Source: Nitrososphaeria archaeon
GTDB lineage: Archaea; Thermoproteota; Nitrososphaeria; Nitrososphaerales; JAAOZN01
DNA: 64,000 nucleotides
Direction: 5' to 3'
NCBI GenBank assembly: GCA_029775855.1
Contig: JARVJZ010000001.1
Location: forward strand, 124,001-188,000
Shown here one piece after another: positions 1 through 64,000 of this stretch; the stretch's first letter is position 1; every line of letters begins with the position of its first letter. A model generated the notes under the pieces. That model was not told the DNA's origin. It did not search any database and was given only the letters and a program-made list of their open reading frames with translations. The position numbers and the translations under genes were made by a program.

Positions 1-677
1 AGAGCAAAGGAAATGTCGTGCTCAAACTCACAGGAAGCCTCTTTGATAGAGACGCTGAGGATATTAGAGCTGTATCTAAAGTGCTTACAGATGTTCTTAA
101 AGAGTTATGTGGGTTAACAGTAGTTACAGGAGGAGGTAAAGCGGCTAGGCACTACATAGATATTGCTACGAGGTTGGGTGCAGACCAATCTACCCTAGAC
201 GAAATCGGAACAGAAGCTTCAAGAATAAACGCTAAACTCCTAATAATCACATTAGGCTCCTTAGCCTATCCTTATCCGCCAGACACCCTAGAGGAAGCGG
301 TTAAAGCTGTATCTACGGGTAAAGTGGTTGTAGCTGGAGGATTCCAGCCTGGGCAGAGCACTAATGCTGTAGCCTCGCTTTTGGCTGAGCGTCTCTCAGC
401 ATCCCTCTTCATAAATGCTACTGATGTTGAGGGTGTGTATGATAAAGACCCTAAGAGGTTTAGAGATGCTAAGCTTCTTAAAAAGGTCTCCGTTGCTGAG
501 TTAAGGCGCATATTAGAAGGCAGCTCAACTTATGCCGGAACATATGAGTTGATGGATCCTCTGGCTCTTAAGATTATAGAGCGCTCTAAAATACCTACCC
601 GCATCATCAAGTGCAGCCCCGAGTGTATAAGAGGTGCTTTAGTAGGTAGAGATATAGGCACGTTAATAGTAGGTTAA
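1..677 (+). CDS. pyrH: UMP kinase, archaeal PyrH type (5' end probably outside window)
   Basis: Phosphorylates UMP to UDP in pyrimidine nucleotide synthesis (amino acid kinase fold, cytoplasmic). Seen: VTGGGKAARHYI near the N-terminus, GGFQPGQSTNAVA in the middle, NATDVEGVYDKDP and the TYELMDPLALKIIERS segment, all in the order of crenarchaeal UMP kinases. The first in-frame start codon is GTG at 18, but the reading frame stays open to base 1 and the first beta strand (GNVVLKLTGS) already begins before 18, so the true start is probably just upstream of the window. The stop at 677 is five bases before the next gene, suggesting one transcript. Confidence 0.93.
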   Translation, partial: SKGNVVLKLTGSLFDRDAEDIRAVSKVLTDVLKELCGLTVVTGGGKAARHYIDIATRLGADQSTLDEIGTEASRINAKLLIITLGSLAYPYPPDTLEEAVKAVSTGKVVVAGGFQPGQSTNAVASLLAERLSASLFINATDVEGVYDKDPKRFRDAKLLKKVSVAELRRILEGSSTYAGTYELMDPLALKIIERSKIPTRIIKCSPECIRGALVGRDIGTLIVG

Positions 678-682
678 GTGGT

Positions 683-898
683 ATGTCACAGCAAAAGACG
701 TTGATACCCCCTCATACACATTGTAAGGTATGTGGTAAAGCTATACCAGTTGGAAAGAGCTACTGCTCTAATGAGTGTAGGGAGAGCGAGGTTAAGAGTC
801 AGCAGAGAGCAAAGAGGCTCTCAAGAATATATACGCTCTTCTTCATAGCCTTAATGATAATAATCATCCTAATGACAGCTTTAACACCACGGGGGTAA
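683..898 (+). CDS. Small zinc-ribbon protein with C-terminal membrane helix (DUF2116-like)
   Basis: 71 residues. An N-terminal treble-clef type zinc ribbon (HCKVCGKAI...YCSNECR, four Cys) is followed by a basic stretch and one hydrophobic helix near residues 49-66, so the ribbon probably faces the cytoplasm on a tail anchor. This architecture matches the archaeal DUF2116 family, whose biochemical role is not established. It follows the UMP kinase gene by five bases and is probably cotranscribed. Confidence 0.8.
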   Translation: MSQQKTLIPPHTHCKVCGKAIPVGKSYCSNECRESEVKSQQRAKRLSRIYTLFFIALMIIIILMTALTPRG

Positions 899-946
899 AA
901 GCAGTTTAAATTAGAGCAGAGCAATAGGGGGTATAGGCGGGGGCGC

Positions 947-1106
947 GCGGGGGTTAGTCCAAACACCCCCAACCCGAGCCAGGTCAAAGCCTTGAGTTAG
1001 GCGACAAAAGGGGGCAGAGCAAAAGCGCCTAAACTCAAGATCTGCTCGGTCAGCCGTTCGTGGGTTCAAAACCCTCTAGTAGAGGGTGAAACTCCCACCC
1101 CCCGCA
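947..1106 (+). tRNA. tRNA-Leu(CAA) gene interrupted by four short putative introns
   Basis: Read as exons 947-955, 973-988, 1010-1018, 1034-1068 and 1091-1106, the gene gives an 85-nt class II tRNA, the usual tRNA-Leu length. Parts: acceptor GCGGGGG (947-953) with CCCCCGC (1099-1105) and discriminator A; D arm CCC/GGG with GAGCCAGGTCAAA; anticodon stem GCAGA (1014-1018) with TCTGC (1041-1045); loop CTCAAGA, anticodon CAA; variable arm with CGG/CCG stem; T stem GTGGG (1060-1064) with CCCAC (1094-1098). The removed pieces are 17, 21, 15 and 22 nt, at about positions 9/10, 22/23, 31/32 and inside the T loop. Exact junctions are ambiguous because the exon edges share A or T runs. A second GCGGGGG at 937-943 is an alternative 5' acceptor strand but would lose U8. 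A TATA-like TTTAAAT lies at 905-911. Confidence 0.82.
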
Positions 1107-1119
1107 CTAGTATTCTTAG

Positions 1120-2433
1120 CTAGGTTTGTTGATAGGGTTCTATTTTTAATATGGGTCCATCTTTTTGAATTACTTTTACTTTTTGCCCCTTGGTTATGTC
1201 TTGGTCTGAGGTTGCTTGCCAATATTCTGCTCCGCATCTCACTAAGCCAATCTTTCCCTTAGGTATATCTTCAACCGCAACACATACGCCGCCTACGATG
1301 TCTCCTATTGCTGGCGGTCTCTTTCTGGCTTGAATCACCTTATAGGCTGCAAATATGAAGAAGGCGCCGATAATCAACGGAGCCAATAGTGTGATTAGAA
1401 GTAGTTGATTTAGTAAGTCAGTTGAAACAAGCCACGGGCCGGTGGGCAGCGTTGGGAAGAGTAGTATCCCGCCGATTATTATGCAAGCAAAGCCGGCGCC
1501 GCCAAGCAACCCGAAGCCTGGTGTGAATAACTCAGCGAGAAGCAAAACCGCACCCAAAGCTATCAGCAGTATCCCACCTATGAATATTCCCGTTAAGCCA
1601 AGACCTATTAAGCCAAGTATAAGGCAGATACCTCCTATTACCTCGCTGCCGTAGCCTGGTGATGTTAACCCAAAGATTAGTGCGTAGAGTCCTGCAATAA
1701 AGAGTATATAGGATATTATTGGATCTGATAGAACCTTCAGGATCTGTAGTCTTAGACTTGGTTCCCACCACACAATCTTTAGCCCTTCTGTTTTGATTAC
1801 GTATTCTCCTTCAAGAAGTTCTACTTTGACCCCATCTATCATCTTAAGCAGTTCTTCAACGGAGTCAGCTACATACTCTATTACCCCCATCTTTTTCGCT
1901 TCTTCTGCTGAAAGGTTTAGGTTTTCTTTTATGAAGCGTGCCGCTGTAGTCTCATTTCTTCCGTGCATCCTTGCCTTTTCAACCAAAAATGTGGTTAAGG
2001 CGTTGATAGTTTTCGTGTCATTTATAGGTTGTGTGCCGCCTAAGGGGTTATAGGCTACTGGCTGGGCTGAACCTAGGATTGTGTGAGGCGCCATAGATGC
2101 TATATGTGTGGAGAGGAGGATGTATGTGCCTGCTGACCAAGCTCTAGCGCCCTTTGGGTAAACGTAGCCTATTACTGGCACGGTTGAGCGCTCTATTCTA
2201 TCTATTATCTTTATTGTAGCATCTAGATTCCCGCCTGGTGTATCAATTAATATTATAAGAGGAGTGTTAAGTGCTTCCGCTTCTCTTAGTGCTTCATCTA
2301 TTACCTCACTTGACATCGCGGTTATGGTTCCATCTACCTTTACTGCTATTATGTGGTCTGCTTTTGCTGAATATGCTGCGCCTAAAAGCGTTAATAGAAG
2401 AATAAATATTAGGGGTATCGCTTTCTTCAGCAC
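1120..2433 (-). CDS. nfeD: NfeD-like membrane serine protease (ClpP class)
   Basis: 437 residues: signal/anchor helix (about 5-23), ClpP-like protease domain with the conserved WSAGTY segment (candidate nucleophile Ser100) and candidate general-base Lys153 near EKARMHGRN, then about four membrane helices (about 235-370) and a C-terminal OB-like NfeD domain from PPAIGDIVG. Ser-Lys dyad proteases of this type cleave the hydrophobic C-terminus of partner stomatin in Pyrococcus. The stomatin gene is immediately upstream on the same strand with a 14-base gap, the classic stomatin-NfeD operon. Confidence 0.92.
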   Translation of the reverse strand: MLKKAIPLIFILLLTLLGAAYSAKADHIIAVKVDGTITAMSSEVIDEALREAEALNTPLIILIDTPGGNLDATIKIIDRIERSTVPVIGYVYPKGARAWSAGTYILLSTHIASMAPHTILGSAQPVAYNPLGGTQPINDTKTINALTTFLVEKARMHGRNETTAARFIKENLNLSAEEAKKMGVIEYVADSVEELLKMIDGVKVELLEGEYVIKTEGLKIVWWEPSLRLQILKVLSDPIISYILFIAGLYALIFGLTSPGYGSEVIGGICLILGLIGLGLTGIFIGGILLIALGAVLLLAELFTPGFGLLGGAGFACIIIGGILLFPTLPTGPWLVSTDLLNQLLLITLLAPLIIGAFFIFAAYKVIQARKRPPAIGDIVGGVCVAVEDIPKGKIGLVRCGAEYWQATSDQDITKGQKVKVIQKDGPILKIEPYQQT

Positions 2434-2447
2434 ACTTAGGTTCCTCT

Positions 2448-3230
2448 TTACTCGCTCTTTGCCTTCTCTCCTTTTAGCAGCCCGATAAGAGTTCCTAAGT
2501 CTGTTTGGGCTCCTGTTGTTGTGACTACGATAAGGTTTTTCTCTCGTGCTATCTCAGCTAATGTTTGAAGCTCTCTTAGCCTCATAGCCATAGTTGTCTT
2601 CTCATACATCGCTGCTGCTTCAGCCATCTTGGCTGCTGCTTGGTATTCACCGTCAGCCACTATGATTCTTGATCTTCGTTCACGCTCAGCTTCGGCTTGC
2701 TTTGCTATAGCTCTTTGCATAACTTCCGGTAATGTGACATCCTTTATCGCTACAGCTTGAACCTTTATCCCCCAGGCATCTGTTGCTGCGTCAAGTATCT
2801 CAGTCAACCTTTTGCTGAGTTCTTCCCTCTTAGAGAGCAGCTCATCCAACTCAACTTGCCCGAGCACGTCTCTTAAGGTGGTTTGCGCCAAAAGGTTGGT
2901 TGCAAGAATATAGTTCTCCACAGAGACTACTGCTTTCTGAGGGTCGAAGACACGGTAGTAGACTACTGCGTCAACATCAACGCTTACATTATCGCGGGTT
3001 ATCACCCTCTGTTTTGCGACGTCAAAGGTTATCACCCTTAGATCAACCACTCTAAACACGTCTATTATAGGTATTCTGAAGAAGAGCCCCGGTCCTTTGG
3101 CTCCTATGAGCCTACCTAATCTGAACATTACTGCCCTTTCATATTCTTTTACGATTCTTATCGAAGCTCTCAGAAAGGATAAGACGATGATTACCACTAA
3201 TATTCCAGCGAATATTTCGACCTCCGCCAT
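2448..3230 (-). CDS. Stomatin/prohibitin-family (SPFH) membrane protein
   Basis: 260 residues: one N-terminal membrane helix (about 5-24), the SPFH domain (VKEYERAVMFRLGR, GLFFRIPIIDVFRVVDLR, DNVSVDVDAVVYYRV), a charged helical coiled-coil rich in Ala/Glu (QAEAERERRSRIIVADGEYQAA), and a C-terminal oligomerisation segment. SPFH proteins form membrane scaffolds. The partner protease NfeD is encoded directly downstream, so this protein is its probable substrate or scaffold. Confidence 0.93.
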   Translation of the reverse strand: MAEVEIFAGILVVIIVLSFLRASIRIVKEYERAVMFRLGRLIGAKGPGLFFRIPIIDVFRVVDLRVITFDVAKQRVITRDNVSVDVDAVVYYRVFDPQKAVVSVENYILATNLLAQTTLRDVLGQVELDELLSKREELSKRLTEILDAATDAWGIKVQAVAIKDVTLPEVMQRAIAKQAEAERERRSRIIVADGEYQAAAKMAEAAAMYEKTTMAMRLRELQTLAEIAREKNLIVVTTTGAQTDLGTLIGLLKGEKAKSE

Positions 3231-3570
3231 CTAAAACACTGCCAGTTACTTATTTTAGGCTGTAGATAAAAGTTACTAAAGTCTTTCTCACTTAGGCTCC
3301 ACATAGCAATATTATATGCTACAAGATTGCTGGTCTGCTGTGTGGTAAAGAGTTTCAGAGAGAGTGTTATGACTGTAGTAGAATTATCTATCTTGATTGT
3401 ACTAAAACTAGCTTGTCCCCGCGGGGTTTTGACGACTGCTATGAAGTCTTCCAAGCCATCGATACATAATGACGAATGGTAACCACAAGATACTAAGGGG
3501 AGCAGATAAGATTTGGAGAACTAAACCCTACCAATTCCAATTAAGAATTACAAGCTTAGCTCACAGTGTG
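3231..3570. other. 340-bp intergenic stretch with no recognisable gene
   Basis: Lies between the start of the stomatin gene and the 3' end of tRNA-Cys. Open frames here run across the stomatin start or into the tRNA and show no family features. I see no tRNA, C/D-box or other RNA signature. It presumably contains the stomatin promoter. Confidence 0.5.
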
Positions 3571-3642
3571 AGGAGGGGGTGGGATTTGAACCCACGTGTA
3601 TCCGCTCTGCAGGCGGACGCGTAGCCGCTCCGCCACCCCTCC
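3571..3642 (-). tRNA. tRNA-Cys(GCA)
   Basis: On the minus strand: acceptor GGAGGGG with CCCCTCC, D stem GCG/CGC, anticodon stem TCCGC/GCGGA with loop CTGCAGA (anticodon GCA), T stem GTGGG/CCCAC with TTCAAAT loop. The discriminator base is T, the U73 identity element of tRNA-Cys. There is no intron and no encoded CCA. Confidence 0.96.
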
Positions 3643-3703
3643 ATACATCCTATCTTTGAGTTTAAGAGGTATATAAAGGGCTTAAGGGTGTATGCCTCAG
3701 CTT

Positions 3704-4075
3704 TTAGCTTTGTTTAGCTGCTTGTCTTTTATGTTGTGTGTATACTTCGATTGCTTTCTCTACTGCTGCGAGTGGTGCGAGTCGCTCTATGCTTAGTAGG
3801 ATTATTTTGTTGAGCCAGTAGAATACGAGTATACATAGCTTCTCTCTTACTGCTAATATGCATTCGACTGAGCCCATCTTTTCGTTCCAGCTTTCTCTTT
3901 CTTTCTTTCTTGCTGCTGCTTGCTTAGCGTATCTTTGGAGGTCTTCTTTTGTGAGGATTATGTCTACGTTGGGTTTGCAGGCGAACTTTAGCACTTCTCC
4001 TTCTTCGCTTATGAGCATCGCGCACCTAACCTTTCTATGGCAGTTGAGCATCTTGTCGATGATATCTTCTGTCAT
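3704..4075 (-). CDS. Small protein resembling archaeal DUF6659 (roadblock-like)
   Basis: 123 residues with alternating helices and strands: MLISEEGEVLKFACKP, a middle basic helix, VECILAVREKLCILVFYW and LLSIERLAPLAAVEKAIEVY. The layout (regulatory-like sheet plus helix, KMGxV...REKL...LLSIE pattern) resembles the DUF6659 family of Nitrososphaeria, whose function is unknown; this is from memory of the family pattern. It follows the KaiC-like gene, separated by 78 bases that hold a perfect inverted repeat directly before this start codon. Confidence 0.6.
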   Translation of the reverse strand: MTEDIIDKMLNCHRKVRCAMLISEEGEVLKFACKPNVDIILTKEDLQRYAKQAAARKKERESWNEKMGSVECILAVREKLCILVFYWLNKIILLSIERLAPLAAVEKAIEVYTQHKRQAAKQS

Positions 4076-4076
4076 C

Positions 4077-4120
4077 CTACACCACTACCTCAAAAGTAGA
4101 TGATAAGCTTAGTGGTGTAG
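4077..4120. promoter_or_regulatory. Perfect 11-bp inverted repeat before the DUF6659-like gene
   Basis: CTACACCACTA (4077-4087) and TAGTGGTGTAG (4110-4120) are exact reverse complements separated by 22 bases. The repeat ends one base before the start codon of the downstream minus-strand gene and lies past the stop of the KaiC-like gene. It could be an operator, an RNA hairpin in the leader or a processing/termination signal. The sequence alone does not decide. Confidence 0.5.
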
Positions 4121-4153
4121 ATGATTGTGGCTGCTGAAGTGCTGTAAGGGCTA

Positions 4154-5566
4154 TTATACTACTGGAATTAGTCTATATCTCCTTATGTGTCCTTCCAGCT
4201 TCGTCTGTATATTAAATAGTTGAGTATTAGGCTTTACCCCGTATAGAAAATGAGCACCATCTATTTGGCATATCCGTAAGTGTATCGTGGCTAAGGCCCT
4301 TAGTTCATCAATAATCTTCATCGACGGTCTCGCTATGTTTATACGCAGCACCCCAAAGTTCTTGGTTCGCGCAACACTCTCTCCTAGAGTTCTTAAGGCT
4401 TCTTTTTCACTGTAAACATATTCGACAGTGTCAAAGCCTACAATCGACAAAGCTGGTCTTCTTGTCAACTTCATCAATTGTAGTGTCGCTGTCCAGAACC
4501 TGGTAGTGTCTTCTATAATGGATCGTCCACTTAACGGTAAAACATAAGGTGATGCAGATGTCTCCTCGGTTTCGAATCTGTAATCTACAATTTTTAGGTT
4601 CTCTAAAGGTGGTGTCACATCTTTTAAGACTTCTATCATCTTGTTTGCGCTAATTCCTTGTGGTGGTAGGATGATAACTGGGTAGCCTTGACTTAGAAAA
4701 TTTGATATTATAGGAACTAACAGCAGCTCTAATGGTATCCCTACGTCTTCATCAACCTCTAGCAAGTCGTAGCTTCCTGGAATGAATCCGTCTGTCAAAA
4801 TATTATCCAAGTCGCGAATTCCAGTCGAATAACGATTTGGTTGATGTGGAATCACCTCACATACGCCTGTTAGCTTCGTTTCTGGTAAGGTTGGCGGGAA
4901 GACATGGAATCCGTTTTCGAGCGTGTATACAAATCTTGGATTGCTTAATCTGGTTCCTCTAAGCTTAAGAATCTCCAACTCTCTTATTAAACGCCCTACA
5001 TGCATCTTTCTTCTAAGAATAATTACGCCATCGGCTACAAACTCACCACTACCTAATATTACCTTCTTCACTCCCGGAGGAATCTCACCTGTAATTAAGG
5101 TTGTGCATCCTTCTTTTCTCACAATCTTGTCTAGTATGTTGTGTAGCAGAGAGCGGGCTTCAATCGGCTTCTCAACCGCTTGCGCAAATGTTGAAAAGGA
5201 ATCTATAACAACACGCTTAGCCTCCATTGTGCGTATACGCTCTAAAAGAGCTTTAAGAGATTCAGATATCATCGCTTCTTGGCCAGTCAGCATCTCCATA
5301 AAGCAGAACTTATCCTCACTTTCAAGCTTCCTAAAGTTGTAAAACCTCTCCATATTATCAAAGAAAGTTTGACGGTCTTCACTAAAGCTCACATAAATAC
5401 CTTTCTCGTCATAATTGACTGCACCATCATAAATAAATTGAGCAGAGAAAATACTCTTCCCTGTGCCAGGTTCGCCGCATATAAGAATTAAGCTTCCTCT
5501 AGGAAAGCCCCCTTCAACAAAGGGATCCAATTCTTTAACGCTTGTTGAAACCCTAGTAACCGGCAT
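4154..5566 (-). CDS. KaiC-like RecA-superfamily ATPase, tandem domains, second degenerate
   Basis: 470 residues. The first RecA/KaiC domain has an intact Walker A (GEPGTGKS, residues 31-38) and a Walker B strand RVVIDSFST. A second domain begins around TGIRDLDNILTDGFIPGSYDLLEV, but its P-loop position reads VDEDVGIPLE with no GK[ST], so it probably does not bind ATP in the usual way. Archaeal KaiC-like proteins act in signalling or regulation rather than in a clock. The upstream gene (5573-5953) is six bases away and is likely its operon partner. Confidence 0.88.
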   Translation of the reverse strand: MPVTRVSTSVKELDPFVEGGFPRGSLILICGEPGTGKSIFSAQFIYDGAVNYDEKGIYVSFSEDRQTFFDNMERFYNFRKLESEDKFCFMEMLTGQEAMISESLKALLERIRTMEAKRVVIDSFSTFAQAVEKPIEARSLLHNILDKIVRKEGCTTLITGEIPPGVKKVILGSGEFVADGVIILRRKMHVGRLIRELEILKLRGTRLSNPRFVYTLENGFHVFPPTLPETKLTGVCEVIPHQPNRYSTGIRDLDNILTDGFIPGSYDLLEVDEDVGIPLELLLVPIISNFLSQGYPVIILPPQGISANKMIEVLKDVTPPLENLKIVDYRFETEETSASPYVLPLSGRSIIEDTTRFWTATLQLMKLTRRPALSIVGFDTVEYVYSEKEALRTLGESVARTKNFGVLRINIARPSMKIIDELRALATIHLRICQIDGAHFLYGVKPNTQLFNIQTKLEGHIRRYRLIPVV

Positions 5567-5572
5567 CTTCCT

Positions 5573-5953
5573 TCACCTCTTAGGCAAGTAAGAAATATTC
5601 CTCAGTAATTCATGCCACTCTCCCAAACTACTCTTTTGGCTATCTGTCAAAAACTTCAAAAGCTCCTCCTTCGATAGATGGAAAGCGTATCTTCTGCGGA
5701 GCTCACCAACCAAAAAATCAATGAACAAATCTGCTGCATCACCAAAAAGTTCCCTTAGCGTCCTGTAGAAAGCGGTAGGCTCTTCCCACAACGTATCAAA
5801 AGGATCACGACCCAGTCTCAACCGCATATGAAATAAGATTACCTCTTTAACAGTCTCGCCTAACCCTTTACTTATAACCTCTCCTAAGACATCCTTCAAA
5901 TCCTCAATCACCCATTTATTTCTCCCCTTATCTTCCTCTCTCATCCACTCCAT
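5573..5953 (-). CDS. Small helical protein resembling NitrOD5 output domain
   Basis: 126 residues, predicted all-helical and highly charged. The pattern VLGEVISKGLGETVKEVIL ... FYRTLRELFGDAADLFIDFLVGELRRRY resembles the NitrOD5 domain (helical output domain described from Nitrosopumilus signalling proteins). No catalytic motif is visible. It directly precedes the KaiC-like ATPase on the same strand, so a regulatory partner role is plausible. The family match is from memory and should be tested by HMM. Confidence 0.55.
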   Translation of the reverse strand: MEWMREEDKGRNKWVIEDLKDVLGEVISKGLGETVKEVILFHMRLRLGRDPFDTLWEEPTAFYRTLRELFGDAADLFIDFLVGELRRRYAFHLSKEELLKFLTDSQKSSLGEWHELLRNISYLPKR

Positions 5954-6070
5954 CTTGGAAATTATATAAAATGCTATATTAAAAGGTTTTCTAAATGATA
6001 AAATGTGCCATTTACTTCAATTAATATGCCAAATATTTAAACAAAAACAAAAAAACAAAAAATCATTAAG

Positions 6071-6145
6071 CGGGACCGAGGGGATTTGAACCCCTGACCC
6101 CCAGCTCCGCAGGCTGGTGTCCTATCCATACTAGACGACGGCCCC
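6071..6145 (-). tRNA. tRNA-Arg(GCG)
   Basis: Minus strand: acceptor GGGGCCG pairs with CGGTCCC (one G-U), discriminator G; D stem GTC/GAC; anticodon stem CCAGC/GCTGG with loop CTGCGGA, anticodon GCG; T stem AGGGG/CCCCT with TTCAAAT loop. No intron and no encoded CCA. Confidence 0.95.
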
Positions 6146-6179
6146 ATTATCCAGATACTAATCGCGCATTATAATTTGT

Positions 6180-7772
6180 TTACGCTCCCTTCACTACTTC
6201 CTCGATGAGTTCAGCAGCTTTATCTCGCCCAATATCAACGATATATGGTCCAAGCCTCGGTCCTCGGTCTGAAGATATGAGAATCTGGTATAGTGTTTTA
6301 AAGAGCTCTTGGGGCTTAAGTCCATTGCGTTTTGCTGCCTCAAATATACTGTTTTGAATCTGTTGAGCATCGCTTAGAGCCCTTATAGATTGCGCAACTT
6401 CAGCTAAAGCCTTTTTCTGCTCCTCACTTAAAGCAAGTTTAACAGACTCATGCCTCGTAAAGTCCTCAGCCCAGTTCGCGGCTAACAAGATCTTTTTCTT
6501 CAACTCTTCATCTACTTCTTTTACGAATCCATAGGCTGCTAGCTTCTTTGAAACAAACTCTACCATTGACTCCTTGGGTGCTACTGATGCTAACTGTGTT
6601 AGAAGTCTATACGGTATATGTGTTGATGGCTTCGCCGGGGGCTTTAGAAGATTCACATATTCATAGAGCCCACGCATCTTCCTCAGCTCCGCTGGGTTTT
6701 CAATCTTCTTTACTCCAAAATACACATCTTCCAGCATGTCGTATTCATCCATATAGTTAGGAACATCCTCAACTGAGAGACTTCTTGTTCCTACAACTCT
6801 CTTAAACATCAGCAGGAGAAGCGATTGTGGTGAACCGTATCTGAGCCAAGTCTGAGGTGTAAAAACGTTTCCAACAGATTTAGATATCTTTCTACCCGAC
6901 TTATCCAAGAATAGCTCATACCTAATATGATAAGGATGCGGATGATTTAGAATATTATCCGATATCCAATCATTAACTTTAACTGAATCAGCTATATCTT
7001 TACCATAAGCTTCAAACCTTATGTCAAACGCAGCCCATCTTGCCGCCATCTCGCCTTTCCAACTCAGCTTACCCTTACCCTCTAACACATTCAACTCCCC
7101 TTCATGCCCACATCCCTTAACCCATCTCCCACCTATTTCAGCACCTTCACATCTGTACGCTATAGTGTGTTTCTCCTCATTGTATGAGTATGCCACAGCC
7201 ACGTAAAGCCTACCGCAACGTTCACAAAGAGGGTAGTAGGGTAGTATTTGCTCAAACTTCTTCTGCCCTATAACCTCAGCTATATATTGCCCTATCTTCT
7301 GCGCATTATTCAGTATAGTCTGAATCTGACCGTTTAGAAGCCCCTTCTGATATGCTTCAGCCCCACTCTGGAATGTATACTCTATACTCAAACGATCTAA
7401 AGCGTCAAGCAACATAGCGCTCATATGAACACCATAAGAGCGGTGGCAGCCAAAAGGATCTTGTATCAAAGTTACAGGTTTTCCGATATCATCTTCTAAC
7501 CACTTTGGTAACCCAGCCGGAACCTTACGCAGACCATCAAAGTCATCTGAATAAGCTATCAACTCAGACCTAAAGCCCATATCTTCTAACGCCAGCTTGA
7601 CACCATACGCTCTAACCGCATCACTTAAGCTTCCAACATGTGGTATTCCTGAAGCTCCAAGACCACTTTCAACTCTTAAATACGTTAGAGACCTACCTAT
7701 CTGCTTCTCTCTTTCAATAACCTTAGATGCCACTTTATCAAGCCATGTGCCGCGTCCTATTTTTATGCTCAA
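6180..7772 (-). CDS. lysS: Lysyl-tRNA synthetase, class I
   Basis: 530 residues; charges tRNA-Lys with lysine. Seen: class I signature as PHVGSL near residues 44-49 (HIGH equivalent), KISKS near residue 293 (KMSKS equivalent) followed by VGN, and a pair of zinc-type clusters (CERCGRLY...CEGAEIGGRWVKGCGHEG). Class I LysRS is the form in most archaea, replacing the class II enzyme. The start MSIKIGRGTW is the first good Met. A 225-bp spacer separates it from the divergent NuoE-like gene. Confidence 0.96.
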   Translation of the reverse strand: MSIKIGRGTWLDKVASKVIEREKQIGRSLTYLRVESGLGASGIPHVGSLSDAVRAYGVKLALEDMGFRSELIAYSDDFDGLRKVPAGLPKWLEDDIGKPVTLIQDPFGCHRSYGVHMSAMLLDALDRLSIEYTFQSGAEAYQKGLLNGQIQTILNNAQKIGQYIAEVIGQKKFEQILPYYPLCERCGRLYVAVAYSYNEEKHTIAYRCEGAEIGGRWVKGCGHEGELNVLEGKGKLSWKGEMAARWAAFDIRFEAYGKDIADSVKVNDWISDNILNHPHPYHIRYELFLDKSGRKISKSVGNVFTPQTWLRYGSPQSLLLLMFKRVVGTRSLSVEDVPNYMDEYDMLEDVYFGVKKIENPAELRKMRGLYEYVNLLKPPAKPSTHIPYRLLTQLASVAPKESMVEFVSKKLAAYGFVKEVDEELKKKILLAANWAEDFTRHESVKLALSEEQKKALAEVAQSIRALSDAQQIQNSIFEAAKRNGLKPQELFKTLYQILISSDRGPRLGPYIVDIGRDKAAELIEEVVKGA

Positions 7773-7970
7773 CCCTCTTACCCCTACTCTGCTGCTGAAT
7801 ATAAGGCTCAGCCCTCACTACCTACATAATATAACAGAACTCGACGAATCGTTCTGCTTTTCTTCAGTCTTCTGAGTCTGTTCTTCAAAAATTGTGGTAG
7901 TAGCAACCCCTCTGATACCATCTTGAACGATTAAAAATATATTTTTTCTATAGGATTATTGCACCATTCT

Positions 7971-7980
7971 TTTATATATT
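7971..7980 (+). promoter_or_regulatory. TATA box of the NuoE/NuoF/NuoG-GltD operon
   Basis: TTTATATATT is centred about 23 bases before the ATG at 7998. At archaeal spacing this puts transcription start at or next to the start codon, so the mRNA is probably leaderless. No Shine-Dalgarno sequence is seen. Confidence 0.6.
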
Positions 7981-7997
7981 AGAATCATCTTTTTTAC

Positions 7998-8492
7998 ATG
8001 ATAAATATGGCTGAAGCATCTCAGATCTTAGCATCAGATGAAACGATTAAGGTTATGGAGATACTTAAGCGATATAGTAGCGATAAGGATAATCTTATAC
8101 CTATTCTTCAAGAGATCCAAAAGAATGTGGGATACTTATCTCCAGATTTTGTAAGATTGGTATCAAAGCATCTAAAGATATCAGCTAGCAGCGTCTATGG
8201 TGTCGCAACATTCTACACGATGTTTAAATTCGCTAAACCAGCAAAACACAATATTAAAGTATGCTTAGGAACATCTTGTCACGTCAAAGGTGGAGACCGT
8301 ATTCTTGAAACATTCGAGAGGCTGCTTGAAGTAAGATGCGGGGAAAGCAGTCGAGATTTGATGTTTAGTTTAGAGCGTGTGGCTTGTTTAGGTTCATGCG
8401 CACTTGCACCAGTAGTGGTTATAGATGATACTATTTACGGTAATATGCATGTAGATCGGATTAAACCAATTCTCTCTAAAATTAGAGGGTGA
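7998..8492 (+). CDS. NuoE/HndA-like thioredoxin-fold [2Fe-2S] subunit
   Basis: 164 residues, the 24-kDa subunit type of NADH-linked flavoprotein complexes. It has a helical N-terminal domain (EILKRYSSDKDNLIPILQEIQKNVGYLS) and a thioredoxin-like ferredoxin domain with CLGTSC and ACLGSC, the four Cys of the [2Fe-2S] cluster. It is first in a three-gene operon; its TGA overlaps the GTG start of the NuoF-like gene by four bases, suggesting translational coupling and a fixed stoichiometry. Confidence 0.92.
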   Translation: MINMAEASQILASDETIKVMEILKRYSSDKDNLIPILQEIQKNVGYLSPDFVRLVSKHLKISASSVYGVATFYTMFKFAKPAKHNIKVCLGTSCHVKGGDRILETFERLLEVRCGESSRDLMFSLERVACLGSCALAPVVVIDDTIYGNMHVDRIKPILSKIRG

Positions 8493-10411
8493 AAAAGCTG
8501 ACTAGACCTTTTGATGAGATTCGCAAACAAGCGGTAGAAGAATGGAACCGGCTTTGGAACGACGGAAGAGCTGTAATTAGAGTAGAGTCCGCTACCTGCG
8601 GTAGAGCAGCCGGCGTTCTACAAGTAGCTGATGCTGTGCAGAAGAAGCTTCAAGAGCTTAACATAGATGCAAAGATCGTAAACACGGGTTGCATCGGGTT
8701 ATGCTATCTTGAACCCATTATGGATGTGACGAAACCAAATCAACCAAGCATCCTCTACCACAGCCTAGACCCGAAGACAGCAGCATCTATAGTTGAAGAC
8801 TACCTAGTTAAAAATGATATTAGAGCAGATAAAGCGCTTTGTAGCCTGGGAAGCAGCTATGCCAATTTACCATCTTTAGCTGAGCTCCCAGTAATGCAGA
8901 AGCAGACAAGATGGATTCTTCAGCGCTGTGGTCTCATAGATCCAGAGAAGATAGAGCATTACATTGCATTAGGAGGATACAGTGGTCTAGTTAAAGCTCT
9001 CTCTATGAAGCCTCATGAAGTTATAGAGTGGGTTAAGTTGAGTAGGTTAAGAGGGAGAGGTGGCGCAGGTTTTCCAACTGGAAAAAAGTGGGAAGTTTGC
9101 AGATCTGCACCCGGTGATGAAAAATACATCATCTGCAACGCTGATGAAGGTGATCCCGGAGCCTTCATGAATAGGGCTCTACTTGAAAGTGACCCTCATT
9201 TTGTGCTTGAGGGGATGGTTATAGGCTCTTATGCTTTAGGTGCGCAAGTAGGCTACATATACTGTAGAGCTGAATATCCTCTCGCTCTAGAAAGACTCAG
9301 AACGGCTTTAAAACAGATGGCTGATTTTGGCTTCTTAGGTAAAGACATCTTAGGTTCTGGGCATAATTTTGAGATACGCATCAAAGAAGGCGCTGGTGCT
9401 TTCGTATGTGGCGAAGAAACTGCGCTAATAGCTTCTATCGAAGGAAAGAGAGGTATGCCTAGACCAAGACCACCTTACCCCGCCCAATCAGGGCTGTGGG
9501 GTAAACCTACAGTAATAAATAACGTTGAGACTTGGGCTTGTGTATCATTAATCTTCCAAAAGGGTTGGGAATACTTCGCCAACAAGGGCTCAGAGAGTAG
9601 TAAAGGAACTAAGACCTTTTCGCTCGTCGGCAAAGTTAAGAGAGCTGGTCTTATAGAAGTGCCGCTTGGAATTACACTTAAAGAAATTATTTATGATATA
9701 GGAGGAGGCATAATCGGCGATAAAGAATTCAAGGCAGTTCAGATAGGAGGTCCTTCAGGCGGCTGCTTACCTAAGGTCCTCTTGACTACGCCAGTGGACT
9801 ATGACAGCTTAAGTTCAGCAGGCTCTATTATGGGCTCTGGCGGTATTGTAGTTATGGATGAAGATACTTGTGTAGTTGATATAGCCCACTACTTTCTCGA
9901 CTTTACCCAGAAGGAGTCTTGCGGCAAATGTGTTGTATGCAGAGAAGGCACGTGGAAGATGCTTCAGCTTCTTAAAGCTATTAAAGAAGGTAGAGCTGAC
10001 TCTAACACACTAGCCAAGCTAGAAGATCTTGCTCAAATCGTAAAGATAGGTTCGCTCTGCGGACTTGGGCAGACAGCACCTAACCCCGTCTTAACAACCT
10101 TAAGATACTTTAGGGACGAATATGAGGCACATATCAATGAGAAGCGATGCCCAGCCAAGGTCTGTAAGAATTTGATTACATACTATATTATCCCAGATAA
10201 ATGTGAAGGATGCATGATCTGCTTGAGAGAATGCCCAAGCGGTGCAATAAGAGGCGGCAAAAGAATGGTGCATATCATAGATCAAGAAAAATGTTCAAAA
10301 TGCGGAGTCTGTTACAACGTCTGCCCACCACGATTCAGAGCAGTAGTCAAAGTTTCTGGCGAGCATATGAATACACCAAGCGAACCTATACCTGTGCAGA
10401 GGAGGAAGTAA
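8489..10411 (+). CDS. NuoF/HymB-like FMN and NAD(P)H-binding subunit with extra ferredoxin domains
   Basis: 640 residues. Order: N-terminal thioredoxin-like [2Fe-2S] domain (Cys37, Cys68, Cys72; ATCGRAAG and GCIGLC), the FMN/NADH core (GRGGAGFPTGKKWE, NADEGDPGAFMNR), an SLBB-like part, the [4Fe-4S] motif SCGKCVVCREGT, and a C-terminal two-[4Fe-4S] ferredoxin (CEGCMICLRECP, CSKCGVCYNVCP). This is the HymB/HndC layout of hydrogenases and bifurcating enzymes, not plain respiratory NuoF. It starts with GTG overlapping the previous gene. No hydrogenase or formate dehydrogenase gene is next to it; the third subunit carries a GltD module instead. Confidence 0.92.
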   Translation: MKKLTRPFDEIRKQAVEEWNRLWNDGRAVIRVESATCGRAAGVLQVADAVQKKLQELNIDAKIVNTGCIGLCYLEPIMDVTKPNQPSILYHSLDPKTAASIVEDYLVKNDIRADKALCSLGSSYANLPSLAELPVMQKQTRWILQRCGLIDPEKIEHYIALGGYSGLVKALSMKPHEVIEWVKLSRLRGRGGAGFPTGKKWEVCRSAPGDEKYIICNADEGDPGAFMNRALLESDPHFVLEGMVIGSYALGAQVGYIYCRAEYPLALERLRTALKQMADFGFLGKDILGSGHNFEIRIKEGAGAFVCGEETALIASIEGKRGMPRPRPPYPAQSGLWGKPTVINNVETWACVSLIFQKGWEYFANKGSESSKGTKTFSLVGKVKRAGLIEVPLGITLKEIIYDIGGGIIGDKEFKAVQIGGPSGGCLPKVLLTTPVDYDSLSSAGSIMGSGGIVVMDEDTCVVDIAHYFLDFTQKESCGKCVVCREGTWKMLQLLKAIKEGRADSNTLAKLEDLAQIVKIGSLCGLGQTAPNPVLTTLRYFRDEYEAHINEKRCPAKVCKNLITYYIIPDKCEGCMICLRECPSGAIRGGKRMVHIIDQEKCSKCGVCYNVCPPRFRAVVKVSGEHMNTPSEPIPVQRRK

Positions 10412-10412
10412 A

Positions 10413-12545
10413 ATGGCTAACAGAACAGTAAAATTAAATATCGACGGTAAAACTGTTGTGGTAGAAAGTGGAAAAACTATCCTAGAAGCAGCTTTAGCAA
10501 ACGGAATCTACATCCCTCACCTATGCTACCACCCAGCCCTAACACCCTCAGGCGCCTGCAGACTTTGTTTGGTTGAAGTAGAAGGCATGCGTGGTGTGGT
10601 TGCATCATGCTCTACTCCTGCATCAGATGGTATGATTGTTCATACGGAGACGCCACTTATATCTAAACTGAGAAAGTCTACGCTTGAGTTCATACTCTCG
10701 GAGCATCCGCTTGACTGTTTAGTCTGCCCTAAGAACCTTCGATGTGAGCTCCAAGCTGTTGCACAATATATAGGTGTAGATGGATTAAATATACAGCGTA
10801 GAGCAAAAGAGGTGCAGATAAACGATAAGAACCCTCTCATCGTTATAGACCCGAATAAATGTATACTATGTGGCAGATGTGTAAGCATATGTAACGAAGT
10901 CAGAAAAGTCGGTGCCTTAACATTTGTAAACAGAGGGAAAGAAACCAGAATCGGAACATTCTTCAACAGTCCTTTAACCGAAGCTGGCTGTAGATTTTGC
11001 GGCGCCTGTGTAGAAGTCTGCCCAACCGCAGCCCTAATGGATAAAAATAGCTCTTGGAGGACACTTGCCGAAAGAGAAGCTAAGCTCGTGCCTTGTATAG
11101 ATGCTTGCCCAGCACACATCGATATACCTCGATACCTAGCGTTTATAGCGCGAGGGCTCTTCCAAGAAGCTGTAAACGTTATCAGAGAAAAGGCCCCCTT
11201 CCCACGTGTGTTAGGTAGAGTCTGCACACACCCATGTGAATACGCTTGCAAACGCGGCGAAGTTAACGAACCTATCGCCATTAGGCTATGTAAGAGGTTC
11301 GTAGCCGACTTAGACGACAAATCTTGGCGTCTGAAGATCAAGAAGATGCCTAAGACAGGCAAAAAAGTCGCTATAGTAGGCTCAGGACCAGCGGGTTTAA
11401 CCGCTGCCTACTTCTTAGCCAAACTTGGACACAGTGTAGTCATATTTGAGGCAGAGAATAAAATTGGCGGGTTGATGAGGTACGGTATACCTGAGTTTAG
11501 GTTACCTAAACGCGTTCTAGATGATGAGATAGAAGAAATAATGAATGTTGGTGTAGACGTTAGGTGTAACTTAAAGGTCGAATCTTTAGAAAGCCTGTTT
11601 GAGCAAGGATTTGACGCTGTATTCTTATCTATTGGTGCAGGCTCCACATCTAGGCTCGGTATACAAGGTGAGGATCTACAAGGCGTAGTTGATTGTCTGA
11701 GCCTACTTAAAGCCGCTAATCTCGGTCAAAAAATTGAAGTTGGGCGTAGAGTGCTGGTAATAGGGGGAGGAAACTCCGCTATTGATGCTGCAAGAACAGC
11801 GCTTAGGTTAGGCGCTGAGAGTGTTAAGATCATTTATAGGAGAAGTAGGGTTGAAATGCCTGCTGGTAGAGAAGAGTTAGACGAAGCTTTAGAAGAAGGT
11901 GTCGAATTAATAGAACTTACTGCGCCTTTAAAGATAGTTAAGGAGAACGGTGTGTTAAGACTTACTTGTATTAAAATGAGACTCGGAGACCCTGATGCTA
12001 CTGGTAGAAGAAAGCCTGAGCCCATAGAGCATAGTGAGTTTGTTATAGATGCTGACACTATCGTGAAGGCTGTAGGACAAAAACCTTCTCTACCTTCTGG
12101 ATTCAACCTTGAGTTGGACTCGAATGGTCGTGTTAAAGTAGATCAGAATCTTATGACGAGCAGAAAAGGTGTGTTTGCAGGAGGCGATATTGTAAGAGGG
12201 CCTTCATCCATTATACAAGCTATCGCCGATGGTAGGCAAGCAGCTTCGGCTATAGATATTTACTTGGGTGGCGAAGGGAAGATAGATGATGAACTTGCCT
12301 CAAAGCTAACCCCAAATCCAGTCTTAGGGTATGACGCAGACTTCCCCTTCATTAAGAGAGTAGAATGTTCGAAGCTTGAGCCTAAAACCAGAATCAAGAG
12401 TTTCGATGAAGTGGAGTCAGGATTTAAACAAGAAGAGGCTGTTAGAGAAGCTAGCCGATGCCTTAGATGTAAGTTAAGGTTGACTATACCACAACCAATT
12501 CTTCCACCAATTGAGACAAAATATAGATTGATGGAAAAAGGTTGA
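10413..12545 (+). CDS. NuoG-like iron-sulfur region fused to GltD-like FAD/NAD(P) oxidoreductase
   Basis: 710 residues. Residues 1-80 form a [2Fe-2S] domain (Cys38, 49, 52, 66). His98/Cys102/Cys105/Cys111 form the His-ligated [4Fe-4S] site, and Cys150-203 two further [4Fe-4S] clusters. From about residue 215 it becomes a glutamate-synthase small-subunit (GltD) type module: Cys-rich helical domain (CIDACPAH, CTHPCEYACK), FAD site VAIVGSGPAGLTAA, and a nucleotide site VLVIGGGNSAIDAA. With the NuoE- and NuoF-like subunits this would join two flavin sites through a cluster chain, as in NfnABC-like/Bfu bifurcating transhydrogenases. The reaction (ferredoxin/NADH/NADPH) is inferred. One base separates it from the preceding gene. 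Confidence 0.9.
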   Translation: MANRTVKLNIDGKTVVVESGKTILEAALANGIYIPHLCYHPALTPSGACRLCLVEVEGMRGVVASCSTPASDGMIVHTETPLISKLRKSTLEFILSEHPLDCLVCPKNLRCELQAVAQYIGVDGLNIQRRAKEVQINDKNPLIVIDPNKCILCGRCVSICNEVRKVGALTFVNRGKETRIGTFFNSPLTEAGCRFCGACVEVCPTAALMDKNSSWRTLAEREAKLVPCIDACPAHIDIPRYLAFIARGLFQEAVNVIREKAPFPRVLGRVCTHPCEYACKRGEVNEPIAIRLCKRFVADLDDKSWRLKIKKMPKTGKKVAIVGSGPAGLTAAYFLAKLGHSVVIFEAENKIGGLMRYGIPEFRLPKRVLDDEIEEIMNVGVDVRCNLKVESLESLFEQGFDAVFLSIGAGSTSRLGIQGEDLQGVVDCLSLLKAANLGQKIEVGRRVLVIGGGNSAIDAARTALRLGAESVKIIYRRSRVEMPAGREELDEALEEGVELIELTAPLKIVKENGVLRLTCIKMRLGDPDATGRRKPEPIEHSEFVIDADTIVKAVGQKPSLPSGFNLELDSNGRVKVDQNLMTSRKGVFAGGDIVRGPSSIIQAIADGRQAASAIDIYLGGEGKIDDELASKLTPNPVLGYDADFPFIKRVECSKLEPKTRIKSFDEVESGFKQEEAVREASRCLRCKLRLTIPQPILPPIETKYRLMEKG

Positions 12546-12556
12546 AGATAAAGTGT

Positions 12557-14167
12557 CTAATGGTTGAGCTGCTTAGCCATATAAGTCCCCTCAAGTCTAT
12601 ATCCTTGTCTTACATAGTATTGGCGAACTCCAACCGCGCTCGTAACTAAAATCTTTCTGCAATCATATACGCCTCTAGCAATGTTTTCAGCTTCGTAGAG
12701 GAGTTTCTTACCGAACCCTCTATGCTGCCAAGCATTTTCTTTCCTAATTCCTAATGGTAGGGCTTCACCATACACGTGGAGTTCTCTCACAAGCGCTGTT
12801 CTATCATTTTTCACTTCTTCCCTATGAGCTTTATTTGACGGTATCCTTAGTCTAAGAAAGCCTAAAAGGGTGTCTGTTAAAGGATGTTCATATGATAGGA
12901 AGATCTCTACTCCTTCAGACGCCTCATATTCTTCTCTTAGCAATTTGATTTCAGAATCGTTTATCCTTATGTTCTTAAGCCCTACTTCCCTGCATCTTAT
13001 GCATCTGCATCTAACCCCCATTCTCCTCATTTCTTGCTGTACGATTTCTCTTAAGTTGCCATTTTTGACACCCGCTACTATCTGGCCTGCCGGTATTTCC
13101 CGCTGTATGCGCATAATTCTAATCCAAGGTGGCACCATCTTTTTCACGGCAGAAAGTAAATCTACAACCTCATTGAGATCATATGGCTTGTACTCACCCT
13201 TTAAGTAGAGTTTATGGATGTAAGTGCCTTCTGTCACGACTGTTGGGTATATTTTAAGCATATCTGGCTTAAACCGAGGGTCCTCAAAGAGCATCTTAAA
13301 GTGCTGAAGGTCTTTTTCTATGTCTGATTTCGGTAAGCCTGGCATCATATGGGCAACTATCTTTAAACCAGAATCTCTAGCTGCTTGGAAGGCTTCAGCT
13401 ACATCTTTGACTGAATGCCCACGGTTAATAAATCTGTAGATTTCATCGTCAAGCGTTTGAACACCTATTTCAACTCTTGTGACTCCATAGCTTAGCATAA
13501 AGTCGATATGCTTCTCCTTACAGTAGTCTGGTCTAGTTTCTACAGTAAAGCCGACGTTTCTTATTTTAGCGTGTTCAGCTTCACTCAACGCTTCTTTAAG
13601 TGTCTGCGAAGGTTTCCCGTTTAACGCATCAAAGCAGCCTTTAACAAATCTAATCTGCTCTTCTTCGGGTAGGGATGTGAATGTTCCTCCTATTATCACA
13701 AGCTCGACTTTATCGACGGTATGTCCTATCTGTTTTAGCTGCTTCAGCCGCGCATTAACCTGTAGATAAGGGTCATATAGGTTCTCTTTAGCTCTTCTCG
13801 ATGAGGGTTCAAATCCAGTGTAGCTTTGTGGTGTTCCCTTACTCACACCCCCAGGGCAGTAGATGCAGACGCCGTGGGGGCAGGGGTGAGGTGCAGCCAT
13901 AACCGCGACAACAGCTATCCCGCTCGCTGTTCTTATTGGTTTGATTTTAAGTCTGCTTAACCCTTTTAGGTCTTCTTGGGGTAGTGTGTTTATTAGTTGT
14001 CTTAATCCTATAAGCTTATTTAATCCGTATCTTTTTGAGATGAGTTTTTGATGTTGGATAAGTTTCTTCGTTGTGAGTTTGGATTCTGACGATATGATTT
14101 GGGCTAACTCTTTGAGCGCTGCTTCATACGCTCTGCTCCTATCCTCTGTTTCAGCTTCGGGTTGCAT
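12557..14167 (-). CDS. elp3: Elp3-type tRNA U34 modification enzyme (radical SAM + GNAT)
   Basis: 536 residues. An N-terminal tRNA-binding segment is followed by a radical SAM domain with the Elp3 cluster motif HPCPHGVCIYCPGG and EIGVQTLDDEIY, and a C-terminal GNAT acetyltransferase domain (HRGFGKKLLYEAENIA, VTSAVGVRQYYVRQGY). Archaeal Elp3 alone makes cm5U at the tRNA wobble position from acetyl-CoA. It is convergent with the preceding operon (gap 11 bases) and divergent from the next gene. Confidence 0.96.
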   Translation of the reverse strand: MQPEAETEDRSRAYEAALKELAQIISSESKLTTKKLIQHQKLISKRYGLNKLIGLRQLINTLPQEDLKGLSRLKIKPIRTASGIAVVAVMAAPHPCPHGVCIYCPGGVSKGTPQSYTGFEPSSRRAKENLYDPYLQVNARLKQLKQIGHTVDKVELVIIGGTFTSLPEEEQIRFVKGCFDALNGKPSQTLKEALSEAEHAKIRNVGFTVETRPDYCKEKHIDFMLSYGVTRVEIGVQTLDDEIYRFINRGHSVKDVAEAFQAARDSGLKIVAHMMPGLPKSDIEKDLQHFKMLFEDPRFKPDMLKIYPTVVTEGTYIHKLYLKGEYKPYDLNEVVDLLSAVKKMVPPWIRIMRIQREIPAGQIVAGVKNGNLREIVQQEMRRMGVRCRCIRCREVGLKNIRINDSEIKLLREEYEASEGVEIFLSYEHPLTDTLLGFLRLRIPSNKAHREEVKNDRTALVRELHVYGEALPLGIRKENAWQHRGFGKKLLYEAENIARGVYDCRKILVTSAVGVRQYYVRQGYRLEGTYMAKQLNH

Positions 14168-14251
14168 CTTAAATCAGACTATTTTGAGCTCTTAAGGGGT
14201 TCGTGTTATTTAAGTTAAGTTTATCGGTATGCGGAACAAAGCCAGTATAGA

Positions 14252-14539
14252 GTGGATTTGAGCGGAGAGATAGAGTTTGAGCTGCTTGAGAGTAAGCCTG
14301 TGGGAAGCGACACCGTTGTCTTTAGGCTGGAGGATGGTGCTATAGTCAAGATCAGAGTAGATATCGATAGGGCTGGTGTTGCGGTTAACTACAAAAACCC
14401 AGACGGCTCTCCCCACTACAACATAACCGTATCAAACAAAATCGTCATAATCCCACCAACTAAGAGATACCGCCTACCTAAAGAACAGATTCAGCCGACT
14501 CAGCAAGCTAAAGACGTTAAGAGCGAGCCATACCGTTAA
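14252..14539 (+). CDS. Conserved-looking small hypothetical protein, beta-rich
   Basis: 95 residues starting at GTG (VDLSGEIEFELLESK). The pattern is alternating strands with a conserved-looking IIPPTKRYRLPKEQI tail. No catalytic motif, membrane segment or metal site is visible. It sits 14 bases before the dUTPase-like gene on the same strand and may be cotranscribed. I do not recognise the family with certainty. Confidence 0.65.
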   Translation: MDLSGEIEFELLESKPVGSDTVVFRLEDGAIVKIRVDIDRAGVAVNYKNPDGSPHYNITVSNKIVIIPPTKRYRLPKEQIQPTQQAKDVKSEPYR

Positions 14540-14553
14540 AAAGGCGGCTGCAA

Positions 14554-14886
14554 ATGGTAGATACTTTAGAAGAGATCTTTAAACTCCAGAAAGAGTATGT
14601 TTCAACTTTTAGCTTTGAGCGCTACCCTAAGAGCCTAGAGGCGCGTATTTCAGCCCTCTGCACAGCTATAATCCACGAAGCAGTAGAACTACAAGACCTA
14701 ACATCTTGGAAGTGGTGGAAGACATCCAAAGGATTCGAAGTAGAAAGAGCAAAAGAGGAGCTCATAGACATCCTCCACTTCCTTGTGCAAGCTTTCATAG
14801 AAATGAATCTCTCACCAAACGATATATTAAACCTATATCGTGCGAAGAATTATGTAAACCGAGAAAGGGCGCAAAGCGGATACTAG
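14554..14886 (+). CDS. Dimeric dUTPase / MazG-like nucleotide pyrophosphohydrolase
   Basis: 110 residues, all-helical. Seen: HEAVELQDLTSWKWWK and AKEELIDILHFLVQAFIEMNLSP, supplying the acidic metal-binding residues of the all-alpha NTP pyrophosphatase fold, and the C-terminal YRAKNYVNRERAQSGY typical of dimeric dUTPases. Expected role: hydrolysis of dUTP or a similar nucleotide to keep uracil out of DNA. The substrate is inferred from family motifs. Confidence 0.82.
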   Translation: MVDTLEEIFKLQKEYVSTFSFERYPKSLEARISALCTAIIHEAVELQDLTSWKWWKTSKGFEVERAKEELIDILHFLVQAFIEMNLSPNDILNLYRAKNYVNRERAQSGY

Positions 14887-14972
14887 GGTGTAACCAAGCG
14901 TTAATTAACCAAGGTAACAACAACTCAAGTGACAAGCAAACTGATAACACAGACCTGCTCTCCTTTATACAT

Positions 14973-15194
14973 ATGCCCTTCGAAATCGTCTGCGGTAACT
15001 GTGGAGAAACGCTATACTGGGGAATGGAGCTACTTTCTCCGAGAGAAGTCTTAAAGATGAAGCGAGGCATATGCTACAGATGCGGCGCTAAACTTTCAAC
15101 CGACTACACTTTCGAAATCTTAAGATGTGAAGCATATACCCCCTCTATAAAAAGAATAAGTGTCAAGCATCGAGAAATAGATGAATCTGAATAG
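14973..15194 (+). CDS. Small zinc-ribbon protein
   Basis: 73 residues from ATG 14973. The longer frame reaches back into the dUTPase-like gene, but the protein-like part starts here (MPFEIVCGNCGETLYWG). Two CxxC knuckles (CGNCG and CYRCG) are about 30 residues apart with a hydrophobic/charged helix between, a typical zinc-ribbon arrangement. Function unknown; similar small ribbons are common in Nitrososphaeria. Confidence 0.65.
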   Translation: MPFEIVCGNCGETLYWGMELLSPREVLKMKRGICYRCGAKLSTDYTFEILRCEAYTPSIKRISVKHREIDESE

Positions 15195-15233
15195 ATAGCC
15201 TTAAGAAAGCAGTCTTAACCAACTCTTGCGTTG

Positions 15234-16694
15234 ATGAACTACGAGCAGATCATAAGGCTGATGCTTGAGCGAGGCTTCCTACTGCCTAGCTCAGAAATCT
15301 ATGCTGATGCTTTAGCTGGCTTCTGGGACTATGGACCTTTAGGTGTAGCCCTCAAGAACAAGTATGTTGAGCTCTGGAGAAGATACTTAGTTAGAAGAGA
15401 TAACATGGTTGAAATAGATGGATGCCAAATTATGCCCAAGAGCGTATTCGTAGCATCGGGACACCTAGCTGGCTTCGAAGACCCTATCGTGAGTTGCACA
15501 AAATGCAACTTGACTCTTAGAGCAGATAGGCTTATACAGGAGAAGACTGGGAAGATCATACCAGAAAGGCTCCCTAATCAAGAGCTTGACAACCTCATAT
15601 CTTCTAACGATATTCGATGCCCTAACTGCGGGGGAAACTTTGGAAATGTGCGTAGATTTAACATGATGTTTAAGGTTAATGTAGGTCCTTCAGGTGAAGA
15701 AGCATATCTTAGACCTGAAACATGCCAGAGCATCTTCGTCGACTTCCCAAGGCTCTTTAAGGTCATGCGTTGTAAGCTACCTGTAGCATTTGCACAATAT
15801 GGTAAAAGTTTCCGTAACGAGATATCACCGAGACAGAGCCTAATGAGGCTAAGAGAGTTTTATCAAGCTGAGATAGAAGTCTTCTTTAATCCAGATAAGG
15901 CTAATGAATTCGAAAAGTTCGATGCAGTAAAGTCTGAGGTTTTAAGACTTGCGTTAGACGGGGAGAAGCTAGAAGAAATTACTGCTGCAGAGGCTCTCGA
16001 AAAAGGTTATCTACCTAACAAGCTAATCGCCTACTACTTAGTCATCCTTAAACAGTTCTATCAATATGCAGGTTTAGATGTTAAAAGAAGCCGCTTTAGG
16101 AAGCTGGGAGATGATGAGAAAGCTTTCTACGCCAGTTCAGCCTTCGACTTTGAGGTAGAAACCAGCTTAGGCTGGATCGAGTTGGTTGCCTGCAACCATA
16201 GGGGCGACTATGACCTCTCTGGGCACTCTAAGGTTAGTAAGAAAGACATGACGGTGTTAGATGGCGATAGAGATGTTTTGCCAAATGTCTTCGAGCTTTC
16301 GATGGGTGTTGACCGAAGTATCTACGCTATAATTGAGCACTCACTTGTAGTTGATGGGGAAAGAACAGTTTTACGCTTTAAACCCTATCTTGCACCCATT
16401 CAAGTAGGCGTCTTCCCCCTTGTAACTAGAGACGGTCTTCCAGAAGCGGCAAAGCAGATCTATTCAAAGATTAAATTGAATTTTGAAGCGTTTTACGATG
16501 AATCAGGAAGCATAGGGCGGAGATATAGGAGAATGGATGAAATAGGCACTCCTTTTTGCATCACTGTAGATTATCAAACCCTTGAAGATAACACAGTGAC
16601 CATTAGAGACCGAGACACAATGAAGCAAGATAGGGTGAAAATAAGTGAATTAGAGCAAGCGCTGCAGCGTAGACTTTTCACCTACTCGCCTTAA
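15234..16694 (+). CDS. glyS: Glycyl-tRNA synthetase, class II alpha2 type
   Basis: 486 residues from ATG 15234 (a TTG lies one codon upstream). It has motif 1/2/3 class II features: DYGPLGVALKNKYVELWR, YLRPETCQSIFVDF, FRNEISPRQSLMRLREFYQAE, and EIGTPFCITVDYQTLEDNTVTIRDRDT near the anticodon-binding C-terminus. A zinc-ribbon insert is seen (CTKCNLTL...CPNCGGNFG). It is shorter than many archaeal homologues, which carry more insertion sequence. Its 3' end overlaps the convergent DUF92 gene by four bases. Confidence 0.95.
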   Translation: MNYEQIIRLMLERGFLLPSSEIYADALAGFWDYGPLGVALKNKYVELWRRYLVRRDNMVEIDGCQIMPKSVFVASGHLAGFEDPIVSCTKCNLTLRADRLIQEKTGKIIPERLPNQELDNLISSNDIRCPNCGGNFGNVRRFNMMFKVNVGPSGEEAYLRPETCQSIFVDFPRLFKVMRCKLPVAFAQYGKSFRNEISPRQSLMRLREFYQAEIEVFFNPDKANEFEKFDAVKSEVLRLALDGEKLEEITAAEALEKGYLPNKLIAYYLVILKQFYQYAGLDVKRSRFRKLGDDEKAFYASSAFDFEVETSLGWIELVACNHRGDYDLSGHSKVSKKDMTVLDGDRDVLPNVFELSMGVDRSIYAIIEHSLVVDGERTVLRFKPYLAPIQVGVFPLVTRDGLPEAAKQIYSKIKLNFEAFYDESGSIGRRYRRMDEIGTPFCITVDYQTLEDNTVTIRDRDTMKQDRVKISELEQALQRRLFTYSP

Positions 16695-17506
16695 GACAGC
16701 AACAGAAACACAGCCATACCTATAAATGCGCCTATAAATGTCGAAGTAAGGTTTACAAGATTATTATCTAACCTATGTATACCCGATACGAAGAGCCCTT
16801 TAGAGCCATGATGCATAGGCTGCTCAACAACCTTGCCGCAGACTACACATCGATACTTTTCCTGCAGAAGTGCACCTAATAAGCTGTCAGCTATCGAACC
16901 TAACACCCCACCAACTGCTGCCACAACAATAACTTTAAACACAGCGCCGTCAAAGAAACCCAACACAGCAGCAGCCAAACCGATAATCAAAGCACCAACT
17001 ACAGCCATGAATGTTCCCAAAGGTGTAACACCGCCCGATGTTCCGGGTTCAACTTGAAGGCGAAGATTTGTTATAAGCCGTGGCTTCACTCTGCTTAACA
17101 ATCCAACCTCTGTTGCAAGAGTATCTGAAGCAGCTGTCGCTACTACACCAAGGAAAGCTGCGGCAAAGATATCTCCACCAACTGCGTATTCTGCTGCAGC
17201 AAAAAGCGCCGCCGCTCCACCATTCGATGCAGCGTTGAGCCAGCTTCTTGCGCCTCCTTTAGCTTCTGCTGCGCCTATACCGCGCTTATAGTTGTATTTA
17301 AAATGCGTAAAGAATGAAGCAGCGGTGAAGAAGATTATGATAAGAATCAGCCAGCTCCAGCTGCCTGAGCCGACTAGAATCACCATACCTATGAGTATAG
17401 ATGCAAGAGCGCCACTTCGGCTAAGTGCTTTTAGTTTGAATGCTAAGTAGGCGAGAAGTGATATAAGCACAAAGCCAACTATTATGTCATATAGAGGCAG
17501 CGGCAT
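16691..17506 (-). CDS. DUF92-family integral membrane protein
   Basis: 271 residues, about seven or eight hydrophobic helices. Family signatures: ATAASDTLATEVG and VEPGTSGGVTPLGTF, plus a SIADSLLGALLQEKYRC segment. DUF92 members include plant and cyanobacterial phytyl-phosphate kinases, so a polyprenyl-phosphate (CTP-dependent) kinase role is possible but unproven here. The gene is convergent with and overlaps glyS by four bases. Confidence 0.88.
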   Translation of the reverse strand: MPLPLYDIIVGFVLISLLAYLAFKLKALSRSGALASILIGMVILVGSGSWSWLILIIIFFTAASFFTHFKYNYKRGIGAAEAKGGARSWLNAASNGGAAALFAAAEYAVGGDIFAAAFLGVVATAASDTLATEVGLLSRVKPRLITNLRLQVEPGTSGGVTPLGTFMAVVGALIIGLAAAVLGFFDGAVFKVIVVAAVGGVLGSIADSLLGALLQEKYRCVVCGKVVEQPMHHGSKGLFVSGIHRLDNNLVNLTSTFIGAFIGMAVFLLLS

Positions 17507-17623
17507 AAGGCCCCAAATATAGCGCTTAGGGTCTTATTCAAAAACCTTTCCCTATATAAATTGTTAGGTGCAGCGTATCGCTAACTTTTTCTATAACCCT
17601 CAAGTATATAAACTCTATATATC

Positions 17624-18175
17624 TTGAGTGGGCTAAAATCCTCTAAGGAAGTATTTATCAGGAAGGTTGAGCTAAAAGATGGTTCTGAAGTAAAAATCAG
17701 GTATGTAGATTTGGATGACGCTCTTGGGCTACATGAAATGTATAACTCCTTGTCACAAGATACAATTTATAACCGCTTTTTCATATTTAGAGATCAGCTT
17801 AGCCTCGAAGAAGCAAAAAAGATGGTGGCAATAAGCAAAAAAGATGAAATAGCTTTGGTAGGAGTGCTTAATAGCGAAGCAGGCACACAGATAATAGCCG
17901 ATGCACGCATCTACATAGAAGGCAGCACAGGAGAGATAGGTATCGTAGTCCATGACCGTTGGCAAAACAAAGGTTTAGGCACAGCGTTGGTAAGTGAGTT
18001 GATACGCGAAGGAGAGAAGATGGGTTTAAAGAAGCTCAAGATCTACTGCCTCCCGGATAATAGAATTATGATACATGTGGGTGAAAAGCTTGGTTTCAAA
18101 TATAGCATGTCTGAGTTAGGTGTTGTCCGAATGATTCTCGAGCTACCTATTAGCCAAAATCAACAAAACAAGTAG
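17624..18175 (+). CDS. GNAT-family N-acetyltransferase
   Basis: 183 residues, apparent TTG start. The GNAT fold is supported by IRYVDLDDALGLHEMY, the acetyl-CoA loop VHDRWQNKGLGTALVSELI and the closing KIYCLPDNRIMIHVGEKLGFKY. The YNRFFIFRDQLSLEEAK segment resembles GNAT domains of Pat-like protein lysine acetyltransferases, so protein acetylation is one candidate. The substrate cannot be read from sequence. Confidence 0.85.
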   Translation: MSGLKSSKEVFIRKVELKDGSEVKIRYVDLDDALGLHEMYNSLSQDTIYNRFFIFRDQLSLEEAKKMVAISKKDEIALVGVLNSEAGTQIIADARIYIEGSTGEIGIVVHDRWQNKGLGTALVSELIREGEKMGLKKLKIYCLPDNRIMIHVGEKLGFKYSMSELGVVRMILELPISQNQQNK

Positions 18176-18186
18176 AGGGAACACTA

Positions 18187-18831
18187 CTAATCTATCTTCT
18201 TAACATCTCTCTGATAAGCAATATAGGAGTAAACTACTGTGTAGATGGATACAGCTAAGATTGGCGCGAGAATAAAAAGATACGCATATTCAGGTAAGAG
18301 CACGCCCACTAATGAGAGGAGACCAACAGCAATAAAGAGGCGACCACCAATTCTATGAGTCTTATCCCATACTACATCGCTGCTTAGAGTCCACGGCGTT
18401 CGAATACCAATAAACCAATTCCTCTTAGCCTTACCCAGCAGCACCCCAATGTATATGAATAATGCACCTATGCCTAAAGGAATAATAACATTAGGGCTAA
18501 CTTTAAAACCAAGCCCCCAAAGGATAACTTGAGTCTGCACAACCAGCATAAACAGCAGCATAACCAAGATAAACCCATAGTAGTAGCTTATGAACCGCAT
18601 AATATTATCCTTCAACGGGTCAATTCGAGGTATTGCTACGAAGAGCAGATAGAGCCCAACCATAATCAAAGGAATTAAAAAAGCCCCCCAAAACTTAGGC
18701 AAGTATCCGTCAACCTCTCCAGCCGCATTCCAGTGTGATGGCATCAACTCAGGCATATAGGGGTAAGTAAAGATGGAGATTAGAAAAGATGCAACAAGCA
18801 GACCAATACTCATAGCTACAACAATCTTCAT
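18187..18831 (-). CDS. SdpI/DUF1648-family membrane protein
   Basis: 214 residues, six hydrophobic helices. The N-terminal DUF1648 signature MPSHWNAAGEVDGYLPKFWG and the C-terminal SdpI-type motif NWFIGIRTPWTLSSDVVWDK are both present. In Bacillus, SdpI gives immunity to a secreted toxin; archaeal members are widespread and mostly uncharacterised, so immunity should not be assumed. It is convergent with the GNAT gene. Confidence 0.87.
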   Translation of the reverse strand: MKIVVAMSIGLLVASFLISIFTYPYMPELMPSHWNAAGEVDGYLPKFWGAFLIPLIMVGLYLLFVAIPRIDPLKDNIMRFISYYYGFILVMLLFMLVVQTQVILWGLGFKVSPNVIIPLGIGALFIYIGVLLGKAKRNWFIGIRTPWTLSSDVVWDKTHRIGGRLFIAVGLLSLVGVLLPEYAYLFILAPILAVSIYTVVYSYIAYQRDVKKID

Positions 18832-18882
18832 TCCATCCCCCTAAGGAATACAATAAATATATGTCCTTCGCTCTATCTCATT

Positions 18883-20208
18883 ATGGTTAAAGATCTTAGG
18901 AGCTTCATCAACCTACTTGAGGAGAAAGGTCTTCTTATAAGGGTCAAGAAGGCTGTTAACAGAAGGTTTGAGTTAGCAGCACTCATAGTTAAAGCTCAGA
19001 AAATAGGTAAAGCAATACTCTTTGAAAACGTCCTAGGCTCTAATATACCAGTAGTAAGCAACATCGTAGGCTCAAGACGAATGCTTGCTCTAGCTTTGGA
19101 TACAGATGAAGAGCAGCTGCTTGAAGAATATACAAAACGAAGTTCTCATCTAATCGAACCACAGATAGTGGACCAAGGTGCGGTGCAAGAAGTAGTAAGG
19201 GTGGGTGAAGACGCTACAACAGAGATGCTGCCAATAGTCACACATAGCGAACTCGACGCTGGTCCATACATAACTGCTGGAATAGCTGTAGCAAAAGACC
19301 CAGAAACTGGCTATAGGAACGCTTCCTTCAATAGAATGCAGCTCAAAGGAACACAGAAGTTGGGGATAAGGATGATGCCTCCTCAACACCTAGGCATCAT
19401 ACACAGTAAAGCAGAATCCAAAGGTAAGAATCTTGAGGTAGCCGTAGTGATAGGTAATCACCCAGCAGAAATGGTAGCTGGCTCAACAACTCTACCATAT
19501 AACGTGGACCACTTTACTTTAGCCAGCGCATTAAGAAGAGAACCTCTAAAGCTGGTTAGATGCAAGACTATAGACCTTGAAGTACCAGCTGATGCTGAGA
19601 TCGTATTAGAAGGCGAAGTCCTAGCTAACATAAGAGAAGAAGAAGGACCATACGGAGACTTCATGCAGCTCTATGTGCCGATAGCGCATAACCACATATT
19701 TAGGCTGAAGGCTATAACGCATAGACGCAACCCCATATATCAAACAATACTTGCCGGGACAGTTGAAGATACTACCTTATTAGCTCTTTCGAGAGAATCC
19801 CTAATCTACAAAGCTGTGAAGAGCAGCGGTTCAGAGGTCAAAGCAGTGAGCCTAACACCAAACCTATTTAACTGCGCAATCTCAATAAAAAAGAAGTTCG
19901 AAGGCGAACCAAAGAACGTGGCGATGGCCGCCTTTGGCGCATACTACTGGCTAAAATACTGCATCGTAGTGGATGAAGATGTAAATGTATATGACCTAAG
20001 TGATGTATGGTGGGCGATAGCCACCAGAAGTAAACCAGACACAGGTCTCTTCGTTATACCATATGCGCGTGGCTTCCCAAGAGACCCATATCACTTACAC
20101 CAAACGAAGGTCGGGATAGACGCCACAGCTCCAATAGATGCAAAAGAAGAACGTATTAGAAGACGTATACCAAACGTAGAATTAACAACGCTGGAGGACT
20201 ACATATAA
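18883..20208 (+). CDS. UbiD-family prenylated-FMN decarboxylase
   Basis: 441 residues. It matches the UbiD fold, with RNASFNRMQLKG, GIRMMPPQHLGIIHSKAE and the signature REEEGPYGDFMQLYVP containing the catalytic Glu region. Such enzymes reversibly decarboxylate aromatic or unsaturated acids using prFMN. In archaea one UbiD homologue acts in the modified mevalonate pathway (anhydromevalonate phosphate decarboxylase), a strong alternative to aromatic catabolism. No UbiX prenyltransferase gene is seen in the window. Confidence 0.92.
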   Translation: MVKDLRSFINLLEEKGLLIRVKKAVNRRFELAALIVKAQKIGKAILFENVLGSNIPVVSNIVGSRRMLALALDTDEEQLLEEYTKRSSHLIEPQIVDQGAVQEVVRVGEDATTEMLPIVTHSELDAGPYITAGIAVAKDPETGYRNASFNRMQLKGTQKLGIRMMPPQHLGIIHSKAESKGKNLEVAVVIGNHPAEMVAGSTTLPYNVDHFTLASALRREPLKLVRCKTIDLEVPADAEIVLEGEVLANIREEEGPYGDFMQLYVPIAHNHIFRLKAITHRRNPIYQTILAGTVEDTTLLALSRESLIYKAVKSSGSEVKAVSLTPNLFNCAISIKKKFEGEPKNVAMAAFGAYYWLKYCIVVDEDVNVYDLSDVWWAIATRSKPDTGLFVIPYARGFPRDPYHLHQTKVGIDATAPIDAKEERIRRRIPNVELTTLEDYI

Positions 20209-20240
20209 CTTTATCAGCCCAATCAGCCTAAATTACGCGC

Positions 20241-20630
20241 ATGAGCAAAAGAATAATCAGTCCAAAAAAAGTTTGGGATTCAAAACCCTATGCTTTCTCA
20301 CAAGGCGTATCCTGTGGCGGCAAAAGAATTATCTTCATAGCAGGACAAGTAGGAATTGACCCAACTGGAAAGATCGTAAGCGAAAGCATAGAAAAGCAAA
20401 CAGAACAAGCCTTTGAAAACATGCAACAAATACTTAGATCAGCAAAGGCTTCTATGGAAAATATAGCAAAACTAACCGTTTACCTCACCGACATAAAAGA
20501 TCTACAGCGCTACTCAGAGGTTATGAAAAGATACTTTAAGAAAGGCTTACCCGCGCAGACCGCTGTAGAGGTAAGCAGATTAGCTCTACCAGAGTTAAAG
20601 ATTGAAGTTGAAGCTATCGCCGTTGTGTGA
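20241..20630 (+). CDS. ridA: RidA/YjgF-family enamine/imine deaminase
   Basis: 129 residues, starting MSKRIISPKKVWD. It carries family features IFIAGQVGIDPTGKIV, QTEQAFENMQQILRSAKASMENIAKLTVYLTDI, and the C-terminal PAQTAVEVSRLALPELKIEVEAIAV with the conserved Arg and Glu. It hydrolyses reactive enamine/imine intermediates of PLP enzymes. It lies 33 bases after the UbiD gene on the same strand; a second, more divergent RidA-like gene is at 26724-27149. Confidence 0.92.
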   Translation: MSKRIISPKKVWDSKPYAFSQGVSCGGKRIIFIAGQVGIDPTGKIVSESIEKQTEQAFENMQQILRSAKASMENIAKLTVYLTDIKDLQRYSEVMKRYFKKGLPAQTAVEVSRLALPELKIEVEAIAVV

Positions 20631-20674
20631 AGAAATGGCTTTTAAGAAGTTTGGATAAAAATAATGTGATAGAT

Positions 20675-21169
20675 ATGATTACAGATGAAATGGTTGAGGA
20701 ACTGAACAAGCAGCTGAACTCAGAACTATATTCCTACTACCTTTACTTGGCTATGGCAGCATACTTCGATTCGATAAACCTAAAAGGATTCGCCAACTGG
20801 ATGAAAGTCCAAGCTAAGGAGGAAGAGACACACGCGCTTAAATTCTATGAACACATAGTCGAAAGAGGAGGGCGAGTAAAACTATACCAGATAAACCAAC
20901 CTCCATCAGAGTGGAAGACACCCTTGGATGTATTTGAAGCAGCATACTCGCATGAAACCGAAGTTACAAGAAGAATATATTCCATCTTAGAACTAGCGCA
21001 GCAGAAAAGAGACCACGCAACCGTAAACATGCTACAATGGTTTATCTCGGAACAAGTAGAGGAAGAAGCATCAGTTAGCAGCATCGTCCAGAAACTCAGA
21101 TTAATAGGTGAACACATAGGCGGACTACTAATCATGGACAAGGAGCTAGGCGAACGCAAACCATCCTAA
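20675..21169 (+). CDS. ftn: Ferritin (non-haem)
   Basis: 164 residues from ATG 20675 (MITDEMVEELNKQLNSELYSYYLYLAMAAYF), which aligns with usual ferritin starts. A GTG start at 20627 would add 16 unconserved residues. Ferroxidase ligands are seen in ELYSYYLYL, KEEETHALKFYEH and SEQVEEEASV. Oxidises and stores iron in a 24-mer shell, protecting iron-sulfur metabolism from oxidative damage. It sits in a same-strand run from ubiD to DUF917. Confidence 0.94.
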   Translation: MITDEMVEELNKQLNSELYSYYLYLAMAAYFDSINLKGFANWMKVQAKEEETHALKFYEHIVERGGRVKLYQINQPPSEWKTPLDVFEAAYSHETEVTRRIYSILELAQQKRDHATVNMLQWFISEQVEEEASVSSIVQKLRLIGEHIGGLLIMDKELGERKPS

Positions 21170-21181
21170 CATTCGAGTAAA

Positions 21182-22336
21182 ATGTCCAGAAAGCTAAGTA
21201 GAGAAGAGATAGAAGCCCTAATATTAGGTGCTTCGATCTACTCAACAGGAGGCGGAGGCTCAGTACAAGATGGAATGAACATCTTAGAGCAGATAAGTAA
21301 TGAAGGTCTTCAAGCAACGCTCATCTCCCTACAAGAACTAAAAGATGACGCACTTGTATTCAATCCAGCTGAAGTAGGAGGAGGTGTAAGAAAAGAGTTA
21401 GAAAAGAGGTTTGAGCAAAGATACGGCACAAAGATACCTCTAAAATGGGAACGATGGCCGGTAGAAAAATGGATACCTCAAGCAGTAAAAGAACTTCAGA
21501 AGCATTTAGGTAGAAGGCCAGATGCCTACATTGCTACTGAGCTAGGACCTGGCGCGCTTTTGAGACCACTCTATCAAGCTGCGAAAGAAGACTTGCCTGT
21601 AGTAGATGGTGACCCTGTCGGGCGCTCAGTACCAGAAATGACTATGAGTCTATTTAATTTAAATGGTTTCCACCCTGCTCTCTCAGTAGCTACTTCACAT
21701 TTTGGTGATGTTATTGTCATAAAGCGCGCTTCTGACTATAAGAGGTTAGAAGATATACTGCGTTCCTTTGCCGAATACTCAGGAGGAGGCGTAGGCTTCG
21801 CAGAAGCTCTTCAAGGTCGAGAGGTGAAAAAAGCTTTACTACCAGAAAGCTACACCAGATGCATAAAGCTGGGTTTGGCAATAAAGGAAGCCACACGTAA
21901 TAATAAAGACTTGATCAAAACGATCCTTGACATAACAGGAGGCTACCTACTTTTCAGAGGCAGGCTTCTAAAGTTAGATCTGAAACCAGCCTTTGGTCAT
22001 CTTATTGGTGCCGCTTATATGGAAGGCATAGAAGAATATAGAGGAAAGAAGTTTAAACTTTGGTTCAAAAATGAAAACCACGCCGCTTGGAGAAATGGAA
22101 GAATATGCGCATTATCCCCAGATATTATAACTGTCTTAGATGAAGAAACGGGAACAGGTATATACAACTTCGACTGGGTTAAAATAAGCAAAGAACGAAA
22201 GCTTGCAGCTATAGGTATACCAGCACCAGAAGTATGGAGAACGAAAGAAGGACTGAAGATCCTAGGACCGAGAGCAGTAGGTGTAGATGCTGACTACAAA
22301 CCTATTGAATCTCTAGAACTTGAACAAAAAGGTTAA
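21182..22336 (+). CDS. DUF917-family protein
   Basis: 384 residues. N-terminal signature ALILGASIYSTGGGGSVQDG and later GPGALLRPLYQAA, DGDPVGRSVPEM, FGDVIVIKRASDY and IGIPAPEVWRT are typical of DUF917, a group found near hydantoinase/oxoprolinase genes and in amide or cyclic-amide metabolism. The biochemical activity is not settled. The neighbouring RidA and downstream solute-binding protein would fit uptake and breakdown of a nitrogenous substrate, which is speculative. Confidence 0.85.
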   Translation: MSRKLSREEIEALILGASIYSTGGGGSVQDGMNILEQISNEGLQATLISLQELKDDALVFNPAEVGGGVRKELEKRFEQRYGTKIPLKWERWPVEKWIPQAVKELQKHLGRRPDAYIATELGPGALLRPLYQAAKEDLPVVDGDPVGRSVPEMTMSLFNLNGFHPALSVATSHFGDVIVIKRASDYKRLEDILRSFAEYSGGGVGFAEALQGREVKKALLPESYTRCIKLGLAIKEATRNNKDLIKTILDITGGYLLFRGRLLKLDLKPAFGHLIGAAYMEGIEEYRGKKFKLWFKNENHAAWRNGRICALSPDIITVLDEETGTGIYNFDWVKISKERKLAAIGIPAPEVWRTKEGLKILGPRAVGVDADYKPIESLELEQKG

Positions 22337-22370
22337 GTACTGCACATAAAACTATAAATCTTGAGCCAAA

Positions 22371-24164
22371 ATGTCTACAACACATTCTGTCAGTAAGACA
22401 TCTATCGCCGCTCTCATCATTGTCATCATCGTTATAGCAGCCTCTGCAGCATATGTAACCCAGATACAACCAACGACTATCACATTAACTTCTACAGCAG
22501 AAAGAACCGTAACCCAGACCATAACCACTACAGTAGGCGCTGGATCTACTGTAACTCAAACCGTCCCTCAAACTATAACCCAAACAGTAACTCGAACAGC
22601 TACTATCACACAAACTGAAACAACCACACAGCCACCCGTAACTACCACTACACCAACAGCTCCAGGTAAGCCAGGTGGTACATTCATAATTGGTGTAGAG
22701 AAGGATGAGCCATCTCTAGATCCGCTTTTTACGCAAGCAGGTGTAGCAGCAGATACAGTGCAAAACGCAATATACGAAACGCTAGTAGTATACGACTTTG
22801 CAATGAAGAAGATAGTACCACGCTTAGCCGAATCCTATGAACAGATAGACGATGTGACATACATATTCAAGATAAGAAAAGGTGTATCGTTCCATGATGG
22901 AACTCCTCTAAACGCCAACGCTGTAAAGAAGAGCTTCGACAGGATACTAACAACACAGTCACCTAGACAATCACAACTCGATATGGTGAAGGAAGTAGAG
23001 GTGGTTGATGACTACACAGTAAAATTCATACTAAAGTATCCGACACCAAACTTCCTACCCAACCTAACTTGGGGCACAGGTGTAGTTTCACCTACAGCGG
23101 TTGAAAAATATGGAAAAGACTATGGTACAGCAGCAGCAGTAGGGACTGGTCCATTTAAGTTCGTTGAGTGGGTTAAGGGTGACCATATACTACTTGAGAG
23201 AAACAACGCGTACTGGGGCACCAAACCCTACTTGGACAAAGTACTTATTCGAATAATACCTGAAGCGTCAGTCAGAGCCCTTGAGCTTGAGCGAGGTGGC
23301 ATACACGCAGCACAACTCAGCCCATCTGATGCAACAAGACTAAAGGGAAGCAAGACCGTCAACGTTCAAGTAGGTCCTGCACCAAGAGTTATCATGCTCT
23401 CTATAAACATGAACGCAAGCACTCAAGAAACAAAAGCTCTGCTTGACAAAAGAGTTAGACAAGCCATTAGCTACGCTGTAGACCGTCAAGCTTTAGTAAA
23501 TAGTGTCGAAGAAGGCTACGCCATCATTGGAGTAGGTATAGTAAGCCCAGCCATAGGTGCCTTTTGGAACCCATCTCTCCAAGTTTACCCACCTACAGCA
23601 AACATAGCTAAAGCAAAAGAGCTACTTGCTCAAGCAGGCTATCCTAACGGATTTGAAACAACGCTACTCAACTTCTTCCCATGGGGTCTACCCGTAGCAA
23701 CAGTACTACAAGCTCAGCTAGATAAAGTTGGCATAAAGTTGAAGATCAACAACATGGAGTTCGGCGCAGGTGCTACTGTGATGCTTGTAGATAGGAAGTA
23801 TGACATTGCATTACACGACTGGGCTGGTACAGGTTCACCAACTCCATACGGAGTTATGGGTGCTTTCTACGACCCTACACAAGTTGGTGCATGGCAGTGG
23901 AACTTACAGAATGTGCAAGATCCAATAATGGCCTTCTTGGTAAATGAGATGGCTATACAGACCGACTTGGCTGCTCAGAAAGGGTTGTCTGACGCTGCTC
24001 AGCGGAGAGCAATAGACGAAGCTTGGGGTGTCTTCCTATACTATCCAAACAGGATACACGCAGTCACAACAGCGGTTCAAGGATACAATCTACATCCACA
24101 TCCGTGGTATGGCTTCGTATTAGCGATGGATGCTCTTAACGTGAACGTCTGGCTACAACAATAG
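22371..24164 (+). CDS. Membrane-anchored family 5 (peptide/nickel type) solute-binding protein
   Basis: 597 residues: an N-terminal hydrophobic anchor (about 12-30), a long Thr-rich stalk (about 33-95), then an ABC solute-binding domain starting GGTFIIGVEKDEPSLDP with YTVKFILKYPTPNFLP, GTGPFKFVEWVKGDHI and RVRQAISYAVDRQALV. It would capture peptides or a related solute outside the cell. No permease or ATPase gene is adjacent, unlike a normal opp operon. The stalk is likely an O-glycosylated spacer. Confidence 0.92.
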   Translation: MSTTHSVSKTSIAALIIVIIVIAASAAYVTQIQPTTITLTSTAERTVTQTITTTVGAGSTVTQTVPQTITQTVTRTATITQTETTTQPPVTTTTPTAPGKPGGTFIIGVEKDEPSLDPLFTQAGVAADTVQNAIYETLVVYDFAMKKIVPRLAESYEQIDDVTYIFKIRKGVSFHDGTPLNANAVKKSFDRILTTQSPRQSQLDMVKEVEVVDDYTVKFILKYPTPNFLPNLTWGTGVVSPTAVEKYGKDYGTAAAVGTGPFKFVEWVKGDHILLERNNAYWGTKPYLDKVLIRIIPEASVRALELERGGIHAAQLSPSDATRLKGSKTVNVQVGPAPRVIMLSINMNASTQETKALLDKRVRQAISYAVDRQALVNSVEEGYAIIGVGIVSPAIGAFWNPSLQVYPPTANIAKAKELLAQAGYPNGFETTLLNFFPWGLPVATVLQAQLDKVGIKLKINNMEFGAGATVMLVDRKYDIALHDWAGTGSPTPYGVMGAFYDPTQVGAWQWNLQNVQDPIMAFLVNEMAIQTDLAAQKGLSDAAQRRAIDEAWGVFLYYPNRIHAVTTAVQGYNLHPHPWYGFVLAMDALNVNVWLQQ

Positions 24165-24223
24165 AAACAGTATCACAACTCCCATATTCCTTTTTTAATT
24201 AGATTGTAGAGTAAGTTGTCAAG

Positions 24224-24298
24224 TGCTCCGGGCGGGATTTGAACCCGCGTTTGCGGCTCGAGAGGCCGCGATCCTTGACCGGGCTAGACGACCGGAGC
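24224..24298 (-). tRNA. tRNA-Glu(CTC)
   Basis: Minus strand: acceptor GCTCCGG with CCGGAGC, discriminator A; anticodon stem GCGGC/GCCGC with loop CTCTCGA, anticodon CTC; T stem GCGGG/CCCGC with TTCAAAT. No intron. Its partner tRNA-Glu(TTC) at 45817 shares the acceptor and T arm but carries an intron. Confidence 0.95.
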
Positions 24299-24367
24299 TG
24301 CTTAACTATTAGCTGTTTACGTATATGTTTTTAATATTAGCGGTTTGGGTTATATTATGTATTGCTT

Positions 24368-24535
24368 TTAGCTGTTTGTTTTGCTTGCGTGTTTTGTGAT
24401 TTCTAGTGAGCAGGCGTGGTGTGTTGAGCAGAAGTCTTCACACCTCTCTGCCCATATTTTCTCTTCATAGAGGAGGTGACATTCTTCACACTCGTAAAAT
24501 AGTGTGCCGTCTCTTATTTTCTGCTTAACCATCAT
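24368..24535 (-). CDS. 55-residue Cys/His-rich putative zinc-binding protein
   Basis: Short gene. Starts at ATG 24535 (or the next ATG, 24532) and ends TAA 24368. The sequence reads FYECEECHLLYEEKIWAERCEDFC followed by STHHACSLEIT, with five Cys and several His suited to a zinc finger. A similar pattern (CEECGLxY...CExWCxxHxSCNLEI) recurs in small archaeal proteins. Function unknown. It lies between tRNA-Glu and the trehalose-phosphatase gene on the same strand as both. Confidence 0.72.
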   Translation of the reverse strand: MMVKQKIRDGTLFYECEECHLLYEEKIWAERCEDFCSTHHACSLEITKHASKTNS

Positions 24536-24568
24536 CTAATCTGTGTTTGCGGGTTGAGATATAAGTGT

Positions 24569-25342
24569 TTATAGATTTGCTAGTCTTCTCAGGAGGTCTT
24601 GGACTTCATTTGTGTTTCTCAAGTAGTACTTTGCGTTTGTTTTTTTGAATTCTTCTGCTACTAATATAGTCACACCTTCTTTTAATTTTATGAAGGCGTC
24701 TTCGTCTGTGTTATCGTCTCCAGCGTATATGGGTAGGCTTGCTGGCGCTACACTCTTAACTAAGAATCTTGCTGCTTCACCTTTATTCCAATCAACACTT
24801 GGTTTTACTTCTAGAACCTTCTTTCCTTGTGTGACTAATATCTGTTGGAATTGGTTGGCTTCGTTGAGCACCTTCTTCTTTACCCAACCTATCTTCTCAA
24901 GTGGTGTAAGTCTGTAATGCACGCTTATAGTGAAGATCTTGTTTTCAACAATAACCCCTTCAATACCGCTTAAGACGCTTTTTAAACTATTTGCGAGTTT
25001 TTCGATGCTACCTACTAACTTCTTAGCTTTTGGATGTGTGAAGTTAAGATTAGGTCCAGTTATCTGTAAGCCGTGGTTTCCAGCGTAATATAATCCTTCT
25101 AATCCCACACGCTCCTTAACGTCATTTAACATTCGGCCTGAGACTATTGCTATTTTAAATCTCGGGTTATCTGCTAAGATCTTAAGGAGTTGCTTTGTTT
25201 CTGTTGATAGATATGCTTCTTGGGGTCTTCTAACTATGGGGGTAAGAGTGCCGTCAAAGTCAAGCAGTATGAATAAGGAAGAGCTTGCTCTAAGGAGGTT
25301 TACCATATTTTGCCACTCGTTTAGGAGGTGTTTAGGTTCCAT
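24569..25342 (-). CDS. otsB: Trehalose-6-phosphate phosphatase-like HAD hydrolase
   Basis: 257 residues. HAD motif I LLDFDGTLTPIV, motif II-type AIVSGRM, the OtsB segment GLYYAGNHGLQI, and motif IV GDDNTDEDAF are present. It removes phosphate from trehalose-6-phosphate or a related sugar phosphate used as compatible solute. No trehalose-phosphate synthase is in the window, so the exact sugar is inferred from family membership. Confidence 0.92.
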   Translation of the reverse strand: MEPKHLLNEWQNMVNLLRASSSLFILLDFDGTLTPIVRRPQEAYLSTETKQLLKILADNPRFKIAIVSGRMLNDVKERVGLEGLYYAGNHGLQITGPNLNFTHPKAKKLVGSIEKLANSLKSVLSGIEGVIVENKIFTISVHYRLTPLEKIGWVKKKVLNEANQFQQILVTQGKKVLEVKPSVDWNKGEAARFLVKSVAPASLPIYAGDDNTDEDAFIKLKEGVTILVAEEFKKTNAKYYLRNTNEVQDLLRRLANL

Positions 25343-25480
25343 TTTAGATAAGTGCTTAGGGATATTGCTGTATCTTCCCTCTTAACTTTTGCTATTTGGC
25401 GCTGCTTAGAACAGTATTTAACCGATAAAATTTAATTAAATATTTAGAATTTATGATGTTTGTGAAAAGGGTAGGAAGAC

Positions 25481-25490
25481 TTAAATAAGT
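25481..25490 (+). promoter_or_regulatory. TATA-like box of the solute-binding protein gene
   Basis: TTAAATAAGT is centred about 26 bases before the ATG at 25511, the archaeal spacing for a leaderless transcript. Confidence 0.4.
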
Positions 25491-25510
25491 GGCGGATAAT
25501 TTGCTGTTTT

Positions 25511-26698
25511 ATGCAGCGTTCTACAATAATAGCAACTATAATTGTAATCATAGTGATAATAGCTGCTGCCAGTGCAGTAATCCTCACCCCTCCCACAACT
25601 ATAACGAGCACAGTAACTAAAGTTGAAACCACTACTGAAACAAGAACTGTTACTAGCACAATGACAGCTGGAACCGCAACTGTAACATTAACTCAAACAG
25701 TCGCACAGACTACAACTGTAACACAACCACCACTGACTACCACAGTCACACAGACAGCCGCGCCTCTCACCACCACAGTTACAGTAACTGCGACGCCTAA
25801 GGTTGAGCCGATAAAGCTCAAGATCGGGACTTTGACTTTCCCAGCGTATATGTCTATAGTCCATCTTGTTATCGAGAATCAGAGCTTTGATAAGAAGAAT
25901 GGGCTTGATGTCGAGTGGGTTAGGTATTCTGCTATAGCTGCTGCTTACGCCGGTCTTGGCACTGGTGAAGCTCATATCTGGGGTGGTGGTGCTAACGTCT
26001 TTCAAAGGATGCATAACGAGGGCATACCTATAACAATAATCTCAACCTACGCAACCGCAACCCTCTATATAGTCGCACGGGATCCTAACATAAACAGTAT
26101 AAAGGATCTGGCTGGTAAGACACTAGCTATAGATGTTGGTGCAGTAGACTACCAACTTGTAGGATCATATGCGCTGACGCAAGGTCTTAAGTTGGGTGAG
26201 CAGATAACGGTTAGAGCGGCAGCCTATCCAGTTGCAAGGGCTGAGTTCGAGGCTAAGAGGGTTGATGCAGCGGTTCTGGTGGAGCCTCATGTAGCGTTAG
26301 CTAAAAAGGCAGATCCAGCTACTAAGGTGATATGGGTTGGCAATGAAGCTTGGCGTGAACTTAAGGGCTATGACTATGCTTGGTATCTTCTACTCGCTAT
26401 GAACAACAACTACCTTAAGCAAAACCCACAGTCCATCCCAAGAATTATAGCGATGTATAAGGATGCTGAAGATTTCATCAGAGATAATCCAGATAAGGCG
26501 GATCAAATAGTCACGAAAGCTTTGAATCTGCCTCGTGGCGTAATAAAAGAAGGTATACTCACAGGTAGGATCGACCCAAGATTTAGAGCAGTCTGGGACC
26601 CTGCGGTAAAAGAGAATGTGTGGGCACTCTTCCAATTTGGTGTAGACTCTGGTTTCATAGATAAGATGCCGGCACCAACGATACTCTATTCACCATAA
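25511..26698 (+). CDS. Membrane-anchored NMT1/TauA/SsuA-type solute-binding protein
   Basis: 395 residues: N-terminal anchor helix (about 5-26), Thr/Val-rich stalk (about 27-95), then an NMT1/SsuA-like binding domain (LKIGTLTFPAYMSIVHLVIENQ, VEWVRYSAIAAAYAGLGTGEAHIWGG, DLAGKTLAIDVGAVDYQL). Such proteins bind nitrate, sulfonates, pyrimidine precursors or aromatic acids; the ligand cannot be read here. No permease or ATPase gene is next to it. The stalk design closely parallels that of the family 5 binding protein at 22371. Confidence 0.9.
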   Translation: MQRSTIIATIIVIIVIIAAASAVILTPPTTITSTVTKVETTTETRTVTSTMTAGTATVTLTQTVAQTTTVTQPPLTTTVTQTAAPLTTTVTVTATPKVEPIKLKIGTLTFPAYMSIVHLVIENQSFDKKNGLDVEWVRYSAIAAAYAGLGTGEAHIWGGGANVFQRMHNEGIPITIISTYATATLYIVARDPNINSIKDLAGKTLAIDVGAVDYQLVGSYALTQGLKLGEQITVRAAAYPVARAEFEAKRVDAAVLVEPHVALAKKADPATKVIWVGNEAWRELKGYDYAWYLLLAMNNNYLKQNPQSIPRIIAMYKDAEDFIRDNPDKADQIVTKALNLPRGVIKEGILTGRIDPRFRAVWDPAVKENVWALFQFGVDSGFIDKMPAPTILYSP

Positions 26699-26723
26699 AA
26701 GTGGGGTGAACCCCCACCGTTTT

Positions 26724-27149
26724 TTATGGTATGATGGCTATAGCATCAACTTCGACAAGCATCTCTGGTAGGGCTAATCCTATGTCTAAGAGTAGTGTGG
26801 AAGCGTATGCTCTCTCTTTAAGCAGATTCGGCGCATTTTCAGCCAGCCATTCATCTCTTGCCCTTATGAATTCATCTCTATGCTCTCGTTTTGAAACATA
26901 CCACACAAACTTCACTACATAATCTATGCTTGAACCAGCCTTCTCAAGTCTCTCCTTTATCTTATCGAGGGCTAGTCTAGTCTGAGCCCTAACTCCTTCG
27001 ACAGCTCTGTTGGTCGCTGGGTCTCTACCTTCGGAGCCTGAGAGGAAGATGAAACCTTTTACACCCTTAACCTTAGCCCCTACCCCCCACTCTACTAACT
27101 GTCCCCCATAATGAATTAGACCTAACCCCTCTTTACAAGACTCAGCCAT
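26724..27149 (-). CDS. Divergent RidA-like protein
   Basis: 141 residues with the RidA pattern: VKGFIFLSGSEGRDPATN, RAQTRLALDKIKERLEKAGSSIDYVVKFVWYV, and the C-terminal DIGLALPEMLVEVDAIAIIP. Relative to the copy at 20241 it keeps the terminal Glu but has a less standard active-site Arg region (RAYASTLLLDIG), so it may have another substrate. It is convergent with the solute-binding protein gene and divergent from the molybdopterin oxidoreductase. Confidence 0.85.
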   Translation of the reverse strand: MAESCKEGLGLIHYGGQLVEWGVGAKVKGVKGFIFLSGSEGRDPATNRAVEGVRAQTRLALDKIKERLEKAGSSIDYVVKFVWYVSKREHRDEFIRARDEWLAENAPNLLKERAYASTLLLDIGLALPEMLVEVDAIAIIP

Positions 27150-27209
27150 ACCCTACTAATTACAGCATATCAATATATATTTGGTATTACTCTATTACTA
27201 CTGATAATA

Positions 27210-29303
27210 TTGGTTTTAGAGGAGATCAGCACAAACTGCCGCGGTTGCGGACATGGAGGATGCGGTATCATAGTCAAGGTTGAAGATGGTAAGATAGTAG
27301 GTATAAAAGGCGATGAAACACACCCAATAAGCAAAGGCTACATATGCATAAAAGCATATGCAGCAGTAGAGCAACTTAACCACCCAAGTAGGCTTAGACA
27401 TCCTTTAAGACGAATAGGGCCAAAATCTTCAGGGAAATGGGAAGAGATCACTTGGAATGAAGCTATAGATGTTGTTGCTACAAAGCTGAAGGAAATAGCC
27501 GAGGAATCCGGACCTGAAAGCGTGGTTTTTATGCATGGGACTGGTAGAGACTACTTCCACTTTATGAATAGATTCACTAACCTCTTTGGCTCACCTAACT
27601 ATGTGACTAATGGGCATATGTGCTATATCCCAAGGCTTGCGTTGACTAAAGTTCTGGGTTTAAGCAGCCTACCTATAGTTGATTACGACGCATCACCAAA
27701 ATGTGTGCTTGTATGGGGAAGCAATAGCGTAATCTCAAACCCAGACGAATACATTGGTATCAATTTGACGCTAAATCTAAAGAAAGGAGCAAAGATGATT
27801 GTAGTAGATCCAAGAAAGACCAGATTAGCAAGTAGTGCTAACATCTGGCTCCAGATAAGACCTTCTACAGATTTAGTACTTGCATTAGGTATGATTAAGT
27901 ATATAATTGATAGAGAACTTTACGATAAGAACTTTGTAGAACATTACACCATAGGTCTCAAAGATCTAAAGATACATGTCTCAAGATATACGCCGCAGTT
28001 AGTTGAAGAGATCACTTGGATTCCACGGGATAAGATGGAAGAGGCTGCAGAAATGTATGCGACGACTAAACCCGCAGCAATACATTGGGGTGTGGGGATA
28101 GAGCAGAACATAAACTGCATAGGTATAGATGCAGCCTTAATGTATCTTGTCGCCTTAACTGGAAACCTAGATGTTCCAGGTGGCAACGTACTCTTTGATT
28201 CCCCTCCAATAGTTGGCTATCGCGACTTCGGTCTGCCAGATAAGCTGCCTGAGGAGAAAAAGCAGAAGAGGATTGGTGGGCAAGAATATAAGCTCCTTGA
28301 CTCGGTAGGCAGATGTCCACCCTATGCTGTATGGGATGCAATCATTGAGGGAAGACCGTATAAAGTTAGGGCATTGTATATTGCCGGTTCAAACCCTCTT
28401 GTTGTAAGAGAAAATACCGCAAGAGTAAGAGAAGCTCTAGAAAAAGTAGAGTTCATGGTGGTTGCGGACATGTTCAAGACACCTACGGCAGAATACGCCG
28501 ACATAATACTGCCTGTGGCATCTTGGCTCGAATACAACACAATAGGAGACTATTGGAAGAGCCACGGCTATGTCTTCGCTAGGAAAAAGATCGTTGATAA
28601 CTCTGAATGCTGGTCTGATTTAAAGATCTTTAACGAGCTAGGGAAAAGGCTTTACCCAGAATACTTCTGGAATGACCCAGACGACGCGCTAAATTACATT
28701 CTAAGTCCAGCAAAGGTTACATGGGTAGAGTTCGCTAAGTTAGGCTACCTAAGGGGGCGAGTAGAATATCGTAAGTATATTAAAGTTGGATTTAATACAA
28801 AATCTGGTAAATTCGAATTTTATCCAGAGAAGTTTAAGGAATGGGGGCTAGGACCACTGCCAGAATATCAGGAGAACCCAGAAACGCCTCTAAGTGCGTC
28901 TGCGTTGGCTGAGCGCTACCCCTATATGCTGATTACGGGAGGAAGAAGCATAGAATATTTCAACTCGGAAGGCAGGCAGCTGAAGACCCTAAGACGAAGC
29001 CATCCAGACCCTATAGTTGAGATAAACCCAGCAACCGCGAATAAGCACGGCATTAAAGATGGTGATTGGGTTATAGTAGAGAATCATAGGGGCTCTGTAA
29101 AGATGAAGGCAAGATTGACTGAAGGCATAGATCCAAGAGTTATACACGCTGAGCATGGTTGGTGGTTTCCAGAGATCGAAACCCCTGACCACGGCTACCA
29201 GATATCAAACATTAACCTTCTGACAGATGATAGGCCTCCAGTAGACCCATTAATGGGCTCTACACGCCTAAAATCTTTACTATGTAATATAAGGAAGGCT
29301 TAG
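27210..29303 (+). CDS. Molybdopterin-dependent oxidoreductase (DMSO reductase superfamily)
   Basis: 697 residues, probable TTG start. An N-terminal [4Fe-4S] site is seen (CRGCGHGGCG...YICIK), then bis-MGD binding domains (VVFMHGTGRD, CVLVWGSNSVISNPDEY, AKMIVVDPRKTRLAS, IHWGVGIEQN, LYIAGSNPLV) and the C-terminal MGD-binding fold (ERYPYMLITGGRS, INPATANKHGIKDGDWVIVEN). The Cys in NGHMCYIPR is the likely Mo/W ligand. There is no Tat signal, so it is cytoplasmic. No dedicated electron-transfer subunit is adjacent. The substrate cannot be told; acetylene hydratase-, aldehyde- or thiosulfate-type relatives are possible. Confidence 0.9.
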   Translation: MVLEEISTNCRGCGHGGCGIIVKVEDGKIVGIKGDETHPISKGYICIKAYAAVEQLNHPSRLRHPLRRIGPKSSGKWEEITWNEAIDVVATKLKEIAEESGPESVVFMHGTGRDYFHFMNRFTNLFGSPNYVTNGHMCYIPRLALTKVLGLSSLPIVDYDASPKCVLVWGSNSVISNPDEYIGINLTLNLKKGAKMIVVDPRKTRLASSANIWLQIRPSTDLVLALGMIKYIIDRELYDKNFVEHYTIGLKDLKIHVSRYTPQLVEEITWIPRDKMEEAAEMYATTKPAAIHWGVGIEQNINCIGIDAALMYLVALTGNLDVPGGNVLFDSPPIVGYRDFGLPDKLPEEKKQKRIGGQEYKLLDSVGRCPPYAVWDAIIEGRPYKVRALYIAGSNPLVVRENTARVREALEKVEFMVVADMFKTPTAEYADIILPVASWLEYNTIGDYWKSHGYVFARKKIVDNSECWSDLKIFNELGKRLYPEYFWNDPDDALNYILSPAKVTWVEFAKLGYLRGRVEYRKYIKVGFNTKSGKFEFYPEKFKEWGLGPLPEYQENPETPLSASALAERYPYMLITGGRSIEYFNSEGRQLKTLRRSHPDPIVEINPATANKHGIKDGDWVIVENHRGSVKMKARLTEGIDPRVIHAEHGWWFPEIETPDHGYQISNINLLTDDRPPVDPLMGSTRLKSLLCNIRKA

Positions 29304-29812
29304 ACTATATGCTTGATTCGCCGCCATATAACTGCAGCAATCAAACCCGCAATAAAACCATTAACAATTCCACCTAATAGAATCATAGCATCAACCATAG
29401 GATTTGGTGGCATAAACTCCATAAGATAAACTGCAAGATAGTAGCTTACAAAGCCAGTCAAAGCTGTTGCGACAGAGGTTGCAGCCAAGAGTCTTCTAAG
29501 CCTAACGTCACCGCTGAAGCTCTTGGCCTTAAACACATTAACAAATAAATCTATTAACACGCCGAAGTAAATTGAGACCGCGAGGCTTAGAGGCGCAAAG
29601 CTAGGACGCCATAATGTAATTAAAAGACCACTTACTGTTGCTGTAGACGTACCTCCTAATCTAGGTAGGATAAGTGATGCTAACGTTAGGATAGTTGCTT
29701 GAGGTAAGATCACAGCCTTATCAAAAGGAGTTGGGATAAAGACCTTTGATACAAATATTATTCCAGCAAATATTGCTGCGAGGGCTATTCTACGCGCTGA
29801 AATTCTACTCAT
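29300..29812 (-). CDS. Membrane protein resembling ECF transporter S component
   Basis: 170 residues with about five hydrophobic helices, starting ISARRIALAAIFAGIIFVSK, followed by the helix-rich layout of vitamin-specificity (S) components (small, Ala-rich first helix, short loops). ECF S components bind a vitamin or metal and share EcfAT modules encoded elsewhere. The assignment rests on size and topology, so other small permease families remain possible. Its stop overlaps the convergent molybdopterin gene by four bases. Confidence 0.6.
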   Translation of the reverse strand: MSRISARRIALAAIFAGIIFVSKVFIPTPFDKAVILPQATILTLASLILPRLGGTSTATVSGLLITLWRPSFAPLSLAVSIYFGVLIDLFVNVFKAKSFSGDVRLRRLLAATSVATALTGFVSYYLAVYLMEFMPPNPMVDAMILLGGIVNGFIAGLIAAVIWRRIKHIV

Positions 29813-29837
29813 ATTTGAAGTCTCCTTTTTGAGCGGT

Positions 29838-30047
29838 TTATAGTTTTTTAGCTAGGTTTAAATAGGCTTCACTTTCGTTTCTGCCTCTGCCCTCCAACTT
29901 ACATGCTTCGCAAGTCAAAACTACGTATTCAAGCATGAAAGGGTTGCCTTTTTTAGGAGGGTAGTAGTGCTCCACGAGTTTGAGCTCACCACCACACTTT
30001 GCACAGGGGTAGTAAGAGGTTGTTGTCATAGTATACTCTTCCTTCAA
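29838..30047 (-). CDS. Small zinc-ribbon protein
   Basis: 69 residues (or 63 if started at the internal Met of MTTTSYYPC). It has two CxxC pairs, CAKCGGELKL and CEACKLEG, separated by about 28 residues, a zinc-ribbon arrangement, and a C-terminal helix ESEAYLNLAKKL. Function unknown. It is 26 bases upstream of the ECF-like gene on the same strand and may be cotranscribed. Confidence 0.65.
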   Translation of the reverse strand: MKEEYTMTTTSYYPCAKCGGELKLVEHYYPPKKGNPFMLEYVVLTCEACKLEGRGRNESEAYLNLAKKL

Positions 30048-30122
30048 GACACTTAGAATATCTTACCTCTACTATATAAGATTAGCATCTTAGTATTGTT
30101 CACACTACCGTAAGAAATATAT

Positions 30123-30132
30123 CCTATATAAT
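30123..30132 (+). promoter_or_regulatory. TATA box of the aldehyde:ferredoxin oxidoreductase gene
   Basis: CCTATATAAT lies about 23 bases before the GTG at 30150. This spacing supports the GTG start and a leaderless mRNA. Confidence 0.5.
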
Positions 30133-30149
30133 TATAGTTAATAGTGTAA

Positions 30150-32039
30150 GTGGTCTATTTGGGGGCAGAATTCGGCGGCTTTATGGGTCAGATTCTAAAG
30201 GTTAACCTCTCCACCAGCAAAATCGTTAAAACAGATCTGCCCAGCGAATGGCCTCGAGCTTATGTGGGTGGAGTAGGATTTGGTGCGAGAATACTATATG
30301 ATGAGGTATGCCCTTGGGTTTCCCCCTTTGATCCAGACAACAGACTGATATTTACTCAAGGCCCACTTTCAGGCACATTTACCCCAACTGCCTCCAGATA
30401 TACTGTAGTCACTAAATCTCCTTTAACAGGGTACTTCGGCGACGCTAGCGGAGGAGGCTTCTTCCCAGCAGAGTTAAAGAAGTGCGGATATGATGCTATA
30501 GTCTTAACTGGGCGTGCAACTAAGCCTTCCCTTCTGCTTTTATCAGATGGCAGCTATGAGCTAAGAGATGCTTCAGCATACTGGGGTATGAATGCTAGAG
30601 AAGCGGAGAGAGCAATAGTAAACGATCTAGGCGACAAATCCTACAAAGCTTGCACAATAGGAAGAGCTGGAGAAAGGTTAGTTAGATTCGCAGCAATAAT
30701 GAACGACGAAGCTGATAGAGCAGCAGCTCGATGCGGGGTAGGTGCGGTCATGGGCTCTAAGAACCTCAAAGCAATAGTTGTAAAAGGCTACAAGCAGCCA
30801 AAAGTCGCAGACGCAAATGCATTAAAGAACCTACTCGTAGAAATAACCAACTACGTAAAAACTAACAAGAACGTTGTAGGGTTCACAAAAGGCGGCACAC
30901 CCGGAGCATTCACCTTCTTCTATCAGCTGGGGGACGTGCCTATACATAACTGGAGCAGCTCATCCTTCGGCCCATCAGACGCCTACGTTGAGAAAGTGGC
31001 TTATCCAGGAGGCTATGAGAGAATACTACTAAGGAATAGGACGTGCTATGCTTGCCCAATAAGTTGTCGACGAGTATCTAAAGGCATAGATGGGCTATAC
31101 GGTGTTGAAGAAGGCGTAGAGGGGCCTGAATATGAGACAGTCGCCTCATTTGGGCCTAACTGCGGGATTTCCGAGCCTGAAATAATCGCTAAAGCAAACA
31201 ACCTTTGCAACGAATATGGGTTAGATACCATCTCTGCTGGTGGTGTGATAGCTTTTGCTATGGAATGCTTTGAGAAAGGGATACTAAGCGAAGAAGACAC
31301 AAAAGGTGTTAAACTCCGATTTGGTGAAGGTGAAGCCCTTTTAGATGTTCTCAGAATGATAGGTGAAAGGGAAGGAATTGGCAACCTATTAGCCGAAGGT
31401 GTAAGAAGAGCCGCTGCGGCAATAGGCAAAGGGGCAGAAGATTACGCTATACACGTTAAAGGGTTGGAGATAGCTATGCACGACCCTAGAGCATTCCAAG
31501 GCGGTGGTGTACATTACGCTTGCACGCCAACAGGAGGCAGACATACTGAGGGTCTAAGCATAATTAAAGAACTTAAGACCAGATTCTCTACCGAAGGAAA
31601 AGGTAAGCTGGTGAAGGAGGTTGAGGATTGGGATGCGTTTGTTCAAGCATCTGGTTGGTGCCTCTTTGTGGTTGATGCAAGAGGATATCCTTCAAATGAG
31701 CATCTAATTAAAGTCTTTAACGCGGTTACAGGATTCAACCTCACTTTAGGTGATGCGATGCTGCTCGGAGAAAAGATCTTTAATCTAAAAAAGGCTTTCA
31801 ATGTGAAACACGGATGCAGTAGGAGCGAAGACACATTACCTCAGAGGCTTCTGACATTACCTACCAAGGCTGGTGCTGTAGTTAAGTTAAATGAACTTCT
31901 CCCACAGTATTACGAAGCTAGAAGATGGGATGCTGGAACAAGCAAACCAACAAAAGCATTACTACAGTCCCTGGGGTTGAATGATGTTGCAACTGATCTT
32001 TGGGGAGTTGACAGCAGCGCCTTAGAGCCTAAGGTTTGA
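30150..32039 (+). CDS. aor: Aldehyde:ferredoxin oxidoreductase (tungsten-type, AOR family)
   Basis: 629 residues. AOR family features: GQILKVNLSTSKI, AYVGGVGFGARILYDEV, GPLSGTFTPTASRYTVVTKSPLTG, GRAGERLVRFAAIMND, and [4Fe-4S] ligands CYACPISC near residue 300 with a later Cys in ASGWCLFVVD. It oxidises aldehydes to acids with reduction of ferredoxin, using W-bis-pterin. The GTG start fits the TATA position; an ATG at 30183 (MGQILKVN) is the alternative. The 3' end overlaps the convergent alcohol dehydrogenase by 11 bases. Confidence 0.94.
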   Translation: MVYLGAEFGGFMGQILKVNLSTSKIVKTDLPSEWPRAYVGGVGFGARILYDEVCPWVSPFDPDNRLIFTQGPLSGTFTPTASRYTVVTKSPLTGYFGDASGGGFFPAELKKCGYDAIVLTGRATKPSLLLLSDGSYELRDASAYWGMNAREAERAIVNDLGDKSYKACTIGRAGERLVRFAAIMNDEADRAAARCGVGAVMGSKNLKAIVVKGYKQPKVADANALKNLLVEITNYVKTNKNVVGFTKGGTPGAFTFFYQLGDVPIHNWSSSSFGPSDAYVEKVAYPGGYERILLRNRTCYACPISCRRVSKGIDGLYGVEEGVEGPEYETVASFGPNCGISEPEIIAKANNLCNEYGLDTISAGGVIAFAMECFEKGILSEEDTKGVKLRFGEGEALLDVLRMIGEREGIGNLLAEGVRRAAAAIGKGAEDYAIHVKGLEIAMHDPRAFQGGGVHYACTPTGGRHTEGLSIIKELKTRFSTEGKGKLVKEVEDWDAFVQASGWCLFVVDARGYPSNEHLIKVFNAVTGFNLTLGDAMLLGEKIFNLKKAFNVKHGCSRSEDTLPQRLLTLPTKAGAVVKLNELLPQYYEARRWDAGTSKPTKALLQSLGLNDVATDLWGVDSSALEPKV

Positions 32040-33087
32040 TTACCGCTCTACCCTTAACTTCACCGCTACGCAGCTTCGCTAGAGCTTCATTCGCTTCTTC
32101 TAGTCTGAATGATGTCGAGATAACTGGTTTTACCACCCCTCTGTTTGTGAGCTGAAGTATCTCGTTAAGATCTGTCAGTGTACCAGTGTAGCTACCCACT
32201 ATGTCCAACGCCAGTATTGGTAAGAGCGGTATCTGCATCTTAAGTATCCCCCCAAAGAGACCTACAACAACGAGCCTACCACCTTTTACAAGTATTTTCA
32301 CGGCGTTTTCAACGGTCTGAGTACTCCCAACAAAATCTATCACCGCATTAGCCCTCTTACCAAGTGCTTGCTTCATAACGGCGCCAATATCATCTTTAGA
32401 AGAGTTTATTGTAAAGTCTGCGCCGAGCGATTTGGCATACTCCAGTTTTCTATCATCGATATCCAAACTAACAATAGTAGCTCCACTCAAGGCCTTAGCA
32501 AGTTGAATAGCCATTCCACCAACACCACCAGCACCTATTATAGCAAGCACGTCGTCAGGAGCCACTCTAGCCTTCTTCAAAGCATGCAACGCAGTTATGC
32601 CCGAGCAAGCTAGAACACCAGCTTCCTCAGGCTTCAATCCATCATATTTTAGTACATAGCGTGGATCTGGAACCAAGACATACTCCGCATATCCTCCGTC
32701 AGCATACACTCCTAGAGCGTTAGGTCTCTCACAGAGGTTATCAAATCCAGCCCTACAAGCTCTGCATACTCCGCAGCCTATCCAAGGATAGACGACGACA
32801 GTGTCACCTACTTCGAAGGCTGATACCGCTCTTCCTTTAGCCTCAATCCTGCCAGCAATCTCATGTCCTAAGGTTAATGGAAGTCTTATCCTTCTATCTC
32901 GTATGACTAATCTTTCCTCTTCTCTTGCGCCGTAATATCCTTCTGCCAGGTGTATGTCACTATGGCACACTCCACAAGCATCAACCTTAACCAGCACGTT
33001 ATTGTCTAGAACTTGTGGTAAGTCGCTTTCCATAAGCTGAAGCGGTTTACCAAACTCCTGGAGTTTCATAGCCTTCATAAAGACCAT
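32029..33087 (-). CDS. Zinc-dependent alcohol dehydrogenase (MDR), candidate succinic semialdehyde reductase
   Basis: 352 residues. Catalytic zinc motifs CGVCHSDIHLAEG and LGHEIAGRIEAKG, structural zinc motif GCGVCRACRAGFDNLC, and Rossmann loop IGAGGVGGMAIQLA are all present. The inserted EERLVIRDRRIRLPLTLGHE is like the Sulfolobus ADH group. It is divergent from the 4-hydroxybutyryl-CoA dehydratase gene, separated by 151 bases. In Metallosphaera a zinc ADH reduces succinic semialdehyde to 4-hydroxybutyrate, so that role is a reasonable inference. Confidence 0.92.
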   Translation of the reverse strand: MVFMKAMKLQEFGKPLQLMESDLPQVLDNNVLVKVDACGVCHSDIHLAEGYYGAREEERLVIRDRRIRLPLTLGHEIAGRIEAKGRAVSAFEVGDTVVVYPWIGCGVCRACRAGFDNLCERPNALGVYADGGYAEYVLVPDPRYVLKYDGLKPEEAGVLACSGITALHALKKARVAPDDVLAIIGAGGVGGMAIQLAKALSGATIVSLDIDDRKLEYAKSLGADFTINSSKDDIGAVMKQALGKRANAVIDFVGSTQTVENAVKILVKGGRLVVVGLFGGILKMQIPLLPILALDIVGSYTGTLTDLNEILQLTNRGVVKPVISTSFRLEEANEALAKLRSGEVKGRAVIKP

Positions 33088-33195
33088 AATTTTTATACGC
33101 CACCCTATAGTTTAAACATTTCTTTTCTACTAACCATTAATTAAATTCTTGCTTATATTTAGCAACCTTGTATTGCGCGGTTATAATTAAAATCT

Positions 33196-33221
33196 ATTAA
33201 GAATAAATTTATATTCTTAAT
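33196..33221. promoter_or_regulatory. Palindrome over the TATA box of the dehydratase gene
   Basis: ATTAAGAATA (33196-33205) and TATTCTTAAT (33212-33221) are exact reverse complements with a six-base spacer. The AT-rich TTTATAT core between them is about 28 bases before the ATG at 33239, so a protein bound here would block TBP. It lies in the divergent region shared with the alcohol dehydrogenase. Confidence 0.55.
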
Positions 33222-33238
33222 CGTTCTAAATATATCAT

Positions 33239-34720
33239 ATGCCTATTCGTTCGGGCGCAGAGTACATAGAAAGCCTGCGTAAACGCAAGCTCAAGGTCTA
33301 CTACTTAGGTCAGCTAATAGAGAATCCAGTTGACCACCCGGTTATAAGACCTTCTATAAATGCTGTAGCAGAAACATACGACCTTGCTAACAGAGAGCCT
33401 GAGTTAGGTAGCGCCCACTCATCGCTGATCGGCAAAAAGGTCAACAGATTTCTACATATTACAGAAAGCGCTGAAGATGTAGTGCTTCAAAATAAGATGC
33501 AAAGGCGACTAGGGCAGCTGACTGGAACTTGCTTCCAGCGATGCGTAGGTATGGATGCGTTAAACTCGCTCTACTCAGTAACTTATGAGATAGATGAGAA
33601 ATACAAAACTGAGTATCATAAACGCTTCATAGACTTTGTAAGATACGTGCAAGAAGAAAACCTTGTAATAGGAGGAGCTATGACTGATCCAAAAGGGGAC
33701 AGAAGCGTCAGCCCATCAAAGCAAATCGATCCAGACCTATTTCTGCACGTGGTCAAGAAGACTGATGAAGGAATAGTCATTAGAGGTGCAAAGGCTCATC
33801 AAACAGGCTGCATAAACTCACATTGGCTCATCTTCATGCCCACACAACGGCTAGAACCAGGTGAAGAAGATTACGCCGTGAGCTGCGCTGTGCCAGTAGA
33901 TGCGCCAGGCTTAACCTACATTTATGGGCGGCAAGCGTGTGACACAAGAATAGTTGATGGTGGAGAAATTGACGCAGGTAACTCGATGTATTCTGGTCAA
34001 GAGGCTCTTATTGTAGTTGAAGATGTCTTTGTTCCTTGGAAATACGTCTTTATGTGCGGGGAGATAGAGTTTGTTCCAATACTTGTCGACCGCTTCACAG
34101 CTTATCATCGAAGGAGCTATGTATGCAAAACTGGAGTTGGCGATGTGCTTATAGGAGCTGCTGCTTTAGTAGCAGATTATAATGGGGTTGGCGATAAAAG
34201 CCACATAAAAGAGAAGCTCGTAGAAATGGCACACCTCAACGAAACCATCTACGGCACAGGCATAGCATCATCCTTTCTATCCTATAAGACCAAGGCAGGC
34301 AATTGGCAGTGTGACAGTATGCTCGCTAATGTGTGTAAGCATAATGTTACACGCTTCCCATATGAGATCGCACGCCTCGCTCAAGACCTTGCTGGAGGAA
34401 TAGTGGTGACACTACCATCTGAAAAGGATCTCAGAAACCCCGAAACTGGGCATCTTCTAAGGAAGTTCTTTGCTACAAAAGAGAATGTCGATCCTGAGGA
34501 TAGGATGCGCATAATACGCTTGATAGAGAACATGACTATTGGGCGAAATGCTGTTGGGTATCTTACTGAATCGCTACACGGTGCAGGTTCTCCACAAGCG
34601 CAGAGAATAGTGATTTCTAGGCTTATGCAGATTGAGGAGAAGAAGAAGTTAGCTAAGCGGCTTGCTAAGATAAAGGATTTGGAGGAGCAGGTTAAAAAGG
34701 CTACGGCAAAAATAACTTAA
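33239..34720 (+). CDS. abfD: 4-hydroxybutyryl-CoA dehydratase (HpaB/AbfD superfamily)
   Basis: 493 residues. It belongs to the 4-hydroxyphenylacetate-hydroxylase fold, but has the cluster-ligand motif TGTCFQRCVG (Cys98, Cys102) and YHRRSYVCK (His290, Cys296). These match the [4Fe-4S] ligands of clostridial 4-hydroxybutyryl-CoA dehydratase, which monooxygenases lack. The His-to-Cys spacing is one shorter than the clostridial enzyme as I recall it. It dehydrates 4-hydroxybutyryl-CoA to crotonyl-CoA by a ketyl radical route; in Thermoproteota it serves the 3-hydroxypropionate/4-hydroxybutyrate cycle, elsewhere 4-aminobutyrate or 4-hydroxybutyrate breakdown. Confidence 0.9.
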   Translation: MPIRSGAEYIESLRKRKLKVYYLGQLIENPVDHPVIRPSINAVAETYDLANREPELGSAHSSLIGKKVNRFLHITESAEDVVLQNKMQRRLGQLTGTCFQRCVGMDALNSLYSVTYEIDEKYKTEYHKRFIDFVRYVQEENLVIGGAMTDPKGDRSVSPSKQIDPDLFLHVVKKTDEGIVIRGAKAHQTGCINSHWLIFMPTQRLEPGEEDYAVSCAVPVDAPGLTYIYGRQACDTRIVDGGEIDAGNSMYSGQEALIVVEDVFVPWKYVFMCGEIEFVPILVDRFTAYHRRSYVCKTGVGDVLIGAAALVADYNGVGDKSHIKEKLVEMAHLNETIYGTGIASSFLSYKTKAGNWQCDSMLANVCKHNVTRFPYEIARLAQDLAGGIVVTLPSEKDLRNPETGHLLRKFFATKENVDPEDRMRIIRLIENMTIGRNAVGYLTESLHGAGSPQAQRIVISRLMQIEEKKKLAKRLAKIKDLEEQVKKATAKIT

Positions 34721-34736
34721 TCTTTAAACCTACTTA

Positions 34737-35024
34737 CTAATGCGTAGAGATTCGCGCATCCATCACATAACTTATTACAAGGTCTTGTATTCTTATACAT
34801 GGTACGTTGAATTTCTTACAGTATTTTGCCAATTCATTGTCTAACGTTATCAGACAAACTTCGCCTTTCATCTTCATAAGATATTCCAAGATATCTGGGT
34901 CAGGTATGCTTACCCGTGAATCTTCGTCTCCTCGTATAAGCTTGGAAGCAGTTTCGCATTCAACACCTAGCTCTCGAAGCTCTTTGGCTAGACCGTAAAG
35001 CATCGCATCTACCATATACCTCAA
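34737..35024 (-). CDS. PIN-like DUF5615/Mut7-C-type small protein
   Basis: 95 residues. An N-terminal YMVDAMLYGLAKELRELGVECETA strand-helix carries the first acidic residue, followed by DPDILEYL and LITLDNELAKYC, the acidic pattern of DUF5615/Mut7-C PIN-like nuclease domains. It may be a stand-alone ribonuclease or toxin-like protein; no antitoxin gene is evident next to it. Divergent from the HExxH protein gene. Confidence 0.68.
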   Translation of the reverse strand: MRYMVDAMLYGLAKELRELGVECETASKLIRGDEDSRVSIPDPDILEYLMKMKGEVCLITLDNELAKYCKKFNVPCIRIQDLVISYVMDARISTH

Positions 35025-35113
35025 TTTCTCTTTTCTTGGAGCTGGTTAGATGGTTATTTATCTTTCTGTTAAGGATGTGTTTCCTTTTTAAAGAAGTGTA
35101 TGCATGGATTAAC

Positions 35114-35605
35114 ATGATGGCTGGGTTAGACGACATAACTATAGTCCGCGACGTCCCTATGAAGCTGTTGAAGTTTACTGACTACTTTAAAGGTTTTGAA
35201 AAGGTTCCAGCTGTTAGGAGCCTGTTTGGTGATAAGACTGAAGAAGTTTTAGGTAATCTTAAAGTGGAGTTCTTCTCTTCACGCTTTGGCTACATGGGTG
35301 TAAGTGATGTTGACGGGCATCTTTTGGTAAGCACATATCATCTGAAGCATAGTGATGTGAAGACCCTCTATCTCGATATTATTCACGAACTCTACCATTT
35401 GAAGCAATTCTTAGAGGGGAAGCAGCTATTTAGCAGCGAAGTATCTTACGTCGACAACCCTATTGAAATAGAAGCTTATCGCTTTACAGTAGAAGAGGCT
35501 AAGAGAATAGGTTTAACTAAAGAAGAGATTATTGAATATCTGAAGGTAGACTGGATTAACGAAGAGGAGCATAAAAGGCTCATCAAGCGGTTAGGACTCG
35601 AATGA
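35114..35605 (+). CDS. HExxH-containing putative zinc metallopeptidase-like protein
   Basis: 163 residues from ATG 35114 (or 35117). A frame from 35036 adds 26 hydrophobic residues that are probably untranslated, though a membrane anchor cannot be excluded. The motif YLDIIHELYHLKQFLEG gives an HExxH zinc site, and EIEAYRFTVEEAKRIG may supply the third ligand (Glu). I do not recognise the exact family; the size resembles small archaeal metal-dependent hydrolases. Its 3' end overlaps the convergent gene by 15 bases. Confidence 0.7.
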   Translation: MMAGLDDITIVRDVPMKLLKFTDYFKGFEKVPAVRSLFGDKTEEVLGNLKVEFFSSRFGYMGVSDVDGHLLVSTYHLKHSDVKTLYLDIIHELYHLKQFLEGKQLFSSEVSYVDNPIEIEAYRFTVEEAKRIGLTKEEIIEYLKVDWINEEEHKRLIKRLGLE

Positions 35606-36106
35606 GCCGCTTAAAATTATCTTATACCTAGAGGTCTTCCAAGCTACTTCATCCAAAGCTTTCTTAAACATCTCTTCGTCTTTCTCCCCGATTTCTCTAA
35701 AGACTCTAGCCGGTGAACCATATGCAACACATCTTTTCGGTATTTTTGTACCAGCTGTGACTAGACTTCCTGCACCTATTATGCTACCCTCTCCAATCTG
35801 CGCTCCATCTAGTATGACGGCACCTATCCCTATCAATACCCTACTCTCAACTATGCATCTATGAAGGAGAGATCTGTGGCTGACCAGCACTTCTTCAGCC
35901 AAATGAGCATCCTCTACAAAACATTGCTCCATAACAACGCTTCTACTGCCTATCTTCGTAACGCCACCTTCACCTTTAACCAGACATCCAAACCACACAG
36001 CAGAATTATCACCTAACTCTACATCGCCTAAGATTCTAGCGGTAGGGTCTACATAAACATCTTTACCTAACCTAGGCTTTTTACCATTAAACTCTACCAG
36101 AACCAA
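35591..36106 (-). CDS. Gamma-carbonic anhydrase-like hexapeptide-repeat protein
   Basis: 171 residues of left-handed beta-helix hexapeptide repeats (ARILGDVELGDNSAVWFGCLVKG, IGIGAVILDGAQIGEGSIIGAGSLV). Candidate metal site residues His in DAHLAEEVLVSHRSLLHR are present, as in the CaiE/PaaY/YrdA group of gamma-carbonic anhydrase relatives. Activity as carbonic anhydrase is possible but these relatives often lack it. Confidence 0.88.
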   Translation of the reverse strand: MVLVEFNGKKPRLGKDVYVDPTARILGDVELGDNSAVWFGCLVKGEGGVTKIGSRSVVMEQCFVEDAHLAEEVLVSHRSLLHRCIVESRVLIGIGAVILDGAQIGEGSIIGAGSLVTAGTKIPKRCVAYGSPARVFREIGEKDEEMFKKALDEVAWKTSRYKIILSGSFES

Positions 36107-36147
36107 TAAGCGTTACACGCTAAAAGACTCTATTAAACCTTTTGACT

Positions 36148-36621
36148 CTAGCCTATCTTCTTCAATTCATCTAGAATTCTATCATAGTTAGGTTCAACAC
36201 GAGGGTCTTCAGAAACCCAGCTATATCTCACCACACCTTTACCATCTAATATAAAAACAGCCCTCTTCGAAGCGGAGTAGCCTTTAAGTCCAGCAAAATC
36301 TCTATGAACTATATCGTAGCTTTCAATCACCTTACGTTCGTAATCGCTTAAAAGGGTAAAGTTAAGCATATTCTTCTCAGCAAACCCCTTTAAAGTAAAA
36401 GGGTCGTTGACACTTATACCCAATACCACTGCATCAAGCTTATTGAAGTTAGCCATTGAATCCCTAAAGCTGCACATTTCTTTGGTGCAGACTGAAGTAA
36501 ATGCGCCTGGGAAGAAAGCTAGCACAACTTTCTTACCTCTAAAGTCTTTTAAACTAACAGGCTTCAAGTCTTGATTCATTAATGTGAAGTCTAATGCTTC
36601 TTCACCTACTTTTGGGGGCAT
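36148..36621 (-). CDS. bcp: Peroxiredoxin, BCP/PrxQ type
   Basis: 157 residues. The peroxidatic motif FPGAFTSVCTKEMCSFRD has Cys45 as peroxidatic and Cys50 as candidate resolving Cys (Cx4C spacing of BCP). Thioredoxin-fold strand VVLAFF and the Arg-containing C-terminal strand are present. It reduces peroxides with thiol donors. It follows 41 bases from the hexapeptide protein start on the same strand. Confidence 0.93.
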   Translation of the reverse strand: MPPKVGEEALDFTLMNQDLKPVSLKDFRGKKVVLAFFPGAFTSVCTKEMCSFRDSMANFNKLDAVVLGISVNDPFTLKGFAEKNMLNFTLLSDYERKVIESYDIVHRDFAGLKGYSASKRAVFILDGKGVVRYSWVSEDPRVEPNYDRILDELKKIG

Positions 36622-36721
36622 ATCACTATAAATTATGTAAAGGGAACTTTTAAAGATTTATTAGCTGACCTACGCCTTAAACGCTTATTTAGCTAGATTT
36701 AGAGTAGCTGTCTGACGCAGA

Positions 36722-37102
36722 TTGCCTGCCTTTAAACTAGTGATTTCCGACCCTAAATCTGGTAAGTCTATAAGCCGTGAACTTAAAGATCAGCTTGCTC
36801 AACCCCTTTTAGGGCTAAAGATAGGAGATATATTTGATGCCGAAGTTATTGGAATTCCGGGTAAGATTAAGATAACAGGTGGAAGCGATAAGGCTGGTTT
36901 TCCTATGCGGGCAGATGTTTTAGGTGGCGTGAAAAAATACGCTCTTATATCGAAAGGGACAGGCTTAAGAAAGGTCAGTAAAGGAGAGAGAAGACGTAAG
37001 CTGGTTAGAGGCAACACAATAACCGATGAAATCTATCAAATCAACGCTGTGCTAGTTGAAGGCAAGTTAGTTAAAGAAGAGGTTCAGCAACAAGCCAGCT
37101 AA
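36722..37102 (+). CDS. rps6e: 30S ribosomal protein S6e
   Basis: 126 residues, TTG start (LPAFKLVISDPKSGKS read as Met). It shows the S6e core: GDIFDAEVIGIPGKIKITGGSDKAGFPMR and GLRKVSKGERRRKLVRGNTI. This is the first gene of the archaeal S6e-aIF2gamma-PIN-Rpo7-Spt4 cluster, whose order is conserved here. Confidence 0.96.
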   Translation: MPAFKLVISDPKSGKSISRELKDQLAQPLLGLKIGDIFDAEVIGIPGKIKITGGSDKAGFPMRADVLGGVKKYALISKGTGLRKVSKGERRRKLVRGNTITDEIYQINAVLVEGKLVKEEVQQQAS

Positions 37103-37148
37103 GCATACAATATATTTAATACCATAACCTAACCACCACACTGAGAAG

Positions 37149-38381
37149 ATGTCGGCTAGAGAGCGTCTAATACCTAGACAACCAGAAGTAAATATAGGCA
37201 CCGCAGGACACGTAGATCACGGCAAAACCACACTTGTAGAAGCAATAACAGGCATATGGACAAGTGCACATAGCGAGGAACTAAAGCGTGGTATAACGAT
37301 AAGAGTAGGCTATGCTGACGCTGCTTTCTATAAATGTCCAAACTGCCCTAGTCCTGACCGATACTCTCCTTATCCGAGGTGTCCTAACTGCGGCTCTGAA
37401 ACGACCCTTTTAAGAGTTGTGAGCTTTGTGGACTGCCCAGGACACGAGAGCTTGATGGCTAACATGCTTTCAGGCGCTGCGGTTATGGATGGGGCTATAC
37501 TTGTTATAGCCGCTAATGAGCAGGTACCCCAACCGCAGACTAGAGAGCATCTGCTAGCTTTGGAGATGCTAGGCATGAGGCATATAGTAATAGTTCAGAA
37601 TAAGGTAGAGTTGATTGATGACCAGAAGGCGCTTGAATCATACCACGCCATCAAGAGGTTTACTGCTGGTACTGTAGCTGAGAACGCAGCTATTATACCG
37701 ATTTCAGCGCAAAATCGGATAAATATCGATGCAGTAATAGAAGCTATCGAAACACATATACCCACACCTAAACGCGAGACACAAGCTCCACCATTTATGC
37801 AGATTTTACGCTCATTCGACGTAAATAAACCTGGAATTAAAGTGCAGGACCTTAAAGGTGGGGTCGTTGGAGGCACACTGCTCCGAGGAGAGCTAAAAGT
37901 TGGTGATGATATAGAGATAAGACCAGGGTTAATAGAAGAAAAAGCCAAACCCCTGTTTACAAAGATTAAAAGTCTTGGTACAAGCGCAGGTCTTGTAGAC
38001 AGTGTGAGGCCTGGGGGGTTAATTGCTATAGGTACGTCTTTAGATCCTGTGTTGACAAAGTCTGATTCACTTCTCGGCTGTGTTGTAGGTCATCCTAATA
38101 CGCTTCCACCAATTCTAGATTCTTTAACCATGTATGTTCAGCTCTTTGAGACCGCTGTAGGTTCGCCAGAGTTGGTTAAAGTCGAGAAGATAAGGAGCGG
38201 TGAGGTTCTAAGGCTTAATATAGGCACAGCCGTCACCTTAGGCAACGTCTCAGCATCCAAAGAAAATGCCGTTGAGGTTAATCTCAGACGCCCAGTCTGT
38301 GCTGATAAGGGTGCAAAAGTCGCTATTTCTAGGCGAATCGGTGACCGTTGGCGCCTTATAGGCGCTGGCACAATTACTTGA
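37149..38381 (+). CDS. eif2g: Translation initiation factor aIF2 gamma subunit
   Basis: 410 residues. GTPase G1 NIGTAGHVDHGKTTL, switch region KRGITIRVGYADA, G3 DCPGHE, G4 NKVE, and the zinc knuckle CPNCPSPDRYSPYPRCPNC. Domains II and III follow (FDVNKPGIKVQDLKGGVVGGTL). It binds Met-tRNAi to the small ribosomal subunit. ATG start; 46 bases after S6e. Confidence 0.97.
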   Translation: MSARERLIPRQPEVNIGTAGHVDHGKTTLVEAITGIWTSAHSEELKRGITIRVGYADAAFYKCPNCPSPDRYSPYPRCPNCGSETTLLRVVSFVDCPGHESLMANMLSGAAVMDGAILVIAANEQVPQPQTREHLLALEMLGMRHIVIVQNKVELIDDQKALESYHAIKRFTAGTVAENAAIIPISAQNRINIDAVIEAIETHIPTPKRETQAPPFMQILRSFDVNKPGIKVQDLKGGVVGGTLLRGELKVGDDIEIRPGLIEEKAKPLFTKIKSLGTSAGLVDSVRPGGLIAIGTSLDPVLTKSDSLLGCVVGHPNTLPPILDSLTMYVQLFETAVGSPELVKVEKIRSGEVLRLNIGTAVTLGNVSASKENAVEVNLRRPVCADKGAKVAISRRIGDRWRLIGAGTIT

Positions 38382-38391
38382 GGTTCCAGCT

Positions 38392-38766
38392 TTGGAGGTA
38401 GTCTTAGATTCAAGTTTTCTTTTAGAGTGGGTTTCGCGCCCCATCAAAAGAATTGAAGAGTTAGAACTAAAGTTGGGAAAAGTTGAGTTTGTTGTATTAG
38501 ATGCTACAATAAAAGAACTAGAGAAACTCGCATCTGCAACTGGGGTAAAGGCTAAAAAAGCTTCAGCAGCGCTAGAATACGTCAAGAATCTTAAGAGAGT
38601 AAATGTAGTCAACATAAACTCAGATACTGACTTAACAATCTCTAGATACGCTGCGAAACACGGATCCGCTGTCGCAACCTTAGATCAAGAACTACGGAGA
38701 AGATTAAAAGAAACAGGTGTGACAGTCCTCACTTTACGAGATGATAACTTATGGATAGACAGGTGA
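38392..38766 (+). CDS. PIN-domain nuclease-like protein (aIF2 cluster type)
   Basis: 124 residues, TTG start. PIN pattern: VVLDSSFLLEW (first Asp), VVLDATIKELEKLA, INSDTDLTISRYAAKHGSAVATLDQELRRRL, with the acidic metal site. The archaeal copy in this cluster is related to eukaryotic Fcf1/Utp24, an rRNA-processing nuclease, so a ribosome biogenesis role is more likely than a VapC toxin role. No antitoxin partner. Confidence 0.88.
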   Translation: MEVVLDSSFLLEWVSRPIKRIEELELKLGKVEFVVLDATIKELEKLASATGVKAKKASAALEYVKNLKRVNVVNINSDTDLTISRYAAKHGSAVATLDQELRRRLKETGVTVLTLRDDNLWIDR

Positions 38767-38826
38767 CCGAAACCTTCTTAATCTAAATCTTTGCAGCAAC
38801 CTAAAGGCTACTGAGGGGGTATTAAA

Positions 38827-39432
38827 TTGTTTTACATAGTCGAGTTGAGGGATGTTATAAGGGTGCCTCCGTCAAAGTTTGGCACGCCGTTAAAGAATGT
38901 AGCATATGAGACGTTAAAGACAAAATATGAAAGTAGCATAAGCCCAGAATACGGCTACCTTATCTACATAATAGATTTAGATGTCGATAAAGTTGGAAAG
39001 ATAATACCTGGTGATGGTGCAACTTATCACCATGTCGTCTTTAGAGCTCTTACATTTTTACCAAAGCTACAAGAGATTGTAGAAGGTGAAGTTGTAGAGG
39101 TCACCGACTTCGGTGCGTTTATAAGAATAGGACCCGCAGATGCGCTTCTACACCTCTCACAGATAATAGACGACTATCTAACTTGTGATATAAAACAAGG
39201 CGTCATAATTGCAACTCAGTCAAAGAGGACGCTTCCAGTAGGTTCTAAAGTTAGGGTTAGAATTATAGCGGTGAGCTTGGGGCGTGGCGCAGCAGCTGGA
39301 AAGATAGGTGTAACATGCAGGCAACCATTCTTAGGTGCTTTAGAGTGGATTGAAGAAGACCTGAAAAAAGTTGAATCTAAGCCTGAAGTAAAGCAAGCTG
39401 AGAAAAAGGAGAAGCGAACAGAGCATGGTTAA
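38827..39432 (+). CDS. rpo7: RNA polymerase subunit Rpo7 (RpoE1)
   Basis: 201 residues, TTG start preceded by a GAGGGGG Shine-Dalgarno-like stretch. An N-terminal SHS2 domain (VIRVPPSKFGTPLKNVAYETLKTKYE, GDGATYHHVVFRALTF) and an S1 domain (EGEVVEVTDFGAFIRIGPADALLHLSQI) are followed by a charged C-terminal tail. It forms the polymerase stalk with Rpo4. It overlaps spt4 by eight bases. Confidence 0.96.
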   Translation: MFYIVELRDVIRVPPSKFGTPLKNVAYETLKTKYESSISPEYGYLIYIIDLDVDKVGKIIPGDGATYHHVVFRALTFLPKLQEIVEGEVVEVTDFGAFIRIGPADALLHLSQIIDDYLTCDIKQGVIIATQSKRTLPVGSKVRVRIIAVSLGRGAAAGKIGVTCRQPFLGALEWIEEDLKKVESKPEVKQAEKKEKRTEHG

Positions 39433-39613
39433 AGAATATGCGTGTAGACAGTGTAAAACGTTGACAACCGGCAAAGTCTGCCCGAATTGCCATTCAACAG
39501 ACTTGACTTCAGAATGGTTCGGTTTAGTTATAATACTCGATACCGAACATTCACAAGTCGCGAAGGTGCTGGATATAAAAGTTCCAGGTAGATACGCTCT
39601 TAAAGTAACCTAA
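39425..39613 (+). CDS. spt4: Transcription elongation factor Spt4 (RpoE2)
   Basis: 62 residues. Zinc ribbon ACRQCKTL...CPNCHSTDLTSEWFGLVIILD, then a strand-rich dimerisation part ending VPGRYALKVT. The partner of Spt5 in processive elongation. It overlaps the 3' end of rpo7, indicating coupled translation. Confidence 0.95.
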   Translation: MVKEYACRQCKTLTTGKVCPNCHSTDLTSEWFGLVIILDTEHSQVAKVLDIKVPGRYALKVT

Positions 39614-39631
39614 CTTTAGAAAGTATCAGCT

Positions 39632-40174
39632 TTGAATAGCAAATCCGCAATTTATCATCTTCCAGAAAGACTAAGAGTAGAACTTAAGAAGCCTTGGGGA
39701 CAGCTTATACCTAACGCCAAAATTTCTAAGCAGAAATTATTAGAAGTAGCCACTAAGAGCAAGCTCAGGGTTGCTGTAGGCGATGCTACATCAGAGAATC
39801 TCAGCAATTTAACCATTCACCCAGATATATATGTAGTTGATGGTAAAGAAAAAAGAATTCATAGGCAGCCTCCCAAACTAGAGGCTAAGAACATACTTAG
39901 GGTAGAAAACCCCGCTGGCTGCATAACTGGAGAAGCAATAGAAGCAGTCTTAAAGGCAATCACGCTAGAGAAGCCTGTGGGAATACTCGTTGAAGGTGAA
40001 GAGGATCTGCTGGCGCTTGTATTCTTCGCTACATACCCAGATGGGACAACCTTGTTCTATGGGCAGCCTAATGAAGGGATGGTTATAGCTAAAGTGGAGA
40101 CCTGCAGAGAGAAGGCGGCGTGTCTACTTAAATTGATGGGTGTGCCTAGCTCTTATCTAAGCATGGTGCTCTGA
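39632..40174 (+). CDS. GTP-dependent dephospho-CoA kinase (DUF359)
   Basis: 180 residues, TTG start. DUF359 signatures: LRVELKKPWGQLIP, VAVGDATSENL, YVVDGKEKRIHR, and PVGILVEGEEDLLALVFFATYPDGTTLFYGQPNEGMVI. The archaeal enzyme completes CoA synthesis using GTP. Its place inside the Rpo7-Spt4-S24e cluster is conserved in many archaea. Confidence 0.93.
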   Translation: MNSKSAIYHLPERLRVELKKPWGQLIPNAKISKQKLLEVATKSKLRVAVGDATSENLSNLTIHPDIYVVDGKEKRIHRQPPKLEAKNILRVENPAGCITGEAIEAVLKAITLEKPVGILVEGEEDLLALVFFATYPDGTTLFYGQPNEGMVIAKVETCREKAACLLKLMGVPSSYLSMVL

Positions 40175-40221
40175 CCCATTTTCTTAAATATGGATGGTTT
40201 AATCCCTTACACCGATGGGCT

Positions 40222-40551
40222 TTGGCGTTCGAAGTCATTGAGGATAAGGAGAATCTGCTGCTTAATCGCAGAGAAGTGGTTTGTATCTTCCCTCGAAGCG
40301 CTGGTAAAATAACTCGCGCAGACGCCGTAAAGGCTATAGCTCAAAAGCTTAATCTCCCAGAGGAAAAGATTATACCGATAAACATTAAAAGTTCTCAAGG
40401 AGTTACTGATACCAAAGTGACCTTCTATATCTATAAAGACCTTGAGGATGCTAGAAGGCAACTACCTAAATACATTATGCTACGGTTACTACCAAAAGAA
40501 GAACGTAAGAAGATTATGGAGCAGAAGAGAAAAGCTGAGGTAAAGAAGTAG
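40222..40551 (+). CDS. rps24e: 30S ribosomal protein S24e
   Basis: 109 residues, TTG start (an ATG seven bases upstream is out of frame). Family pattern: ENLLLNRREVVC, GKITRADAVKAIAQKLN, IPINIKSSQGVTDTKVTFYIYKDLEDA, and a lysine-rich C-terminus. Standard position before S27ae. Confidence 0.95.
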   Translation: MAFEVIEDKENLLLNRREVVCIFPRSAGKITRADAVKAIAQKLNLPEEKIIPINIKSSQGVTDTKVTFYIYKDLEDARRQLPKYIMLRLLPKEERKKIMEQKRKAEVKK

Positions 40552-40561
40552 GTGAAACAAT

Positions 40562-40759
40562 TTGTCTGAATCTGTAAAAGCAGTAAAAAAGAAGGTAAGT
40601 CCGAAGATCTGGCAGTTCTACAAAATTGAGAGTGGAAAGATCATAAAGATAAAAAAAGAATGCCCAAGGTGTGGAAAAGGCTACTTCCTAGCTGAGCATA
40701 AAGACAGATACACCTGCGGTAAATGCGGATATACTCAGTATAAGAAAAAGGAGCATTAG
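40562..40759 (+). CDS. rps27ae: 30S ribosomal protein S27ae
   Basis: 65 residues, TTG start with an upstream AGGTGA Shine-Dalgarno-like sequence. A zinc ribbon [27 protein letters not shown] is preceded by a basic extension. Ten bases after S24e; last gene of the cluster. In many archaea Kae1-Bud32 follows; here a convergent kinase fusion gene follows instead. Confidence 0.96.
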
Positions 40760-40763
40760 ACAG

Positions 40764-42413
40764 TTAAACACTAACTAGCATACCTCGAATAACCTTAACT
40801 ACATTTGGTAGAATTAAAGGCTGGAATGGTTTAAGATACTTTGAAGATGCGGCACCAATTAATGCCCTTTTATCTCCTACACTAAGGTAGCCTTCCTTAA
40901 AAACGTCAATAAACTCTTGAATTCTTTTTGAAAAAGGTGTCAGTTTAACTGCATAGTAGATAAACTCAGCTATATCCCAGCTCGGATCACCACCTTCCAT
41001 AGCCTGCTCAAGGTCTGTTAGATATAGCTTTGAGTTATAGTATAAAGTATTGCTAGGCTTCGTGTCTCCGACCGTATATCCTTTGCTATGTAATTCAGCT
41101 AAAGTTTTCCCATACAATCTGACAGCTTCTAGATCATCACTTTCACCATTCAAATAATCTGTAATGATTTCTCCGAGGTTCTTGCCTTGGAGAAACTCTG
41201 TAACTAAGATTCTATCCGAAAGGTAAAGTATCAGTATGTGTGGTGTGTTAAATCCTATTTCTCTAAACTTAAGTATGGCTGAGTATTCATATGCAAGTCT
41301 AGCGTCTGGATTCTGTTCAAACCTTCTTGTAGGTAAAGCCCAGACGTTAAGAAGTGTCCACTTGAAGGCTGAGATATTCTTAAAACGTTTTACAACCGCC
41401 TTAAAATTTTTTGTCTCATCTGAGATCTCTAATAGTTGTGTTATGCTATAAAATTCACCTAACCCCTTAAACTTGGTTTGTGCCGACTGGCCAAAGCCAA
41501 AGTATTGCACAGCATCATTTACCCAATCATCACATTCAACCACAAGCCTACCTTCGCTTATGGTAAACGCATTTGTAGGATGCTTTAAAAGACCCGGCGC
41601 TTCGCCTGTGGAGCGGCTTCGGCTTATCTTAGAAAAGAGTTCTTTCCCAATGACGTCTAACCCAACTCTTCCAGCATAGCTGTGGATAGCGTATTGTGTT
41701 ACCCCCCTTGAAGCATAGGTTAGGATCGATAGTATCTTAGCCATTTGATGCACTCTTATACCTGAACGTTTGATCTTGGCTTTGCCGTCGATTAGTGAGA
41801 TTAACCCATCACTTTCTAGTTGTTGAAGGGCTTCTTTGAAGCCTCTTAATGTGACTTCTAGGTTCCTTACTCCATTTGGTCCGCTGTATGTTTTAACATA
41901 ACTGTATAGGGCTGGTGGGTATATGGCTGCTCTCTTCTTCAACTTATCAAATAAGAAGTATTCTGGTCCTATTAGGAGTATAGTGGAAAGTTCGCCATAG
42001 GTGGATGCAAGACCTTTAAGCGCCTCAAGTATAACCCTCTTCTTATATGATACTTCAACTTGTCTAAGATATTGTGCACCATAAATCGGTTCATATATGT
42101 TGAGCAGCCTTCCAACCACGAATTCACCTAATTTTGCTTTCTCTGCATCGTCTTTGAGGGCTTTAGCATCTACAAGCAGAGCTGAAACTGACACTTCGTT
42201 TTGTAGATATTTATATCTGACAAGAGGGGGGTATTCCTCAATCGCTATCATTACGTCATAGTCGCTGTCTGCTTTCGCGTAACCAGCCACTCTAGACCCA
42301 TAAAGGCATATTCCAGCTATTGACTTCTTCTCTATTATGGGTGAAATAACCTTCTTTACAGCTTCCACTTCATCCACACTGATATACTTAGGTTCTTCCT
42401 CGAAGTCTATCAT
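40764..42413 (-). CDS. Three-part fusion: nucleotidyltransferase, winged-helix-like region, RIO/Bud32-like kinase
   Basis: 549 residues. Residues 30-110 form an MNT-type nucleotidyltransferase (LYGSRVAGYAKADSDYDVMI; Gly39-Ser40, acidic pair Asp51/Asp53). The middle (about 130-260) has helix-turn-helix-like segments (FKEALQQLESDGLISLIDGKAKI). From about 335 a small kinase lobe follows: candidate ATP Lys342 (AVVKRFK), hinge-like VTEFLQGKNL, catalytic loop VGDTKPSN (Asp450, Asn455) and a DLE triad (Asp467) in place of DFG, then WDIAEFIYYAVK. This resembles RIO/Bud32 atypical kinases. The stop-start overlap with the HExxH gene upstream (ATGA, four bases) indicates coupling. Function unknown; RNA or protein modification is possible. 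Confidence 0.8.
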   Translation of the reverse strand: MIDFEEEPKYISVDEVEAVKKVISPIIEKKSIAGICLYGSRVAGYAKADSDYDVMIAIEEYPPLVRYKYLQNEVSVSALLVDAKALKDDAEKAKLGEFVVGRLLNIYEPIYGAQYLRQVEVSYKKRVILEALKGLASTYGELSTILLIGPEYFLFDKLKKRAAIYPPALYSYVKTYSGPNGVRNLEVTLRGFKEALQQLESDGLISLIDGKAKIKRSGIRVHQMAKILSILTYASRGVTQYAIHSYAGRVGLDVIGKELFSKISRSRSTGEAPGLLKHPTNAFTISEGRLVVECDDWVNDAVQYFGFGQSAQTKFKGLGEFYSITQLLEISDETKNFKAVVKRFKNISAFKWTLLNVWALPTRRFEQNPDARLAYEYSAILKFREIGFNTPHILILYLSDRILVTEFLQGKNLGEIITDYLNGESDDLEAVRLYGKTLAELHSKGYTVGDTKPSNTLYYNSKLYLTDLEQAMEGGDPSWDIAEFIYYAVKLTPFSKRIQEFIDVFKEGYLSVGDKRALIGAASSKYLKPFQPLILPNVVKVIRGMLVSV

Positions 42414-43099
42414 TTATTAACACGCTCTATCTCCTTCAACCTAGTAAGAAGCATCTGATCAAACTTTAGGTTAAAAACCGACTGAATAGAAATCTTCATA
42501 ACATTGCTGTCAGGTGTTAACCTGATGGTTGGTAGCCCCTTCGCAAGCCAATGCTTTAACACATTCTTATGTAGGCGCTCATCCACCAAACCGTTGCTGA
42601 ATTTCCTCTTTAAAAGACGTTTTAGAGATTTATCTTTATATATTTTCTCAAGTTGTGAAAAGCCGCTCGTATCCAAATGAACCGCCTCAAACATACTGGA
42701 TGTGAGTTCTGCTGAGAGCAGTTCTCTGCTGGTGAACTGTTTTACTAGCGATGCATAATGTAAAAACTCATGCGCTAAAACTGCGTGCAACGTGGCTTTA
42801 GAGCCATAGGCTATAAGAGCCGCTGTAATCTGAACAACGATCTCTAATGAACCTTCTACTTCAATAGGTATTGTTCTGGCATACATTACGCCTATCTGTG
42901 AAGGTTCAAGCTCACTTGACACTATGGGAAGGAAGGGTTCAACATAGTAAGTTGGATACTTTAGCTCGGCAGCTTTTTCAACTCTCTGGATACCTTCATC
43001 AAGATACTTCAATCTAGAGCGAATTTTCCTCATCACACTTTTTGGAATCTTATCTTGAATCTCAGGTTGCTCCAGCTTAAATAGAGGCTCTAACGCCAC
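42410..43099 (-). CDS. HExxH-containing putative metalloprotease, partner of the fusion kinase
   Basis: 229 residues. The motif LHAVLAHEFLHYASLVKQF gives a zinc-binding HExxH (His110, Glu111, His114). The third ligand may be Glu or His in the later ELTSSMFEAVH or VDERLHKNVLKHW segments. There is no signal peptide or obvious membrane helix. It overlaps the nucleotidyltransferase/kinase gene by four bases and should be made together with it. I do not recognise the family. Confidence 0.72.
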   Translation of the reverse strand: MALEPLFKLEQPEIQDKIPKSVMRKIRSRLKYLDEGIQRVEKAAELKYPTYYVEPFLPIVSSELEPSQIGVMYARTIPIEVEGSLEIVVQITAALIAYGSKATLHAVLAHEFLHYASLVKQFTSRELLSAELTSSMFEAVHLDTSGFSQLEKIYKDKSLKRLLKRKFSNGLVDERLHKNVLKHWLAKGLPTIRLTPDSNVMKISIQSVFNLKFDQMLLTRLKEIERVNK

Positions 43100-43179
43100 C
43101 CTGCACCACTACCCACATCATTCAAAACTCATTTACTTAAGGTTATAAGTAAAGACTGCAATAAGGTATATAGAAGCTT

Positions 43180-44049
43180 ATGACGCATGAACACAAAGTT
43201 AAACAATTGAAAGAATTAAGCGAAATAACTTCAGAACTTAACCCAGAACTCAAATCGAAAGCAGAAGCGCTATACAAATGGTTCAAAGAGAAGAAAAGCG
43301 TGATAGTCGCTCTCTCAGGAGGAGTAGACAGCTCTGTAGTAGCAGCTTTTGCAAAACTAGCGTTAAACAATAGAGCAACTGCTGTCACATGTATCTCACC
43401 GACACTAGCTCCATTAGAGCTTGAAGATGCTAAGAAAGTAGCCAGTTTTATTGGTATAAGGCATATCTTGCTCAACTACAGCGAAGAAGCAAACCAGAAA
43501 GTAGCAGATAATCCTCCTGAACGATGCTACTATTGCAGAAGCGAACTTGCGAACCTACTTAAACAGATCCGTAAAGAAGACAACGAAGCCACAATGGTAG
43601 ACGGAGGAGTATTGGACGACTTGAACCAAAGGAGACCTGGGGTAAGAGCGTTAAGAGAAAATGGGGTTCGAAGCCCGCTACAAGAAGTAGGTTTAACAAA
43701 ACAAGAGGTAAGACAGATAGCAAAAGCAGCCGGACTGCCTAACCACGATAAACCATCTAACGCTTGTCTTGCATCACGCTTCCCCTATGGTCAGAGGATA
43801 ACTGCAGTAGAAGCGCAGAAAGTAGCTGAAGCAGAAGCTTTGATTAAGAAGATGACTAATGCCAAACAAGTAAGGGTTAGAGTGCACGGAGACTTGGCGA
43901 GAATAGAAGTTGGTAAAGATGAGCGTAAACTCTTCTTCGATGAAGTCCTAATGGATAAAATATACTCTAGCCTTAAAACACTTGGCTACACATTTGTCAC
44001 ACTCGACTTATTTGGGTATAGAAGTGGGAGTTTAGATGAAGCACTTTAG
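43180..44049 (+). CDS. larE: LarE-like ATP-dependent sacrificial sulfur transferase
   Basis: 289 residues. PP-loop VALSGGVDSSVVAAFAK, PPERCYYCRSEL, DGGVLDDLNQRRPG, and NACLASRFPYGQRIT, where the Cys is at the place of the sacrificial sulfur donor in LarE. LarE makes the nickel-pincer cofactor of lactate racemase-type enzymes; archaeal homologues may serve other thiolation reactions. No larB/larC genes are nearby. Confidence 0.9.
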   Translation: MTHEHKVKQLKELSEITSELNPELKSKAEALYKWFKEKKSVIVALSGGVDSSVVAAFAKLALNNRATAVTCISPTLAPLELEDAKKVASFIGIRHILLNYSEEANQKVADNPPERCYYCRSELANLLKQIRKEDNEATMVDGGVLDDLNQRRPGVRALRENGVRSPLQEVGLTKQEVRQIAKAAGLPNHDKPSNACLASRFPYGQRITAVEAQKVAEAEALIKKMTNAKQVRVRVHGDLARIEVGKDERKLFFDEVLMDKIYSSLKTLGYTFVTLDLFGYRSGSLDEAL

Positions 44050-44094
44050 GATATACCCTACCGATCATCCTCCAGAGCCTTGCACCTTTTTATG

Positions 44095-44553
44095 TTAGGT
44101 GGGTAAGGTGTATACTGGTTCTCTGCTTCTGCTACTCATCTCAACGAATGTCTCTGTATGTGTTATGCCCTCGATCGCCGCAAATTTGTTTGAGATGAGG
44201 TTATGGAGTTCATCTAAGTTTCGAGTCTTAACGAAGATTAGCAAGTCGAATCTACCTGTAACTTCGTGAACCGTTCTTACTTGGTCAAGTTCAAGCAGCT
44301 GCTCCATAACATTGCTTCTATATTTTGAGTCAACATTGGCCCCAACAATAGCGTCCACATTATATCCTAGTAACTCCTCGTTTACAATTACTGTAAACTT
44401 CTTTATCAACCCTCTCTTAACCAGACGCTTTATTCGACTGTAGACTACAGAAGGATTTACATTGATCTTCTTGCTTAGCTTAGGGACGGATAGACTGGCG
44501 TCTGAAACAAGTTCTTTAAGGATCTTCATATCAATATCGTCGATTTTACCCAT
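44095..44553 (-). CDS. Lrp/AsnC-family transcription regulator
   Basis: 152 residues. An N-terminal HTH (IDDIDMKILKELVSDASLSVPKLSKKINVNPSVVYSRIKRLVKRGLI) is followed by the RAM ligand-binding domain (VDAIVGANVDSK, VHEVTGRFDLLIFVKTRNLDEL). It lies downstream of the aspartate-semialdehyde dehydrogenase gene on the same strand, so control of amino acid synthesis is plausible. An inverted repeat sits in the spacer upstream. Confidence 0.94.
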   Translation of the reverse strand: MGKIDDIDMKILKELVSDASLSVPKLSKKINVNPSVVYSRIKRLVKRGLIKKFTVIVNEELLGYNVDAIVGANVDSKYRSNVMEQLLELDQVRTVHEVTGRFDLLIFVKTRNLDELHNLISNKFAAIEGITHTETFVEMSSRSREPVYTLPT

Positions 44554-44612
44554 TTATCATCTTCCCCACCTATTACTTGCAGAACAACTAGTTAATAAAC
44601 TTAAATATTATA

Positions 44613-44638
44613 GGTTAGTGTATCAAAAATCACTAACC
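44613..44638. promoter_or_regulatory. Inverted repeat between asd and the Lrp gene
   Basis: GGTTAGTG (44613-44620) and CACTAACC (44631-44638) are exact reverse complements with a ten-base A/T spacer. It lies past the asd stop and about 60 bases before the Lrp start on the minus strand. It could be the Lrp autoregulatory site or an asd 3' hairpin. Confidence 0.4.
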
Positions 44639-44647
44639 ATTAAATGC

Positions 44648-45733
44648 TTAAGTTAGGAAACCCTTTACCTCTAATAGCTCACCTACAAGAACAGCACCTT
44701 TGGCAGCACCCATCTTTGTGTTATGAGACACCAGCACATACTTTACACCATTTTCAAGCGCATCGTCAAGCCTAATCCTACCAACAGTAGTAGCCATACC
44801 ATCCTCTCTGTTGCGATCAAGCCTAGGCTGTGGTCTAAAAGGGTCGTCCAAGACATAAATCATCCTAGTTGGTGCAGATGGGAGACCAAGTTCCTTAAGT
44901 TCTTTACCAGCATCGCTCATCGCCTCTTTAACAGCCTCTACTGTCAAGGTTTTCTTTGCGGATACAAAAACAGACTCCGTATGCCCATCTTTAACATTCA
45001 CACGCGTGCAGGTACAGCTGACCTTAAATGGAGCGATTTCAATTCCCTTAGATCCGAGCTTACCAAGTATCTTAAGAGTTTCAGTCTGAACCTTCTCCTC
45101 CTCCTTCGGTATATATGGTATGACGTTGTCAAGTATGTCAAGGGCTAAGACCCCTGGGCTTCTACCTGCGCCGGAAACGGCTTGCATAGAAGTCATTAGG
45201 ACGCGGTTTATGCCAAATCTATCGTAGATTGGTTTAAGTGTGATAACAAGTCCAGTAGTTGTGCAGTTTGGAATAGGTGTGATAAACCCATTCCAACCTC
45301 TGCTCTCTTTTTGCCTAGATAGAAGTTCAACGTGCTCATTGTTAACACCTGGCACTATGATAGGTACATCAGGCTCATATCTGAAGGCTGAGGCTGTGCT
45401 TATAACGGGTTTCTTTTTAGCGTACTTTGGCTCGAGAAGAAGAGCTTGGTCAGATTCTAAGGCTGTGAAGACCAAGTCGCAGTCATCAACATTTAGGGTA
45501 GCCGCGTCTTCAACCTTCATCCTTAAAACCTCAGGATCGGGTTCTTCGTCGCAGAACCAAGCTAAGGCTCCGTTCTCTCGTCTAAGAGCCTCTTCATATG
45601 TTTTGCCAGCTGATCTCTGTGAAGCAGCAAGCTTGGCTATCTTGAACCAAGGATGCTTTTGAAGAGCTACCACAAACTGCTGACCTACTACACCTGTCGC
45701 ACCCACTATAGCTACTGAACGCATGCCAACCAC
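44648..45733 (-). CDS. asd: Aspartate-semialdehyde dehydrogenase
   Basis: 361 residues from GTG 45733, or 358 from ATG 45724. NADP-binding VAIVGATGVVGQQFV, catalytic Cys in ITPIPNCTTTGLV, and substrate-binding segment PFKVSCTCTRVNVKDGHTE are seen. It makes aspartate semialdehyde for Lys/Thr/Met synthesis. In Sulfolobales a paralogue of this family is malonyl-CoA reductase; with a 4-hydroxybutyryl-CoA dehydratase in the window that alternative deserves mention, but nothing in the sequence favours it. Confidence 0.92.
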   Translation of the reverse strand: MVGMRSVAIVGATGVVGQQFVVALQKHPWFKIAKLAASQRSAGKTYEEALRRENGALAWFCDEEPDPEVLRMKVEDAATLNVDDCDLVFTALESDQALLLEPKYAKKKPVISTASAFRYEPDVPIIVPGVNNEHVELLSRQKESRGWNGFITPIPNCTTTGLVITLKPIYDRFGINRVLMTSMQAVSGAGRSPGVLALDILDNVIPYIPKEEEKVQTETLKILGKLGSKGIEIAPFKVSCTCTRVNVKDGHTESVFVSAKKTLTVEAVKEAMSDAGKELKELGLPSAPTRMIYVLDDPFRPQPRLDRNREDGMATTVGRIRLDDALENGVKYVLVSHNTKMGAAKGAVLVGELLEVKGFLT

Positions 45734-45816
45734 CCTTCCACACAGACCAAATTATCTTTTTTGTAGCTATTTCAAGCAAAACGTAAAAATAAGTGGACTT
45801 GACCCTTCATAAACGA

Positions 45817-45910
45817 GCTCCGGTGGTGTAGCCCGGTCAAGCATAGCGGCCTTACCTGAAAACGGGGCTAGTCGAGTCGCTGACCGCGGGTTCAAATCCC
45901 GCCCGGAGCA
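45817..45910 (+). tRNA. tRNA-Glu(TTC) with an 18-nt intron inside the anticodon
   Basis: Acceptor GCTCCGG (45817-45823) with CCGGAGC (45903-45909), discriminator A. D arm GTG/CAT; anticodon stem GCGGC with GTCGC; T stem GCGGG/CCCGC with TTCAAAT. The 25-nt anticodon loop becomes the normal CTTTCGA (anticodon TTC) if 45854-45871 is removed, giving a 76-nt tRNA. The junctions split the anticodon after its first base (34/35), not at the usual 37/38. Reading TAC (Val) as anticodon is rejected because it would leave no proper loop and the body is Glu-like. Confidence 0.85.
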
Positions 45911-45951
45911 TCCTTTTAACCTTGCATCTAGTTTAGTGGTGTAATCTTTAT

Positions 45952-45974
45952 AATCTACGACATTGTCGTAGATT
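45952..45974. promoter_or_regulatory. Palindromic operator at the start of the iron-uptake operon
   Basis: AATCTACGACA and TGTCGTAGATT are exact inverted 11-base arms around one base. One more base pair on each side (45951/45975) extends it to 12-base arms. A TATA box TTTATAAT (45947-45954) overlaps its left edge and the ATG of the DtxR-like gene begins at 45975, so the operator covers the predicted transcription start of a leaderless mRNA. Likely bound by the DtxR-like protein it precedes. Confidence 0.72.
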
Positions 45975-46373
45975 ATGTTGGTGCATAAGGCGGTATCAGG
46001 TTTTTCACAAGGGCAAGAGGAGTTCCTTGAGTTAGTATATAGGCTGACCGCTTCGGGTAGAGCCGCTAAAACAAGTGTACTTGCCAATGAGCTAAAGACT
46101 ACTTTGGGCACTGTTACGAATCTTGTTGAGAGGCTTGAGAAGAAGGGGCTTGTGATCCATCAACCATACAAAGGTATCATTTTAACCTATAAGGGTAGGC
46201 GTGTTGCCTCTAATGTGGTTGAGAGGCATCGGCTTCTAGAGCTCTTCTTGATAAAGTTCCTTAAGATTCCTTCCAAGCGTGCGCATAAATATGCTTGTAA
46301 GATGGAGCACTCTGTTGACAAAGAAGTAGTTAGCGCTATCGCTAATCTTCTATCTAACAAAGGTGAGGCTTAA
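45975..46373 (+). CDS. DtxR/MntR-like metal-dependent repressor, short form
   Basis: 132 residues. A winged helix (SGRAAKTSVLANELKTTLGTVTNLVERLEKKGLVIHQPYKGIILTYKG region) is followed by the dimerisation/metal helices with ACKMEHSVDKEV, the Glu-His metal ligand motif of DtxR regulators. There is no C-terminal SH3-like (FeoA-type) domain; that domain is in the next gene. First gene of the feo operon, with a strong palindrome at its start codon. Expected to repress iron (or manganese) uptake when the metal is plentiful. Confidence 0.9.
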   Translation: MLVHKAVSGFSQGQEEFLELVYRLTASGRAAKTSVLANELKTTLGTVTNLVERLEKKGLVIHQPYKGIILTYKGRRVASNVVERHRLLELFLIKFLKIPSKRAHKYACKMEHSVDKEVVSAIANLLSNKGEA

Positions 46374-47019
46374 TCTAATGGTCTCTAGCAGCGAGGTCAA
46401 AGAAGTGCTTGAAATTATAACTTCAATAGATCCAGAGAGTAGAGGTGCTTCGCCACAAGATATAGCGACCAAATTAGGTTGGTCAATCGAAAAGACTCTG
46501 GAAAGGTTGAATGAGGGTTTAGCTAACGGTCTCCTCGAGCAACATAACTCCTTGTTCAAACTTACAGAAAAAGGCTTGGAAGAAATCTTAGCCCACAGAG
46601 CACAATATGTCCACGACAACCTAATACATAAAAGCAGATTGACCACTCTTATAGAGCGACTTAGAGGAAAATCCAGTAAAGACATGAAAGAGCACCTTCA
46701 AAGCACACATAGGTTAGACAGCGAAGCCTCTAACATCATCCAACATAACCTTCAAGCACTTAAAGGTCAAGTAGAGCAACTTACTCCCCTTACTGAGTTA
46801 AAACGCGGTGAAAGCGGAGAAGTCGTGTTCGTAGTCGCCGGTAGAGGGTTACTTGCTAGACTTGCCGCTATGGGTCTAACCCCCAAAGTAAAGGTTAAAG
46901 TTGTAAGGTCCGCCCCATTACATGGACCAATCGAAATCTCCCTTAGAGACATTTCGATAATATTAGGTTATGGTGTAGCCTCAAAGATCTATGTAAGGCG
47001 TATCTCAGATGTTAAGTAG
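46363..47019 (+). CDS. feoA: Winged-helix protein fused to FeoA domain
   Basis: 218 residues from GTG 46363, or 213 from ATG 46378. N-terminal winged helix (GASPQDIATKLGWSIEKTLERLNEGLANGLLEQ), helical middle (HLQSTHRLDSEASNIIQHNLQAL resembling a DtxR dimerisation region), and a C-terminal FeoA/SH3 domain from about residue 147 (LKRGESGEVVFVVAGRGLLARLAAMGL). It overlaps both neighbours by 11 bases. It may join FeoB function to sensing, or act as a second DtxR-type regulator. Confidence 0.85.
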   Translation: MRLNLMVSSSEVKEVLEIITSIDPESRGASPQDIATKLGWSIEKTLERLNEGLANGLLEQHNSLFKLTEKGLEEILAHRAQYVHDNLIHKSRLTTLIERLRGKSSKDMKEHLQSTHRLDSEASNIIQHNLQALKGQVEQLTPLTELKRGESGEVVFVVAGRGLLARLAAMGLTPKVKVKVVRSAPLHGPIEISLRDISIILGYGVASKIYVRRISDVK

Positions 47020-48988
47020 CAAAGCTCAACAGAGGCATCTAACTATCGCACTTGTAGGAAACGCAAATGTAGGAAAATCAGCCATATTTAATCAGCTAAC
47101 CGGGTTAAATCAAGTTGTCTCAAACTGGCCAGGCAAGACTGTTGAAAGAGCTGAAGGTGTGCTTCACTTTCAGAATTACATAATCAAAGTAGTAGACTTA
47201 CCGGGCATCTACTCCCTCTCAACCTACTCAATAGAAGAGTTAGTGACTAGAGATTATTTAGTTGAGGAGAATCTAGATGTTGTAGTTAATGTTATTGACG
47301 CATCAGCTCTTGAGCGGAACCTCTATCTAACACTTCAGCTACTCGAATTAGGCCTACCCTTGGTTATAGCCTTGAACCAAGTTGATTTTGCTGCAAAAAA
47401 AGGTTTAAGACTTGATGTTCAAAAGCTCTCTGACCTTCTAGCTGTCCCAGTAGTGCCAACAATCGCTGTAACAGGCTCGGGTATAAATGAGCTGCTGGAA
47501 GTATCTGTTAAAGCCGCTAAAGAAGGCATGAACAAAGTATCTTCTGCAATAAAGTATGGTAAGGAAGTTGAAGAGCAGCTCAACAAACTATCTTCTGTGC
47601 TCAAAGAAAAAGCACCTAACTTAACTTCAAAGTATCCTGCACGATGGTTGGCAATAAAACTCTTGGAGAAGGATCCCGTGGTTATCGAGTTGGTGAAGCG
47701 AGAAAAGATGGGTCAACAGATTCAAGTATTGGCTGAAGCAATTATAGAGCATTTAGAGAAGATACACGGTGAAAGCTCAATCTTTGTAATCGCATCAGAA
47801 AGATACAGCGTGGCTAGTAAGATAGCTGGTGAAGTCGTTAAAGTAGCTTCTCCACCCAAGCTCTCTATTGAAGAAAAACTAAGTGATGTTACCGCACGCG
47901 GAATAATTGGTTACCTAATACTTGTAGCTATCTTCACTGGCACCTTCGCAACCATATTTTACATAGGCGGCTTCCTAGTAACCCAGCTAGAGTTCATTTT
48001 TGGTGAACTACTCTTACCGATGGTGAACAGTCTCCTAAGCTTCGCATCACCTATCTTGACCACTATCATCGTTGACGGTATTCTGGGCGGCGTAATCGCT
48101 GGGTTGACTGTAGTCTTACCATATATTGTTCCCTTTTATCTAATTTTAGCTATACTGCAAGATAGCGGCTACCTCCCGAGAGCTGCTTTTCTTATGGATA
48201 ACTTTATGCATAAGATAGGCTTACACGGCAAAGCCTTCATCCCTCTACTCTTAGGCTATGGATGTAGTGTCCCAGCGTGTATAAGCTGTAGGATAATGGA
48301 GACTGATAGGGAGCGTTTTCTAGCAGCATTTGTAACTGTGTTGATTCCCTGCGCAGCTAGGACTGTAATAATCTTAGGCTTAGTAGGAAGATACCTTGGC
48401 TTACCCGCAGCTATATCAATATATGTCTTTAACCTGATTATTGTTTTCTTACTCGGTAGAATAGCTCATCGAACCTTTCCGGGCGAATCTGTTGGGTTGG
48501 TTATGGAGATGCCACCATATAGGAAACCACTTCTTAAAGTTGTGTTAGCGCAGACTTGGTCTAGGACTAAGGACTTCATTCAGATAGCCTTTCCTATAAT
48601 AATAGGAGGCTCGATTTTGCTTCAGTCGATGAATATGTCTGGTCTGCTTCAGAAAGCTGAAGAAGTTCTCGAACCCTTTACAAATCTTTGGCTCGGTCTA
48701 CCCAATTTCAGCATCATCCCCCTTGTATTTGGTGTATTACGTAAAGAGCTTGCTCTGATATTATTAGGAGACGTCGCAGGCACCTTTGACTTCTCTTTAG
48801 TCTTATCGCCTGTGCAGATGGTTGTGTTTACGGTGGTCAGCCTAATCTATATACCATGTATATCTACTATCGCTGCTTTAATACACGAATTTGGTGTAAA
48901 AAGAACCTTGCTTATAGTCTTCTTAAATATCACACTAGCCTTCATTATAGGAGGAGTAACCTATAGAATTCTCACCCCTCTACTCTGA
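47009..48988 (+). CDS. feoB: Ferrous iron transporter FeoB
   Basis: 659 residues. N-terminal G domain with G1 LVGNANVGKSAIFNQLTG, WPGKTVERAEG, G3 VDLPGIYSLS, G4 NQVD. A helical linker is followed by about ten membrane helices including two Gate-type segments (GCSVPACISCRIMETDRERFLAAFVTVLIPCAART, PLVFGVLRKELALILL). It imports Fe2+ across the cell membrane. It overlaps the FeoA-fusion gene. Confidence 0.96.
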   Translation: MLSSKAQQRHLTIALVGNANVGKSAIFNQLTGLNQVVSNWPGKTVERAEGVLHFQNYIIKVVDLPGIYSLSTYSIEELVTRDYLVEENLDVVVNVIDASALERNLYLTLQLLELGLPLVIALNQVDFAAKKGLRLDVQKLSDLLAVPVVPTIAVTGSGINELLEVSVKAAKEGMNKVSSAIKYGKEVEEQLNKLSSVLKEKAPNLTSKYPARWLAIKLLEKDPVVIELVKREKMGQQIQVLAEAIIEHLEKIHGESSIFVIASERYSVASKIAGEVVKVASPPKLSIEEKLSDVTARGIIGYLILVAIFTGTFATIFYIGGFLVTQLEFIFGELLLPMVNSLLSFASPILTTIIVDGILGGVIAGLTVVLPYIVPFYLILAILQDSGYLPRAAFLMDNFMHKIGLHGKAFIPLLLGYGCSVPACISCRIMETDRERFLAAFVTVLIPCAARTVIILGLVGRYLGLPAAISIYVFNLIIVFLLGRIAHRTFPGESVGLVMEMPPYRKPLLKVVLAQTWSRTKDFIQIAFPIIIGGSILLQSMNMSGLLQKAEEVLEPFTNLWLGLPNFSIIPLVFGVLRKELALILLGDVAGTFDFSLVLSPVQMVVFTVVSLIYIPCISTIAALIHEFGVKRTLLIVFLNITLAFIIGGVTYRILTPLL

Positions 48989-49026
48989 GATAAACTAAAA
49001 TCTAACCGTATAGTAAGAGATTTGAA

Positions 49027-50265
49027 TTGAATGCTAAAGAGGATATAGGCTTCCAAGAAGCCTACAACTTAACAGTAGTTAACGTTGAGCGTCTGGGCAA
49101 AGAGCTACTTTCCCTCAGCAAAGCCCTTGGAAGGGTATGCGCAGAAGACATATACGCTACCAGAAGCACGCCTTCAGCAGACGTCTCACTTAAGGACGGT
49201 TTCGCAGTCAGATCTATAGATGTAGAAGGCGCGAGCGCAACAAACCCCAAGCGGCTACGCATAATAGGTTCCTTGGCTGCAGGTGAGCAAAAGGTTCCCA
49301 CTTTAAAGGAAGGGTGTGCTATAAAGGTAACATCTGGTGCGCTTCTACCTAAGGGTGCTGAGGCTGTTGTATCAATCGAATTTACAGCTGAACACGGAGA
49401 TTACGTTGAAGTGTATGCCGACGCCGAGCCTGGTAGAAACGTATTAAAGAAGGGTTCAGACCTAGAGGCTGGTTCAAAGATCTTTAGTGAAGGAGAATTA
49501 CTCTACCCATCTGCAATAAGCCTAATAGCTGCAGGTGGAAAAAGTTCAATTTTAGTCTACCGCAGACCATCTGTTGAAATTATAGCAACGGGGAGTGAAG
49601 TGGTTGCTCTAGGAAAGAGGGTTGGGGTGGGCAAGATTGTTGCAACAAACCTTCTGAACATCTACAGCTGGCTAATATCCCTAGGGCTAAAGGTTAAGAG
49701 TTGTGTTGTTAAAGACGAAGTTAAAGCCATTAAGTCTGCACTTGGCCGAGCATTAACAAGGTCTGATGTTGTGTTGACAATCGGAGGTGCTTGGAAGAGT
49801 GAGAAAGACATCGTTGTTAAGATGCTAGATGAACTCGGCTGGAAAAAGATCTATCACAGAGTCAAGATGGGTCCGGGGAAGGCGATAGCCTTTGGACTGT
49901 TAGGTTCAAAAGTAGTATTTTGTTTGCCCGGAGGTCCACCTTCAAATGAAATGGCTTTTCTACAGCTTGTTTTGCCAGCTGTCCTCAAGATGTGCGGGTT
50001 AAAGAGGTCTGTAATTCCAGTCATTAAGGCTAAGCTGCTTCAAGAAGTTCATGGGCAGCTAGATTGGACTCAATTCGTCTATGGGATTCTTAAACAGAGT
50101 AGTGTGGGGTTAGTTGTTGAACCTTTAACCCTTAAGCGTAGGCTTCAAGATATGGCTGAAGCGAATTGCGTGTTTATGGTGCCAGAGGGTGTAGAGGTCT
50201 TGAGCGTTGGCTGCTCGGTCGATGTTCAACTTCTAAGACCACAAGCTTTAGCGCCTATGATATAG
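49027..50265 (+). CDS. moeA: Molybdopterin molybdenumtransferase MoeA
   Basis: 412 residues, TTG start (an ATG four bases later is out of frame). MoeA features: DVSLKDGFAVRS, VTSGALLPKGAEAVVSIE, GSDLEAGSKIF, VEIIATGSEVV, GKIVATNLLNIYSWL, VLTIGGAWKSEKDIV, and VFCLPGGPPSNEMAF. It inserts Mo (or W) into molybdopterin, serving the molybdopterin oxidoreductase and AOR enzymes in this window. The 3' end overlaps the convergent methyltransferase by 11 bases. Confidence 0.94.
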   Translation: MNAKEDIGFQEAYNLTVVNVERLGKELLSLSKALGRVCAEDIYATRSTPSADVSLKDGFAVRSIDVEGASATNPKRLRIIGSLAAGEQKVPTLKEGCAIKVTSGALLPKGAEAVVSIEFTAEHGDYVEVYADAEPGRNVLKKGSDLEAGSKIFSEGELLYPSAISLIAAGGKSSILVYRRPSVEIIATGSEVVALGKRVGVGKIVATNLLNIYSWLISLGLKVKSCVVKDEVKAIKSALGRALTRSDVVLTIGGAWKSEKDIVVKMLDELGWKKIYHRVKMGPGKAIAFGLLGSKVVFCLPGGPPSNEMAFLQLVLPAVLKMCGLKRSVIPVIKAKLLQEVHGQLDWTQFVYGILKQSSVGLVVEPLTLKRRLQDMAEANCVFMVPEGVEVLSVGCSVDVQLLRPQALAPMI

Positions 50266-51109
50266 GTAGATGTATTAGGAAGTTGATTACTCCTAATACG
50301 AGGTAAATAGCTTCTTCAGTTCGTATCGTTGCTGTGCCTTGATTTGGCACAAAGTTCAAGATCAAGTTCGCTATGTTTTGTATAGTAGTTCCCTCATCTC
50401 TCAATATTTCTTGCAATCCTCTTTTCGGTGAACCGAATAGAATTAGACACTTTTCAGAAGAATGCAACATGTTTTGCAGCAGCCGCCAGTTTTCAGTAAT
50501 AGGCTGACCTAATCTAGATGTTGCTATTACAAGAATGGGTTTAAGGCTTCTGACTAACTTGCTTAGATCTTCTGTCTGTTTCACTGTAAAGCCCCAATAT
50601 CCTTTGATTCCGCTTCTGTCGATTATGCTGCAAGTCAATTCTGGTTCGACGGCTTCTATCTTCACAGCTACTCTACCTATGCCAACATTCTCTTTATGTA
50701 GTAGGTGTGCGGGCTTCGGTAGCCCAACGTCAACATAGTATGTTCCTGAGCGTCTGTAGCAGTATCCTTCTCTTATGTCTCCAGCCTTCACCTCGCTTAG
50801 ATCTGTTTTGACGAGGTGGCTAGGCGTGCGGAGTGGGGGCATTAGCCCCGCATATGCCAATTCGGGCATCTTTGGGAAGAGGTGTTTTCTTAGGTATTGT
50901 GGTGCTTCGACATATTGTAGTAGTATGCTGAGGAGCCTCTGATCTTCTCTCCTTCTCTCTCCTCTGTCGTGGTAAATGTATATCCTAGTTACTCGGTGTA
51001 TAGCACAAGCTCTTGCTATGTAGCCGGCTTTTTCAGTCTTCTCCTTAAGATCTACACACTCCATTAACGTTGAATCCGGTATTGCAACCCATAGTTCAGT
51101 GTTAGTCAT
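50255..51109 (-). CDS. SPOUT-class putative RNA methyltransferase (PF02598 type)
   Basis: 284 residues. It begins ELWVAIPDSTLMECVDLKEKTEKAGYIARACAIHRVTRIYIYHDRG, typical of the COG2106 SPOUT family, with a central OB-like insert (KPAHLLHKENVGIGRVAVKIE) and the knot-forming end LILFGSPKRGLQEIL. RNA target unknown; archaeal members sit near ribosomal genes and the human homologue is SPOUT1/CENP-32. Divergent from the PDCD5-like gene. Confidence 0.9.
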   Translation of the reverse strand: MTNTELWVAIPDSTLMECVDLKEKTEKAGYIARACAIHRVTRIYIYHDRGERRREDQRLLSILLQYVEAPQYLRKHLFPKMPELAYAGLMPPLRTPSHLVKTDLSEVKAGDIREGYCYRRSGTYYVDVGLPKPAHLLHKENVGIGRVAVKIEAVEPELTCSIIDRSGIKGYWGFTVKQTEDLSKLVRSLKPILVIATSRLGQPITENWRLLQNMLHSSEKCLILFGSPKRGLQEILRDEGTTIQNIANLILNFVPNQGTATIRTEEAIYLVLGVINFLIHLPIS

Positions 51110-51148
51110 CGCTGCATATCATCAGCTAAGCCTATAAATAGGCTAATA

Positions 51149-51556
51149 GTGTTGGCTTATTTAGATATGAGCACCATAGACGCCCAATCACCTGAAGATA
51201 AGGACCTCGAGCTTATTAGGGCTAGAAAGATGATGGAGTTGAGGAAGAAGCTGCTTAAGCAGAGTGAATCAGCGAAGAAACCTGACCCCAGAAGTATTTT
51301 GGTTTCAAGGCTCGTGGATAGGGGGTTAGATGTGCTTGAAACCGCTGAAAGAACGTACCCTGAGGAGACCAAGCTTGTTGTTAAGAAGTTAGCCGAGCTT
51401 ATAGAGCAAGGCTACATTAAGGGATATATTACTGGAGGAGAGCTACTGACTCTCTTTAGGGCTCTAGGCATGCCGATTCGCGTTGAAACGACTATATCTA
51501 TAGTGGAGGATGGGCGTCTAGTTCCGTTGGCGGATAAGCTGAGGGGTAAGGATTAA
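51149..51556 (+). CDS. PDCD5-like DNA-binding protein with extended C-terminus
   Basis: 135 residues from GTG 51149, or 129 from ATG 51167. The N-terminal helix DLELIRARKMMELRKKLLKQ and the segment DPRSILVSRLVDRGLDVLETAERTYPEETKLVVKKLAELIEQGYIKGYIT follow the PDCD5/TFAR19 pattern. About 25 residues beyond the usual end (VETTISIVEDGRLVPLADKL) are extra. Archaeal PDCD5 proteins bind DNA and may help folding. The match is pattern-based. Confidence 0.6.
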   Translation: MLAYLDMSTIDAQSPEDKDLELIRARKMMELRKKLLKQSESAKKPDPRSILVSRLVDRGLDVLETAERTYPEETKLVVKKLAELIEQGYIKGYITGGELLTLFRALGMPIRVETTISIVEDGRLVPLADKLRGKD

Positions 51557-53010
51557 CCCTTTACCACACCGAGAGGCACAAGTCTAGCAACCCTAGTCGC
51601 TATTCCAACTGCGTGTGAGACCTCCGCCACTTCATCGACATTCTTGTATGCGGCGGGAGCCTCTTCAGCCACACCTCTCCAGCTAGCAGCTTCTATCATT
51701 ACGCCTTTAGATTCAAGTTCTCTCTTTATCCTATCTGCAGTGTAAGCCTTAACAGCAGCCGCCCTAGAAAGCATTCTCCCAGCACCGTGCGCAGTGGAGC
51801 CGAAGCTAAGCTCCATAGCTTTGGCTGTGCCTTTAAGAACCCATGAGGATGTGCCCATCGAGCCGGGTATAAGTACTGGTTGACCTACTTCCCTATATTG
51901 TTGTGGTATCGCGTCGCTTCCGGCTGGGAAGGCTCTTGTGGCGCCTTTTCTATGGACAACCACCTTCTTCATCGAGCCATCTATATTGTGGTATTCGTAT
52001 TTAGCTATGTTGTGTGCTACATCGTAGACTAATTTCATCCCAAGGTCTTCTTCGCTCATCTTGAAAACTTTTCTAAACGCTTCTCTTACCCAATGTGTAA
52101 TCATCTGCCTATTTGACCAAGCGAAGTTAAGGGCAGATGCCATTGCCTTCATGTAATTTTCAGCCTCCTTAGAATACATTGGTGCGCACGCTAGTTCCCT
52201 ATCTGGTAGATTTATGCCATATTTTTTTGAAGCCGCTTCGATTATTCTAAGATAGTCGCTGCAGACTTGATGCCCCAAGCCCCTTGAACCCGTGTGCACC
52301 AAGACGACTACTTGTTTTTCTTCTGTTATTCCATATTTTGATGCGGCTTCTTTATCAAATATTTTGTCCACAAGCTGAACTTCAAGGAAGTGGTTTCCAG
52401 AACCTAGGCTTCCCAGTTGAGGCGCACCTCTACTCTTAGCTGTGTTTGAGACAACAGATGGATCTGCACCTTTCATCACACCTTGCTCTTCACACATCTC
52501 TTTGTCTTGACTCCACCCATAACCTTTTGAAATAGCCCAATTCACACCTTCACTTAACACATTATCTAATTCACTCGAGGAAAGTTTTATTATAGCTTGG
52601 CTTCCAAGCCCTGAAGGCACCATCCTGTATATAGTTTGAAGAAGCTCCTTCAAATGGGGTCTGACATCCTTCTCCGTAAGGTTCGTTCTAATCAATCTGA
52701 CACCACAGTTTATATCATAGCCCACCCCACCGGGTGAAACCACCCCTTTCTCAGCATCGCTCGCAGCAACCCCTCCTATTGGGAAGCCGTAGCCCTCATG
52801 CCCGTCTGGAAGCACTATTACGTGCTTGTATAGGTTGGGTAGGTGGGCTACATTAACAGCTTGATCTATGGTTCTATCTGTGAGCATCTTGGATAAGAGT
52901 TCGTCACTGGCGTATATCGTAACTGGAACCTTCATTTCCGGTTTGAAGCCTGCTTCGATTCGGTGCTCCACTGGGCTTATCCTTTTGATTGGAAACCTTT
53001 GTTGGCTCAT
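51553..53010 (-). CDS. rtcB: tRNA-splicing ligase RtcB
   Basis: 485 residues without intein. Metal and GMP-binding segments: LPDGHEGYGFPIGGVAA, GGVGYDINCGVRLI, SLGSGNHFLEVQ, LVHTGSRGLGHQV, GSMGTSSWVLKGT, STAHGAGRMLSR (guanylylated His). It joins exon ends after tRNA intron excision, directly relevant to the intron-bearing tRNA-Leu and tRNA-Glu genes in this window. The RtcB cofactor archease is not seen here. Confidence 0.96.
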   Translation of the reverse strand: MSQQRFPIKRISPVEHRIEAGFKPEMKVPVTIYASDELLSKMLTDRTIDQAVNVAHLPNLYKHVIVLPDGHEGYGFPIGGVAASDAEKGVVSPGGVGYDINCGVRLIRTNLTEKDVRPHLKELLQTIYRMVPSGLGSQAIIKLSSSELDNVLSEGVNWAISKGYGWSQDKEMCEEQGVMKGADPSVVSNTAKSRGAPQLGSLGSGNHFLEVQLVDKIFDKEAASKYGITEEKQVVVLVHTGSRGLGHQVCSDYLRIIEAASKKYGINLPDRELACAPMYSKEAENYMKAMASALNFAWSNRQMITHWVREAFRKVFKMSEEDLGMKLVYDVAHNIAKYEYHNIDGSMKKVVVHRKGATRAFPAGSDAIPQQYREVGQPVLIPGSMGTSSWVLKGTAKAMELSFGSTAHGAGRMLSRAAAVKAYTADRIKRELESKGVMIEAASWRGVAEEAPAAYKNVDEVAEVSHAVGIATRVARLVPLGVVKG

Positions 53011-53056
53011 TTAATCCACCTGAATAGAATCTCCTACTCTATCCTATTCTTTTTTA

Positions 53057-54388
53057 TTACTTGCTTGTATTATAAGGGTTTCTAGTTTCTTCTATAATTA
53101 TCTTGTGTATGCCTGTGCTGTATTGTAGGGCTTTCTTCGGTGCGTCAACTATTTCTCTCGGTAGGTTAAGCATTTCAGCAGCCCGCCTTAAAACTATCTT
53201 TCTTCTGTTTGCATCCACCTTCAACTCAGGATGTATCTTAAGAGCATATTCAACTAATGGTTTAGATGCATAGGGTAGGCATAGGTCTACATATGGTGCT
53301 GAAGCATATTCATCCCTCTCTAACCCCCTTTGAGATGATAAAACATCTTCAACCATAAGCTTCTGTAGTTCCCCTACACCCTTCAACTTGTAAGCGTTTT
53401 GGTAGCGCATATACCCCCCAAAGAGTTCATCCGCTAGTTGCCCAAGCATAAGGCTCTCATAACCTTCTTCTCTAGCTCTGCTAGCCATAAGCTCCACTCC
53501 AACTGCTATGCTTAGGTTAAGTGGATTGAAGATGGTGTTTCTTAATCTGCTGCTAGCCTTTTTTACATCTTCGACTTGAATAATGTAGGCTTCAAAGTCT
53601 AGACCGAGTAACTCTGCCGCTCTACTGCTCCACTCTAAATCTCTAGAACCCTCTATGCCGATGCATAACATCTTAACATTTTTTTCACAAGATGCCAACT
53701 TGGCTAGAATCGCACTATCTAAACCGCCTGAAAACCCTAGAACTGTGCTTTCAGGCTTGCTTAATCTCGCCTTTAGTGAACGTTTAAGCAGCTTTAAAAC
53801 AGCTTCAGCAGCCGCATCAAGGTTGTCGATGGAAGGTTCGCCTCTTTCAACTTTGATTGGATAGTGTTGCTTCTCATCATAAGATAGGTAAAGAATAGAC
53901 GCCTTAGGTGCTTCTATTGCATCGAACCCTAATGCTTCTAACGCTGCTTTCTCGCTGGCTGCTGCGATATAGTCGGTTTTTTGCGTGTAGTAGAGTGGTT
54001 TTTGACCTAGGTGGTCTCTTATCAGCGTCACCTCATCTTTACCAACTATAATCATCGAGTAGGCTCCGTCGACAGAATTTAGCAGCTCAGCCGCTTCGTC
54101 AAAGCAACCATTCATAAGTAGAAGGTGTAGCCTTTCTAAGTCAAACTGCTCTGGCTCATAGATTTCGCCGTGCATAGGTAATGAGGGTAGCTCTCCTTCG
54201 AACCTTAGGCACACCCCTACCTTTGCTTGCTGGGAGCCTTCTCCCTCATCGCGGATACACGCATCACTACATTCTGAATATAGTGTATAGCCGTATGTTG
54301 CTCTTCGCCGCATCTGTTGAAGTATCTTCGTTAACTTGTCTTCTTCGCCTCTGCCTAAGTAGGCTGCTAACCCGCTTACTGGGTTCAT
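53057..54388 (-). CDS. Asparagine synthetase B-like protein with a Cys-less glutaminase domain
   Basis: 443 residues. An N-terminal Ntn/GATase class II-like domain (VDGAYSMIIVGKDEVTLIRDHLGQKPLYYT) is followed by the synthetase domain with PP-loop LGFSGGLDSAIL and GQLADELFGGY. The N-terminus reads MNPVSGLAAYLGRG, lacking the obligatory Cys2 nucleophile of glutamine-dependent enzymes, so it would have to use free ammonia or another amine. It overlaps hel308 by four bases in a replication-gene operon, an odd place for an amino acid enzyme. Confidence 0.87.
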   Translation of the reverse strand: MNPVSGLAAYLGRGEEDKLTKILQQMRRRATYGYTLYSECSDACIRDEGEGSQQAKVGVCLRFEGELPSLPMHGEIYEPEQFDLERLHLLLMNGCFDEAAELLNSVDGAYSMIIVGKDEVTLIRDHLGQKPLYYTQKTDYIAAASEKAALEALGFDAIEAPKASILYLSYDEKQHYPIKVERGEPSIDNLDAAAEAVLKLLKRSLKARLSKPESTVLGFSGGLDSAILAKLASCEKNVKMLCIGIEGSRDLEWSSRAAELLGLDFEAYIIQVEDVKKASSRLRNTIFNPLNLSIAVGVELMASRAREEGYESLMLGQLADELFGGYMRYQNAYKLKGVGELQKLMVEDVLSSQRGLERDEYASAPYVDLCLPYASKPLVEYALKIHPELKVDANRRKIVLRRAAEMLNLPREIVDAPKKALQYSTGIHKIIIEETRNPYNTSK

Positions 54389-56544
54389 AGTATGTTTTGA
54401 ACCTGTTTCTTTATCTTTTTAGCTAATGCCAGTCCTATTTTAGGTATGGCTGATAGCTGCTCTTCTTTGGCTGAAGCGAGCTTTGATAGGTCTGTAAAGC
54501 CTCGACTGTATAGCGCTCTTGCTCTAACACGCCCTATACCTTCTAGCTTAGTGAGGGGTAGAAGTTCAGATCTTACACCATACTTGACTCTGAGCCTCAT
54601 CTCCTCTATCGCGTCAACAATATGATTAATTTGAAGCATCTTAGCTATCTCCTTCAAGGAGTAAAGTAGCCATTCGCCGTTTTCAGTGATTCTGTAAAGG
54701 TCTCCTGGCTCTACACCATACTTCTCTAAGATGGTATCTTCGCTAGCTTCTCTTATCCAAGCATCTAATACAAGCAGGTTTCTGAATGGCTCTATGTCTC
54801 CTATGTAGTTTTCATCTCCATATGGTTCTATAAGGAACTCATCATAATGCTCCTCTATATATTCCCGAGCTTCCACTGTGTCTTTGCTTCTTAAGCCTAA
54901 CCTAGGCGACATATCTGGGGCTATTGAGATCAAGTGAATAAAACCGGCATCATATCTCCGACCTATCTTGCACCGCTGCAGCGCTCTCTTAAAGAGCACG
55001 CCGGTCTCGGGGTCTATGTAGAGTAATGATATTCTCTTTCCGAATTCTGTCGCCATATATCTTTTACCGACTTTAACTATCAACTCGTCGCGAAGCAGTT
55101 TCTCTAGGCATCTGCTTAACCTAATCTTGACGGTTGGGCGCCTATACTGAAGCGCGAAGAGTGTATTAGAAAAGAATTCCTCAATATCTTCATCACTTAA
55201 CCCAGGTATGCTAGCTACTGTAGCTAAAAGATGTGTCCGAAGTGTGCCTTCTTCTGCTAGCTGAGATGTTATCGGCTCAGGCTCGCCTTTTATGTAGTTT
55301 TCGAATAGCTCTTCTTTGGTAAAAGAGGGCGACGCTACTAGAATCGTCTCACCGATTTCGTCAAACTTAGGTCTACCAGCTCTACCACACATCTGCTTGT
55401 ATTCTAGCACAGAAATTAGGTTCTGTCCACCGTATTCTGCATCGTATCGGTAGAGGCTGGATATAACAACTCGCCTAGCTGGAAGATTTACACCAGCAGC
55501 GAGTGTTGGTGTCGCCACTAAGATCTTTATCAACCTCTTTCTATAAGCTTCCTCTACGATTCTTCTGTGTATAGGTGCTAGTCCAGCGTGGTGAAAGGCT
55601 GAGCCGAGTTGAACCGCTTCAGCTAGTGCTCTGCTTAAAGAGGTTTCTTCACTTTCAGTTAATATGCTTCTGCTTAATTTATCCAATTCTTCTTTCTCTC
55701 TATCTGTCAAATAGCTTTTAGTAACTTCAGACGCCTTTGAAGCCAAGCTTACAGCTCTTCTTCTAGTATCAGCAAAGATCAATGCTTGCCCTCCGTCTTC
55801 AAGCACATCTGCAGCTACATCTATCGCAGCCCCTCTACCAGTATTCCTAACAGTTTTAACCCTACCATCAGCATATATGATCCTACCGTGCTCCCACACT
55901 CCCTCAACGAGCTTGACTGGTCTCCAATTGATGTTGATAAGCTCGGCGTTAAGCCACCTAGCTATTGTAGAGCCGTTGGTTATCGTGGCACTCAAACCTA
56001 TTATTTGAGAATCAGCTGAGAAGGCTCTAATCTTGGTCAATATGCTTTCTAAAGTCGCTCCTCTTCTAGGCGAGCCAACAAGGTGAACTTCATCAGCCAC
56101 ATAGAGCTTAACATCATCCAACCAAGACGCACCGTGTCTAAGTATAGAGTCAAACCGCTCGTTAGTGAGTATAAGCAAATCACCGTCCCTAAGAAACTCG
56201 CCAGAAGAATCATAGTCCCCAGTCGAAATGCGCACATTAACCATCGATCCATTAGGCTTAACCAAAGATTCAAGTATCTTAAATTCTTCAAACTTTTCAG
56301 CAGCCAGAGCCCTTAAAGGTGTTAGATAGACAACCTTACATCCATCCTCTAAAATCCTCTTACCCGCAGCAAGCAGTGCAACTAAGGTCTTACCGCTAGC
56401 AGTAGGTGTAGTTAGAAGAACACTTTCGCCTTGAAGCACACCTCTTTTCACAGCTTCCTCTTGAGGAGGGTAAAGCTCTACATACCCCATCTCCTCTAAG
56501 AGGTCAGCCAAGCTTCTGGGTATGGGTATTTCCCTTATTCGCAA
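54385..56544 (-). CDS. hel308: Hel308-type DNA helicase
   Basis: 719 residues. SF2 motifs: TTPTASGKTLVAL (I), ADEVHLVG (II), GLSATITNG (III), VATPTLAAGVNLPARRVV and QMCGRAGRPKFDEIGE (V-VI); winged-helix and ratchet domains follow; C-terminal HhH (LEGIGRVRARALYSRGFTDLSKL, IPKIGLALAKKI). It unwinds lagging-strand templates at stalled forks. It lies just downstream of mcm on the same strand. Confidence 0.95.
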   Translation of the reverse strand: MRIREIPIPRSLADLLEEMGYVELYPPQEEAVKRGVLQGESVLLTTPTASGKTLVALLAAGKRILEDGCKVVYLTPLRALAAEKFEEFKILESLVKPNGSMVNVRISTGDYDSSGEFLRDGDLLILTNERFDSILRHGASWLDDVKLYVADEVHLVGSPRRGATLESILTKIRAFSADSQIIGLSATITNGSTIARWLNAELININWRPVKLVEGVWEHGRIIYADGRVKTVRNTGRGAAIDVAADVLEDGGQALIFADTRRRAVSLASKASEVTKSYLTDREKEELDKLSRSILTESEETSLSRALAEAVQLGSAFHHAGLAPIHRRIVEEAYRKRLIKILVATPTLAAGVNLPARRVVISSLYRYDAEYGGQNLISVLEYKQMCGRAGRPKFDEIGETILVASPSFTKEELFENYIKGEPEPITSQLAEEGTLRTHLLATVASIPGLSDEDIEEFFSNTLFALQYRRPTVKIRLSRCLEKLLRDELIVKVGKRYMATEFGKRISLLYIDPETGVLFKRALQRCKIGRRYDAGFIHLISIAPDMSPRLGLRSKDTVEAREYIEEHYDEFLIEPYGDENYIGDIEPFRNLLVLDAWIREASEDTILEKYGVEPGDLYRITENGEWLLYSLKEIAKMLQINHIVDAIEEMRLRVKYGVRSELLPLTKLEGIGRVRARALYSRGFTDLSKLASAKEEQLSAIPKIGLALAKKIKKQVQNIL

Positions 56545-56553
56545 AGGGTCTGC

Positions 56554-58605
56554 TCACACAGCTTTTCTAAAGTAGCCTGGTTTTACTTCATATATCTGCC
56601 CACTTCTATGTAGTATCTGTAGCATACGCTCAGCATCTTCTCTCTTGAACTTTCCAGTTTTAATGAGCTCGTCTATGAATGCCTTGCCATCTACAGGTTT
56701 CTGCTCTGCTCCGGTAAGAGACTTAAAGACTTCTAAGGCCGTTTCGAGCAGTGTTCTCTCGCTTAGAGGTTTACCGTGTAAGACTCCAAAGTCTACTTTG
56801 CCCGTTCTTACATCAACGCTTGCTGTGCTGAGCATCCTTTCCATTAGCGATATCGCTCTTAACGCGTCTTCCTCATTTACCTTATCACGCAGCATAAGCC
56901 TCGCTCTAGCTGTTGCCAACCTAATTAACGACTCGAGCTGCCTAGGTGTAATAGTTATCATAGCAGCGTCCCCCACACTTCTCATCTTGAGATAGTATTC
57001 CAGCAGCTTCTCTTCAGCTTCAGGCGTAAGCGTTGGGTTGATTCTCTTAGCGTAAATTATGTATTTCCGTAAAAGGTCTATACTGATAGGCGGGGGAGTG
57101 GCGAATGCACCCTTCCTATGTGTCTCAAGAATATGTCTTGCAACTCTCTCATCGCCAGACCTCTCAGGAAGATCTCTCAAAACAAATATTAAATCAAACC
57201 TTGTAAGAAGCGGAATGGGTAAGTTAACATTATCCGTCAAATTATGATGCGGATCATATTTGCCAAATGTAGGGTTTAGCGCTGCAAGTATGGCTGTTCT
57301 AGCGTTCAATGTGGCCACTATACCACCTTTGGCTACGCTACAAGTCTGCTGCTCCATACATTCGTGCAAAGCGCTTCTATCCTCAGGTCTCATCTTATCA
57401 AACTCATCAATACAAGCCAAGCCTTGATCAGCCAAGACGACAGCTCCAGCTTCAAGCATCATCATCCCCGTCTTCTCTCTAACAACAGCAGCCGTAAGAC
57501 CAGCAGCTGTAGAACCTCTACCAGAAGTATAAAGTGCTCTAGGTGCAACTCTAGCCACATACTTTAACATTTCAGATTTAGCTGTTCCTGGATCGCCAAT
57601 TAAAAGCACATTTATATCCCCTCTTAGCGTCGTACCATCTTCAAGAACGCGTTGAGGCGCACCTACGATCTGAAGTAGTATAGCTTCCTTTTGTGTTTCG
57701 TATCCGTAGATGGATGGCGCAACTGATGAGATCAGTCTTTCATACGCTGCGGTTTGTGAAGCGATGCTCTTTATGATCTCCTCATCTTCCTTTGTTATCT
57801 GAATCTTCTCAGGTGTTTCTCCTAGAGTTTCTACATTGTTGCCATCTAACCTAGATCTGAAGAGTCTAAACTTGACTCCCGCTTGAGCAGTTTCAGGCTC
57901 GGCCCTCAAGATTCCAGTTACTATTACTCTATCTCCTGGTCTTGCTTTGTTTACAAGGTCTCCTATTAAGCTTACATCTGTTGTTTGAGGTAGCTGCCCA
58001 GCCGGTAGCTCTTCGGGTAATTCCTGTATTCTTATGACTTGATAGTCTACAAACTCTGTCTTCTTTGGATCTAACTCGAATTCTTTAGCTTCATCGCACT
58101 CTTGGCATCTTCTAGGTTTCTGTAGGATAAGCCCTTTCTGCTCTATCATCGTGATATGCCCACCTTTTCTACATCGCCAAGCAGCCTTTACTGCCAGAGG
58201 CCTTAATTCTGATGTGCGCACCACCATTCCCGCGACTGAAATAAGCTGATCTAAATACTCGGTTGTTATTCGTCTTAATTCAACCCTGGTTGGTAACCCT
58301 CTGATTCTGACGGTCAGCTCATTCCGTATCCTCTCAGCATATGTTGCGTTTTCAACTCTAAGGGCTTCGTATGCTGCGCGATTAAAGGCTGCAAGTGTCT
58401 CATCTGGTTCACGACAGAGCTTTTCTGCTACATCAACATTAAAGAATGATAGATCATCAAAGTCTACAAGAAGAGATTTTGCGCCTGATGGGGGTATCTG
58501 AGATATACGCTCCCTATATTTTAACACGCCACTTCTATCTCTAAAGGTCTTGAGGAAGTCGCTGAGTATGTCCTGCAGACTCGCTTGTGTGAGTTCAGCC
58601 ATCAC
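56554..58605 (-). CDS. mcm: Replicative helicase MCM
   Basis: 683 residues. An N-terminal domain with a zinc site (CRKGGHITMIEQ...CQECDE), then an AAA+ core with Walker A LLIGDPGTAKSEMLKY, Walker B ACIDEFDKM, sensor ILAALNPTFGKYD, Arg finger LLTRFDLIFVLRD, and a C-terminal winged helix. No intein. It overlaps gins23 upstream by four bases. Confidence 0.97.
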   Translation of the reverse strand: MMAELTQASLQDILSDFLKTFRDRSGVLKYRERISQIPPSGAKSLLVDFDDLSFFNVDVAEKLCREPDETLAAFNRAAYEALRVENATYAERIRNELTVRIRGLPTRVELRRITTEYLDQLISVAGMVVRTSELRPLAVKAAWRCRKGGHITMIEQKGLILQKPRRCQECDEAKEFELDPKKTEFVDYQVIRIQELPEELPAGQLPQTTDVSLIGDLVNKARPGDRVIVTGILRAEPETAQAGVKFRLFRSRLDGNNVETLGETPEKIQITKEDEEIIKSIASQTAAYERLISSVAPSIYGYETQKEAILLQIVGAPQRVLEDGTTLRGDINVLLIGDPGTAKSEMLKYVARVAPRALYTSGRGSTAAGLTAAVVREKTGMMMLEAGAVVLADQGLACIDEFDKMRPEDRSALHECMEQQTCSVAKGGIVATLNARTAILAALNPTFGKYDPHHNLTDNVNLPIPLLTRFDLIFVLRDLPERSGDERVARHILETHRKGAFATPPPISIDLLRKYIIYAKRINPTLTPEAEEKLLEYYLKMRSVGDAAMITITPRQLESLIRLATARARLMLRDKVNEEDALRAISLMERMLSTASVDVRTGKVDFGVLHGKPLSERTLLETALEVFKSLTGAEQKPVDGKAFIDELIKTGKFKREDAERMLQILHRSGQIYEVKPGYFRKAV

Positions 58606-59183
58606 GCTTCACCTATCACTGAAGATAACCAACCTTTTATCAAACTTTTGACAGCTTCAACGAGCTTCTGTTCTTCAGGCGTAGTCTTCTCAACTAAATC
58701 CACGGGTAGAGCTGAGGCTGAAGCTATGTAGAGAAGCTTCTGAACTCTATACCTCATGAGATCTCTCGCAGCTGCAGCATCCTTCTCCAACTGCGCAACA
58801 AACTTAGGGTCGCTACGAGCCTTCTTTGATAGGTCCTCAAGAAAGACCTTCAGATTAACATAAAAATCCTTCTTTAAGGTTGAAAGTTGCAGAGGTCCTT
58901 GCATTCGCTCTCTGCTGAGCGATTTGAAGAGTTCTACTTCGAACCCTTCGTTTGGCGTGTATGCTAAACCAAGATTAATCAATATTTCACCCACCCATCT
59001 GGGAACCTCCAAACTAGTCCCCTCAGCTTGCTCGTCTATCTTAAATGATGGGAGATTGATGCTGGGGATATTCTGCTTAAGAATAATTTTGAGGGGCGCT
59101 AAGGCTGAAAGGTTCCCTCTTGCCTCCATAAGGAATTCTATGGGTGAGGTTGCGTTCCCCATGTCAGACACTTCTCCTACCAT
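58602..59183 (-). CDS. gins23: GINS subunit, Gins23 type
   Basis: 193 residues. The short strand-rich part (LAPLKIILKQNIPSI ... EVPRWVGEILINLGLAYTP) precedes the long helical part (LSTLKKDFYVNLKVFLEDLSKK ... RDLMRYRVQKLLYIA), the B-then-A domain order of Psf2/Psf3-like Gins23. It forms the CMG-like replisome with MCM. The gene order gins23-mcm matches Sulfolobus. Sequence divergence is high, as usual for GINS. Confidence 0.8.
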   Translation of the reverse strand: MVGEVSDMGNATSPIEFLMEARGNLSALAPLKIILKQNIPSINLPSFKIDEQAEGTSLEVPRWVGEILINLGLAYTPNEGFEVELFKSLSRERMQGPLQLSTLKKDFYVNLKVFLEDLSKKARSDPKFVAQLEKDAAAARDLMRYRVQKLLYIASASALPVDLVEKTTPEEQKLVEAVKSLIKGWLSSVIGEA

Positions 59184-59342
59184 TCTATCTAATCCTATGC
59201 TTTAAACTTGCTCCTGAACTTATTCAGCTAAAAATATAAAGAGTTAAATTGATTGAACACAATTATAATATCTTGATGTCAACCAAAGAAGCGTTGCGCA
59301 TAAATGCAAACAATTTTATGGCATCAGAGGTGAAGTAAGGCT

Positions 59343-59699
59343 ATGGCTACACTTGAAGAGAGAATAAAAGCGGTTATAGCGCGAATAAATAGAGAAATCG
59401 GTGAAGACGCAGCCCTACGCTACGAAGGATTCGAAAAGGGCATCCTTAAACTTAGACCCTCTGAAGCCTGCTCTGACTGCAAACTTTTAGCCTTCGAGCT
59501 TCAAAAAGGGATACTTAACACCATCAAAGAAGAAGTTCCTGAAGTTTTATGCATATTACCACTTGGTCCAGCGTTTGCAGAAGCCTTCTGCGACAAGTGT
59601 CATATGCCTCTTGAGAAGTGTGTTTGCGCTTGCCCCTACTGTGGAAAGGTTGATGACTGCGACTGTGCTTTAGGCTATGGAAGAGCAACAGGCGGTTAG
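59343..59699 (+). CDS. NifU-like (Nfu) domain protein with Cys-rich C-terminus
   Basis: 118 residues. The stretch ILKLRPSEACSDCKLLAFELQKGILNTIKEEVPEV follows the Nfu pattern (CxxC, then a helix and xxIPEV). A C-terminal Cys-rich segment (CDKCHMPLEKCVCACPYCG, then VDDCDC) adds eight Cys, perhaps a zinc or second iron-sulfur site. It lies directly before the 2-oxoacid oxidoreductase genes, so supply of clusters to that enzyme is plausible. Confidence 0.68.
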   Translation: MATLEERIKAVIARINREIGEDAALRYEGFEKGILKLRPSEACSDCKLLAFELQKGILNTIKEEVPEVLCILPLGPAFAEAFCDKCHMPLEKCVCACPYCGKVDDCDCALGYGRATGG

Positions 59700-59703
59700 T
59701 TCT

Positions 59704-61635
59704 ATGCTAAATAACTTCACATATATGGTTGGCGGTCAGCAGGGGAGCGGAGTAGACACCTCAGCGAACATATTCGCTAAAGCCTGCGGCTTGGCTGGTC
59801 TTGAGATCTATGGAAAAAGAGAATATCATTCTAACATAAAGGGTATGCACAGCTATTTTCAGTTGAAGGTCAACAGTCAACCTGTAAGATCCTTAACGAG
59901 TAAAGTAGACCTCTTAGCTTCCTTTGATGAAGAGACGCTTGCTGTTCACTACGATGAGGTTTCCACCGGCGGGGGTGTGATCTATGATCCTAAGACCTTA
60001 GATAAGAAAATTACAAGCATACCTACTCTAGATAAGATTGTGGTCAATCGTCTAATAAAACGCCTCGAAGCGCAAGGTCTTAACTTAACTATAGAGAGTT
60101 TGATAGAAGAATGTAGAAGAAGAGGTGTGCATACATACCCCCTACCTTATGATGAAATATTGACTGAAATATCTAAGAAGTCGGAGAAGAAATTTAGTGA
60201 ATTAGCGAGAATGATTAATGTCTTGGCTGTTGCTTCAAGCCTAGCGTTGGTCGAGCTCGAAATAACCTACATAGAGCGAGCAATAAAAAATGTTTTTAGA
60301 GGAAAGGCTAAGGCTGTTGAAGAAAACATCGAAGGCGCAAAGATCGCATATGAATATGTTAAGAATCACTATAGCGCATCCTTTCCATATAAGCTCAAAA
60401 GCCAACCAAACGGAAAACGCCTACTATTAACTGGTAATGAAGCTATCGCTCTAGGCAAGTTAGTTGGTGGCTGCAGATTCCAAAGCTACTATCCGATTAC
60501 ACCAGCAGCAGATGAAAGCATCTTTCTGGAAGCCCGCGCCATCTTTAGACTAAACGGAAAGGATGAAGTAGGCTCTATAGTGGTCTTCCAAACAGAAGAT
60601 GAACTCGCAGCATTAACAAGCGCAACAGGAGCCGGATTAGCGGGTGCACGCGCAGCTACATCAACCTCAGGACCAGGATTCTCCGTTATGGTTGAGGGAC
60701 TAGGGTGGGCTGGTATGAACGAGGTGCCGGTAGTCGTCACATTGTATCAGAGAGGCGGCCCATCCACTGGTCTACCTACAAGGCACGAGCAAGGTGATCT
60801 TAGATACGCTCTTCACGCTGGGCATGGCGAGTTCCCTAGAATTGTTATAGCCTCTGGCGATATTGAGGAAGCTTTCTACGATGCTGCCCAAGCCTTCAAT
60901 TATGCTGAAAAGTATCAGACGGTGGTTATTCATCTGGTAGACAAGGCTTTAGCTAATAGTAATCAGACAGTTAAGCTAGATCCTAGTATCGTTAGGATAG
61001 AGCGTGGCAACCTTCTAAGCGAAGAGGATATAGTGAAGGTTAAGAGTGCAGGAGGTGAGTATAAGCGTTTTGCCTACACGCCATCAGGAATATCGCCAAG
61101 AGTAAAGCTCGGTACAAAAGGATGTGTCTTCTGGAATTCTGGTGATGAACACGATGAATTAGGGCACATAAATGAAAATCCTGAAAATAGGGTTATGATG
61201 ATGGATAAGCGTATGAGTAAACTAGAATTGGCTGATTCTGAGATTCCCCTCGGCGAGAAGATCAAATATTTTGGTAGCGAGGATGCGAAGTTTAAGGTTG
61301 TAAGCTGGGGCTCGACTAAAGGCGCGATCTTAGATGCAATACATCATCTAAGTGAAGAGGGTATAGAAATAGGCTTTCTCCAAATCAAGATGTTATGCCC
61401 TCTGCCCTCAAACGATATATCAAAAATACTTGAAGACTCAAAGGTTATAGATGTTGAAATGAACTACTCTGGTCAGCTAGGAGGTTTAATAACAGAAAAG
61501 ACGGGCATTAAAGTTAGCAACTACATCGTAAAATATAACGGCAGACCCATGTTCCAAGACGAAGTATATCAATCTTTAAAAGATGTGGTTGAAGGAACGG
61601 CACCAAAAAGGAGGGTCCTCACACTTGGCGCTTAA
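59704..61635 (+). CDS. korA: 2-oxoacid:ferredoxin oxidoreductase, fused gamma-alpha subunit
   Basis: 643 residues from ATG 59704 ([20 protein letters not shown]); a longer start at 59677 overlaps the preceding gene. The gamma domain comes first ([19 protein letters not shown]), then the alpha domain with [19 protein letters not shown] and [18 protein letters not shown], then [15 protein letters not shown]. It oxidises 2-oxoacids with CoA to acyl-CoA, CO2 and reduced ferredoxin, with the beta subunit encoded next. Substrate range is not readable. Confidence 0.94.
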
Positions 61636-62596
61636 ATTAGCTGATTTTAAAGAGCAGATACACAATGACTGGTGCCCAGGATGTGGAGACTTCGGCATCC
61701 TGAGTGCTCTTCAGTCTGCTTTGGCTGAACTTAATCTAGAGCCTCATCAAGTAGCAATCTTCTCTGGGATAGGCTGCTCAGGTAAACTTCCCCACTTTGT
61801 TAAGGCTTATGGTATACACACACTACACGGCAGACCTTTACCATACGCTTTAGGTGCGAAGTTAGCGAACCCGAATCTTGAGGTTATAGCTGTTAGCGGT
61901 GATGGTGATGGGTTAGGTATAGGTGTAAGTCACTTTGTTCACGCCGGTAGGCGAAATGTAGATGTGACTTACATAGTGCACGACAATGGTGTTTACGGGC
62001 TTACAAAGGGTCAGGCTTCCCCCACTCTGAAGCTTGGTGTTAAAACCAAGGCTATACCTGAGCCTAATATCAATGATGCTGTTAACCCGATCTTCTTAGC
62101 CCTAGCTGCTGGCGTCACATTCATAGCTAGAGGATATGCCTATGATATCAAGCATCTTAAAGATCTGTTGGTGAAGGCGATTAGACATAAGGGCTTCGCC
62201 TTTATAGATGTGCTTCAACCTTGCCCAACCTATAACGATGTCAACACAAAGGCCTTCTACTCTGGTGAAGATAGATTAGACCCGCTAACCAAGAAGCCGA
62301 GGCCTAGAGTGTATAGGCTTGAAGACTTGGGGTATGATCCCGTTGTTAGAGCCGATATGACTAAGGAGCAGGTTATGGCAAAGATCTATAAGGTAATCGA
62401 GCTCTCGTTAGAATGGGGTGACCATATACCTATAGGCGTCTTCTACCAAAATGAGACTATGCCAACATATGAACAGAGGTTAGAGCAGAGGCTCCGCGCA
62501 TACCTATCTAATCCACCGGCTAACCAGAGGCTAAACACACCAGAGGGATTTTCAGCAACGGACATATCTGAGATCTTGCAAGAGCTGAGTGTCTAG
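61625..62596 (+). CDS. korB: 2-oxoacid:ferredoxin oxidoreductase, beta subunit
   Basis: 323 residues from TTG 61625 (overlapping the alpha stop); an earlier GTG at 61583 is less likely. It carries cluster ligands [11 protein letters not shown] and [10 protein letters not shown], the TPP motif [31 protein letters not shown], and LTKGQASPT. It carries TPP and a [4Fe-4S] cluster. As in other crenarchaeal-type enzymes, no separate ferredoxin-like delta subunit is encoded. Confidence 0.95.
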
Positions 62597-62620
62597 CAAG
62601 CTCAGCTGCACACCTAACAT

Positions 62621-63526
62621 TTATCCTATCACCTCTTTAACCCAGCTTATAGTCTTCTTTAACCCCTCTTCAAATGAAACCATTGGTTCGTAGCCGAGTT
62701 TCTTTTTAATCTTAGAAACATCTGGGTAGCTTCTCATAGGCTCACGCTCAGCATCACTCCTAGGAGGTAGAATCAAAAGTTTTGAATCGGAATTAGTTAA
62801 CCTCTTCACCTCCTCAGCTACTTGCCTAATGGAGCGTTCTGCACCCGTGCCTACATTGAACACCTCCCCTATAGCTTGAGGGTTAAGTAGACATAGTTCA
62901 ACCGCTTTGGCGTAGTTTTCAACATAATAGGGGTCAGTAGTGTCAGCTCCACCATTATAGAGTGGTATATCCACTCCTTGTAGGCAGCATCTTATAAAGT
63001 TAGGTATAGCAGCTGTAAGCCTCTCATACTCCCCAAAGATCTTCCAAGAGCGAAGCACCGTAGCCTTTAACCCTTTATGCATCACATAACTTCTAACAAG
63101 GTACTCACCAATAACCTTAGAGAAGTCATATGGCGTTCTTGGGTTGAAAGAAGTTTCTTCTTTGACTGGCAGTTCAAGAGGCAGCCCATAAACATTAGCT
63201 GAACTTGCATATATAAACCTCTCAACACCTTTTGACGCCGCAGCATCTAAGATGTTTAGTGTACCAAAGTCATTCACAAGATATGTTCCATACGGGTCTT
63301 GGAGGCTCAGCTTGATGTCAGTTATTGCAGCAAGATGAACCACAGCGTCAAAATCAAGCTTACCAAGCACTTGAAGCACAAACTCTCTGTTAGACAGATC
63401 ACCATTCACATCAGCTCCTCTAAGGTCTGTAGTATAGACGTTAAAGCCTCTTTTAGAGAGGTATGATGTAATATGTCGCCCGATGAATCCTGATGCCCCA
63501 GTAACAAGTACATTCAGATTAGGCAT
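62621..63526 (-). CDS. NAD-dependent sugar epimerase/dehydratase (GalE-like SDR)
   Basis: 301 residues. Rossmann motif VTGASGFIGRHI, AVVHLAAITDI, active-site SSANVYG and YDFSKVIGE (Tyr-x3-Lys), and the C-terminal substrate part VGTGAERSIRQVAEEV. Typical of UDP-glucose/UDP-galactose 4-epimerase or a dTDP-sugar dehydratase of the extended SDR class. The exact sugar is not readable. Next to a glucan phosphorylase, so glucan or cell-surface sugar metabolism. Confidence 0.9.
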   Translation of the reverse strand: MPNLNVLVTGASGFIGRHITSYLSKRGFNVYTTDLRGADVNGDLSNREFVLQVLGKLDFDAVVHLAAITDIKLSLQDPYGTYLVNDFGTLNILDAAASKGVERFIYASSANVYGLPLELPVKEETSFNPRTPYDFSKVIGEYLVRSYVMHKGLKATVLRSWKIFGEYERLTAAIPNFIRCCLQGVDIPLYNGGADTTDPYYVENYAKAVELCLLNPQAIGEVFNVGTGAERSIRQVAEEVKRLTNSDSKLLILPPRSDAEREPMRSYPDVSKIKKKLGYEPMVSFEEGLKKTISWVKEVIG

Positions 63527-63587
63527 ACTTTTGCTGAAAATAATCTGTATATTTAAAAAGTTATCTAACTAACCAACTCCCAACTAT

Positions 63588-64000
63588 TTACTGCAGGTAT
63601 GCTGAGACAACATACTTATGAAGCATAAAGTTGGTGTTGAATCTTGGCGCTAAGATCTTTATAGAATTCTTCATCATATTGATCCATTCACCTCTTGCTT
63701 TGTAATATTTAGGTAGTATTATGTATTCCAGTTTCGCATAGAGGTCTTCAAGTTCCTTCATATACCTTTCCTCCGCAGAAATCTGAGCATCTGGATGCGG
63801 CCCTATAGCCCACCCGGTAACGTTTTCAACCCAGCCTTCAAGCCACCACCCATCCAGCACACTAAAATTCAGCACACCGTTGTGCGCTGCTTTCATTCCG
63901 CTCGTTCCACAAGCTTCATAAGGCGGTAGTGGTGTGTTGAGCCAGACGTCGCACCCTGCGACCATTTTCGCCGCTATGGAAATGTTGTAGTTTTCTAGGT
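63588..64000 (-). CDS. Alpha-glucan (glycogen/maltodextrin) phosphorylase, C-terminal part
   Basis: Only the last 137 or so residues are in the window; the gene runs past base 64000 on the minus strand (frame open to the edge, reading LENYNISIAAKMVAGCDVWLN). Seen: NTPLPPYEACGTSGMKAAHNGVLNFSVLDGWW and WAIGPHPDAQ, the GT35 C-terminal region with the Lys that holds PLP in the GTSGMKA motif. It releases glucose-1-phosphate from storage glucans. Confidence 0.93.
   Translation of the reverse strand, partial: LENYNISIAAKMVAGCDVWLNTPLPPYEACGTSGMKAAHNGVLNFSVLDGWWLEGWVENVTGWAIGPHPDAQISAEERYMKELEDLYAKLEYIILPKYYKARGEWINMMKNSIKILAPRFNTNFMLHKYVVSAYLQ

Follow-up and report, generated by a model that had tools for sequence, protein, structure and literature searches.

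Can a tRNA gene be interrupted four times and still supply its cell with a tRNA? The question is raised by a 160-nt locus (positions 947-1106, plus strand) in a 64,000-nt stretch of archaeal DNA, here called the window. Three introns are the ceiling for a single tRNA gene in the available portions of three papers, which give it as "a maximum of three introns" (PMC4033280), as the known maximum in the words "as many as three" (PMC3293823), and as the stated maximum (PMC8450103); the original prediction for this locus had named the same limit, for Thermoproteales. A literature search that covered papers, as distinct from databases such as GtRNAdb, found no four-intron tRNA gene. We conclude that an uncultured archaeon of the order Nitrososphaerales very probably uses this locus as its working tRNA-Leu(CAA) gene, which has four short introns that appear to be spliced by proteins. 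Further, a second copy of the acceptor strand in its leader may be what makes the first intron removable.

A tRNA gene in five exons

The sequence and its orthologs divide the locus into five exons and four introns. All features of the gene and its leader lie on the plus strand, and boundaries were set by cutting after the second base of each 3-nt bulge (marked ^) of a bulge-helix-bulge (BHB) motif. Exon 1 (947-955) consists of the 5' acceptor strand GCGGGGG with U8 and U9, and is identical in three genomes. It is followed by intron 1 (956-972, AGTCCAAACACCCCCAA; BHB GGGG-UU^A ... CCCC-AA^C). Exon 2 (973-987) supplies the D arm, positions 10-21, and leads into intron 2 (988-1008, AGCCTTGAGTTAGGCGACAAA; BHB GGUC-AA^A-GCCU ... 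AGGC-GACA-AA^A). Exon 3 (1009-1017, AGGGGGCAG) covers positions 22-30 and precedes intron 3 (1018-1032, AGCAAAAGCGCCTAA; BHB GGGC-AG^A-GC ... GC-GCCU-AA^A). Exon 4 (1033-1070) runs from A31 through the anticodon loop CUCAAGA (anticodon CAA), the variable arm, and the 5' strand of the T stem to UUCAAA of the T loop, where intron 4 (1071-1092, ACCCTCTAGTAGAGGGTGAAAC) sits in a strict BHB built on the T stem, UUCA-AA^A-CCCUCU ... AGAGGG-UGAA-AC^U. Exon 5 (1093-1106) comprises U60, the 3' strand of the T stem, the 3' acceptor strand CCCCCGC, and the discriminator A.

The introns are 17, 21, 15, and 22 nt long and fall at tRNA positions 9/10, 21/22, 30/31, and 59/60, as counted by hand; removing them leaves 85 nt, a complete class II tRNA-Leu with anticodon CAA. 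Both this product and the absence of any interruption at 37/38 had been claimed, and both are borne out. ARAGORN and Rfam scans of the window made no call at 947-1106, as is expected of a gene with so many interruptions. Judging by eye from the translations, the gene lies between two ORFs: a small one, zinc-ribbon-like, that follows a UMP-kinase-like ORF, and an NfeD-like one on the opposite strand.

Orthologs without introns fix the splice sites

A DNA search recovered orthologs from the two remaining genomes of the genus and from additional families of the order. One genome of the genus, G002 (contig CALJAQ010000080.1, 5,086 bases), is that of an uncultured Nitrososphaerales archaeon; the host order is therefore Nitrososphaerales, and an initial assignment to Sulfolobales or Thermoproteales was abandoned. 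Our locus, G002, and the third genome of the genus, G001, specify the same mature tRNA (85/85 identical), whereas their introns differ in length and sequence. Within this genus (family f1) the gene has four introns in our genome and in G002 and three in G001, which lacks the T-loop intron. Family f7 (G008 and G022) has three, at 9/10, 21/22, and 30/31, and family f13 (seven genomes) has two, at 21/22 and 30/31. Two are present in G013 (UBA141), three in G006 (21/22, 30/31, and 59/60), one in G007 (30/31), and none in G016. Thus, for each of the four introns there is at least one ortholog that lacks it at the predicted point: introns 1 and 4 are absent from G013, G014, G036, G066, and others, introns 1, 2, and 4 from G007 (locus L062), all four from G016 (L066, the ortholog without intron 3), and intron 4 from G001. 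Outside the genus, intron 1 is absent from the orthologs of other families, those of f7 apart. This comparison bears out the claim of a tRNA-Leu(CAA) gene split by four introns and supports reading the locus as one real gene, interrupted four times and never at 37/38.

The orthologs also correct the exact cuts. Intron 1 stands as first delimited; introns 2, 3, and 4 had to be shifted by 1, 1, and 2 nt. The earlier boundaries disrupt BHB pairing and yield the T loop TTCAACT, unlike that of the ortholog without the intron: G001 reads GTGGGTTCAAATCCCAC there, giving an uninterrupted T loop TTCAAAT, which is exactly what our corrected mature tRNA contains. Similarly, the perfect ACCCTCT/AGAGGGT stem described for intron 4 survives as a 6-bp inner helix, CCCTCT/AGAGGG, and the extra pair belongs to the central helix TTCA/TGAA.

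The distribution suggests that the introns were probably gained stepwise. Those at 30/31 and 21/22 are the most widespread among relatives, and the 9/10 intron is common only to one other family; the 59/60 intron is probably the most local gain, within the genus. In a tree of EF-2, our genome and G002 group together with G001 outside (94/92), which means that intron 4 was either gained in the ancestor of our genome and G002 or lost in G001; the tree does not resolve the relation of f1 to f7. The EF-2 matches in the two f7 genomes (L157 in G008 and L160 in G022) contain an in-frame TAA. The intron 4 of G002 keeps the stem with a different loop, and the 59/60 intron of the distant G006, which differs in sequence, forms a strict BHB of its own there. 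Other Leu genes of relatives (L075 and L076 in G022, L064 in G021, and L057 in G006) likewise have T-loop introns in this position, with similar ends. The presence of such introns in several Leu genes, as if moved between them, fits repeated or transposed gains.

Splice motifs and chance

BHB details were compared in six genomes. In introns 1, 3, and 4 the central helix is complete (4/4 pairs), and the cut follows the second base of each 3-nt bulge; intron 2 has 3/4 central pairs (one mismatch) and a 4-bp inner helix. The inner helix of intron 1 is 2 bp long in our genome and 5 bp in G008 and G022, and its outer helix is a single base pair; the inner helix of intron 3 is missing in several orthologs. 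A full BHB arises at a random pair of sites in shuffled sequence with a probability of about 0.0012, and the BHBs here sit at sites fixed beforehand by the tRNA, apart from a few sliding choices. Chance is excluded by this figure together with the 85 exon bases held identical in three genomes amid differing introns. The interruptions have the marks of archaeal BHB tRNA introns: the motif itself, a restored tRNA, and orthologs without them.

When the complete precursor is folded with a nearest-neighbor model, all strict BHB registers are minor states (probabilities of about 0-0.01 for introns 1-3 and 0.04-0.17 for intron 4), so an order of folding or help from proteins must be assumed. A rod-like minimum-free-energy fold joining the D arm and the variable arm was set aside; judged by eye, it does not seem to be conserved in other orthologs.

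A second acceptor strand in the leader

The probable TATA box TTTAAAT (905-911) is conserved as GCAGTTTAAAT in all three genomes of the genus. It lies 31-32 nt before a leader copy of the 5' acceptor strand, GCGGGGG (937-943), and archaeal promoter spacing would place the transcription start probably at about 933-937, adjoining this copy. Between copy and tRNA lies a spacer, CGC (944-946) in our genome, which varies among genomes in sequence and in length (2-7 nt). The 9/10 intron was found in 5 of the 400 genomes searched in the order, and all five have the second GCGGGGG 2-7 nt upstream of the tRNA; it occurs in 0/12 genomes without that intron, where the best match has 3-5 mismatches. The association (Fisher, 1.6e-4) overstates independence, because intron 1 may have been gained only once. 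Searching the phylum for two GCGGGGG followed by CCCC gave 9/398 genomes, among which our locus alone resembled this tRNA, judging by the matched letters, so the scan gave no evidence of such an arrangement in other genomes. A narrow literature search surfaced no published description of such a leader copy.

What could the copy do? The intron-1 BHB uses bases of the acceptor stem. Conceivably, the leader copy stands in for the real 5' strand (947-953) in the precursor: it would pair with the 3' acceptor strand and keep the body of the tRNA closed as long as the real strand is engaged in the BHB of intron 1; once splicing is complete, the real strand would regain its partner and the leader would be trimmed, a final swap that we assume. 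Partition-function folding is consistent with the first step: the probability that the leader copy is paired to the 3' strand is about 0.7-1.0 from 37 to 75 C in all five genomes. When the copy was replaced in silico, the real strand paired with the 3' strand instead (mean 0.3-1.0), and the intron-1 BHB became less probable. In f7 its probability was 0.34-0.44 with the copy and no more than 0.05 after replacement; in f1 the corresponding values were at most 0.03 and no more than 0.003, strict-BHB figures kept low by a predicted hairpin that favors a shifted register. Folding of the spliced forms gave no sign of the expected return to the real strand: in four genomes the leader copy stayed ahead by 0.8-4 kcal/mol at 37 C, and in G022 by about 12, in a model that ignores tertiary contacts and RNase P. 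This result counts against the proposal. We give a little under an even chance to the joint proposal that the leader copy is a placeholder in an exchange of acceptor strands and that pairing with intron 2 hides intron 3 and the anticodon loop (below).

The copy could instead be a neutral relic of the insertion of intron 1, devoid of function. A single origin of that intron would reduce the co-occurrence in five genomes to one event, and a copy that competes in silico with the real strand after splicing looks harmful, not useful. Against this, the 7-mer is unchanged in all five genomes, while the upstream 24 nt of f1 and f7 match no better than chance (5-8/24) and their spacers share nothing; further, a 7/7 acceptor copy lies upstream of 0/25 of the other tRNAs of our genome. 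We consider a relic rather unlikely, although it is the best of the alternatives.

Less likely still is the reading in which 937-943 is the real 5' acceptor strand and intron 1 is longer (about 944-972), including the second GCGGGGG. The copy does pair with the 3' strand at 0.7-1.0, even after splicing, and it lies about as far from the TATA-like box as a tRNA start does. U8, however, is nearly universal in tRNAs and is present in all orthologs without intron 1; with the leader copy as the mature strand, position 8 would be C, A, or G in the three f1 genomes, whichever two bases were kept. The conserved BHB UU^A/AA^C, with its inner helix of 2-5 bp, uses the second copy in 5/5 genomes. Rescue by C8-to-U8 editing would call on an activity described, in the part of the source available, as unique to Methanopyrus (PMC3695527). 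A reading that costs three genomes their U8 and leaves a conserved BHB out of account is, in our view, improbable; we retain exon 1 at 947-955, with 937-943 as a leader copy.

Predicted pairing of intron 2 with intron 3 and the anticodon loop

Within intron 2, CUUGAGUUAGGCG (991-1003) is complementary to 1026-1039 (CGCCUA-a-ACUCAAG), a segment made up of the last bases of intron 3 and the anticodon loop. The two can form 13 bp, interrupted by a single bulged A where intron 3 is spliced; in our genome this duplex reaches -20.1 kcal/mol (z = -6.0 against shuffles). It is strong in 8/14 orthologs (ours, G001, G002, G008, G022, G036, G066, and G006; z from -3.1 to -6.1) but not in the six others. 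When intron 2 is removed from our sequence, the folding probability of the intron-3 BHB rises from 0 to about 0.6-0.7, which suggests that intron 2 may have to leave first and may thereby set the order of splicing. The same conserved duplex could make introns 2 and 3 the two sides of one co-processed element, leaving fewer than four separate introns. Yet each has its own BHB, G007 has intron 3 without intron 2, and the mature tRNA needs the exon that separates them, AGGGGGCAG; we judge this very improbable and count four introns.

Evidence for a probable working gene

Exons that stay identical while introns diverge argue for strong selection on the product. As had been suggested, the assembly (98.4% complete, precisely 98.44%, in six contigs) was searched with the mature sequence for a second Leu(CAA) gene, and none was found; the two other full-length matches are Leu genes with anticodons CAG and UAG. 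That this is a decaying or unused copy of a normal Leu(CAA) gene elsewhere, as four interruptions and the roughly 1.6% of the genome that may be missing could suggest, is the least probable of all the alternatives, given 85/85 exon bases kept in three species-level genomes amid changed introns and flanks and no Leu(CAA) match beyond the orthologous locus in our genome, G001, G002, G008, or G022.

The genome has two tRNA-intron endonuclease genes (PF01974) elsewhere. One, L132, matches the catalytic subunit, EndA, of Aeropyrum, Sulfolobus, and Pyrobaculum (E from 8e-42 to 2e-34), and aligns with Aeropyrum EndA (3p1z_B of 3p1z, E 8e-42) gap-free across GYYGQPLDVEKPRGADF. We take this region to be the crenarchaea-specific loop, with a lysine at its key position. 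The gene content agrees with a tolerant (alpha-beta)2 endonuclease having that loop and lysine, where the tetramer and the assignment of the loop residues are predictions. The crenarchaea-specific loop gives broad specificity, for which its lysine is reported to be needed (PMC6379350). The second PF01974 gene is a weaker, more distant match whose stretch before KYLV lacks a histidine present in L132; it looks like a structural subunit.

From these parts, the following course can be proposed for transcription, cutting, ligation, and the order of splicing. The transcript would fold so that each intron end lies in a BHB motif, the heterotetrameric (alpha-beta)2 endonuclease would cleave every 3-nt bulge after its second base, and a tRNA ligase, presumably RtcB, would join the five exons into the 85-nt tRNA.

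Other tRNA loci

Many further tRNA genes of the genome (L026, L028, L029, L030, L114, L119, and L124) seem to be broken by at least one intron, several of them in the D arm. At L030, a short direct repeat, GCCTAG...GCCTAG, surrounds the insert and may bear on how introns arrive. In the window, 45817-45910 is a 94-nt Rfam tRNA match without an ARAGORN report, probably an intron-containing tRNA; 38323-38403 is called tRNA-Ile(TAT) by ARAGORN without an Rfam report and is possibly false. G001 has further Leu tRNA genes (L036 and L043), each with an insert and neither with a clear counterpart in our assembly; the counterparts may be hidden in gaps between contigs or carry more interruptions.

Discussion

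The closest parallels are the multi-intron tRNA genes of Thermoproteales such as Pyrobaculum (PMC8450103, PMC4033280, PMC4090602). In the accessible parts of these accounts, their introns are likewise short, BHB-bounded, and at non-canonical sites, 30/31 and 59/60 among them, and are removed by an (alpha-beta)2 endonuclease, as proposed here. Their maximum is three introns, as opposed to four here and in G002, in the order Nitrososphaerales, and those parts mention no duplicated acceptor strand. Caldiarchaeum subterraneum, also outside the Thermoproteales, has introns in the D, variable, and T arms and several multi-intron tRNAs; the portion of its description available reports no four-intron gene (PMC3293823). 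In a red alga, Cyanidioschyzon merolae, a single tRNA gene can have introns in its D, anticodon, and T arms, according to the available part of that report (PMC9602550); this is a eukaryote with three introns, in contrast to an archaeon with four. Permuted and split archaeal tRNAs are also joined through BHB motifs, and the leaders of split tRNAs pair before splicing (PMC3218864). Here, unlike in those systems, a single gene carries all the pieces in collinear order, and its leader contains a second copy of part of the tRNA itself.

These results would raise the published count of introns in one tRNA gene, as given in the text available, from three to four, outside the order in which such genes are usual. 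Related genes with zero, one, two, three, and four introns around a similar tRNA bear on the debate over late gain of non-canonical introns. Moreover, a gene missed by both tRNA finders that were run suggests that tRNA counts for such genomes may be too low. Finally, the duplicated acceptor strand poses the question of how cleavage of an intron is possible if its splice motif has to compete with the acceptor stem for bases. The leader copy may be a new device to that end; if so, a built-in strand exchange would permit an intron whose splice motif uses the acceptor stem.
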